From NCBI GenBank assembly GCA_020047915.1, contig JAIFND010000114.1, positions 1 to 46,003 on the forward strand: DNA of 46,003 nt, given 5' to 3'. Of this stretch, positions 1 to 46,003 are shown one piece after another. This DNA is from a bacterium. Lineage in GTDB: Bacteria > Planctomycetota > UBA11346. Both the position numbers and the translations under genes were made by a program. The notes below the pieces were generated by a model. The model was not told where the DNA came from. It worked only from the letters and a program-made list of their open reading frames with translations, and did not search any database. Positions within the stretch are counted from its first letter, which is position 1. Every line of letters starts with the position of its first letter.

Positions 1-622
1 CGTTGGCGAAGGGATCGGCATTCACGCCCAGCACGCCGAGGTCGGTGCCCAGGCAACGCCCCGCCCCCTCGATCTGATCCACCACCGCCCGGGCCAGACT
101 ATCACTGCTCAACAGCAGGCCGGTGCCGCTGGGCAGTCCCAGCAGCCAGCCTGCCGCGCTCGCGGCATCCTCGCTCCACACACCCTGCTCCGCCGCATGG
201 CCATGCTCGCGCAGCCGCCTGGTCAGCCCACGGCGGCGGTCATCCGCGCTGCTCCATCCCATCTCGCCCAGGAAGGCGAAGCGGGTATAGCCCTGCGCCA
301 GAAGGTGGTCGGCGGCGACCTGGCCGATGGCCTCGTCATCCGGAACCACCACGCAGGAGGCCTGCTTGGCATAGGTCCGGCTCCAGCCGACGGTCGGCAG
401 ACGGGAGGCGGCCACGGCTGCCGACACCTGGCGGTGATCGAAGGTCCCGCAGATGATCCCGGCGCAGCCGGCGAGGGCATCTGCACCCATGCGGTCGGGC
501 CAGTGCTCGTCGAGCTGCCAGCCCAGACCGGCATGGGCTACCTCGGCCACGCCGAGCAGCGCTTCGCGATGCACATGCCAGGTCGGGTGGATGATGACAG
601 CGACCCGGATCGGCTGGGCCAT
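1..622 (-). CDS. XylR/LacI-type periplasmic-binding-protein-like transcriptional regulator, partial (C-terminus beyond window edge)
   Basis: Read manually on minus strand from ATG at 622: MAQPIRVAVIIHPTWHVHREALLGVAEVAHAGLGWQLDEHWPDRMGADALAGCAGIICGTFDHRQVSAAVAASRLPTVGWSRTY...; open to the edge, so missing from the ORF track. XylR-like sensor fold; no N-terminal HTH, so a C-terminal AraC HTH is expected outside the window. Confidence 0.75.
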   Translation of the reverse strand, partial: MAQPIRVAVIIHPTWHVHREALLGVAEVAHAGLGWQLDEHWPDRMGADALAGCAGIICGTFDHRQVSAAVAASRLPTVGWSRTYAKQASCVVVPDDEAIGQVAADHLLAQGYTRFAFLGEMGWSSADDRRRGLTRRLREHGHAAEQGVWSEDAASAAGWLLGLPSGTGLLLSSDSLARAVVDQIEGAGRCLGTDLGVLGVNADPFAN

Positions 623-669
623 GCCCGGAGGGTATGGCCTCCGGGCTCGCCGGCCAGGGGTCGGACGCA

Positions 670-1422
670 TCAGTCGTTGGGATCGGTGGTCCAGAAGCCC
701 TTGGCCTGCATGACCCCGCCACCCGCCGTCCCCGTGCCCCACGACTCGGTCAGGCTGTGCGCTCCGACATGCCCATCGGCAAAGGCCCAGTTCCCCAGAT
801 TGCGATGTGGGACGGAAACGTCGGTCGTACCGAAGGTCAGAGCACCGGTGAGCCCACCGTATTGATTGCTCAGCGCGGTTCCATCGGCCCTGACGGTGCC
901 GTCGTGGCGTTCCAGCAGTAACGCCGTGGTCGAGGCGCTGCGGATGCGGGCCAGCGGCATGGCCGAGGTGTAGTTGGTAACTCCATTATAGCTGGCCAGA
1001 TAGATGAATACCGCTTTGCGCATGAAGGTTGGGTTTGAACTGGCGCAGGTTACGAGGCTGTAGGACCTCTTCCCGGTGTAGGTCACCCCATTCCAGGACT
1101 TGCTGTTGCTCTGGGCCGTCGTGTTGGTCGGGCACAAGAACACCTTGGTGGTATCGACATACTCCTGCAGCGATTCCTCCCAGTAGCATCCTTGGCTTCC
1201 GACCACCGCCCGCGGCTGCGGCAGCGTCCCGTCCCAGTCATTGGCATAGCCGAGCATCGCGGTCAGCACCTGGCGCATATTGTTGCCGCAGGAACGGGCC
1301 TGGGCCGCCCCACGCACCAGGTTGATGGCCGGCAGCAGCAACCCAGCGAGGATGGCGATGATCGCCACGACCACCAGCAGCTCGATCAGGGTGAAGGCCG
1401 AAGCCGGGTGGCTGGGATGCAT
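670..1422 (-). CDS. Prepilin-type N-terminal cleavage/methylation protein with H-X9-DG motif (pseudopilin-like)
   Basis: [41 protein letters not shown] (type IV pilin N-terminus) and C-terminal [12 protein letters not shown] (H-X9-DG). Start placed at the internal ATG at 1422. Confidence 0.9.
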
Positions 1423-1461
1423 GGCGGCGAGCATAGCTGGCCGCGGAGCCTGCGCACGACT

Positions 1462-1533
1462 CGGATGCGTCACCGTCCGGCATACATGCGCCATGGAGGC
1501 CGCCGTGACGCAACCCGGATGCCGCTTGACGCA
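1462..1533. promoter_or_regulatory. Divergent operator region: two oppositely oriented pairs of TGACGCA-like boxes, each with 21-bp spacing
   Basis: Plus: TGACGCA at 1506-1512 and 1527-1533. Minus: TGACGCA (1472-1466) and TGGCGCA (1493-1487). Lies between the divergent genes starting at 1422 (-) and 1582 (+). Confidence 0.6.
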
Positions 1534-1581
1534 TCCGGGGGATGGCCGGCTCCCGTGACAAGATATCCTGGTGTTTACCCC

Positions 1582-3857
1582 ATGAATCATTCCCCCTGCA
1601 CGCTCCGCGCCGGACCCGCCGGCATCACCCTCGCCAACGGCCGGCTCGCCTTCGGCCCCATCAGCGCCGGGGTCGTCGCCGATGGCCGCAGTCTGGTTTT
1701 CGGTGCCACGCCCACCGCCGGCACCTTCGCCACCGTGGTCGGCGAGCGCTCCGGCTGGCGCGCGGTCGGCCGCCTGGGCGGACTGGCCTGCACCTGGACC
1801 ATCGTGACGGACTGGCCTGGATCGAGGTCGCCAACGATTCCACCACCGCGGTGCAGATCGACCGCCTGCTGCCGGCGGTCCGCCGCGCCGAGGCCGACGC
1901 GGCCCCGGCGGTGGATCTGGGCGGCGAACAGACCGGGCACCGCATCCTGGTCGATACCGCCAACCTGTGGTTCGCCCGCGTGCGGCCGCTGCTCGATGTC
2001 GGCCACCGCCGCCGCCTCGAAGTCGAGGAGCAGGGTCTGTGGCGCCTCGCCGAGGCCGAGGACGAGCACCTCAGCGAAGGCCACATCGCGATCGCCAACC
2101 CCGCCACCGGCGGCGCGCTGGTGGCAGGCTCGCTGACCCATGAGCGCATGCGCATGCGCTTCTCGGTGCGCTTCAACCGCCAGCGCAGCACCGTGGTCGA
2201 GGCGGTGTGCGATGCCGGCGGCATGCGCCTGGCGCCGGGCGCCACGCTGCGCTCGGAGATCGCCTGGCTGCAACTGGGCACGGATGCGCTCGACGGCCTG
2301 GACGCCTTCGGCCGCGCCGTGGGCGGGCTGCGCGACCTGCCGCTGCCACCCACGCCGGTCGGCTGGATGACCTGGTTCGCGCACTGCCGCAAGATCGACC
2401 CCTCCACCATCCGCCACGCCGCCGAGACGGTGCGCGCCAGGCTGCCGGGCTTCCCCGTCACCCACATCCTGGTGGACGACGGCTGGGGCAACCGCGAGGA
2501 GCGCATCAGCGTCGAGGACTGGACCACCACCAACCAGCGCTTCCCCGAGGGGCTGGCCCCGCTGGGGGCCGACCTGGCGCGCCTCGGCTTCACCTTCGGC
2601 CTGTGGAGCAGCCTGGCCACCCAGTACCGCGGACATGCCATCGCGCAGCAGCATCCCGAGTGGCTGCTGCGCGACGCGGATGGCCGGCCCTCGCCGCAGC
2701 ATTGGGATGGTGGTCTGCTGGACATCTACAACCTCGACCCCACCCATCCCGCAGCCGCCGAGGAGATCCGCCGCGTGTACCGTGCTTTCGCCGCCTGGGG
2801 CGTGGGCTACACCAAGAACGACTTCACCGAGCACATGGTCCGGCCCACCGTCCAGCACCACGATCCGGCCGTGGTGCCAGGCTACGAGGTGTACCGCCGC
2901 TTCTTCCAGGTCGCCCGCCAGGGCCTCGGCCCGGGCATCGCCCTGCAGGCCTGCTGCCAGAACCTGCCGGCCTCGGTGGGCGTGGCGGAAAGCTGCCGCA
3001 TCGGCTGGGACATCGAGGCGAACTCGCCGTCGGGCAACCGCCACTACGCCCGCCGCGCCGGCACCATCGGTGCGCGCTGGTTCATGCACCGGCGCTTCTT
3101 CATCAGCGATCCCGACGCCGCCTGCCTCGGCGAGGCCGGTGGCCTGGAGTCCGCCCGCATGCGCGCCGCCGTGGTCGCCCTGAGCGGCGGCACGGTGATG
3201 CTCGATGATCCGGTGGACACCCTGTGGCAGCCGGGCTGGGATCTGTTCAAGCAACTCGTGCCGCCCAGCGACCAGGCCGCCCGTCCCCTCGACCTGTTCA
3301 CCGCCGGTGATGACACCGCCCCCGGCCGCTGGGGCCTGACGCTGGATCGCACCTGGGGCCGGCGCGGCGTGGTCGGCCTGTTCGCCTTCGCGCCTGCGAC
3401 CGGCGCACGCCAGACCCTGGACGTCCGCGAGGTGCTGCCCGGCTGCGATCCGGCGGCCGTGGTCGCGGTGGAACTGTGGAGCGGCGTCGTCCTGCCCCTG
3501 GTCGATGGACGCCACAGCGCCGACCTCGCCCCGCTGTCGAGTCGCATCGTCCATCTCGTCGAACTGGCTGACCGCCCGCGGCTGCTGGGCACCGATCTGC
3601 ACATCCTCGGCGGTTCCGTCGAGCTGCGCGACGAGGTCTGGCGCGCGGACACCCGCACCCTGACCCTGGTCCTCGAACGCCCGGCCGGCGTCACCGGCCA
3701 GGTGTGGATCGCCACCCCGTGCGGCCTGCCGGCCTCAGCCACGGCCGATGGGGCGCCCGTCGCCGTGCATCAGGCTGGCGCCCGGGTGCTGCGCCTGCCG
3801 GTGGCCTTCACCGGCAGCCGGATCGAGGTCCGCCTGGTGTGGTCGCACCCGGGCTGA
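1582..3857 (+). pseudogene. GH36-like alpha-galactosidase, apparent single-nucleotide frameshift near 1804-1807
   Basis: Starts [30 protein letters not shown]... in frame 1 and continues as [25 protein letters not shown]...ILVDDGWGNREERISVEDW...YTKNDF in frame 3. Adding one G at gtGac restores [11 protein letters not shown]. Confidence 0.8.
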
Positions 3858-3873
3858 GGCGGAGCCACGCTGC

Positions 3874-5214
3874 TCAGGCGTTGGGCAGGTAGGCGCCGAG
3901 GCGCTTGAGCCCGGCCTGGACGGCCGCGGGGGCGAGGGCGCGTGGATCGGTGGCGCCGGCCGCGGCCAGCGCCGCGGCGGTGCCGGCGGCCTGGCCGGTG
4001 ATGAAGCAGCCGGGCATGACGCGGATCGAGCCCTGGATCGGGCGGTCGCAGCTGACGCAGCGGCCGGCGACCAGCACATTGGCCAGGTCGCGCGGCAGCA
4101 GGCAGCGCAGTGGCACCCCGTAGCTCTCGCCGGGCTGGTAGCGCAGGCGCTGGAACTCCTCCTCGAAGGCCGCGAGCTTCTCTGCCGACGGCTTGGTCGG
4201 ATGCAGGTCCACGGGGTAGGCGAAGCGGCCGATCTCGTCGGGGAAGACGGCGCGGCGCGTGAAGTCCTCGACGCACAGGCGGTAGTCGCCGATGATGCGG
4301 CGGGTCTCGCGCACGCCCATCAGCGCGCCGGTGCCGACCAGGCTCATGCGCTCGAAGCCGCTCAGGCGCTCTTTGAAGAAGCGCTCGTACTCGGGCAGGA
4401 TGCGGCGGCTGTGCAGGATGGCGGCGGTCAGCGAGCGTTCGTCGGTGCCATCGACGCCGAAGGCGTGCCCGATGTTGCCCCAGCCGGCCGAATCGGTGAT
4501 CTGGCAAAGGCCCGGCATGTGCGGGTCATCGACGCTGAAGATTCCGCTGCCGAAGGCGGCCGGCAGGTGCCTGGACTGGCCCCACCAGGCGTGGCCGGCG
4601 GCATTGGCGCGCTCCCAGTCGATGCCCGCCCAGAGGCTGCACAGGGTGCCGGGCTGCATCGCGCCGTCCGCGTCGCCCTTCTCGCAGGCGGCGCCCGCGC
4701 GCACGCAGAGGTCGCCATCGCCGGTGGCGTCGATGAAGACGGCGGCCCGCACCGCGAAGAGGCCGCTCTTGCCGTGGCAGACCGCCGCCGACACCCGGCC
4801 TCCCTCTGCTACCACCTCGACCAGGCTGGTGCAGAAGCTGAAGCCGAAGCCCGCCTCCTGAGCAATGCCGTCGTAGCAGCGCTTGAGGATCTCGCCGTTG
4901 TAGAGCACCGCTCCGTGCGGGTGCTCGCGGCGCGAACCGGGCGCCACCGCGCCTGCCTCCCAGGCCCGCTCGTACACCAGGGTGCCGAAGCCGGAGGAGA
5001 CGAAGTTCACGCCGTCGGTGAGGAAGCAGAACATCGGCAGGCCGCCGGCGGTGCCCATGCCGCCGAAGCAGGCCGAGGCTTCGGCCAGGAACACCCTGGC
5101 GCCCTGCCGCGCTGCAGCCCAGGCCGCGGCCAAGCCGGCGGGACCGCCTCCAGCGACGAAGACATCGACCTCCTCGCGGACGGGGATGCTGGTACGCAGT
5201 TCGATGGCGGTCAT
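3874..5214 (-). CDS. FAD-dependent oxidoreductase
   Basis: MTAIELRTSIPVREEVDVFVAGGGPAGLAAAWAAARQGARVFLAEA: N-terminal GxGxxG-type dinucleotide-binding motif; C-terminal CFITGQAAGTAAALAAAGA. Confidence 0.88.
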   Translation of the reverse strand: MTAIELRTSIPVREEVDVFVAGGGPAGLAAAWAAARQGARVFLAEASACFGGMGTAGGLPMFCFLTDGVNFVSSGFGTLVYERAWEAGAVAPGSRREHPHGAVLYNGEILKRCYDGIAQEAGFGFSFCTSLVEVVAEGGRVSAAVCHGKSGLFAVRAAVFIDATGDGDLCVRAGAACEKGDADGAMQPGTLCSLWAGIDWERANAAGHAWWGQSRHLPAAFGSGIFSVDDPHMPGLCQITDSAGWGNIGHAFGVDGTDERSLTAAILHSRRILPEYERFFKERLSGFERMSLVGTGALMGVRETRRIIGDYRLCVEDFTRRAVFPDEIGRFAYPVDLHPTKPSAEKLAAFEEEFQRLRYQPGESYGVPLRCLLPRDLANVLVAGRCVSCDRPIQGSIRVMPGCFITGQAAGTAAALAAAGATDPRALAPAAVQAGLKRLGAYLPNA

Positions 5215-5233
5215 GGGCGGCTCCGGCAGTGGT

Positions 5234-7513
5234 TCAGGCGACGAACAGCCGCGTCGCTCCGGCCGGGATCTCCAGCGTCGGCAAGGCGGCGGCGAAATGG
5301 GGCGGCAGGGGCGTGGCGGCGGCCGGGACGGTCTCGACCAGCACGCGGACGCGGGCGGGGAACGATGTCGGATTGGCGACGCGCAGGGTGCGACGCGAGG
5401 CGTCGCTCCACTCGGCCCGCACATGGTCGAGGCAGCGGATCAGCCCGGTGTCGGGCTGCGCATAGATGCCGGGCAATTCGCACCAGGTGAGCATCATCGC
5501 CACCTCGCACCAGCAGGAGTAGGCGGCCTGCTCGCCGAGCGGCTCGGGCCACGACGGCGTGATGTTGACCCGTTCGCAGATCCAGCCCGGCGGCAGCGCG
5601 GGGAGCGGATGCCCCCAGGTGATGCGGGCCGGGATGGGCCGGTCGGCGCGCGAGACGAACTGCGGCAGCGCGTGGGCGATCTCGCGGATCAGGTCGAGCA
5701 GGCGCGCATCGCCGGAGGCGCGGAAGGTCTTGAGGATGCCGTCGCCCGACAGCGTGCAGATGCCGGGAACCCCGCATTTGTTCTGGGCGTTGGCGACCAT
5801 GGTGCCGCGTGCATCCATGCCGAGTCCGGCCAGCGCCGATCCGGGCGGGAACGCGACCGGGAACGAGATGACCCATGAGGCGGCCTGGTGGCAGGCCTGG
5901 ACGGCCGCCTCCAGCCAGCCGGGTTCGCCGGTCGCGTGGTGCAGGGCGATGAAGCTCTCGATCAGGCCGAAGATGGATTCGCCATCGGGCGCCTGCACGG
6001 CATCGCCCGGACCGCCGGTGGTCACGCCCCACGCGAGGTCGTGATCGCGGTACTGCGCGGCGGCGGTCCGCGCCACGGCGAGGAAGCGCGGCTCGGCGAA
6101 GTAGTCCGCGGCCTGCACCAGCGCGGCCGGGATCAACGCTCCAGAGGTGGTGCCGTGGATGGCGACGCGGGCGTGGTCGTAATCGATGAGGAAGCCGAAG
6201 GATCCCTCGCGCTCCCAGAGGTCGCAGAGGGCGTGGGCGCAGCGGCGTGCGGCCGCGTTCCACGCCGGCGGCGTCGTCTGACAGCGCTGCCGGCGGAGTT
6301 GGAGCTGACGGAGGACGAAGAACAAGGTGTCGCCTTGGCGGCGGGTCAGCACCTCAGGTATCCCTTCGCCGCTCATCCCGCAGCCGTCGCCCCTCCACAC
6401 GCCCTGCGACGACATGACGGCCTTGAACAACCCGCTGCCGGCGACCCCGTGCGTGAGCAGGAAATCCAGGTTCCGGGCCGCGCGAGCGGAGGAGAGCTCT
6501 CCACCGGCGTGATCGAAGGCGAACGCGGCGATGCCGCCGCCGCACCAGCCGTTCTGCCAGAACTGCGAGGACTGGTCGGAGTGCTGGTCGGCGAGCCAGG
6601 GCAGGCCGACCTGATAGAGCCCAGCGGCCTCATTCCAGTTCCCCGCGTTGTGCTTCTCCTCCAGCAGGCGCCAGGCCTCAGAGAAAGGCAGGACCTCCGG
6701 CAGCGGCAGGGCGGCTTCCGGGAACATCGCGGTGCGCCGGGCAAACAGCCGGGCGAACAGCGCTGGCACATCCGGGCAAGGGAACTCATGCCATTCGACC
6801 GCGAAGCCGAGCGCCTCACCGGCCTGGAGGGTCGCCGGACGTGGGTTCTCGGGATGGCGGTGGCCGGCGGTCTGGTTGCCGATGCTCCCCATCGGGTCGT
6901 CCTCCCCGACCGGATGCAGGAAACCCGGGCAGAGCAGGATCAGTTCGGCGGCGTCGCGCGCCTCGCTTTCGCACACCTCCAGGCCCACGGCGTGGCCGCC
7001 GGCGGTACGCGGCGTGAGCAGGAGCAGCGCCGAGGAGGTCGCGGCGCAGCGGACGCCGAGTGCAGGCGTGGCGGCGTCTAGCGAGGTCTGGTCGAGAAGC
7101 GAAGGACCGGGACGGTCGGACAGGCGGGGGATGTCGCCGATGTCGAGGCGCAGTTCGCCCGGCTTCTGGCCGAGGTCGCGGATTCTCGGCGGATAGGGAC
7201 GGCGCTGGGCATCGAAGCGGTTGCCGGCGTAGGCGGCGCCGGGGATGAGGACATAGTTCTCCGCCGACCAGGGCCGGCACGACCAGACCAGCCCGGCGGC
7301 GACCCGCTCGGCGCAGCCCGCCTCGACCGTGGCGGTGAAGCGGGCCGAGCGCACGCCGGGAGCGGTCTCGGCCACATCGAGGCGCAGCAGCCAGCGGGCC
7401 CCGGCGAAATCGGCGCGCAGCTCGCGCCCCGGCACGACCGCGAGATCGAGCGTCCGGATGCGGACGCGGCGGTCATCGTGGACGGCGAGGCGGAAGAGCA
7501 GGGTGGCGTTCAT
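5234..7513 (-). CDS. Uncharacterised protein, possibly (alpha/alpha)-barrel glycoside hydrolase-like
   Basis: Start ATG at 7513 (MNATLLFRLAVHDDRRVRIRTLDLAV) overlaps the stop of the upstream GH43-like gene (ATGA). Trp/His-rich helical central region; no family firmly recognised. Confidence 0.7.
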   Translation of the reverse strand: MNATLLFRLAVHDDRRVRIRTLDLAVVPGRELRADFAGARWLLRLDVAETAPGVRSARFTATVEAGCAERVAAGLVWSCRPWSAENYVLIPGAAYAGNRFDAQRRPYPPRIRDLGQKPGELRLDIGDIPRLSDRPGPSLLDQTSLDAATPALGVRCAATSSALLLLTPRTAGGHAVGLEVCESEARDAAELILLCPGFLHPVGEDDPMGSIGNQTAGHRHPENPRPATLQAGEALGFAVEWHEFPCPDVPALFARLFARRTAMFPEAALPLPEVLPFSEAWRLLEEKHNAGNWNEAAGLYQVGLPWLADQHSDQSSQFWQNGWCGGGIAAFAFDHAGGELSSARAARNLDFLLTHGVAGSGLFKAVMSSQGVWRGDGCGMSGEGIPEVLTRRQGDTLFFVLRQLQLRRQRCQTTPPAWNAAARRCAHALCDLWEREGSFGFLIDYDHARVAIHGTTSGALIPAALVQAADYFAEPRFLAVARTAAAQYRDHDLAWGVTTGGPGDAVQAPDGESIFGLIESFIALHHATGEPGWLEAAVQACHQAASWVISFPVAFPPGSALAGLGMDARGTMVANAQNKCGVPGICTLSGDGILKTFRASGDARLLDLIREIAHALPQFVSRADRPIPARITWGHPLPALPPGWICERVNITPSWPEPLGEQAAYSCWCEVAMMLTWCELPGIYAQPDTGLIRCLDHVRAEWSDASRRTLRVANPTSFPARVRVLVETVPAAATPLPPHFAAALPTLEIPAGATRLFVA

Positions 7514-8967
7514 GTTGATGGTCCGGTCTGTGCCTCGCGCCGCATCGCGGGGTGCGCGGTGGATATGCCGAAGACGGTCAACGAGACGAGCGCCGGGCGC
7601 AGGCCGGCTGGCCAGCCCAGGATGCGCAGGCGCAGACGCCTGGCGGTCGCGGGGGCGAACTCCACGTAGTCGATGAGCATGTCCTGCTGGCTGGCGCTGC
7701 GGTCGCAGAGCGGGGTCCACGGGCCGCCCTCCGCCAGCGCGGCCTCGAGGACATAGCGGACGGGACCGGGCAGGACGCCCCGGTCGTAATCGAGGCCCTC
7801 GTCGGTCCAGATGATGCGGGCGCAGGAGACGCTGAAATTCCGCTGCAGATTGATCTCCAGGCAGGGCTCCGGGTCACCCTCGGCGGGCTGCCACCATGTC
7901 CGCATCGAGTTGTCGAGGGCATAGAACGCATCGCGGCCCGGGGCCTCGGAGCTGGCGCGGCAGTTGCGGTTGATGGTGACGGGCAGCAGGCCGGCGTGGT
8001 TGCCTTTCCACGGCTCGGCGTTGGCGCCGGGCAGGAGGCCGGGCAGCTCGCTGGCGCCATGCGAGGCGAGATCGCCGTCCTGGTCGATCCAGACGGGATC
8101 CATGCCGATGCGCCGTTCGAACATGTGGTTCACGTTGACCAGGCAGGTGTAGAAGGCCCACAGCGAGCCGCCGGGGCCCTCGACCACGCAGCCGTGCCCA
8201 GGGGCATTGACGAGTCCATGGCGGGTGGCGAGGAACGGGTTCTTCCGTTGCGGCAGGAAGGGGCCGAGCGGCCCGTCGGACACGTAGGCCGCCATGCAGT
8301 AGGTGGTCCACTGGGTGCCCGGGCCGGCGTAGGTGAGGTAATAGACCCCGCCGCGCTTGAACATCCAGGCGCCCTCGTTGAAGTTCATGTCCCAGTCCTC
8401 ATTCCAATCGCCGGAACGCTCCCACGGGTGCGCCGGATCGTGGGAGAAGAGGATCTTCGGCTCGGTGATCAGCTGGGTCGGATCCTCCGGGTCCAACTCG
8501 GCACCGAAGATGCCGGGAGCGCTGATCCCCCAATACAGGTACAGCCGACCGTCCTCGTCCGGGAAGATCATCGGATCGAGCCAGCCCTCCAGCCTGCTGC
8601 CGTCAGGCTTGCGGAATCCGCCCAGCCGCTCGAAGGGCCCGAGCGGATGCGGGGCGCGCCACAGCGGAGAATTGCAGGCGGTCAGCAGGAAGGCGCCACG
8701 ATGCTTGGCGATCGTGGGAGCGTAGCCGGGGTTGCGCGGCTCGATCGGATGGTGCGTCCAGGTCGCGAAATCCGTGGAGACATAGGCGATGCCGCAGGAC
8801 GGGTAGAGGTACCACGCGCCATCATGGTAGAGCACGCTGGGGTCGGCGGTCTCACGGAAGTCGCGTCTGCCGGAACGCCGCCACCAGGAGGTGTCCTGCT
8901 CCTTGCCGTAGGTGCTCATCCCGCGTGGGTAGTCCGGAAGCGGCAGGGGATTGCAGTAGGTCTTCAT
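7510..8967 (-). CDS. Family 43-like glycoside hydrolase (five-bladed propeller) with C-terminal discoidin-like domain
   Basis: MKTYCNPLPLPDYPRGMSTYGKEQDTSWWRRSGRRDFRETADPSVLYHDGAWYLYPSCG...GWLDPMIFPDEDGRLYLYWG...; C-terminal NCRASSEAPGRDAFYALDNSMRTWWQP resembles F5/8-type domains. Confidence 0.8.
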   Translation of the reverse strand: MKTYCNPLPLPDYPRGMSTYGKEQDTSWWRRSGRRDFRETADPSVLYHDGAWYLYPSCGIAYVSTDFATWTHHPIEPRNPGYAPTIAKHRGAFLLTACNSPLWRAPHPLGPFERLGGFRKPDGSRLEGWLDPMIFPDEDGRLYLYWGISAPGIFGAELDPEDPTQLITEPKILFSHDPAHPWERSGDWNEDWDMNFNEGAWMFKRGGVYYLTYAGPGTQWTTYCMAAYVSDGPLGPFLPQRKNPFLATRHGLVNAPGHGCVVEGPGGSLWAFYTCLVNVNHMFERRIGMDPVWIDQDGDLASHGASELPGLLPGANAEPWKGNHAGLLPVTINRNCRASSEAPGRDAFYALDNSMRTWWQPAEGDPEPCLEINLQRNFSVSCARIIWTDEGLDYDRGVLPGPVRYVLEAALAEGGPWTPLCDRSASQQDMLIDYVEFAPATARRLRLRILGWPAGLRPALVSLTVFGISTAHPAMRREAQTGPST

Positions 8968-11264
8968 GGGGTCCTGGTCACGGTGACGAGCACCATGCAA
9001 TGCTCGCCGACGGCGACCGGCACGCGCAGGATGCCGTCGTGCGCGGCGAGGGCGAAGTCGCAGCTCGGGATGGCGTCGAGCGCGGCGACCTCCTCGGCGG
9101 TGAAGTCGATCAGATAGCGCTCGCCGGCCCCGCGCGTGATCGGCAGGGTCTGGCATGCGGGGGCGCCGAGGATGGCCTGCACCGCCGCATCCTCCGGATC
9201 GGAGGTCTGCACGGTCACGCGCACCGGGCGATCGCGATAGGCGGCGGGCAGGTCGCGCAGGACCAGTTCGGCGCGGGGATAGCGCAGCGGCAGCGCATCC
9301 TGCATGAAGATGGTGGGCGACGCGGTCCACAGCAGCGCGCGCACGCTCGTCTCGTCCATCGTCACGAAACCGTGCAGGCCGTAGCCGGTCTGCGGATCCT
9401 GGGGCGACACGGTGGCGTCGAGGCACCGGTCGGCCAGGCGGCTGCGCAGCCACATGCCCTTGGCGTAGGGCGAGAGGGCGCTCTGTCGGCCATAGGTGAG
9501 GCAGCCGAAATGCCAGCCGCCGCCGGAGATCGGCACGAAGCGGCCGGGCTCGCGCAGGTATGCATGGTGCAGGGCCGCCGTGAAGCAGGCCATGGCGGCC
9601 TCCTTGCGCGCGGCACCGTCGAGACCGGACAGGTCTTCAATGGTGGACGGCTCGGCCAAGCCGACCTCATCGACGATGACGGGCAGGTCAGTGGGCAGGC
9701 GGTGCTTCTCCAGCAGGGTCCGCAGGCGCGCACCGAAGCCGCGGGCTATGGCGGGCGTCGATCCGGGGAAGAGGTAGGTGTGCCAGGTGAGGTAGTCGAG
9801 CCGCTTGCGCGGATCGGGGTCGGCGGCATAGCGGCCGAGGAATCCGTCGATGAAATCCCAACGCTGCTCCGGCGTGTTGATGCCGAGGCCGGCGACCGCG
9901 AGCTGGCGCTCGGGCGGCAGGTCCGCGTTGAGCTCATGCACGGCCTCATAGAGCGTGCGGAACAGGCGGTAGTGGGCGTCGCGATGGCATGCGGCGTCCG
10001 AGAAGTTGTCGAACTCGTAGTGCATCTGGATGATGCGCAGGCGCGGGCAGACGCGCAGCGCGGCGCGGATGGCCGTGAGATAGCCGAGGCGCAGGTGTTC
10101 CCAGGTGTGCCCGGGCACGCCCTCCGGGGGCAGGGGCACGGTGCCGCGCCTGGTGGACTGGAGGTAGGCGGCGAGGAACGCGTCGAGGTAGAAGGCGAGC
10201 ATCACCTGCTCGGCCGAAGCCTCGGCCGCCAGCAGCCATTGCTCGAGCATGCCCCAGCCCTGCGGTTCGAGTTCGCGCGGATCATCCGCCTTCACCACGG
10301 GCGTCCATTGCTGGTAGCGGAAAAGGGAGAACCGGCGTCCCAGCGCGGCCGTCAGGGCCTCGGCCATGCGCACGCACTGGCGGTTCGGCTGCCCGCTCAC
10401 GACATCCTTCGCCGGATTGCCGGTGTAGGCCTGCACCCGCAGCTCGCCCCGGTCCCACGCGCGGGAATCGGCTGCGAGGGAGACCTCCACCCGGCCGTCC
10501 GCGCCGAGCAGACGGCGGGATAGCCCCTGCGCCTGGTCGCGCCATGCGTCGAGACGCCGCCGCACGTCAGTGCGTGCGGCGGCAAGGGCGGCCTCATCGA
10601 GCCCCGAGCGCGACGACTCCTCGCGCGGCACGACGGCGCTGAGATCGCTCCACAGCGACCCCACCAGCAGGCTGGCCTCGCGATCCATGTGGCCGGTCCG
10701 CGCATGGAACTCGAAGGCCATGCGGCCGCCGGCGCAGAGCAGCGACGGATAGACGCGAAGGTGGAGGATGCCGGTGAAGCCGAGGCCGGGCGCGTCCGCA
10801 GGGGCCTGGTCGACCCGCAGCAGGTGGAAAACGGCCGTGAAGCGGCCGCTGGAGCAGCGGAGCTCCCGGCGCGGGTCCAGCTCGAGGACGACGATCTCCT
10901 CGCCCTGGCCCGCCACCTTGAGCGCGACCGCGAGGCGTTCCGCTGTGCCGAGCCCGACATGCAGAGGTATGGCGAAGGTCACCGCGCTGGCGGCCCGCTC
11001 CAGCGGCACGATCTCGCTCAGGCAACGCACGGCGCGCCCGTTGGGCGTGCCGCCGCGGAACAGGAGGTTGGCGCCATGGGCCTGGTTCCCATGCCAGTCC
11101 GTGTAGGCGCCGGACCAGTAGGACCCGGGATGCCAGCCCTGGACGCCGCGCTGGCCGTCCTCGACCACGACGGGGTCGGTGGCATCCATGCCGATGCCGT
11201 TCACGCGCCAGCGGAATTCAACCTTGGCGTCGCCGCGTAGCGGCCTCATCCCGGAGGTGTGCAT
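8964..11264 (-). CDS. Putative clan GH-A glycoside hydrolase (GH39-like barrel)
   Basis: YLTWHTYLFPGSTPAIARGFGARLRTLLEKHRLPTDLPVIVDEVGLAEPS (possible nucleophile Glu); N-terminal beta-sandwich-like region. ATGA overlap with the downstream GH43-like gene. Confidence 0.6.
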   Translation of the reverse strand: MHTSGMRPLRGDAKVEFRWRVNGIGMDATDPVVVEDGQRGVQGWHPGSYWSGAYTDWHGNQAHGANLLFRGGTPNGRAVRCLSEIVPLERAASAVTFAIPLHVGLGTAERLAVALKVAGQGEEIVVLELDPRRELRCSSGRFTAVFHLLRVDQAPADAPGLGFTGILHLRVYPSLLCAGGRMAFEFHARTGHMDREASLLVGSLWSDLSAVVPREESSRSGLDEAALAAARTDVRRRLDAWRDQAQGLSRRLLGADGRVEVSLAADSRAWDRGELRVQAYTGNPAKDVVSGQPNRQCVRMAEALTAALGRRFSLFRYQQWTPVVKADDPRELEPQGWGMLEQWLLAAEASAEQVMLAFYLDAFLAAYLQSTRRGTVPLPPEGVPGHTWEHLRLGYLTAIRAALRVCPRLRIIQMHYEFDNFSDAACHRDAHYRLFRTLYEAVHELNADLPPERQLAVAGLGINTPEQRWDFIDGFLGRYAADPDPRKRLDYLTWHTYLFPGSTPAIARGFGARLRTLLEKHRLPTDLPVIVDEVGLAEPSTIEDLSGLDGAARKEAAMACFTAALHHAYLREPGRFVPISGGGWHFGCLTYGRQSALSPYAKGMWLRSRLADRCLDATVSPQDPQTGYGLHGFVTMDETSVRALLWTASPTIFMQDALPLRYPRAELVLRDLPAAYRDRPVRVTVQTSDPEDAAVQAILGAPACQTLPITRGAGERYLIDFTAEEVAALDAIPSCDFALAAHDGILRVPVAVGEHCMVLVTVTRTP

Positions 11265-11329
11265 GCCAGGCTCCTGTGTCGGCGTCGCTTCGTATTCCAG
11301 CCCGGAGACGGTTCGGGACAAGGCGGGGA

Positions 11330-11358
11330 ATGCGGCACCGTTGAACCAGGATGCGGCA
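11330..11358. promoter_or_regulatory. Direct repeat ATGCGGCA-N13-ATGCGGCA (21-bp spacing), candidate AraC-family site
   Basis: atgcggca at 11330-11337 and 11351-11358; 66 bp upstream of the start of the four-gene minus-strand operon (11264). Confidence 0.45.
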
Positions 11359-11471
11359 GGCAGGCCAGTGCAGTGCGGACTCAGACCTCGGCGAGCCGCT
11401 GCATAATGCGTACCGCCACCGCGTGATCGGATCCGGTCAGTTGGCGTAGGCGGTGAACGACCGTGAAACGG

Positions 11472-12824
11472 CTAATTCTTCTGCTCCTTGGCTTCCGCTG
11501 CTGCGTCCGAGGACAGATGCGTGGCGATCTGGTCGTACCAGTCGCGGTAGAGTACGAGAAAGGCTGGTTCGACGCTGGATGCCATGGCTTTCGTCAGTTG
11601 CGCCTGGATGGCCAGCCCCTGCTTTGTCGCGGCGGCCGGCTCCATCCTGCAGCAGGACGCCACGGCTTCGCGCAGCTTGGGTAGGGCCGCCGCCTCCTTG
11701 AAGAATTCCGGCATGGCGCCGCCCCACTCCTTCCGCCTGGCGGTGATCAGCTTGGTGGCGTCGGTGACGGATTCGCCCATGGTCTCCAAGATCTTTTCCC
11801 GGGTCGTCTCGTAGCGATAGAATACAGGTTCGGTCAACGCCTTCACCCGTGCGGCTCTGGCGTCATCGAGCGACAGCAGGCGTGCGGCCAACAGCAACGA
11901 AGCCTGCGCCATGGTCCGCTTGTCGGTATCTGCAGGCGCCTTCTCTGCCTCGATGATGAGTTGGTCGATGCGCTTGACGATGTCAGCGCCTGGGGCGTTC
12001 CAGTCCACGAGAACGTTTTTCATGCCGTTGGTCAAAGGCCGGAACTGTGTATTTCCGTCAATCGAGAGGATGAGCGATTCGCTCGATTGCCGTGTCGCGA
12101 CCTGCCAGGCCCCGGACGGCCCAGTGGTTGCCGACTGGCCGAAGACCTTGGCCACGACTCCGGCGACGCCCTCTCCTGCATCATACTGCCCATTCCGATT
12201 CCCATCTCGATAGACCACGCCGCCAGCACGGTACATGTCTGGCCCTTTGCCCAGGACTATGCACAGGCTGGTCCCGGAGGAACTGCTGCGGACCGCCACG
12301 CCGATCTCCTGCCACGTGGGCAGGCAGGCCTCGTGACCGGCCAATTCAATCACCGGGGATCTTTTCGTCTCGGTGATACGGATGACCACCGTACAAGCCC
12401 TGGCATATGCGGTGATTATGTCTGGTGCATCCCGGGCCATCAGGACCAGGGCGCCGGTGGGATCAGGATAGGCGACCTCTCGCAGGGTTTGGCTGGCGTC
12501 CAACAGTGCTGCCTCAGGCAGCTTCGTGCCCAGATCGAGTATTTTCCCGGCGGCGAGGCTCAGCGTCGGATTGAGGAGCACTGGCGGGGGAATCGTCTGC
12601 TTGATTTTGCCTTTGGCGCTTCTCGCCCAGGTGCCTTCACGGAGTCGGACGCCACCAGAACGGATCGACTCCAAGATGACGATTTGCCCACGCCGGTAAT
12701 CCGTGCGCAATTGATTCAACCTCGTCCAGGCGACAACCTCCTCCCCCGTAGGTTGCGACGATTCACCAGTAGCTGCTACGAGGAAGCAGCCGGACAGAAG
12801 CCAGAGGATGGTCAGGCGGCGCAT
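11472..12824 (-). CDS. Putative lipoprotein with degenerate CAP/SCP-like region and SdrD-B/prealbumin-like segment
   Basis: MRRLTILWLLSGC (lipobox LSGC); SPVIELAGHEACLPTWQEIGVAV; VVYRDGNRNGQYDAGEGVAGVVAKV. Possible SD GAAGGA upstream of the ATG at 12824. Confidence 0.65.
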   Translation of the reverse strand: MRRLTILWLLSGCFLVAATGESSQPTGEEVVAWTRLNQLRTDYRRGQIVILESIRSGGVRLREGTWARSAKGKIKQTIPPPVLLNPTLSLAAGKILDLGTKLPEAALLDASQTLREVAYPDPTGALVLMARDAPDIITAYARACTVVIRITETKRSPVIELAGHEACLPTWQEIGVAVRSSSSGTSLCIVLGKGPDMYRAGGVVYRDGNRNGQYDAGEGVAGVVAKVFGQSATTGPSGAWQVATRQSSESLILSIDGNTQFRPLTNGMKNVLVDWNAPGADIVKRIDQLIIEAEKAPADTDKRTMAQASLLLAARLLSLDDARAARVKALTEPVFYRYETTREKILETMGESVTDATKLITARRKEWGGAMPEFFKEAAALPKLREAVASCCRMEPAAATKQGLAIQAQLTKAMASSVEPAFLVLYRDWYDQIATHLSSDAAAEAKEQKN

Positions 12825-12921
12825 GTGTTTCCTTCGGGGTTGCAACGCCGGTGCCCGGCTACTCGGTGGGTGAGGCAGCCCCGCCCAGGCAACGGGGAGG
12901 AGGCACGGGGGCTGAACCTGT

Positions 12922-14349
12922 TCATTCCGTATTGCCCATCTCGGCGGCCGTGCGGGGGTGGTCGGCGTTCTCGCGGCGCCAGGTGGCGAGGCGTTCGCGG
13001 CACGCGGCGAGGATCACGGCGCTGGCTGGATCGGCGACGAGGTTGTGCAGCTGGCCGGGATCGCTGCGCTGGTCGTACAGCTCCTCGGCGACCACGCCGC
13101 CCAGTTCGTCGCCGTAGCGCATATAGGCATGGGTGGTGGTGCGCAGCAGGCGGGCGTCCCCGAGGTCGCCGCCGCTCTGGATGACCAGGTCGCGCCGCCA
13201 CTCCGCCGGGGACGCGCCCTCGGCCAGCGGGCGCAGCGAACGGCCGGGCAGGTCGGATGGCGGGGCGATGCCGGCGTAGTCGCACAGGGTCGGCAGCAGG
13301 TCCAGGCCGTTGCTGACCAGGTGCGCCGTGCTGATGCCGGCCTGGATGCGGCCGGGCAGGCGCATGATGAACGGGATGCGCACCGACTCCTCGTACTGGT
13401 ACACCTTGGCGGTCATGGCATGGGCCGAGACCATGTCGCCGTGGTCGCTGGAGAACACCACCAGGGTGTTGCCGGCGAGACCGGCCTGGTCGATGGCGTC
13501 CAGGATGCGGTTGACGCAGCTGTCGGCCTTCTCGACCCAGCGGTCGTAGCCCCACAGGTAGGCGCGATGCTGGTCCGGGGTCCAGGAGCGGGCGGCGTTG
13601 TAGTTCTGCTTCTCGCCCCAGACCTTGCGGACATGCGGCGGGATCGTGCTCGGATCCTTGGCCTTGCGCTGCAGGGCGCCGACCACCTCCGGAGTCGCCG
13701 AGGACGGTCCGAAGTTCGCCGGCAGCGGCGGGCAGCGGGCGATAAAGTCCGGGGTGCGGGCGTCGGCCGGCCAGGGCAGCTGGGGGTCGTCGCGCGGATC
13801 CTCGTGGCGATGCAGCACGCAGCAGGAATGCGGCTGGAACAGCGAGGTGACGAGGAGGAACGGCCTGTCGTGGGACCGCTTGAGGTAGTCGATACTGGCG
13901 ACGGTGGCCTGCTCGTCGCCCATCGGGGCGATCACCTCGAAGCCGTGGCCCTCGGGCATGGTCTGCTTGGGCAGGTGCCATTTGCCGGCATAGGCGGTGG
14001 CATAGCCGGCATTGCGGAAGACCCAGCCCATCTCCTGCTGGCGGCCGGATGCGGGCAGGCCCAACCCGTTGCCCATGACGCCGACGGCATGCGGCATGCG
14101 GCCGCTGAACATGCTGGCGCGCGAGGGCGTGCACAGCGGGTAGGTGCAGTAGGCGGCATCGAAGCGCACGCCTTCGCGCGCCAACCGGTCCATCCCTGGC
14201 GTGGCCAGGCGTCCGGGGGCGAGGTGGCCCATCGCCGCAGCCGTCTGCTGGTCGGTGAAGATGTACACAATGTTGGGGCGGACCGGCGCCGGATCGGCGG
14301 CCAGGGCGGCCGCGGCCAGCAGGGTCGGGAGGAGCGGTCGGATGGTCAT
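12922..14349 (-). CDS. Sulfatase (arylsulfatase superfamily), secreted
   Basis: Signal peptide, then RPNIVYIFTDQQTAAAMGHLAPGRLATPGMDRLAREGVRFDAAYCTYPLCTPSRASMFSGRMPHAVGV; CxPSR formylglycine motif. Confidence 0.93.
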   Translation of the reverse strand: MTIRPLLPTLLAAAALAADPAPVRPNIVYIFTDQQTAAAMGHLAPGRLATPGMDRLAREGVRFDAAYCTYPLCTPSRASMFSGRMPHAVGVMGNGLGLPASGRQQEMGWVFRNAGYATAYAGKWHLPKQTMPEGHGFEVIAPMGDEQATVASIDYLKRSHDRPFLLVTSLFQPHSCCVLHRHEDPRDDPQLPWPADARTPDFIARCPPLPANFGPSSATPEVVGALQRKAKDPSTIPPHVRKVWGEKQNYNAARSWTPDQHRAYLWGYDRWVEKADSCVNRILDAIDQAGLAGNTLVVFSSDHGDMVSAHAMTAKVYQYEESVRIPFIMRLPGRIQAGISTAHLVSNGLDLLPTLCDYAGIAPPSDLPGRSLRPLAEGASPAEWRRDLVIQSGGDLGDARLLRTTTHAYMRYGDELGGVVAEELYDQRSDPGQLHNLVADPASAVILAACRERLATWRRENADHPRTAAEMGNTE

Positions 14350-14424
14350 GGGGCCTTTCAGTGCTCAGCGCGGCGACGGCGATGCCTGCGCTGCGTCCAG
14401 CCTATGGTCCGGGCCTGGACCGAA

Positions 14425-14515
14425 CATGTCAGGCCGGTGCGGCGGCATGTCCCGGCGGGCCGCTGGGATCGTCGTCCACGGTCAGCGCGGACAGGTCGTA
14501 ACCGTCCATGACATG
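14425..14515. promoter_or_regulatory. Candidate AraC-family operator region: CATGTC pair (21 bp) plus an oppositely oriented degenerate GACAGG/GACATG pair (20 bp)
   Basis: catgtc at 14425-14430 and 14446-14451; gacagg at 14490 and gacatg at 14510 on plus. Between the divergent sulfatase (14349, -) and GH-A-like gene (14562, +). Confidence 0.5.
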
Positions 14516-14561
14516 GCGACGGCAGGCACGATGCCCAGGATGGATGATGGAGTACCTGCGC

Positions 14562-17216
14562 ATGCGCCAGACGCCAACCGTCCCTGCCCTCCGTCCGGCC
14601 CTTGCGGCCCTGCTCGTGGGCCTGACCTCCTTCTGCCCGGCCGCCGAGGGCACCATCGTCACCGTGACCGGCGAGGTGACCGTGCCGGCCAGCGCGATCA
14701 ATCCGGTCGGCGTGCACGGCTGGGGATCGCAGGGGCCGATCAACTACTTCGCCGGCAACCTGCTGCTGGATGCCGGCTTCGAGCCGCAGGAGGTCCGGGC
14801 CGTGCGCCGCGTGGTGTCGGTCGGCGAGCAGGACGGCCGACGCTTCATCCGCATCGACGAGGGCGGCACCTCCAACTACCTGCAGTGGGCCAGCGGCGCC
14901 TTCAGCGGCACAAGCTTCCGCGCCTACCGCCTGGAGGGCACGGACGGCTCCCTGAAGGGCACTGCGGCCACCGCCGCCCGCCCGCTGGGCGCCTTCACCA
15001 TCCCGGCCGCCGAGTCGCCCGGACTGCCGCAGGGCGGCTGGCTGGCGCCGATGCCCGACGACTACGCCGCCTACCGCAAGCTCGACGGCGCAGCCAAAGA
15101 CCGCCTCGAAGAGCAATGCCTGGTGTACTACGACGGGCCCGAGGCCCTGCGCGTCGATGATGTGGTGATGTTCGCCCGCCGCGAGACGCAGCTGCCCGCC
15201 ACGATCTACCATCCGCGCAAGGCGGCCGAGGCGCGCATCGCCCGCTTCTGGCAGTTTCCCGGGGCCACCGCCACCCAGGTGGCGCACAGCGGCGCCATCC
15301 CCGCGGGCATGGACGCCGGCGACAGCCACCTGCGCCTGGTCGCCAGCGGCGAGGCGACGGCGCTGCACATCGGCTTCCGCGGTCCGGACAAGATGTCCTT
15401 CTACGGCCAGCTCGAGCCGGGGGTGCGCTACGCCTTCTCGGCGTGGATGCGCCGTCCCGAGGGCAGCGGCGCGGTGCGCCTGACCTTCGCCACCGCGAGC
15501 GAGGGCGGCAAGCCGCCGCAGGCGGGCAGCTATTTCGGCACCCCGCTCGGCGGCGAGGTGACCCCGGACGGCACCTGGCGGCGCCACAGCGTTGAGTTCA
15601 CCGCCCCGGAGCGGCCAACCGGCAAGACCGCGATGCATGGGGCCGCCATCGTCTTCTCCGGCGGCACGCTGGAGCTGGACGATGTCCGCCTGCAGCCGGT
15701 GTACGAGGCGGGGGACGCCGAGCGCCCCTTCGTCATAAACCGCACCATGATGGCCGCCCTGCTCGCCAGCCAGCCGGCGGGCCGCAAGGGCACGCTGCGC
15801 ACCTGGGCGGCGATGAACGAGAACACGATGCTCGACAACCTGGCCTGGCAGGCCGGCGACCGCAGCTATCCCAGCCTGCCGAAATGCCTGACCATCGCCG
15901 AGGCGACCGGCCGTTCGGCCGACGACCGCATGGTGCCGTGGGTGAATGTCCAGCTGAGCCACAGCGAGGCCGAGCTGCACGGCATGATCGAGTTCCTCGC
16001 CGCGCCGTGGGATCCCGCCAGCGACACGGCCGCCAGCAAGCCCTACGCCGCGCGCCGGGCCGCGCAGCGCGGCCACGGCCGGCCGTGGACCGCCGACTTC
16101 CGCGAGATCGTCCTCGAGTTGGGCAATGAGAGCTGGCACAACCGGGGCGCCGGCTACATCGGCATCGGCCGCTACAACGCCGTGCACAGCTTCGGCCACG
16201 ATTACGGACTGTTCGCCCGCTACCTGATCACCGCGATCCGCGCCTCGCCGCACTGGGCGGCGGCCGGCGGCCGCATCCGCATCGCCATCAACGGCAACTA
16301 CACGGCCGGGATCGGACCTGACGGCAAGGTCGAGGGCTACGGCCCGCAGGCGACCTCCGCCTGCGGCCTGCACGACTACGAGACGCACGCCAACTATGTC
16401 GGGCCGAAGTGGGAGCTGGGCGAGGCGGCCAGCGACACCATCGCCGACGACGCCTACCGCAGCTACCTGCTGTCCGGCATCGAGGGCCGCGAGCGCCTGG
16501 CCGACTACCGCACCGCGCTGGAGGCGAACAACCGCGCCCTCGGCACCACCGTGCGCATCGCCGGCTATGAGGGCGGGCCCTCGGGCTTCATGACCGACAA
16601 CAGCGATCCCGACCACCCCAGCGAGCAGATCGGGCGCAGCCGGGCCAGCGCCGTCGCGGTGGCCGACATCTTCGCCAGCTCGTGGGAGGCCGGCTGGGTC
16701 TGGCAGACCAGCCTCAACTTCGGCCAAGGCATCAAGTGGTCGCAGTTCAGCCCGCTCAGCGATGGATTCCGCCCCGACCCGGGCTGGCTGGCGATGAGCC
16801 TGCTGAACCGCACCATGGGCGAGGGTGATGTGCTGCGTGTCGCCGTGGCCGGGGCCCCCGAGGTGGTGTTGCAGAAGCCCGACCAGGTGAAGCAGCGCGG
16901 CAAGAATCCGCCCAAGCGCATCCCCGGCGAACGGCTGGTCCATCCGCAGGTCGGCGCCTACGCCAGGCGCGATGGCGACCGCCTGACCACCCTGCTGGTC
17001 AACCGCAGCTTCGACCAGGCCTGCACCGTCGCCCTGGTCCTGCCCGCGACCCCGACGACGCTGACCCTGCACACCCTCTCGGGCGGACCCAAGGACACCA
17101 ATCGCGGAGCCGCCCGCGTCGCCATCGTGTCGCGGCCGATCACCCCGGCCGACGCCGGCGCCATCGTCCTGGAACCGGCCAACCTGTTCCTGGTCGAGGC
17201 GCGGCTGCCGCGCTGA
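14562..17216 (+). CDS. Secreted clan GH-A-like glycoside hydrolase with inserted carbohydrate-binding-like domain
   Basis: Signal peptide (MRQTPTVPALRPALAALLVGLTSFCPAAEG); EIVLELGNESWH (GH-A acid/base-type NE motif) and VRIAGYEGGPSGF (possible nucleophile). SD-like GGAG upstream of the ATG at 14562. Confidence 0.75.
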   Translation: MRQTPTVPALRPALAALLVGLTSFCPAAEGTIVTVTGEVTVPASAINPVGVHGWGSQGPINYFAGNLLLDAGFEPQEVRAVRRVVSVGEQDGRRFIRIDEGGTSNYLQWASGAFSGTSFRAYRLEGTDGSLKGTAATAARPLGAFTIPAAESPGLPQGGWLAPMPDDYAAYRKLDGAAKDRLEEQCLVYYDGPEALRVDDVVMFARRETQLPATIYHPRKAAEARIARFWQFPGATATQVAHSGAIPAGMDAGDSHLRLVASGEATALHIGFRGPDKMSFYGQLEPGVRYAFSAWMRRPEGSGAVRLTFATASEGGKPPQAGSYFGTPLGGEVTPDGTWRRHSVEFTAPERPTGKTAMHGAAIVFSGGTLELDDVRLQPVYEAGDAERPFVINRTMMAALLASQPAGRKGTLRTWAAMNENTMLDNLAWQAGDRSYPSLPKCLTIAEATGRSADDRMVPWVNVQLSHSEAELHGMIEFLAAPWDPASDTAASKPYAARRAAQRGHGRPWTADFREIVLELGNESWHNRGAGYIGIGRYNAVHSFGHDYGLFARYLITAIRASPHWAAAGGRIRIAINGNYTAGIGPDGKVEGYGPQATSACGLHDYETHANYVGPKWELGEAASDTIADDAYRSYLLSGIEGRERLADYRTALEANNRALGTTVRIAGYEGGPSGFMTDNSDPDHPSEQIGRSRASAVAVADIFASSWEAGWVWQTSLNFGQGIKWSQFSPLSDGFRPDPGWLAMSLLNRTMGEGDVLRVAVAGAPEVVLQKPDQVKQRGKNPPKRIPGERLVHPQVGAYARRDGDRLTTLLVNRSFDQACTVALVLPATPTTLTLHTLSGGPKDTNRGAARVAIVSRPITPADAGAIVLEPANLFLVEARLPR

Positions 17217-17262
17217 ACGCGCGGCCGTTGCCCTGGGGTGGGCAGCCCGGCATGCTGCCCGT

Positions 17263-18093
17263 ATGCCCGCATCGCAGCCTGTCCGCCCGGCTGGTGGCAC
17301 CGTCTATACGGCCACCTGGTACCGCCGCGCCGCCGACCCGCGCCTGCACATCCAGGCCATCGGCGTGCGCAAGGACATGCCGGCGGGCGGCTTCACCTAT
17401 CGCGGCCGGCATCGCTGCTGGCAGCTTATGATCTTCCACGATCCGGTGCGCCTGTCAGCAGCCGGGTGCCCCGAGGTGGAGGTGCCGGCGCAATCGGCGG
17501 TGCTGTGGTCGCTGACGCAACGTCCGGCCTGGTACGGACATCTGCGGCAGCCGTGGTCGCATTCGTGGGTGCTGGTCACCGGCAGCATGTGGGACGGTCT
17601 GCTGGCAGCCTGCCCGCTGCCGCTGCTGACGCCCCTGCCCCTGCCGCAGCCCGGCGCGGCAGCGCTGTGCCTGAACGGTCTGGCGCTGGAGCTGTCCAGC
17701 CAGCGGCAGCCGGACGCGGACATCCTGTGCTGCCATCTCGCCATCCTGGTGCGCCAGCTCCATCGCGGTGCCGGTGCTGCCAACGACGACCGCCGCATGT
17801 GGTGGGCGCGCAGCCACCTCGACCAGCACCTCGACCGCCACATCGACCTTGCCGTGCTGGCCCGCGACCAGGGCATGTCGGTGCGCCAGTTCTCGCGCTG
17901 CTTCGTCGCCGCCTGGGGCCTGACGCCGCAGGCCTACCACCTGCAGGCGCGCCTGGCGCACGCGGCCGGTCTGCTGCGCCAGCCCGGCATGACGGTGGCC
18001 GAGGTCGCCCGGCAGGTCGGCTATGCCGACGGCTTCACCTTCTCGAAGGCCTTCTCGCGCTGGGCCGGGGTGCCGCCGACGCGCTTCCGCTGA
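17263..18093 (+). CDS. AraC family transcriptional regulator
   Basis: C-terminal double HTH: HIDLAVLARDQGMSVRQFSRCFVAAWGLTPQAYHLQARLAHAAGLLRQPGMTVAEVARQVGYADGFTFSKAFSRWAGVPPTRFR. Confidence 0.92.
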   Translation: MPASQPVRPAGGTVYTATWYRRAADPRLHIQAIGVRKDMPAGGFTYRGRHRCWQLMIFHDPVRLSAAGCPEVEVPAQSAVLWSLTQRPAWYGHLRQPWSHSWVLVTGSMWDGLLAACPLPLLTPLPLPQPGAAALCLNGLALELSSQRQPDADILCCHLAILVRQLHRGAGAANDDRRMWWARSHLDQHLDRHIDLAVLARDQGMSVRQFSRCFVAAWGLTPQAYHLQARLAHAAGLLRQPGMTVAEVARQVGYADGFTFSKAFSRWAGVPPTRFR

Positions 18094-18100
18094 GCGGCAG

Positions 18101-20047
18101 TCAGCTGCGACCGGCATACAGCGGCAGCGTCACCAGATGCTGTTGCCGTAGCGGCAGCACCTCCCACACCAGATCGCGCCGCTGGCCGCCGCAGATCTCG
18201 CGCACCAGCACATGCGCCGGGCCCTCGAACGAGCGGTTGGCCTTCCAGTCGGTGGTCGAGGCCGAGACGCTGACCGAGGAGTCCTCGTTGAGCACGGTGG
18301 GCCGGGTCGCACCGCCGGCGTGGTACTGCCGCACCTGGTTGAAGATGCCGCCGAGGATCTCGCTGCGGCCGCCACCGCGGGTGAGGAAGGCGGTCGAGGG
18401 GTTCTCGGTCTTGAAGCCAAGCACCCACAGGTCGCCGCCGTCGTTGACCACTTGTTCGTGGGCGCGTTCCGGGTTGAGCTGACGCGCCCACACGCGCTGG
18501 CCGCGGAAGCGGAAGCCGGGCAGATCCTCGTGGCCCTCGCAGGTGCAGGCGCAGTTGTCGATGAACACGCGCGAGCCGGGGATGGTGTTGGCGTACAGCG
18601 CGCAGTACTGGGTGTGCAGGTCGCGCAGCACCAGGTCGCGCACGCCGTCGTGTTCGATCAGCCGGAAGGGGCCATGGAAGCCGGTCATGGTGAACAGGCG
18701 TTCGATGAGCAGCGGGCGCGGGCCGTCGCCCACCAGCAGCACGCCGCGGTCACGCCGCTGATGCAGGGCCGGCCCGGCTTCGAGGTCGGCGAAGGCGAAA
18801 TCGAGGCGCTCGACCTGCGCCGGGATGCGGATCGGCGCGTCGAGCCGGAAGCGCCCGCGCCCGAAGCGCAGCCCACGCGCGCCGCTGGCGCAGGCCGCGG
18901 CGATGGCCGGGCCGGCGTCGGTGAGCCCGTCGCCGGGCGCCGCCACCTCGACCCAGTCGGCGTCGGCCAGCGGCACGGCCGGCGGATCCTCGACCGGCAG
19001 GCGCAGGGTCGCCGCCGGCTGGTCGGGGAAGAGGCGGATCGGCGCGTGGCTGCTCCATTCCGCCACTGCGGGGCCGGGTTCGTCACCACCCTCGCGATGG
19101 GCGATGGCGACGGCGCGTTGCGGACAGGACAGGTCGCGCACCAGGCAGGCGCCATCGCGCACCTCCACCGCCGGGCGCGGGCCGGGATCCCGGGCGGTGA
19201 GGCCGAGGGCGACGACATGGGCGGCGGTCCCCGCCACCACCAGGGCCGGCGCGGCGCCGCTGACGACGATGCGGTGCAGGGCGAGGTTGTGGTCGCGGCA
19301 GAAGACGCCGGCCTCGGCCTGGCCGGTCAGCTCGGCGTCCTCGACCACGCTGTACAGCCGGTGGTGCAGGAACTGCAGGCCGTGGCGGAAGCCGCTGACC
19401 CGCACGCGCTGGATCAGGGCGCAGCTGCTGTTCCATTTGCGGATGGCGATGCCGGCGAGGCCGGCGCCGTCACCCGAGCGCACCTCGACCTCGCGCACCG
19501 CCCCGGTGTTGTTGCAGTAGAAATCGATCCCGACCGCCCCCGGATTGCCGCAGCCGGTGTCCACCGTCAGGCCCTCGATGGTGTTCTGCATGCACACCGC
19601 GCTCTTCAGGCCGCGCAGCACCTCGATCACCGCCCGGCCATCCGGGGTGGCGAAGGCGGGGCAGCGGTCGTCCAGGCGGATGACGGTGCGCCCGGGTCCG
19701 GCACCCTGCCAGTGGATGCCGCGCGCCAGGTGGTCGCCGTTGCGGCTGTTCACATGGTCGCCCCAGCCGTAGCCGATCGTGCCACTGACGCGGTACACCC
19801 CGGCGGGCAGGTAGAGGATCCGCGCCGGCGGCGCGTCGCGGTGGAAATGCACGCCCTGCGGCCGGGTCTCCGGCCCTTCGGCCTGCGCGCCGGGCGCCGC
19901 CATGCGCGCGATCGCGGCCAACTGCAGCGCGCGGTCGTCAGCCAGGGCGTCATCCAGCGCCTGCCGCAACGCGGCGGTGCAGTCGCGGGCGCCGGTCGGA
20001 TCGCAGTGGTAGGGCGCGGCGGTGACATCGACGAGGACGCTGGTCAT
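18101..20047 (-). CDS. Right-handed beta-helix / pectate lyase superfamily protein
   Basis: MTSVLVDVTAAPYHCDPTGARDCTAALRQALDDALADDRALQLAA...ARILYLPAGVYRVSGTIGYGWGD: typical 'DxTGxxDxTxAlQxAld...lPaGxYxvs' N-terminus; later repeated helix-like strands. Confidence 0.82.
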   Translation of the reverse strand: MTSVLVDVTAAPYHCDPTGARDCTAALRQALDDALADDRALQLAAIARMAAPGAQAEGPETRPQGVHFHRDAPPARILYLPAGVYRVSGTIGYGWGDHVNSRNGDHLARGIHWQGAGPGRTVIRLDDRCPAFATPDGRAVIEVLRGLKSAVCMQNTIEGLTVDTGCGNPGAVGIDFYCNNTGAVREVEVRSGDGAGLAGIAIRKWNSSCALIQRVRVSGFRHGLQFLHHRLYSVVEDAELTGQAEAGVFCRDHNLALHRIVVSGAAPALVVAGTAAHVVALGLTARDPGPRPAVEVRDGACLVRDLSCPQRAVAIAHREGGDEPGPAVAEWSSHAPIRLFPDQPAATLRLPVEDPPAVPLADADWVEVAAPGDGLTDAGPAIAAACASGARGLRFGRGRFRLDAPIRIPAQVERLDFAFADLEAGPALHQRRDRGVLLVGDGPRPLLIERLFTMTGFHGPFRLIEHDGVRDLVLRDLHTQYCALYANTIPGSRVFIDNCACTCEGHEDLPGFRFRGQRVWARQLNPERAHEQVVNDGGDLWVLGFKTENPSTAFLTRGGGRSEILGGIFNQVRQYHAGGATRPTVLNEDSSVSVSASTTDWKANRSFEGPAHVLVREICGGQRRDLVWEVLPLRQQHLVTLPLYAGRS

Positions 20048-20078
20048 GCCGGCATCGTGCCGCGCCTGGTGCGGACTC

Positions 20079-20105
20079 CATGTCCCGACCTGCCAGGGCC
20101 ATGTC
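20079..20105. promoter_or_regulatory. CATGTC-N15-CATGTC direct repeat (21-bp spacing), candidate AraC-family site
   Basis: catgtc at 20079-20084 and 20100-20105; about 31 bp upstream of the beta-helix gene start (20047, -). Confidence 0.5.
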
Positions 20106-20124
20106 GGCGCCGGACAAGGATGGA

Positions 20125-21408
20125 CTACGACGCGAGGCCTGGCCACAGGGCCAGGCGGCCCGCCATCATCTCGTCGGCCAGGGCGGCCAGCGGCGCGCCC
20201 ACGGCCTCATCGACCGGGCACCAGCCGGCGAGCACCTGGCGCTCGCGCTGCGCGGCGGCGCTGGCGCCGGTGAGGGCGCGGTACCACAGGCAGGCGTTGA
20301 GATAGCCGGCACGGTAGCCGAGGTGGTGGCGATCGGGATCCTGCCAGCAGCGGTCCGGCCAGCGCCGCTCGGCCAGGGCCAGGGTCGCGGCCCATGGCAC
20401 CACGGCGGCGCCGTGTTCCGCCCCGATGCGGTCGTAGGCCTCCTGGATGCGCAGCCGGTCGTCGGGCGTGTGGCGTGCCGGGGCGCTGTAGGCGTAGAGC
20501 AGCGGCACGGCCCCGGCAGCGCGCACCCGCCCGATCAGGTCCGGCAGGTGCGCGGCGAAGGACTCCGGGCGCTCCAGTGGACCCGCCGAGCTGTCGGTCA
20601 GCGCCACGGCATCGCATCCACCGGTGGCGATGCGCGTCGCGACGGCGGGGTGCGCCGCGAGATGGGCGATGTCCTTGCCGCCGAAGCAGAGCTGGTCGGT
20701 CTCCAGGCGCAGGTGGTCGTGGTGCATCGCCACCATGCGCGCCAGGGTCTGCGGAATGGCCCAGTAGAAGACGCCGCTGTGGCCGACGAAGAGCAGCCGA
20801 CGGCGCTGCGCCTGCGGTGCAGCCGGTGGTTCCACCGGCATGCCGGGGGAGGCCAACGCGTGGTGGGCCATGGCCGGCTCGCGATCCGCCGCATCGCGAT
20901 GCACCTCGATCGCGTACAGTGCCGCGCCAGCGGAGAAGCGCAGGCGCAGGCCGTCGGCTTCGGCGACCAGGCCGCTCAGGTCGATCCACGCGGCGCGGGC
21001 GAAGCCGCCGGCGAGCTGGGCCGGGGTGATCGGCGGCGAGGTCCACGCGCCATTGCCGACCGTGAAGCGGCGTTCGAGCACGGCCAGCGCCTGGTGCGTC
21101 TCGGCGACCAGCAGGCGCACCCGGTAGCGACCAGGCGGCAGCGGCAGCAGGCAAGACTCCAGCCCGTGGCATTCGCGGCGCAGCACCGGCGCCAGCCAGG
21201 CGGGATGCAGCGGCAGGTCGGGATCGCGGGCGGCGAGCGCGCCGCCGGTGCGGATCCAGCAGTGGCCGGACGGATCCGCGCCGGCCTCCCAGCGGCGTCC
21301 ATGGCCATCATGCCACGCGGTCTCCAGGCCGCAGGCGAGGCGCAGCACGGCGGTGTCCTGGCGGTCGTCGGCGTCGGGGTGGGTCGGCAGCGGGGGCGGT
21401 ACGGTCAT
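20125..21408 (-). CDS. SGNH/GDSL-type hydrolase with N-terminal malectin-like region
   Basis: RRRLLFVGHSGVFYWAIPQTLARM (block I-like), FGGKDIAHL, and DPDRHHLGYRAGYLNACLWY (DxxH block V-like). Confidence 0.7.
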   Translation of the reverse strand: MTVPPPLPTHPDADDRQDTAVLRLACGLETAWHDGHGRRWEAGADPSGHCWIRTGGALAARDPDLPLHPAWLAPVLRRECHGLESCLLPLPPGRYRVRLLVAETHQALAVLERRFTVGNGAWTSPPITPAQLAGGFARAAWIDLSGLVAEADGLRLRFSAGAALYAIEVHRDAADREPAMAHHALASPGMPVEPPAAPQAQRRRLLFVGHSGVFYWAIPQTLARMVAMHHDHLRLETDQLCFGGKDIAHLAAHPAVATRIATGGCDAVALTDSSAGPLERPESFAAHLPDLIGRVRAAGAVPLLYAYSAPARHTPDDRLRIQEAYDRIGAEHGAAVVPWAATLALAERRWPDRCWQDPDRHHLGYRAGYLNACLWYRALTGASAAAQRERQVLAGWCPVDEAVGAPLAALADEMMAGRLALWPGLAS

Positions 21409-21454
21409 GGGCAGCGGCGGGCGGAGGCAGCATGCCAGCCGGTGGCCGGCCGGC

Positions 21455-21480
21455 CATGTCCAGGGTGGCCTGGGCATGTC
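21455..21480. promoter_or_regulatory. CATGTC-N14-CATGTC direct repeat (20-bp spacing), candidate AraC-family site
   Basis: catgtc at 21455-21460 and 21475-21480; 46 bp upstream of the SGNH hydrolase start (21408, -). Confidence 0.48.
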
Positions 21481-21612
21481 CCGAGCCGTCGGAGCGGGAA
21501 ACCTGCTGCGCCTGGCCGATGACCATGCAGATGATGACATCCTGATCTACCTGGATGAGGATCTGGTAGCACGTGGCCGGCTGCCCGACACCGGCGTCGA
21601 GCAGGTGAGGTG

Positions 21613-21840
21613 ATGGGGCTGAGGGTCGCGCTGAGTTCCATCGGCCGGCAGCCGCAGCGCCACGTGCACCAGGTTGCGGTCTTCACCGTGCCGTCGATGC
21701 TGCTGACCCCGGGCTGGCACGAGGCAGTGCTGCACGGCCGAGGCTGCGCCGAGGTCTTCCTCGATCCCGACCCCGCCGCCTCGGCCGCGATCGCCCTCGA
21801 CCCCGCCGGCATCACCATCGTCCAGGTCGACATCCCATGA
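21613..21840 (+). CDS. Short ORF of unknown function, possibly the C-terminal remnant of a larger gene
   Basis: MGLRVALSSIGRQPQRHVHQVAVFTVPSMLLTPGWHEAVLHGRGCAEVFLDPDPAASAAIALDPAGITIVQVDIP. TGATG overlap upstream and ATGA overlap with the threonine aldolase start at 21837. Confidence 0.4.
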   Translation: MGLRVALSSIGRQPQRHVHQVAVFTVPSMLLTPGWHEAVLHGRGCAEVFLDPDPAASAAIALDPAGITIVQVDIP

Positions 21841-22858
21841 ACAGCATCCCCCGCACCTGCTTCGCCAGCGACAATTATGCCGGCACCTGCCCCGAGGCCT
21901 GGGCGGCCCTGGCCGCGGCCAATGCCGGGCATGCGATCTCCTTACCGAGGCCGCCTGCCGCGCCATCGCCCAGCTCTTCGGCTGCGACTGCGATGTGTAT
22001 TTCGTCTTCAACGGCACCGCCGCCAACTCGCTGGCCCTGGCGGCGCTGTGCCAGAGCTACCACAGCGTGATCTGCCCGGATAGCGCGCATGTCGAGACCG
22101 ACGAGTGCGGCGCCCCGGAATTCTTCTCCAATGGATCGAAGCTGCTATGCGCGCGCAGTGAGCACGGCAAGGTCGCGCCCGCAGCGGTCGCCGAGCTGGC
22201 GACGCGGCGGCGCGACATCCACTTCCCCAAGCCGCGTGTGCTGAGCATCACCCAGACCACGGAGGCCGGCACCATCTACACTCCCGACGAGGTCCGCGCC
22301 CTGCACGAGGTGGCCGCGCGGCACGACCTCAAGCTGCACATGGACGGCGCGCGCTTCGCCAACGCCGTCGCCGCCCTCGGCTGCGATCCGGCGGAACTCA
22401 CCTGGAAGGCTGGCGTCGATGTGCTGTGCTTCGGCGGCACCAAGCAGGGCATGCCGGTGGGCGAAGCGGTGGTGTTCTTCGACCGTGGCCTCTCGGCCGA
22501 TTTCGCCTGGCGCTGCAAGCAGGCCGGCCAGTTGGCCTCGAAGATGCGCTACCTGACCGCACCCTGGCCGGCGTTGCTGGCCGATGGCGCCTGGCTACGC
22601 CACGCCGGCAACGCCAACGCCAACGCCGCCCGCCTGGGCGCCGCGCTGGCGACGCTTCCCGGGGTCGAACTGCTGCATCCGGTGCAGGCCAACGCCGTCT
22701 TCGCCCGCCTGCCACCGCCGCTGGCGGCCGGACTGCGCGAACGTGGCTGGCGCTTCTACGACTTCCTCGGTGGCGGTGGCGCGCGCTTCGTCTGCGGCTG
22801 GGACTGCCAGCCGGCGTGGATCGACGCGCTGCTGGCCGACGCCCGCGCCCTGGGCTGA
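21837..22858 (+). pseudogene. Low-specificity L-threonine aldolase-like gene, frameshift/small deletion near 21945-21952
   Basis: MNSIPRTCFASDNYAGTCPEAWAALAAANAGHAIS (frame 3), then LTEAACRAIAQLFGCDCDVYFVFNGTAANSLALAALCQSYHSVICPDSAHVETDECGAPEFFSNGSKLL... (frame 2). The expected YGxD-type segment between them is missing. Confidence 0.85.
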
Positions 22859-22870
22859 GCCGGCGCGTGT

Positions 22871-23059
22871 TCAGCGACGGCTGACCAGACCCAGCACCAC
22901 CAGGTCGTCGGCCTGCGCTCCGAGCTTGCCCACGCCAAAGACGCCGCCATTCGCCTCCAGACCGGCGAAGACGATGCGCAGCTCCACCGGGCTGGCCAGA
23001 CGGCGCAGCGCCGGGATGGCCGAGAGGTCGGCACTGACCTTGATGCAGATACCGGACAT
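22871..23059 (-). CDS. Small hypothetical protein (62 aa)
   Basis: MSGICIKVSADLSAIPALRRLASPVELRIVFAGLEANGGVFGVGKLGAQADDLVVLGLVSRR; occupies an otherwise empty gap; no family recognised. Confidence 0.3.
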   Translation of the reverse strand: MSGICIKVSADLSAIPALRRLASPVELRIVFAGLEANGGVFGVGKLGAQADDLVVLGLVSRR

Positions 23060-23189
23060 CAGCCGGCCGCCAGTTTTTATCGGCCGGCCAGCGGCAAAGG
23101 GCGCTTCACCGACCTTGATGCCCCCTGCCACACCTCGAGACGCGGCTGCAGATCGCCATCCCCACAGCGGGATGCTCTGGTTCGTCCCG

Positions 23190-24206
23190 TCAGCGTGCCT
23201 GGGCCGCCGCAACGTACTCCACTGTCCGCCCGGCGGCGGCCATGCCGCGGCGCACGATGGCGATGTCGAGGGCTGCGTCGGCCACGCTCACCAGACGCCG
23301 CGGCAGCGGCTTGCCGTCCAGTACCGTGTCGGAGAACTCATCATACTGGGTGCGGGCGAAAGCCGGCACCGGGATGATCTTCTTCTCGCCCTTGCGCGAA
23401 GCGTGGATGCCGCCCTCGCCCAGGGTCAGGCGCCAGCCCTGGTCGGTGACCAGGAAGAACTGGTCGATGTGCTCGCGCTCGTTGCCCGCGGTGCTCCACA
23501 CCTGCAGGTCGGCGGCCCAGGTGATGAAGAGGTGGGCCGAACCGCCGCCAACGAAGTCGAGCTTGAGAAATTCGGTGTCCTTGCAGGCCAGCTCGGGGTG
23601 GCTGTGGGTGTCGGCGAACAACGTGCCGCGTACCGCCACGCGACCCATCAGGTAGCGCGCCGCATTGAGGTTATGGACCATCGCATCCAGGAAGGGGCCG
23701 CCGTTGGCCTGCGGATCGGTGGCCCAGCTGTTCCACTGCGGATAGTGGTGGATCCAGTCCTGCTTGTAGAGCGCCAGCCTGCCGAGCGTGCCGCCATCGA
23801 AGAGGTCCTTCAGCGCCTCGACCGCGGCGTTGCCGCTGCGCGAGTAGATCACGCCGAAGGGGATCTGGGCGGTGGCCTTGGCGATCGCGGCGCATTCGGC
23901 CTCGTCGCTGGCCAGAGGCTTGGTCGCGATGATCGCCTTGCCGGCGGCTGCGGCCTGCTCGACCAGCCCACGTCGCACCTGCGGCGGCACGAAGAGGGCG
24001 ACGGCGTTGATCGTGGGGTCGGCGAAGGCCTCCTCGGGCGTGGCCAGGACGCGGCCGCCCAGTTCCTTCGCCCACTTCTCAGCGCGGACGCGGTCGGGGT
24101 CGTAGAGGGCGGCGACGGTGGTGCGCTTCGAGGCCTTGAGGTCGCCGGCCTGCCAGCGCAGGAAGTCGCCGCAGCCGAAGATCGCGAGGTTGAGGTTGGT
24201 GCTCAT
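23190..24206 (-). CDS. Gfo/Idh/MocA family oxidoreductase
   Basis: MSTNLNLAIFGCGDFLRWQAGDLKASKRTTVAALYDPDRVRAEKWAKELGGRVLATPEEAFADPTINAVALFVPPQVRRGLVEQAAAAGKAIIATKPLASD. Confidence 0.92.
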   Translation of the reverse strand: MSTNLNLAIFGCGDFLRWQAGDLKASKRTTVAALYDPDRVRAEKWAKELGGRVLATPEEAFADPTINAVALFVPPQVRRGLVEQAAAAGKAIIATKPLASDEAECAAIAKATAQIPFGVIYSRSGNAAVEALKDLFDGGTLGRLALYKQDWIHHYPQWNSWATDPQANGGPFLDAMVHNLNAARYLMGRVAVRGTLFADTHSHPELACKDTEFLKLDFVGGGSAHLFITWAADLQVWSTAGNEREHIDQFFLVTDQGWRLTLGEGGIHASRKGEKKIIPVPAFARTQYDEFSDTVLDGKPLPRRLVSVADAALDIAIVRRGMAAAGRTVEYVAAAQAR

Positions 24207-24229
24207 GGTGGGTTCCTTGATCTGTGAGG

Positions 24230-25249
24230 TCAGGCGACGACCGGCAGGGGCTTGCCGATCGCGGTGTAGGCGGCGGTCATCGCGGCGATACAGCGGTCGA
24301 GGAAGGCGTTGTTGCCCGCCTCGACCACCTGGCGGGCCGGGTCGGCCTCGTACCAGGCGATGGTGCGACGGATGCCTTCGCGCCAGGGGATGCGCGCCTG
24401 CCAGCCGGGGACGAAGGCCTTGATCTTGCTGTTGTCGAACACTGCGGAGGCGGCCTTGTCGCCATGCAGATTGCCCCGGTGCCAGGGCTCGACCGCCGCC
24501 ACCAGATCGCTCGGCACATGCACGATGCGTGTCGGCACTCCGACCGCGCGACCGATCTCGCGGTAGATCTCATCCCAGGTCAGCACCTCGTCGCTGGTGA
24601 TGTGAAAGGCCTCGCCGACCGCCGCCGGATTGCCGAGCAGACCGTAGAGTGCCCGGCAGAAGTCCTCGGCGTGGGTGATGGTCCATAGCGACGTGCCGTC
24701 CCCATGCGCCACCACCGGCACGCCGCGCTTCACGCGATCGACCAGGGTGTAGTCCGTCCAGCCGCCAAGCGCAGTCGGGATGACGGTGTCATAGGTCAGC
24801 GAGGGCCGGATGATGACGGTGGGGAAGCCCTGCTTGCAGAGCAGCTCCAGGCACTGCTCCTCGCAGGCGATCTTGTCGCGCGAGTAGTCCCAGTACGGGT
24901 TGATCAGCGGAGTGGACTCGGTCACGAGGTAACGGGCGAGCGGTTTCTGATACACCGACGCCGAGGAAACAAAGATGTACTGCGCCGTGCGCCCGGCGAA
25001 GACGCGCGCATCACGCGCGACATCCTCGGGCTTGAAGGCGATGAAATCGAGCACGGCATCGAAGGTGGTGCCGGCGGTCGCGGCGACGAGGGCGGCCTCA
25101 TCCCTGGCATCGCAACTGACCTGCCGGGTACCGGGAATGGGGTTGCGCTTGCCGCGGTTGACCAGCCAGGTCTCATGGCCGGCCTCCACGAGCTGGCGGG
25201 TGAGCGAGGCGCTGATGTTGCCGGTGCCGCCGAGAAGCAGGACGCGCAT
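24230..25249 (-). CDS. NAD-dependent epimerase/dehydratase family protein (extended SDR)
   Basis: MRVLLLGGTGNISASLTRQLVEAGHETWLVNRGKRNPIPG; Rossmann GGTGxIS, YDT/YSRDK region, SDR fold. Confidence 0.9.
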   Translation of the reverse strand: MRVLLLGGTGNISASLTRQLVEAGHETWLVNRGKRNPIPGTRQVSCDARDEAALVAATAGTTFDAVLDFIAFKPEDVARDARVFAGRTAQYIFVSSASVYQKPLARYLVTESTPLINPYWDYSRDKIACEEQCLELLCKQGFPTVIIRPSLTYDTVIPTALGGWTDYTLVDRVKRGVPVVAHGDGTSLWTITHAEDFCRALYGLLGNPAAVGEAFHITSDEVLTWDEIYREIGRAVGVPTRIVHVPSDLVAAVEPWHRGNLHGDKAASAVFDNSKIKAFVPGWQARIPWREGIRRTIAWYEADPARQVVEAGNNAFLDRCIAAMTAAYTAIGKPLPVVA

Positions 25250-25335
25250 GGTGTAGGTCTCCGCGCTGCACGGTAGTCCACTGACGGACGCCTTTCCACT
25301 CGCCTTGGAACCTGTTTCTCTCATCCTGTGATCTC

Positions 25336-26169
25336 ATGCACCTCACCTGGGCAGGCCGCGCCCGGCGCCATGAAGGCCACGAACTGGTCCGGCTGTCCTG
25401 CGCCTCGGGCGCGCTGCTGACGGCGCACGACCATGACTTCCCCGAGCTGTTCTGGGTCGAGCGCGGGGTCTGCAGCCATCTCGTGGGCGGATCACGTACC
25501 GACCTGCCAACCGGGTCGTTGGTCTTCATCCGGGCAACGGATGTCCATCAACTGCGCGCCGACGCCGGATCCTTCACCATCTGCAACATCACGCTGAATC
25601 CGGCCTGGGCTGCCGATCTCGAGGAACGCCACGGCCAAGCCTGGCGCTGGGCCTGGCCCCGACAAGGCGCTCCGCGCACCCTACGACTCGGTGCCCAGGA
25701 CCTGGCCCAACTCGGAGGCTGGTTCGAAGCGCTCTGGCCGCAGGCCCCCGATCGCCTCGCCACCGAGGGTTTCATCCTCGATGTGCTGCGCCTGGTGCTG
25801 CCACAACGGGGCACGATGCGCGATGCCGCACCGGTATGGTTGCGTACCACCCTGGCCGCGCTACGTGATCCGACAGTATGCGCCCAGGGTATACCCGGAC
25901 TGGTGCGTCGCGCCGGGGTCTCGCGCGAGCACCTGGCGCGCGCCTGCCGGCGCTATCGCCAGCGCTCGCCCGGCGAACTAGTCGCCGAGGCGCGTACCGA
26001 CCAGGCCTGCCGGCTGCTTCGCCACACCGACGACAGCATGATTGACATCGCGGACGCCTGCGGCTTCGGCAGTCCGGCACAGTTCTACCGCCGTTTCCAC
26101 GCTCGTTTCGGCAGGTCGCCGGCAGCCTGGCGGCGCAGCGAACGGAGGGATGCCGAACATCAGGGATGA
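25336..26169 (+). CDS. AraC family transcriptional regulator
   Basis: N-terminal cupin-like (HDHDFPELFWVERGVCSHLVGG) and C-terminal HTH (SMIDIADACGFGSPAQFYRRFHARFGRSPAAWRR). Confidence 0.92.
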   Translation: MHLTWAGRARRHEGHELVRLSCASGALLTAHDHDFPELFWVERGVCSHLVGGSRTDLPTGSLVFIRATDVHQLRADAGSFTICNITLNPAWAADLEERHGQAWRWAWPRQGAPRTLRLGAQDLAQLGGWFEALWPQAPDRLATEGFILDVLRLVLPQRGTMRDAAPVWLRTTLAALRDPTVCAQGIPGLVRRAGVSREHLARACRRYRQRSPGELVAEARTDQACRLLRHTDDSMIDIADACGFGSPAQFYRRFHARFGRSPAAWRRSERRDAEHQG

Positions 26170-26183
26170 AATGCACCTGTCGC

Positions 26184-27035
26184 TCAGCCCTTCCGCTGGT
26201 CTGATAGATGGGGCGAACGGCCGAAATGACGGCGGTAGGCCCGCGACACATAGTAGCGGTCGCAGAAGCCGAGTTCGGCGGCGACCTGCGGCAGGGTCGC
26301 GCCCTGGGCCAGCCGACGTCGCGCCGCCTCCAGGCGGAGGCCGCGGACATAGCGGGCGAAGCTGGTGCCGAAGGCGGCCGGGAAGCGGTGGCTGAGGAAT
26401 GATGGCGAGCGCCCGACCGCCCGCGCCACGCCGGCGAGGCTGAGCTTGTCGCCAAGGTGGGCCTGGATGTGCCGGCGCGCAGCCTCGGCCCAGGGCAGTT
26501 GCGGCACGCGTAGCGCCGCATTCGCGGCGAGATGCTCGGTCAGCCACTTGAGCAGGTCGGCGAGATCGCGCAGCCGCACCGCGTCGGCCAGGGGCAGGCG
26601 CAGACGCAGCGCCTGGAAGCGCGCCGGGCGGTCGGCGGGCGGGTCGTCGCCAGGGCGCAACTGGCCGAACATGATGGCGCCGAGGTAGGCGCCGTCGCGT
26701 CCGTAGAGCGGGATGACGCCTTCGACCAGGCCGTCGTGGCAGCGGTAGATGCGGATCTGCCGGCCGCGCTTGGCCTCCTCGAGATGCCGGCGGTCGCAGG
26801 CAAGGCAGCGGGCGGCGAAGGCCGCATCGCGCCGACGGGTGGCGCAGTAGGCGCTGATCGGCTTGACCTCGAAGCCGTCGGCCTCGACCCCGTCGAGGTC
26901 GAAGAAGGTCACGCGCACATCGAAGAGGCGGCGCAGCAGGCCGAGCGCCGAGGCCAGCTCGGGGCTGGCCTGGCGCAGCAGACCGGGCGGGATCTCCGGA
27001 TGCTCTGGCATGCGTGCCGGATCATCCATGACCAT
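26184..27035 (-). CDS. PocR sensory domain - AraC HTH transcriptional regulator
   Basis: FFDLDGVEADGFEVKPISAYCATRRRDAAFAARCLACDRRHLEEAKRGRQIRIYRCHDGLVEGVIPLYGRDGAYLGAIMFGQLR (PocR-like, conserved Cys) and an AraC HTH ending LPQVAAELGFCDRYYVSRAYRRHFGRSPH. The longer upstream ORF extension is antisense to the isomerase and is not included. Confidence 0.88.
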   Translation of the reverse strand: MVMDDPARMPEHPEIPPGLLRQASPELASALGLLRRLFDVRVTFFDLDGVEADGFEVKPISAYCATRRRDAAFAARCLACDRRHLEEAKRGRQIRIYRCHDGLVEGVIPLYGRDGAYLGAIMFGQLRPGDDPPADRPARFQALRLRLPLADAVRLRDLADLLKWLTEHLAANAALRVPQLPWAEAARRHIQAHLGDKLSLAGVARAVGRSPSFLSHRFPAAFGTSFARYVRGLRLEAARRRLAQGATLPQVAAELGFCDRYYVSRAYRRHFGRSPHLSDQRKG

Positions 27036-27074
27036 GCCACGGCGTCCATCGCCGGGTTGCGCCGGAGCGCGAGC

Positions 27075-28508
27075 ATGGCCAGCATGACCCTCACCGATCC
27101 AGCCCCCGCCGCCTGCACCTTCGCCCTCTTCCTCGGCAATCGCGGCTTCTTCCCCTCCTCGTGCATCGCCGCCGCGCGCACCGAGCTGGTCGCCGCCCTG
27201 GCCGCCGGCGGCCATCGCGCCCTGATCGCACCCGAGGACGGCATGCGCCATGGCGCGGTCGAGACCGCCGCCGAGGGCCGGGCGTGGGCGCGCTGGTTCG
27301 CCGCGCACCGCCACGAGGTCGACGGCGTGATCCTGTGCCTGCCCAACTTCGGCGATGAGAACGGCGCAGTCGCGGCGATGCAGGACGCCGGCGTGCCGAT
27401 CCTGGTCCACGCCTATCCCGACGAGCTGACGCAGATGGCCCCGGCCACGCGCCGCGACGCCTTCTGCGGCAAGATGAGCGTGATGGACGTCTTCCGCCAG
27501 GTCGGCATCCGCTTCACCGCCCTGAAGCCGCATGTGGTGCATCCGGCCAGCGCCGCCTTCCAGGCCAACCTCGCGCACTTCGCCGCCGTCTGCCGGGTGG
27601 TGAAGGGCCTGCGCCGCTGCACCATCGGGGCGATCGGCGCACGGACCACCGCCTTCAAGACCGTCCGCGTGGACGAGGTGGCCCTGCAGTCGGTCGGCGT
27701 GACGGTCGAGGCGACCGACCTCGCCGATGTCATGGCCCGCGTCCGCGCCCTGGCCGACCAGGACGGCGATGTCCTGGCCAAGGCGGAACGCCTGCGCGGC
27801 TACACCGACTTCACCCAGGTCCCGGGCAGACCCTTCCTCGCCCTGTGCAAGCTGGGCGTGGCCCTGGACCAGATCTCCCAGGAGCTGGGCTGCGATGCCA
27901 TCGCCCTGCGCTGCTGGATCGAACTGCAGAAGGAGCTGGGCATCTCGCCCTGCGTCCTGCTCTCCGAACTCAACGATCGCGGCCTGCCCGCGGCCTGCGA
28001 GGTCGATGTCGGCAACGCCGTGGTCATGCGCGCGCTCAAGGCCGCGACCGGCGGGCAGACCACCCTGCTCGACTGGAACAACAACTACGGCGACGATCCC
28101 GACCGGGTGATCCTGTTCCACTGCGGCCCTGTGCCGCAGGGCCTGATGCTGGGCCGCGGCACGGTGACCGACCATGTGCTGCTGCAGCCGGTGCTGGGCG
28201 AGGGCTGCAGCTACGGCTGCAACACCGGACGGATCCGGCCTTTCGACTTCACCTACGGCGGCCTGGTCACCGATCGCGGCCGGGTCGAGGTCTATCTGGG
28301 CGAGGGTGCCTTCACCGCCGATCCGGTGCCGGCCGACTTCTTCGGCTGCGCCGGGGTGGCGCGCATCCCCGATCTGCAGGAGGTCCTGCTGACCATCGCC
28401 CGCCAAGGGCACCGCCACCATGTCGCCCTCGCCCCGGGCCGTGCGCGCGACGCCATGGTCGAGGCGATGGGCGGCTACCTCGGCTACAGCGTGACGAGGT
28501 TCGCATGA
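27075..28508 (+). CDS. L-fucose/L-arabinose isomerase family protein
   Basis: ALFLGNRGFFPSSCI...; CEVDVGNAVVMRALKAATGGQTTLLDWNNNYGDDPDRVILFHCGPVP and C-terminal GCSYGCNTGRIRPFDFTYGG typical of this ketol-isomerase superfamily. Confidence 0.9.
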   Translation: MASMTLTDPAPAACTFALFLGNRGFFPSSCIAAARTELVAALAAGGHRALIAPEDGMRHGAVETAAEGRAWARWFAAHRHEVDGVILCLPNFGDENGAVAAMQDAGVPILVHAYPDELTQMAPATRRDAFCGKMSVMDVFRQVGIRFTALKPHVVHPASAAFQANLAHFAAVCRVVKGLRRCTIGAIGARTTAFKTVRVDEVALQSVGVTVEATDLADVMARVRALADQDGDVLAKAERLRGYTDFTQVPGRPFLALCKLGVALDQISQELGCDAIALRCWIELQKELGISPCVLLSELNDRGLPAACEVDVGNAVVMRALKAATGGQTTLLDWNNNYGDDPDRVILFHCGPVPQGLMLGRGTVTDHVLLQPVLGEGCSYGCNTGRIRPFDFTYGGLVTDRGRVEVYLGEGAFTADPVPADFFGCAGVARIPDLQEVLLTIARQGHRHHVALAPGRARDAMVEAMGGYLGYSVTRFA

Positions 28509-29530
28509 GCCTGGTGACCGGCCGTAGCCCCGTCCTGCGCCAGTATGCCGAGGCCGCGGCCAGAGGCTGGACGCTGCCCTGCTTCGGCACCGAGAACCTG
28601 ACCACCAGCGAGGCCTGCCTGGCGGCGGCCCAGGACCTGGCCGAGCGTCGCGGCTGGCCGCGCATCCCGCTGATCCTCGCCCTGACCATCACCTACGCGC
28701 ACCGGCCGCAGGCCGTGCTCTACACCCACAGCCGGGCCTGGGACACCGGTCTGCGCCTGGCGCTCGCCGACATCCAGGTACTGACCCGGCCAGACGGCCC
28801 CTATCCGCGCGTCGACTGCATGCTGCACCTCGACCATGCCCAGCACGACAGCGATCACGTCCTGCTCGAGGACTGGGACCTGTCGGCGTTCAGCTCGGTG
28901 ATGTACGACGCCTCGACCCTGCCGCTGGCCGGGAACATCGCTGCCACGACGCGCTTCGTCGAGCGGCGCGGCGGCGAACTGGTGATCGAGGGCGCCTGCG
29001 ACGAGATCGTCGATGCCGGCGGAACCGAGGACTCGCCGCTGTCGAGCGTGGCCCAGGCCGAGGCCTTCGCCGCCACCGGCGTCGATCTGATGGTCGCCAA
29101 CCTCGGCACCGAGCACCGCGCCAGCGCCGCCAGCCTGCGCTACCGCGGCGAACTCGCCCGCCAGATCAGTGCGGCGGTCGGCCGCCGCCTGGTGCTGCAC
29201 GGGGCCAGTTCGGTCGGCGCCGAGCAGGTCGCCGGCCTGTTCGCCGACGGCGTGGTGAAGTGCAACCTGTGGACGGCGCTCGAGCGCGACACCAGCCCGG
29301 CACTGCTGACCGAGCTGGTGCGCCGCTCCGGCCGTGCGGCCGGGACGGCGACCGCCCGCCGCCTGCAGGCCGAGGGCCTGCTCGGCCCGGCCAGCGCGGT
29401 GGACGAGGCGGCCGCGCTCGCCCACTGCACCACCGCGGCGCGTCAGGAGATCGTCTTCACCGGGATGAAGGCGATCGCGACGCGCTACCTCGAGCAATGG
29501 TACCGGGCCAGCGAGCAGAAAGCCGCATGA
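28505..29530 (+). CDS. Class II (FbaA/GatY-like) ketose-phosphate aldolase
   Basis: MLHLDHAQHDSD (metal-binding), IEGACDEIVDAGG, NLGTEHRA, LHGASSVG, VKCNLWTALE. ATGA overlap with both neighbours. Confidence 0.85.
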   Translation: MSLVTGRSPVLRQYAEAAARGWTLPCFGTENLTTSEACLAAAQDLAERRGWPRIPLILALTITYAHRPQAVLYTHSRAWDTGLRLALADIQVLTRPDGPYPRVDCMLHLDHAQHDSDHVLLEDWDLSAFSSVMYDASTLPLAGNIAATTRFVERRGGELVIEGACDEIVDAGGTEDSPLSSVAQAEAFAATGVDLMVANLGTEHRASAASLRYRGELARQISAAVGRRLVLHGASSVGAEQVAGLFADGVVKCNLWTALERDTSPALLTELVRRSGRAAGTATARRLQAEGLLGPASAVDEAAALAHCTTAARQEIVFTGMKAIATRYLEQWYRASEQKAA

Positions 29531-31005
29531 GCTCGATCGGCCTGGACATCGGCACCAGCGGCGCCAAGGCCCTGCTGGTCGACCCCGAGGGCCGCGTGCT
29601 GGCGCGCGCCGCCCGCCCCTACGTCATCACCTCGCCCGAACCCGGCGCTGCCGAATTGGATGCGCGCACCGTGCTCGCCGCCGCCGAGGCAGTGGTGGCC
29701 GAGGTGGCGATGGCGGCGCCAGGCACGGCGCGGGCCGTCGGCGTCAGCTGCCAGGGCGAGGCGGTGGTACCGGTCGACCGCGCTGGCGAGCCGCTCGCTC
29801 CGCTGCTGGTCTCCAGCGACAGCCGTCCGGCCGCGGTCATCGCCGCCGTGCTGGCCGAGGTGCCGGCCGAACGCATCTACGAGCGCACCGGCCACACCCC
29901 GGCCGCCTTGTTCACCCTATTCAAGCTGCGCTGGCTGGCCGAGCGCCAGCCGCAGCTGCACGCCCGCGCCCACCGCTTCCACTGCGTCGAGGACCTGCTG
30001 CACCGGCGTTGGGGCCTGGAACCGGCGATGGGCCTGCCGCTGGCCGGACGCACCCTGCTGTGCGATGTGCGTCGGCAGGCCTGGGATGCCGAACTGTGCC
30101 GGGCCGCCCGCGTCGATCCGGCGCAGCTCGCCCGTCCGCTGCCCAGCGGTGCGGTGGTCGGAGCCCTGCCCACGGCGCTGACGGCGCGCCTGGGCCTGGC
30201 CGCCGGCTGTGTGGTGGTCGCGGGCGGCCACGACCAGTGCTGCGCCGCCCTTGGGGCCGGGGCGGTGCTGCCCGGCCAGGCGGTCTATGGCTGCGGCACG
30301 GTCGAATGCATCACCCCGACCTTCGCCGCGCCGGTGCTCAGCGATCGGCTGCGCCTCGCCAACCTGTGCACCTACGCCGCCGCGATCCCGGGGCGCTGGG
30401 CCTCGGTCGCCTACAGCCTCACCGGCGGCAACGCCCTGGGCTGGTTCCGCAGCGTCAGCGGCGGCGCTGACTACGCGACCCTGCTCGGCGAAATCGCGGA
30501 AGCCCCCTCGCCGGTGCTCGCGCTGCCCTATCTGACGCCCAGCGGCACGCCGTGGTTCGATGCGCGCACACCCGGCGCCCTCACCGGCCTGCGCCTCGAC
30601 ACCACGCGCGGGCAGCTGCTGCAGGGGCTGCTGGAGGGCGTCGCCTACGAGATGCGGCTCAACCTGCATCTCCTCGGCGAGTCGGGGCTGGCGGTGGACA
30701 GCCTGCGTGCGACCGGCGGCGGCGCGCGCGACCGGCGGCTGTGCCAGTTGAAGGCCGACGCCATCGACCGGCCCCTGGCGTTGCTGGCCGAACCCGAGGC
30801 CGGTTGCCTGGGCATGGCAGCGGCCGGCTGGGCAGCGGTGTGCGGCGGCGATCCGGCCGCCCTGGCGGGATCCTATGCCCGCGTCACCGACCTGATCGAA
30901 CCGCGTCCGGCCCATCGCCAGGCCCATGCCGAACGCTTCGCCGCCTATCGCGCCCTGCATCGCGCCCTGTCGCATCTGGCGGATGCCCAACCTTCTGCAG
31001 GATGA
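29527..31005 (+). CDS. FGGY family carbohydrate kinase (xylulokinase-like)
   Basis: MSSIGLDIGTSGAKALLVDPEGRVLARA...VVVAGGHDQCCAALGAG...LRATGGGARDRRLCQLKADAIDRPL. ATGA overlap with the aldolase stop. Confidence 0.93.
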   Translation: MSSIGLDIGTSGAKALLVDPEGRVLARAARPYVITSPEPGAAELDARTVLAAAEAVVAEVAMAAPGTARAVGVSCQGEAVVPVDRAGEPLAPLLVSSDSRPAAVIAAVLAEVPAERIYERTGHTPAALFTLFKLRWLAERQPQLHARAHRFHCVEDLLHRRWGLEPAMGLPLAGRTLLCDVRRQAWDAELCRAARVDPAQLARPLPSGAVVGALPTALTARLGLAAGCVVVAGGHDQCCAALGAGAVLPGQAVYGCGTVECITPTFAAPVLSDRLRLANLCTYAAAIPGRWASVAYSLTGGNALGWFRSVSGGADYATLLGEIAEAPSPVLALPYLTPSGTPWFDARTPGALTGLRLDTTRGQLLQGLLEGVAYEMRLNLHLLGESGLAVDSLRATGGGARDRRLCQLKADAIDRPLALLAEPEAGCLGMAAAGWAAVCGGDPAALAGSYARVTDLIEPRPAHRQAHAERFAAYRALHRALSHLADAQPSAG

Positions 31006-31009
31006 GGCC

Positions 31010-33052
31010 ATGCCCGCCACCATCACCGAACAACAACTGCTGATCGACGGCCACGTCATCCTCGAGCAGCTGCCGCCCGAAGTGACCGTGGTGGCCGACC
31101 CGACCGCGACCGGCGTCTTCCTGCGCGTGCATCCGTGGACCGCGCGCGACCGCCTGGGTCCGGCCGGCGAGAGCGCCGTGCCGGCGACCGGCAGCCGCAT
31201 GGACTGGCGCCTGGGCCGACCGGTGGCGATGGCGCGCTGGCTGGCCTGCGCGCGCACCTCGCCGTTCTGGATGGAGCCGCGCGTCGGCGTGGCGTGTGGT
31301 GCCATCCCGCGCGAGACTCAGAGCCTGCTGTTCCAGCGCAGCGACGGCCGCCATGTGCTGGTCATCCCGCTGCTCGACGATCCGCTGCGCTTCTCCCTGC
31401 ACGGCACCGCCGCAGGCCTGGCGCTGGTGGGCGAAAGCAACGACGCGTTCACCCCGGGCAGCGCCGGCATCGGCGCCTTCGTCGCGATCGGCGACGACCC
31501 CTACGTCCTGCATGAGCGCGCTGCGGCGGCGGTGGCCAGGCACCTCCCCGGCTGCCGCCTGCGCCGCGACAAGCCGCTGCCCGACTTCATCGACTGGTTC
31601 GGCTGGTGCACCTGGGACGCCTTCTACCAGGAGGTCGATCCGGCCGGGGTCCGCGCCGGCCTCGACAGCCTGCGCGCGGCCGGCGTGCCGCCGCGTCTGC
31701 TCATCATCGACGATGGCTGGCTGAGCTCAGCGCGCATGCCTGGCGGCGGGCATCAGTTGACCGCCTTCGCGCCGAACGGGAAGTTTGCCGGCACCTTCGC
31801 ACCGGTGACGCGTATGGCCAAGGAGGAGTTCGGCGTGCGCTGCGTGCTCGCCTGGCATGCCCTGCTCGGCTCGTGGGGTGGCACCTCGCCGCGCCACCTG
31901 GCCGGACATGGGATGCACGAAGTGGCCAAATGCTACGGCGCCGAGGTGCTCGGCCACAGCGGCCAGGCCAACCATACCTGGGGCGCGGCGATCGGCCTGC
32001 CGTCGGCCGCCGGGGCTGCGTCCTACTACGACACCTGGCACCGCCTGCTCGCCGGCCAGGGCATCGACGGCGTGAAGGTCGATGTGCAGGGCCTGCTCGA
32101 GTCCTGCGCCACCGGCACCGGCGGCCGGGTCGGCCTGATCGCTACCTTCCGCGCCGCCCTCGAAGCCTCGGTGGCCCGCCATTTCCACGGCCGGCTGCTC
32201 AACTGCATGAGCCATGGCAGCGAGACCTGGTACCTCTCGCCGGGCTCGAACCTGACCCGCTTCTCCGGCGACTTCTATCCCGAGAACCCCGAGACCCACG
32301 GCCCGCACCTGTGGACCAACGCCGCCCTCGGCCTGTGGTTTGGCGAGTTTCAGCACGCCGACTGGGACATGTTCCATTCCCAGCACCCGCAGGCTGCCCT
32401 GCATGCGGCGGCGCGCGCCATCTCCGGCGGTCCGGTCTATGTCTCGGACAAGCCGGGACGCCACGACCCGGCCGTGCTGCGCCGTCTGGTGCTCAGCGAC
32501 GGCAGCGTGGCTCGGTGCACCGCGCCGGCCCGCCTCGGACCCGCGTCGCTCTATGCCGATCCACTGGCCGAGGCGGTCCCGCTAACGGTGTGGAACAGCA
32601 ACCCCTGCAACGCCGTGCTCGGCGTGTTCCATGTCCGCCGCACTGGCACCCCCCTGCGCACCTCGGTCACCCAGGACGATGTGCCCGGCTGCCAGGGCGA
32701 GCACATCCTGTACCACGACGGCCGTCTGGTGCGCGACGCTGCCCTCGATCTCCACCTCGAGCCCCTTGGTCACGCGATCGTCACCGTCGCTCCGGTCCGC
32801 GCCGGCCTGGCCCTGATCGGCCTGCAGCACCTCTTCAATCCCGGTGCCGCCATCACCGCCTGCCGCGATGATGGCGCGACCGCCGACGTCAGCCTGCGCG
32901 ACGGCGGCGAATTGCTGGTCTGGTGCACCCGTCGCCCGAGCAGCGTGGACGGCGCCGACGGTCCGCTCGCGCACGCCTGGCATGCCGACTCGGGACTGCT
33001 GTCCATCACATTGCCAAGCGGTGCGCCAACCGCCTGCCGCATCCGCCGCTGA
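31010..33052 (+). CDS. Sip1/raffinose-synthase-related alpha-galactosidase (GH36-like)
   Basis: DWFGWCTWDAFYQEVDPAGVRAGLDSLRAAGVPPRLLIIDDGWLSS...GIDGVKVDVQGLLE...FSGDFYPENPETHGPHLWTNAALGLWFGEFQHADWDMF. Confidence 0.9.
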   Translation: MPATITEQQLLIDGHVILEQLPPEVTVVADPTATGVFLRVHPWTARDRLGPAGESAVPATGSRMDWRLGRPVAMARWLACARTSPFWMEPRVGVACGAIPRETQSLLFQRSDGRHVLVIPLLDDPLRFSLHGTAAGLALVGESNDAFTPGSAGIGAFVAIGDDPYVLHERAAAAVARHLPGCRLRRDKPLPDFIDWFGWCTWDAFYQEVDPAGVRAGLDSLRAAGVPPRLLIIDDGWLSSARMPGGGHQLTAFAPNGKFAGTFAPVTRMAKEEFGVRCVLAWHALLGSWGGTSPRHLAGHGMHEVAKCYGAEVLGHSGQANHTWGAAIGLPSAAGAASYYDTWHRLLAGQGIDGVKVDVQGLLESCATGTGGRVGLIATFRAALEASVARHFHGRLLNCMSHGSETWYLSPGSNLTRFSGDFYPENPETHGPHLWTNAALGLWFGEFQHADWDMFHSQHPQAALHAAARAISGGPVYVSDKPGRHDPAVLRRLVLSDGSVARCTAPARLGPASLYADPLAEAVPLTVWNSNPCNAVLGVFHVRRTGTPLRTSVTQDDVPGCQGEHILYHDGRLVRDAALDLHLEPLGHAIVTVAPVRAGLALIGLQHLFNPGAAITACRDDGATADVSLRDGGELLVWCTRRPSSVDGADGPLAHAWHADSGLLSITLPSGAPTACRIRR

Positions 33053-33078
33053 CCACTGTACCCCGCTGGAATCCCACC

Positions 33079-34080
33079 ATGCCCGCGCACATCACGCCCT
33101 GCACCTGGCGCAACCTGCCCGCCCTGCGCCTCACCGGCGACCGTCTCGAGGTCGTCCTCACCCTGGTCGGCGGACAGCTCGCCAGCCTGCGCCGCCGTGG
33201 CGAGGAGCTCGACCCGATGTGGCAGCCGGCCTGGACCGGCCTGGATCCCACGGCTCTGTCGGCGACGCAGATCGCGACCTTCGCTGGACCTGCGGCGGCT
33301 CCGCTGCTGGCCAGCATCGTCGGCTCGAACCTGTGCTGCGACCGCTTCGGCGCCCCACCACCCGGTGAGGACAAGCCGGTGCATGGCGAAATCTGCCGTA
33401 CCCGTCTGCAGCAGGTCGCGGATGCCGGTGCCGAGGTCGCCATCGAAGGCCGCCTGGCGTTGGCCGGCCTCATCGTGCGCCGGGCGGTCAGCCTGGATGG
33501 GGACGCCTGCATCCTCACCACCACGGTGCGCCACGACGGCGCTGCGGTGCGCGACATCGAATGGTGCGAACACACCAACCTGGGCGGGCGCTTCCTCGAC
33601 ACGGTCGATTTCGCGGCCCCGCTCGACCGCGTGGTGGTGACCAGCCACCGCGATGACGGCGAACGTTTTGCCGCCGATCCGGTCGGACTCGACATCGATC
33701 CCGCCGCCGCGCTGCGCTTCCCGCGTCCTGACGAGGCGCCGTGCGGCGATGTGCTGACCGGCCGGATCGCCACCGGACCGGCCGAGGCGGCCTGGACAGC
33801 GGTCAACCGGACCCTCGGCCGGCGCTTCACCTGCGTGTTCCAGCGCGCGGACTGGCCGTGGCTGGCGTTGTGGACCCAGCACCGCAGCCGTCGCGCCTCG
33901 CCATGGAACGGCCTTGAGCGGGTGCGCGGCATGGAGTTGTCCACCAAACCGATCCCCGAAGCCGTGGTCCCGCCCGAACGGCGCGGCGCCTGGCTGGGTC
34001 GCCCAACCACCTGCCTGATCCCACCCGGCCCGGGCCTGAGCAAGCGCCTGGTGTTCCGCTGGGAGGATCTCTCGGGATAG
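33079..34080 (+). CDS. Galactose-mutarotase-like / DUF4432-type aldose epimerase-like protein
   Basis: MPAHITPCTWRNLPALRLTGDRLEVVLTLVGGQLASLRRRGEELDPMWQPAW...LCCDRFG...HGEICRTRLQ...EWCEHTNLGGRFLD: mutarotase beta-sandwich signature with conserved HGE. Confidence 0.75.
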   Translation: MPAHITPCTWRNLPALRLTGDRLEVVLTLVGGQLASLRRRGEELDPMWQPAWTGLDPTALSATQIATFAGPAAAPLLASIVGSNLCCDRFGAPPPGEDKPVHGEICRTRLQQVADAGAEVAIEGRLALAGLIVRRAVSLDGDACILTTTVRHDGAAVRDIEWCEHTNLGGRFLDTVDFAAPLDRVVVTSHRDDGERFAADPVGLDIDPAAALRFPRPDEAPCGDVLTGRIATGPAEAAWTAVNRTLGRRFTCVFQRADWPWLALWTQHRSRRASPWNGLERVRGMELSTKPIPEAVVPPERRGAWLGRPTTCLIPPGPGLSKRLVFRWEDLSG

Positions 34081-34089
34081 CGTTGCGGC

Positions 34090-34147
34090 CCGGCGAAGCC
34101 GCACACGAGGTCTTTCGGCCACGGGGCTTCGGCGCAGCCGGTTTTTT
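34090..34147 (+). terminator. Candidate intrinsic terminator at end of sugar operon
   Basis: CCGGC GAAGCC (34090-34100) pairs with GGCTTC (34125-34130) and GCCGG (34137-34141), followed by TTTTTT (34142-34147); one-sided 6-nt bulge. Confidence 0.55.
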
Positions 34148-34232
34148 CAGTACGCAGGGACAGGAATCCCGCTAGTGTCGTCAGGCAGGGGCTGGAGATC
34201 TCCACCGGATCTGCCGCCTCTGGAGGCATCAG

Positions 34233-35711
34233 ATGCAGCCAGCGACCCTGCCCCATGCCCTGCCGCTCGCGGTCCTGGATACGCTCCCAGAGCATATCGC
34301 AGTCCTTGATCGCAACGGCGTGATCGTGGCGGTAAACCAAGCCTGGAGACGGTTCAGTGATAGCAACGGCGGTGGTAGGGCCTGTCTCGACGGGGCGAAC
34401 TACCTGGAAGCTTGCCGGCGCAGCCTGCACGCCGGCGCTCCCGAGGCTGCGGCGGCCCTGGATGGTCTGGCCGATGTTCTGGCTGGCCGCTCGCAGGGAT
34501 TCGAACTCGAGTATCCCTGCCATAGCCAGACCGATCGCCGCTTTTTCCGCACCTATGCCCGGCCCCTGCTGACTGGGAGCGCATCGCCGAGCGGGGCCGT
34601 GGTAACCCACATCAATATCACCGGGCGCCGCACCCTGGAGGTGTTCAAGGGGGCCTTCGCTGCCGCATCGATCGGCGTCGCGCTCTTCAGCACCTCGGGG
34701 GGCCTCGAGTTCGCCAATCCGCTTGGCCGGCTCGCCATCGGGCTGCCTGAAGATGGGGCGGCCAATGCCTATGACCTGTTCGCTGATCCGTGGCTCCTCC
34801 TCGAGCACAAGCAGCGGCTGCGCGCTGGGGCGGCAATCACCGCGCAGCGTCAAATCGCAGACCTTTCGGCATGCCTTGAAGTGGCCATCTCCCCGTTCAG
34901 CCTCTACGGCGGCAGCGAAGAAGGCTACCTGATGGTGGTCCAGGACATTACGGCCCGTCGCAGGGCCGAGGCGTCTCTGCGCCGAGCCGAGCGGGCCGAC
35001 CTGCTCGGCCAACTCGCCATCGGACTCGCTCATGACCTCAACAACGATCTGACGGCCATGCTGGGTTTTGCCGAGATGCTCGCCCTGAACACCACCGATG
35101 CCAAGGTCCGCGAGAGGTCCCAGATGATCCTCACGGCAGGACGCCACGCCTCGGGTCTGAATCGCAATCTCCTTACCATGACCAGGTGCAAGGTGACCCA
35201 CGCAGCCGGAGTCGATCTGGGCGCCCTGATCAGCGAGGTTGTCGGCATGGCGGAACGCGTGATGGATCGCCGGATCGCCGTGCGAAGCGAACTCATGGCT
35301 ACCAGGGTGGTGATCCAGGCCGATGCCGACCAGCTGCATAGCGCGCTGCTCAACCTGGCACTCAACGCCCGCGACGCGATGCCGAAGGGTGGGGACCTGC
35401 GCATATCTTCGAACATCGTCGTGTTCTCCCGTGAGGAGGCGGCCTCCTGCACGCCGGGACTGGAGGCCGGCACCTACGTGCGAATAGCGTTCACCGATAC
35501 CGGGATGGGCATGGATGAGGCGGTCCTGCGGCGGATCTTCGATCCCTTCTTCACCACCAAGTCCGGTGGCAGCGGCCTTGGCCTGCCATCAGTCCTTGCC
35601 TGCATGCGCCAGCACGACGGTGGCCTTGAAGTCCGTACCGTGCCGGGAAAGGGCAGCTCCTTCGCACTGATCCTGCCCCTGCCCGAGGGTCCTCCGGCGG
35701 CGCCTCCCTGA
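34233..35711 (+). CDS. PAS-domain sensor histidine kinase, soluble, no receiver domain
   Basis: Two PAS-like regions; H-box LAIGLAHDLNNDLTAMLGFAEML; N-box LLNLALNARDAMPKGG; FFTTKSGGSGLGLPSV; GKGSSFALILP. Confidence 0.92.
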   Translation: MQPATLPHALPLAVLDTLPEHIAVLDRNGVIVAVNQAWRRFSDSNGGGRACLDGANYLEACRRSLHAGAPEAAAALDGLADVLAGRSQGFELEYPCHSQTDRRFFRTYARPLLTGSASPSGAVVTHINITGRRTLEVFKGAFAAASIGVALFSTSGGLEFANPLGRLAIGLPEDGAANAYDLFADPWLLLEHKQRLRAGAAITAQRQIADLSACLEVAISPFSLYGGSEEGYLMVVQDITARRRAEASLRRAERADLLGQLAIGLAHDLNNDLTAMLGFAEMLALNTTDAKVRERSQMILTAGRHASGLNRNLLTMTRCKVTHAAGVDLGALISEVVGMAERVMDRRIAVRSELMATRVVIQADADQLHSALLNLALNARDAMPKGGDLRISSNIVVFSREEAASCTPGLEAGTYVRIAFTDTGMGMDEAVLRRIFDPFFTTKSGGSGLGLPSVLACMRQHDGGLEVRTVPGKGSSFALILPLPEGPPAAPP

Positions 35712-36572
35712 TCAGACGCGCTGCGCCCGCCAGGCACTGGGACTGAGGCCGTACACGGCGCGGAAGCGGCGGCTGAAGTAGAAGGGATCGGTGTAACCCA
35801 CCGCTGCTGCGACCGAGGCGATGCTGGCGTCACCGGATTCCAGCAGGGCGGCGGCACGCCGCAGGCGCAGGCGCAAGTGATACTCCAGCGGTGGACACCC
35901 GACCTGGGTGCGGAAGCGGGCGGCGAAGCGGCTGGGCGACAGGCCGGCGACCGCCGCCAGCTCGACCACCGGCAGGTGGCCATCCAGCCGCTCGCGCATC
36001 AGGTCGAGGGCGGCGTCGATCCCGCGCTGCGCGCCGCGCCCGGCGGCGGCCAGGGTCGCCAGCAGATGCCAGGCGGCCCCGGCGGCGAGGAGCAGATCGT
36101 CGCCGGCGACACCGCGTTCCAGGGCGCTCAGCACCGCTTCAAAACGCGCCGCCACCACCTCGCTGTTGGGCAGGTCGCGCAACGGCGCGGTGGAGGTCAG
36201 GCCGAGCCGGGCCAGCCAGGGATGGACTTGGCGTCCGGCCAGATGGATCCATAGGATCGTCCAGGGATGCTCGGCATCGGCGCCGTAGGCGTGGGCTTCG
36301 CCAGGCGGAATCGCCACGAGTCGGCCCGCGCCGACGGCATGGCGCCGACCGGCCAGCTCGACCCAGCCATGCCCGCGCAGGCAGGCGATCAGGATCAACT
36401 GGTCGCAGCCCCGCGGACGCCGCCGTTCGTGTCCGACCGCGGCCGGGAAAAGCCCGCAGTCGGTCGGCAGCAGTTCTCCGGTCGGAGCGCGACGCAAGGC
36501 CTCGGCCACCGCTGGCGGCGGCACCACCACCAGGCGTTGACCGGCGAAGCCCTCGGGGCGGGTGCTGGGCAT
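35712..36572 (-). CDS. AraC family transcriptional regulator
   Basis: MPSTRPEGFAGQRLVVVPPP...; cupin-like AHAYGADAEHPWTILWIHLAG; C-terminal HTH SIASVAAAVGYTDPFYFSRRFRAVYGLSPSAWRAQRV. Upstream open frame is antisense to the DUF5107 gene and is not included. Confidence 0.9.
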   Translation of the reverse strand: MPSTRPEGFAGQRLVVVPPPAVAEALRRAPTGELLPTDCGLFPAAVGHERRRPRGCDQLILIACLRGHGWVELAGRRHAVGAGRLVAIPPGEAHAYGADAEHPWTILWIHLAGRQVHPWLARLGLTSTAPLRDLPNSEVVAARFEAVLSALERGVAGDDLLLAAGAAWHLLATLAAAGRGAQRGIDAALDLMRERLDGHLPVVELAAVAGLSPSRFAARFRTQVGCPPLEYHLRLRLRRAAALLESGDASIASVAAAVGYTDPFYFSRRFRAVYGLSPSAWRAQRV

Positions 36573-36656
36573 GGCTCCATCAGACAGTCGGATCGTCCAG
36601 GTCAACGATCTGCCCACTCCATGGCGGGAGGTCGGTACGGTGCCACCCTCGCCGGC

Positions 36657-39600
36657 ATGCTGACCCTCCCCGCCGCGCCCGCCGAGCAGAACGACGTCGC
36701 CGTCAAGGCTTGGCGCCAGAGCGTGACCATGCCGACCTACGAGCCGGCCGCGCCGGACCGGAATCCCATGTTCCTGGAAAAGCGCGTGTACCAGGGCTCG
36801 ACCGGCCGGGTCTATCCCCTGCCCTTCTACGATCGCATCGCCGAAAAGCCGGTCGAGCGGGCGTGGCAGGCCATCCACCTCGAGAACGCCTACGTCCGTC
36901 TGATGATCCTGCCCGAACTCGGTGGGCGCATCCACGTCGGCTACGACAAGACCATCGGCTACGACTTCTTCTACCGCCAGAACGTGATCAAGCCGGCCCT
37001 GGTCGGTCTGGCTGGGCCGTGGTGCTCGGGCGGGGTCGAGTTCAACTGGCCGCAGCACCACCGGCCGGCGACCTGCATGCCGGTCGAGGTCGAGATCGAG
37101 CGCAGCCCTGATGGCAGCGTCACCGTCTGGTGCAGCGACCACGATCCGATGGTGCGCATGAAAGGCATGCATGGCGTGCGCCTGCGGCCGGACAGCTCGG
37201 CAGTCGAGCTGGTCGCGCGGCTGCACAACCGCACCGAGGATGCCCAGACCTTCCTGTGGTGGGCCAACGTCGCCACCCGCGTCCACGACCAGTACCAGTC
37301 CTTCTTCCCGCCCGAGGTCAGCTACGTCGCCGACCACGCCAAGCGGGCCATGAGCACCTTCCCGCGCTGCGCGGGCACCTACTACGGCGTCGATTACGGC
37401 AGCCGGCGCGGCACCCACGCCGATGGCGTGGCGAAGAACGACCTGTCCTGGTACCGCAACATCCCGGTCCCGACCAGCTACATGATCCTGGGCACGCAGC
37501 AGGACTTCTTCGGCGGCTACGATCATGCCGCCGGCGGCGGCGTGGTGCACGTCGCCGACCATCACGTCAGTCCGGGCAAGAAGCAGTGGACCTGGGGCAA
37601 TCATCCGTTTGGCCACGCCTGGGACCGCAACCTGACCGACGGCGACGGCCCGTACATCGAGCTGATGGCCGGCGTCTTCACCGACAACCAGCCCGACTTC
37701 AGCTGGCTGCTGCCGGGGGAGACCAAGACCTTCGTGCAGCGCTGGTGGCCGTTGCAGAAGATCGGCATCGCGCATCTGGCCGACGAGCACGCCGCGTTGC
37801 ACCTGAGCGTGACGCGCGGTCAGATCCGCGTAGGGGTGGCCGCCGCCCAGCCGATTCCCGGCGCGCGGATCGAACTGCGCCGCGGCGAGGCTCTGGTGCA
37901 GGCGTGGACGGCCGACCTCGCCCCTGGCGCGCCGCTGGTCGCCGAGGTTGCGTTGCCGGCGCGCACCCGGGCGCATGAACTCAGCCTCCAGCTGCGGGGC
38001 GACGGTGTAAGCCTGCGCTACCGCATCGCCAAGCCCGACACGCGCCGCGCCGTACCGGCCGCGGCCACCGAGCCGCCGGCACCGGCCGAGATCGGCGGAA
38101 ACGACGAGCTCTACGTCACCGGTCTCCATCTCGAGCAGTACCGCCATGCGACGCGCTCGCCGGTACCCTACTGGCAGGAAGCGCTGCGCCGTGATCCAGG
38201 CGACAGCCGCTGCAACCTGGCGCTCGGCCGCTGGCACCGGCGGCGCGGCGAACTGGCACTCGCCGAGCCCCTGTTGCGCCGGGCCGTAGAGCGCCAGGTC
38301 CGCCGCAATCCCAATCCCGCCGATGGCGAGGCGCTGTACCAGCTCGGACTGTGCCTGCGCGATCTCGGACGCGACGCCGAGGCCTACGACGCCTGCGCCA
38401 AGGCGGCGTGGAACGCCGGCTGGGTGGCGCCGGCGATGCACGTACTCGCCGAACTCGACTGCCGCGCCGGAGCGTGGACGAAGGCGCTCGAGCACCTCGA
38501 CACCTGCCTGCGCCACGACACCGACCAGCTGCGCGCCCGCGACCTGCGCGCCATCGTCCTGCGCCGTCTCGGACGCCACGCCGAGGCCGAAGCCCAGCTT
38601 GCCGCCACCATCGCCCTGGACCCCCTCGACTGGTGGTGCCGTCTGCTGCGTGGCGAGGCCCTGGCCTGCGACACCCAGGTGCGCCTCGACCTGGCCCTCG
38701 ACCATGCCCGCGCCGGGCTCTACAGCGAGGCGCAGAACCTCCTGGCTGCCGCCACCCCCGAACCGCGCAGCGGCACCGCCCCGCTGGTAGCCGCCTATCG
38801 CGCCTGGATCGCCGACCTGCTGGGCGACACCCAGACCATGCGCACCGCCCTGGCCGAGCTGCGTGCCGCCGATCCCGACTACTGCTTCCCCGCCCGCCCG
38901 GCTGAGGAGTCGATCCTGCGCCGCTGCCTGGAGCTGGACAGGGCCAACGCCCGCTCCTGGCACTACCTCGGCAATTGGCTCTACGATCGCCGCCGCCACG
39001 CCGAGGGCATCGCCGCCTGGGAGAAGGCGGCCAGGCTGGAGCCGGGGCATGCGGTCACCTGGCGCAACCTGGGCATCGGCCGCTTCAACGTGCAGGGTCG
39101 GCCGAGGCAGGCCCGCGCCGCCTACGAGGCTGCACTGCGCGCCGCGCCCGACGACGCACGCCTGGTGTTCGAGCGCGACCAGCTGTGGAAGCGCCTGGGC
39201 GAATCGGCCAGCCGCCGCCTCGCCGCCCTTGAGCGCCGCCCCGACCTGATCCAGCGCCGCGACGACCTCTCGGTCGAGCATACCAACCTGCTGTGCCAGG
39301 TCGGCCGCTATGCCGATGCAGAGACGCTGCTTGCCGCACGCCGTTTCCAGCCCTGGGAGGGCGGCGAAGGCCAGGCCCTGGCCGTGCACAAGCGCGTGCA
39401 GCTGGCCCTGGGCCGGCAGGCGCTGGCTGACGGCGATGCGGCGATAGCCCTGCGCCGCTTCGTGGCCGCCACCGAGGCGCCCGAGAATCTCGGCGAGGCC
39501 TGGCATTTGCTGCAGAACCAGTCCGACGCCTGGTTCTGGCAGGGCGAAGCCGCAGCTGCCGCAGGCGACCGGCGCGCTGCCCGGGCCGCCTGGACGCAGG

Positions 39601-39983
39601 CCGCAACCTTCCGCGGCGACTTCCAGGACATGAGCGTGCGCGCCTATAGCGAGATGAGCGTATGGTCGGCCCTGGCACTGATCCGCCTGGGTCGGCAGAA
39701 GAATGGCGTCACCCTGCTGGACGGCCTTGCCCGCTACGCCAAGGAGCTGGCGGCGAGTACGGCGCGCATCGACTACTTCGCCACCTCGTTGCCGACCATG
39801 CTGCTCTTTGCGGACGACCTCCAGGCCCGCCAGCAGACCACCGCCCTGTTCCTGCGCGCCCAGGCGGCGCTGGCGCAGGGCCGCGCTGCGGCCGGCCGGC
39901 GCCTGCTCGCCCAGGTGCTGGCACGCGACCCCGGTCACGCCCTGGCCGGCGATCTGGCGGCGGCGGGGATGCCGCGCCGCTGA
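36657..39983 (+). CDS. DUF5107 domain / tetratricopeptide-repeat protein
   Basis: MLTLPAAPAEQNDVAVKAWRQSVTMPTYEPAAPDRNPMFLEKRVYQGSTGRVYPLPFYDRI...LENAYVRLMILPELGGRIHVGYDKTIGYDFFYRQNVIKPALVGLAGPWCSGGVEFNWPQHHRP; C-terminal half is TPR-like. Start uncertain (36621 also possible). Confidence 0.88.
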   Translation: MLTLPAAPAEQNDVAVKAWRQSVTMPTYEPAAPDRNPMFLEKRVYQGSTGRVYPLPFYDRIAEKPVERAWQAIHLENAYVRLMILPELGGRIHVGYDKTIGYDFFYRQNVIKPALVGLAGPWCSGGVEFNWPQHHRPATCMPVEVEIERSPDGSVTVWCSDHDPMVRMKGMHGVRLRPDSSAVELVARLHNRTEDAQTFLWWANVATRVHDQYQSFFPPEVSYVADHAKRAMSTFPRCAGTYYGVDYGSRRGTHADGVAKNDLSWYRNIPVPTSYMILGTQQDFFGGYDHAAGGGVVHVADHHVSPGKKQWTWGNHPFGHAWDRNLTDGDGPYIELMAGVFTDNQPDFSWLLPGETKTFVQRWWPLQKIGIAHLADEHAALHLSVTRGQIRVGVAAAQPIPGARIELRRGEALVQAWTADLAPGAPLVAEVALPARTRAHELSLQLRGDGVSLRYRIAKPDTRRAVPAAATEPPAPAEIGGNDELYVTGLHLEQYRHATRSPVPYWQEALRRDPGDSRCNLALGRWHRRRGELALAEPLLRRAVERQVRRNPNPADGEALYQLGLCLRDLGRDAEAYDACAKAAWNAGWVAPAMHVLAELDCRAGAWTKALEHLDTCLRHDTDQLRARDLRAIVLRRLGRHAEAEAQLAATIALDPLDWWCRLLRGEALACDTQVRLDLALDHARAGLYSEAQNLLAAATPEPRSGTAPLVAAYRAWIADLLGDTQTMRTALAELRAADPDYCFPARPAEESILRRCLELDRANARSWHYLGNWLYDRRRHAEGIAAWEKAARLEPGHAVTWRNLGIGRFNVQGRPRQARAAYEAALRAAPDDARLVFERDQLWKRLGESASRRLAALERRPDLIQRRDDLSVEHTNLLCQVGRYADAETLLAARRFQPWEGGEGQALAVHKRVQLALGRQALADGDAAIALRRFVAATEAPENLGEAWHLLQNQSDAWFWQGEAAAAAGDRRAARAAWTQAATFRGDFQDMSVRAYSEMSVWSALALIRLGRQKNGVTLLDGLARYAKELAASTARIDYFATSLPTMLLFADDLQARQQTTALFLRAQAALAQGRAAAGRRLLAQVLARDPGHALAGDLAAAGMPRR

Positions 39984-40001
39984 GGTCCGGCGGCACGCCG
40001 G

Positions 40002-41993
40002 TCAGGGATCCATCTCGCCCAGCTCCCGCCTGAATCCACCCGAGAGGATCGGGAAGCGGCACCAGGTCTTCGGGTCGAGGTTCTCGTCATCGAGATGGAA
40101 TGCCGGCGCGAAGCGCTCGCGCTTCCACTGGTTGCGGCACCACAGGGTGGTGAAATGCCGGATCCACGCGCTGAGCCTGGCCCGGGGATGCTGCGGATGC
40201 TCGACCACGAGCTGCGCGAGGATGTCCCTGGGCGGCAGCTTGTCGCGGATGGCGAGGCGCTCGATGCGGTCGAGGATCGGGAAGGGCATGAGGTCGCCCT
40301 CGCTGTGCTGGGCGGCGGCCAGCGGGCGCAGTTCCGGGGTCGAGCTCTGCGTGGTCACGCAGGCCAGCGCCGGGATGGGGCCGAGCCCGAGCGGACCGTG
40401 CCGCTCCAGCCAGGCCAGCCACTGGCGCAGGAACGCCTTGTCGATGCCGGCGATCGGACTCAGCCCGCCGCAGGTGTCCCCATCCATCGTGGCATAGCCG
40501 ACCGCAGCCTCGCTGCGGTTGCTGGTCGCCAGCAGCAGCTTGTTCTCGAGGTTCGCGATCATCCACACGCCCGGGGCCCGCGCCCGCGCCTGGATGTTCT
40601 GCAGGGCCAGATCGTCCTGCTCCCAGGTCGGCACGCGCCCGAGCGCCCGGCCCACCGCCTCGGTGTAGCCGCGCACGAAGCCATCCACCTCGAGGTCGCG
40701 GTGCGTGGCGCCGATCGCCGCTGCGACCTGCTGCGCGGCCGCACGCGTGGTCTGACTGCTGTTGGCGGTGCCCTGGTACACCGTGGTCAGCAGCCGGGCG
40801 GTGAGCGCGGCGGCGTCGCTGGCCTGGTCCAGGCCAGCGACGTGGGCGAGGCGGACGCGGAACTCCGCCTCGCCCAGTTCGGCCAGGGCACGCCGGACCA
40901 TCAGGCCGATCAGGCTGACCACGGCGGTCGAGTCGCAGCCGCCGCTCAGGCTGACGACGAAGCCCTGCGCCCAGCTCTTGCGCAGGTAATCGAAAAGCGC
41001 CAGCGTCTCGGCGCGGGTGAACTCCTCCTCCTTGAGGGTCGGGCTGGCCTCCCACGCGCTGGCCGGGATGGCCGGCGAGGTCGCCACCCGGGCCGCCGGC
41101 CAGGCGTGCGTCGCCTGGACGAGCCCGGGATGCTCGCCCAGGGCGGGGCTGAAGCTGGCGCTGCGCGCCTGGGCCGAGCGGGCGCTGGCGATATCGACCG
41201 TGGCGGTGGTCAGGTCCCAGGCGCTGAAGCCCAGGCGCCCGCCCTGGGCGACGATGGCGCCACCGGCCGCGATGAGCGCGCCGCCGTCGTAGATCGCCCG
41301 GCCGGCCTCGTTGCCCAGCAGGTTGGCATAGACGTAGGCGCAGCCGTAGGCGCGGCTGCCCTCGGTGACGAAGCGATGGCGCACCGCCAGCTTGCCGAAG
41401 GCGAAGTGGCTGGCCGAGGGGTTGAGGATGACGTCGGCGCCATGCGCCGCGAGCCGGGCCCCCGGACGCTGGGCCACCCAGGCGTCCTCGCAGATCTCGA
41501 AGCCGAAGCGGATGCTGTCCTGCGCCTGCGGTCCGAGCGCGAAGAGCAGATCGCCAAACGGCACCTCGACCCCGCCGATCCATGTCGTGGCCGCGCTGCC
41601 TTCATGCCAGGGCTTGAACCAGCGCGGCTCGTAGTGGATGCCATCGCCGGCGAGATGCTGCTTGGCCACGCATCCCAGCACCCGTCCATCGGCGACCACC
41701 GCTACGCAATTGAACAACGCGCGGTGGTGCAGGCGCGGCAGACCGAGACACACCACCAGCCCGTGCGTCTCGGGCAGCAGTTCGAGCAGCACGCGTTCGG
41801 CCTGCACCACGACGTCGGGGCCATGGAAGGCGTCCTCGCAGCCATAGCCGGTGATGCACAGCTCGGGCAGGCAGAGCAGGCCGACCTGCGCGGCGCGGGC
41901 GTGACGGATGGCGGCCAGGATGCGCTGCTGGTTCCCGTCCCAATCGAGCGGGGTCTGGTTGAGGACGGCGGCGGCGAGGGTGATCCGGTTCAT
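40002..41993 (-). CDS. nadE: NAD(+) synthase, glutamine-hydrolysing
   Basis: N-terminal nitrilase ([26 protein letters not shown]...[18 protein letters not shown]) and C-terminal synthetase ([49 protein letters not shown]). Confidence 0.95.
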
Positions 41994-43444
41994 GCCTGCT
42001 CCGTGCCGGCGCGGGCGGCCAGGATCAACGCCAATTTGCGTTCCTGCAGCCCGCTTTCCAGGCCGACCGGATAGCGGTGCGGATTGTCCAGGCGCTTGAT
42101 GCCGGGATGGAAGAGACGCAGCTGCTCGCGGGTCCGGGCCCGGATGTCGCCGAGGACCGGCCGGTCATAGACCAGAACGCCACGACGCAGGACCGGCACC
42201 AGAAGATCCTGGCCATCCAGTCCGTCCGGCATGGTCTTGCGCCGCGTCGGGTCGGCGGGATCCACCATCTCCCAGGTGCCGGGCACGTCGTGCAGTTCGT
42301 CCCAGATGACGTCCCCGACCGCCGCCCCACCGCTGATGAAGCGACGGACGTTCTGCATGCCGGGATTCGACACCTTGATCGCCTGTTCGCTGAGCTTGAC
42401 CCGTGGCTGCCACGGACCGCCCGGGGCGCGGATGGCGGCCAGCTTGTAGACTCCGCCGAGGGCCGGCTGGTCGTAGGCGGTCACCAACTTGGTCCCCACG
42501 CCCCACACCGTGATCGCCCCGCCCTGCTGGCGGATGCTGGCGATGGTGTGCTCGTCGAGATCGTTCGAGGCGACTATCTGCGCCTGGGAGAAGCCGGCCG
42601 CATCGAGCAGCTTCCGCGCCTCGGCCGACAGCCAGGCGAGATCGCCCGAGTCGAGCCGGATGCCGACCAGTTCGTGGCCGCGTGCGCGCAGGCGGCGGGC
42701 GACCGCGATCGCCTTGCGCACGCCCGCGAGGGTGTCGTAGGTATCGACCAGGAACACGCAGTTGTTGGGCATCGCCTGGGCGTAGGCCTCGAAGGCCCCC
42801 TCCTCGTCGTCGAACGACATGACCCAGCTGTGCGCATGCGTGCCGCGCACCGGGATGCCATAGCGCTTGCCGGCAAGCACGTTCGAGGTCGAAGCGCAGC
42901 CCCCGACGTGGGCGGCCCGGCTGGCCATGATCGCACCATCGGGCCCCTGCGCCCGGCGCAGGCCGAACTCCAGCACCGGATCGTCGCCGGCCGCCTGGCA
43001 GATGCGCGCCGCCTTGGTCGCGATGAGGGTGTTGAAGTTCACCAGGCACAGCAGGGCCGTCTCGAGCAGCTGGCCCTGCACGAGCGGGCCGCGCACGCGC
43101 AGCAGCGGCTGATGCGGGAACACCACCGTGCCCTCGGGCACGGCGTCGATGTCCACCTCCAGCCGCAGCCGTCCCAGATAGTCGAGGAAGGCCTCCTCGA
43201 AGATCGGCTTGCCGTCGTTGCCGGGGATGCGCGCCAGGAAGGCGAGATCGTCGGCGGCGAAGCGGAAGGCCTGCAGCCAATCGGTGACCGGATCGAGTCC
43301 GGCGGCGATGGTGTAGCCGCCGGCGAAGGGCGGTTTGCGGAAGTGCAGATGGAACACGGCCTCGTGGTCGGTCCGGCGCGTCTTCCAGTAGCCGTAGGCC
43401 ATCGTCAGCTGATACAGATCCGTCAGCAGTGCCGCACCTTCCAT
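41990..43444 (-). CDS. pncB: Nicotinate phosphoribosyltransferase
   Basis: [45 protein letters not shown]...[11 protein letters not shown]...[13 protein letters not shown]...[25 protein letters not shown] overlap with nadE. Confidence 0.96.
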
Positions 43445-43460
43445 GGCTGCCCCCTCCTTA

Positions 43461-43479
43461 TGGTGTATTTATTACACTA
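43461..43479. promoter_or_regulatory. Inverted repeat GTGTA-N5-TACAC upstream of pncB, candidate operator
   Basis: TGGTGTATTTATTACACTA; 5-bp perfect core arms plus a matching outer T/A, AT-rich in a GC-rich genome; just upstream of the pncB SD. Confidence 0.4.
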
Positions 43480-43533
43480 ATACGCCGGCGGTCAAGGTGC
43501 GGCGCCGTCCCTGCCCCATCCCGGGTTGCCTAT

Positions 43534-43550
43534 ATACCCACTGGGGGTAT
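43534..43550. promoter_or_regulatory. CsoR/RcnR-type operator ATACCC-N5-GGGTAT
   Basis: tatACCCactggGGGTATggta: perfect 6-bp inverted repeat with G-tract, 8 bp before the regulator start codon. Confidence 0.7.
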
Positions 43551-43558
43551 GGTATTCC

Positions 43559-43840
43559 ATGCCGCATACCCAGCACGACCGCCGCAAGCTCCTCGCCCGC
43601 GTGACCCGCATCCAGGGTCAGATCACCGCCGTGGCGAAGCTGCTCGAGAACGACCGCACAGATTGCTCCGCCGTCCTCCAGACCATCGCGGCCGCGCGTG
43701 GGGCGCTGAATTCGCTGATGGCCGAGGTCATGGCGGGCCACATCCGCGAACACGTCATCCCCGCCGACGCCAAGGCGACGCCCGAGCAGGCGGATGCCGC
43801 CGAGCAGGTGATCGACATCATCAACAGCTACCTGCGCTGA
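43559..43840 (+). CDS. Metal-sensing CsoR/RcnR/FrmR family repressor
   Basis: MPHTQHDRRKLLARVTRIQGQITAVAKLLENDRTDCSAVLQTIAAARGALNSLMAEVMAGHIREHVIPADAK; His3, Cys36, His61, His65 match the RcnR metal-ligand pattern (offset by one residue). Confidence 0.9.
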   Translation: MPHTQHDRRKLLARVTRIQGQITAVAKLLENDRTDCSAVLQTIAAARGALNSLMAEVMAGHIREHVIPADAKATPEQADAAEQVIDIINSYLR

Positions 43841-44142
43841 GCCCAGCTGTGGCGGCGGTTGCGGCCGCGGGCCGCGCACCATCACCAGGCCGCCCCTGTC
43901 CTGGCCAGCGGGCCGCGACAGCGCTGCACGGTCGAGATCCTCGGCGAGTACCCCGACGAGCGCATGGTCCTGCAGTTCGCGTCGCCACCCTCCGGCGCGG
44001 TCTGCGGCGTGATCGCACGCCCCGGTGATCTCCGCCGGCGTGGTCGTCGCCTCAGGGCTGGTGGCTGTGCTGCTGGGACTGGCCGGGCCTGGGCCTCAGC
44101 AGATCCCGGGGTAACCGGCGCGAGCCAGATGGGCTCTGGGCA

Positions 44143-45984
44143 TCATGGAGGCGTGGCCGCCTTGGCGACCGTCGGCGGTGGCACATGCCGTGGCGTGCGG
44201 ATGAGCGACTCGAGTTCGCGCACCTGCAGGGCCAACGCTGCGGCCTGGGCGCTCAGCTCCTCACCGATCGCGCTGTTCTCCTGCGCTCCGGCGGCATTGG
44301 CCTGGATCGCCTGGTCCATCTGGCTCATCGAGGCGGTGACCATGGACAGCCCCTGGGCGACCTCGTTGGCGCCGGTGGCCACCTCGCTGCACAGCTCGTT
44401 GACCCGCAGCGAGGCGCCAGTCATCTCCTCGACCACGCCGGAGACGCCGTGCGATAGCTGCACCCCATGGTCGGAGGCGTGCACGCTTTCCTCGATCAGC
44501 TGGGCGGTGGATCGGGCCGCCTCGCTGGCCCGCCGGGCGAGATTGCGGACCTCCTCCGCGACGACGGCGAAGCCCTTGCCGACCTCGCCGGCCCGCGCCG
44601 CCTCGACTGCCGCATTGAGCGCCAGCAGGTTGGTCTGGAAGGCGATCTCATCGATGGTCCTGACGATGCGCGCCGTCTTGTCGGCGTTGGCCTTGATCGC
44701 CGCGATGGCCGTGGTCAGTTCGCTGATCGCGTGCGCGCCGCGCTCGCCGGCCGTCCGCGCCTGCGCAGCAGCCTGGTTGGCGCTCTCGCTGCTGCGCGCC
44801 ACCTGCTGCATCTGCATGTTCATCTCTTCGAGGCTCATGTTGGTCTCCTCGAGCACGGCGGCGTTGTTGCTGGTACCGTTGGCCAGGGTCTGGGCACCCT
44901 GCGCCACCTGCTGCGAGGCCGCGGCGGTCTGCGTCGAGCAGTCGCCCAGGGCGCCGACGATGCGGGCGAGGACCCGCACCACCCCGACCGTGAGCAGGCC
45001 GGCGAGGATGGCCGCGCAGGCGACGGCGGCGATGACGCCGGCCAGGGTCAGGTGCTGCGTCCGCCCAAGGTCCGCGCTGCTCGCCTTGGCGATGGCCACG
45101 GTCTGGTCGCGGGCCGAACGCAACAGGGCCTGGGCTGCGTCCAGCAACCCATTGCCGGCCTCGATCCGGCGCTGGGCGAGTTCGGCACCTGCCTGCAGCA
45201 GGCGACGGACCTCGGTGATGGCCTGATGGTAGATCGCCGAACTGTCCAGGGCAGCCTGCAGATGCTGACGCTGCCCTGGGTCGCGCACCGATCCCAGCAG
45301 GGCGCCGAGCGGCTGCGTGATGGCGGTGAAATGCTCGTCGGTGCCATTCAGCACGTTCGAATCACGTCTGGCCTGCGCCTGCCAGAAGGCGATACGGATG
45401 GCATTGCCGTGGTCGATGATGCCATTGATCTGGTACACGCGGTCCATCCGCCGGCGCAGGTCGGCCTCGGCGGCCTTGGCTGCCAGCTCCTCGTCGAAGA
45501 GCACGCGCAAGCGGTCACGGAAGGCGTTGCAACTGGCCTCGAAAGCCGGGCCAGCCAGGGCGGCGGAGTCGCGGGCGGCGAGGTACTCTGCCTGCAGCCG
45601 CACCGTCTCGGGGATGAGCTCGGCGTAGGCCTTCTCCTGACGCTGCAGCACGACGACGGCGGCGGGCAGGTCGGCGAGCTCGGGCGTGCGCCTGGCCAGG
45701 GCGTCCAGGTCGGCGATGGCCTGGTGCAATTCGGGCTGGGCCTTGCCGACCTGCTCCATCCAGCCGGCCTGGCCGGTGCCGCTCCATTGCAGGACGGCAT
45801 ACATGATCGCGCTCTGTCGCCGTTCGGCCCGGATGGCCAGGTTCATCTCAGCCAGATAGGCGGCTTCGAGGCGCTGCGCCCCGGCGGCGGCCCGTCCCAT
45901 CTGCTGGTAGGCGTAACCGCCCAGCATCGCCGTGATCAGGACGACACAGGCGAAACCGAGGGCGATTTTCGGGCCGAGGCGCAT
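44143..45984 (-). CDS. Methyl-accepting chemotaxis protein without obvious HAMP domain
   Basis: [27 protein letters not shown] (TM1), second [30 protein letters not shown], signalling hairpin [51 protein letters not shown]-like GGAG before the ATG at 45984. Confidence 0.93.
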
Positions 45985-46003
45985 GCGAGACTCCACGATT
46001 CAT

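Follow-up and report, generated by a model that had tools for sequence, protein, structure and literature searches.

Two opposed pairs of boxes of the form TGNCGCA lie in the intergenic gap between a pilin-like gene and an alpha-galactosidase-like gene of an uncultured planctomycete, and pairs of the same kind recur at other promoters of the surrounding gene cluster. The boxes are most likely the binding sites of a sugar-sensing regulator, because the pairs recur at six promoters around the gene for such a protein. Judging from the sequence, it is probable that this XylR-like protein controls a local glycan regulon by class-II activation through the 21-bp-spaced boxes. The arrangement adds a further case to a familiar kind of bacterial gene control. 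The whole stretch of 46,003 nucleotides that was analysed is called the window below.

Direct reading of the window places the plus-strand boxes at 1506-1518 (TGACGCAACCCGG) and 1527-1539 (TGACGCATCCGGG), at a spacing of 21, and the ATG of the alpha-galactosidase gene (1582) lies 48 bases past the second of them. The minus-strand boxes, TGGCGCA (1493-1487) and TGACGCA (1472-1466), are also spaced 21, and the ATG of the pilin gene (1422) lies 43 bases past them. Reading combined with a pattern search gives the pair TGACGCAA/TGACGCAT (1506-1534, plus strand, spacing 21) for the promoter of the GH36-like alpha-galactosidase gene and the pair TGGCGCAT/TGACGCAT (1465-1493, minus strand, spacing 21) for the promoter of the pilin-xylR transcript; the intergenic gap of 159 bp holds both. 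All four boxes, with their positions and spacing, match those of an earlier sequence-only reading. That reading did not notice that a TATNCT hexamer stands exactly 37 bases downstream of the start of the second box on both strands: the -10-like TATCCT at 1564-1569 (plus) and TATGCT at 1430-1435 (minus), the latter 7 bases before the ATG. Its argument that opposed pairs of matching geometry are unlikely to be random is strengthened by this equal hexamer distance, and also by the restriction of the unmismatched pair TGRCGCA-N14-TGRCGCA to this one gap within the window. The equal box-to-hexamer distance on the two strands is likewise consistent with the proposed co-activation of the pilin and galactosidase genes, which the sequence appears to support.

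The plus-strand sequence can be read in another way, as a functional palindromic operator or RNA hairpin (CCCGGATGC-N8-GCATCCGGG, 1514-1539), for example one serving a LacI-type repressor or acting as a terminator, with the direct repeats secondary. The hairpin does fold at -18.5 kcal/mol (z -2.5), but no T run follows it, the HTH of the regulator is of the AraC type and not the LacI type, and the hairpin or palindrome occurs in one of six sites. The other five sites go most of the way to refuting this alternative, which is very improbable in our estimation: the element is missing from all of them, and none has a perfect inverted repeat over 6 bp.

The information is carried by the box pair and its position, and the single box is uninformative: TGACGCA alone shows no enrichment across the window, with 7 occurrences against 7.8 expected. 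Genome-wide counts were obtained by pattern search of the 3.97-Mb assembly. The unmismatched pair TGRCGCA-N14-TGRCGCA is found four times, as the two pairs described above, C20:50095 (which sits within long open frames) and C24:27455, the last on a contig that adjoins the window (see below). A weight matrix derived from the four pairs known up to that point, two each in the window and C24, revealed two more when applied to the joined 79 kb, at window position 11358 on the minus strand (score 19.2) and at C24:31561 (16.1), against scores of at most 14.3 in reversed controls. The C24:31561 pair is a sixth, weaker site, also inside the cluster. Good half-sites in the joined 79-kb contig pair only at spacing 21, with five pairs there and none at other spacings from 9 to 60, and all six sites have direct-repeat half-sites at 21 bp. 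The six-way alignment is invariant at T11, G12, C14, G15, C16 and A17 of the first box, at a G six bases further on, and at G33, C35, G36, C37 and A38 of the second box; these positions are consistent with a reader that has two HTHs.

Genome-wide, the refined pattern TGVCGCAW-N13-TGVCGCAW is matched exactly at five places, all in one 20.6-kb cluster that runs from C24:23949 to window 11358 and surrounds the regulator gene. This clustering is partly circular, because the pattern was refined once the sites had been seen; the unrefined box of the sequence-only reading is free of that bias. We also considered chance matches in a GC-rich genome. The expected frequency of the single box would fit that view, and when up to two mismatches are allowed, pairs are indeed common (266+254, compared with 145+127 for the control). 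Chance is nevertheless an extremely remote explanation and is already refuted by the clustering of the exact refined pairs and by the fixed hexamer distance: when the hexamer is added to the pairs, the genome yields 7 matches and the control 0.

In five of the six sites, the start of the second box is followed 37 or 38 bases downstream by a YANNNT hexamer (binomial tail 3e-8, uncorrected for the roughly 70 offsets), the site at 11358 being the one without a good -10. The start codon lies 49-73 bases downstream of the second box in all six. Of the seven genome matches to the promoter pattern, five belong to the cluster and the others are C20:31285 and C209:10429; these two are candidate sites only, and regulon membership is not claimed for them. 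The E. coli xylA-xylF region showed no clear matching geometry, and therefore pBAD of strain MG1655 was taken as the control. In that promoter I1 and I2 are 21 bp apart and the -10 TACTGT is 37 bases downstream of the start of I2, so that the geometry of the cluster promoters equals that of E. coli pBAD. The comparison with araBAD covers I1/I2 and the -10; the shared features are the 21-bp direct repeat and the distance of the -10 from the second half-site, whereas the box sequences differ (TAGC at araBAD, TGNCGCA here). A second half-site at the -35 position with a near-fixed distance to the -10, as found here, is expected of a class-II operator of the AraC family.

The genes behind the six sites include GH36-like, GH43, GH39-like, BNR and beta-helix genes, with the regulator gene in mid-cluster, and every neighbouring transcript between C24:23949 and window 11358 can be assigned to one of the sites. 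The pilin/pseudopilin-like protein (670-1422, minus strand) has a prepilin N-terminus (N_methyl 9.1e-7, weak DUF1559), and its transcript continues from 1422 into xylR. On the opposite strand, the alpha-galactosidase-like gene (1582-3857, Melibiase 1.8e-11) has a frame break near 1800 in the assembly. The shift falls within 1790-1815, the frame of the ATG at 1582 differing from that of 1812-3857, and it is either an assembly error or a real break. The box pair TGCCGCAT/TGCCGCAT (11330-11358, minus strand, spacing 21), found with the weight matrix and the refined pattern, precedes a four-gene operon (11264-3874) on the same strand. Its first gene (8964-11264) belongs to no Pfam family and has the Shine-Dalgarno sequence AGGAG ahead of its ATG; it is followed by a GH43 glycosidase gene (7510-8967), a gene for a protein without assigned family (5234-7513) and, last, one for an FAD-dependent oxidoreductase (PF12831, 3874-5214). 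In C24, the site at 23949 precedes a beta-helix/DUF2341 protein (C24:24019), that at 27455 a GH39-like protein and then a BNR protein (C24:27526), and that at 31561 a protein of no recognised family (C24:31643). Further glycan-enzyme genes in the cluster thus also have the boxes ahead of them. Their description as a pair between two genes holds for the first two promoters and understates the system, which involves at least six.

The sequence-only reading had named the product of the XylR-like gene as the natural candidate regulator, with an AraC-type HTH at its end as the point to check. Only the 5' part of the gene lies in the window (1-622, minus strand), and the remainder continues in C24 to 32660. 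The C24/C48 join rests on a 91-bp exact overlap, the last 91 bp of C24 being the first 91 bp of the window, and it is supported by the sensor-domain score, which climbs to 82 bits in the joined protein from 48 bits when the window part is scored by itself. The joined gene is an unbroken reading frame of 371 aa with a Peripla_BP_3 domain (9.1e-23, residues 104-259) and, at the C-terminus, an AraC-type double HTH (HTH_18, 4.7e-16, residues 289-366). Its best PDB relative is E. coli XylR (4fe4, residues 10-381 aligned, E 5e-19), and no NCBIfam model scored above cut-off. The similarity to E. coli XylR (4fe4, 4fe7) is full-length, from the LacI/GalR-type sugar-binding domain to the AraC-type double HTH, but the relationship is distant and the targets here are glycan enzymes and a pilin rather than xylose catabolism. 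AraC itself has a cupin-type arabinose-binding domain. Immediately ahead of the xylR start codon is a strong hairpin, GCCCGGAGG-6-CCTCCGGGC (window 623-646, minus strand), which overlaps a TACCCT hexamer ending 6 bases before the ATG; this element is possibly a separate leaderless promoter or attenuator.

The candidacy of the XylR-like protein is supported by these domains, and the identity of the binder is inferred, since a second AraC protein is encoded at the cluster edge. The main rival is this protein, AraC_B (C24:23018-23887), which would bind the same operators and serve the same regulon, leaving the XylR-like protein with a role elsewhere or with none. An HTH_18 domain is present in AraC_B, and about 60 bases separate the end of its gene from the C24:23949 site, which places the gene directly upstream of the leftmost site and the beta-helix gene; elsewhere in the genome (C72, C209) AraC genes also stand directly upstream of a promoter of the same geometry. 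Against this, AraC_B is at the edge, whereas the XylR-like gene is central and in a transcript carrying a box pair. The HTHs of the two proteins are only about 30% identical, so sequence does not decide between them; we regard AraC_B as an unlikely binder, though a far more serious contender than the hairpin or chance.

Relatives provide no phylogenetic footprint, because 22 genomes of the order lack the needed orthologs: identity reaches no more than 34% for the best XylR homologs and 31% for those of the galactosidase, and neither set includes an ortholog. The promoter pattern is absent from these 22 genomes, and a collection scan for XylR orthologs found none. The rpoB scan found one record 76% identical and all others at or below 50%, identities that indicate a deep uncultured lineage. 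The nearest record (CAMCMZ010000009.1, L149) is labelled 'Candidatus Kuenenia stuttgartiensis', a label that is probably wrong.

No rule is claimed beyond the cluster, because spacing 21 was not in excess among 47 other AraC-locus stretches of this genome searched with a -10 and start codon required (1 case, compared with a mean of 0.33). A looser run had hinted at a general AraC-locus rule, which was dropped after this stricter search, and a search of AraC/XylR loci for 21-bp direct repeats without further constraints was discarded as swamped by codon periodicity. At L129 (C209:10429) and L059 (C72), the promoter that comes directly after an AraC gene combines 21-bp repeats with a TANNNT hexamer 37-38 bases further on, and the start is near-leaderless. 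Leaderless transcripts look common in this genome: of 167 genes in the stretches covered, 16 have a TANNNT that stops exactly 6 bases short of the first start codon, where about 0.8 would be expected at any one position. The peak is absent from a 67-gene sample from family relatives. At L104 ~1330-1400 (C179), near an AraC/XylR-like gene, the 7-bp unit CGAACGC is repeated in tandem.

In Bacteroides, polysaccharide genes are controlled by AraC-type hybrid two-component regulators whose direct repeats are on average 21 bp apart (PMC3878776). Those systems share AraC-type DNA binding, 21-bp repeats and local glycan-enzyme regulons with the one proposed here. In the Bacteroides hybrids a membrane sensor is joined to a response regulator, whereas the protein here is without such parts and has a LacI-like sensor.

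We propose that an AraC-family transcription activator recognises the boxes as its half-sites, and that the sensor domain of the XylR-like protein would be filled by a sugar freed from the target glycan. A dimer of the protein would then occupy two TGNCGCA half-sites that face the same side of the DNA at a distance of two helical turns, and from the second half-site, at about the -35 position, RNA polymerase would be recruited to the -10 hexamer 37-38 bases downstream. The control would be activation rather than repression, of class II like that of pBAD. From the intergenic gap, two pairs would drive the pilin and alpha-galactosidase genes in opposite directions, and the four further pairs the remaining transcripts, forming a local regulon for one polysaccharide. 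The regulator gene, within the pilin transcript, would be inside its own regulon.

More tentatively, the pilin-like protein may be a working part of glycan use and for that reason wired into a substrate-specific XylR regulon, although we hold this to be rather doubtful. Its promoter mirrors that of the galactosidase, and its role could be surface capture or an export pseudopilus for glycosidases. Proximity to AraC genes is not a genome-wide habit of pilin genes, about 3 of 19 lying within ~2 kb of an AraC HTH, roughly the chance level. If the proposal is true, the pilin-like genes of this genome (~19) would include substrate-specific parts of glycan loci. The cluster offers a concrete cis-regulatory code for an uncultured and poorly known lineage, with its regulon genes, probable reader and expected transcription starts, and by tying a pilin-like protein to a glycan-degradation response it makes the function of that pilin testable.
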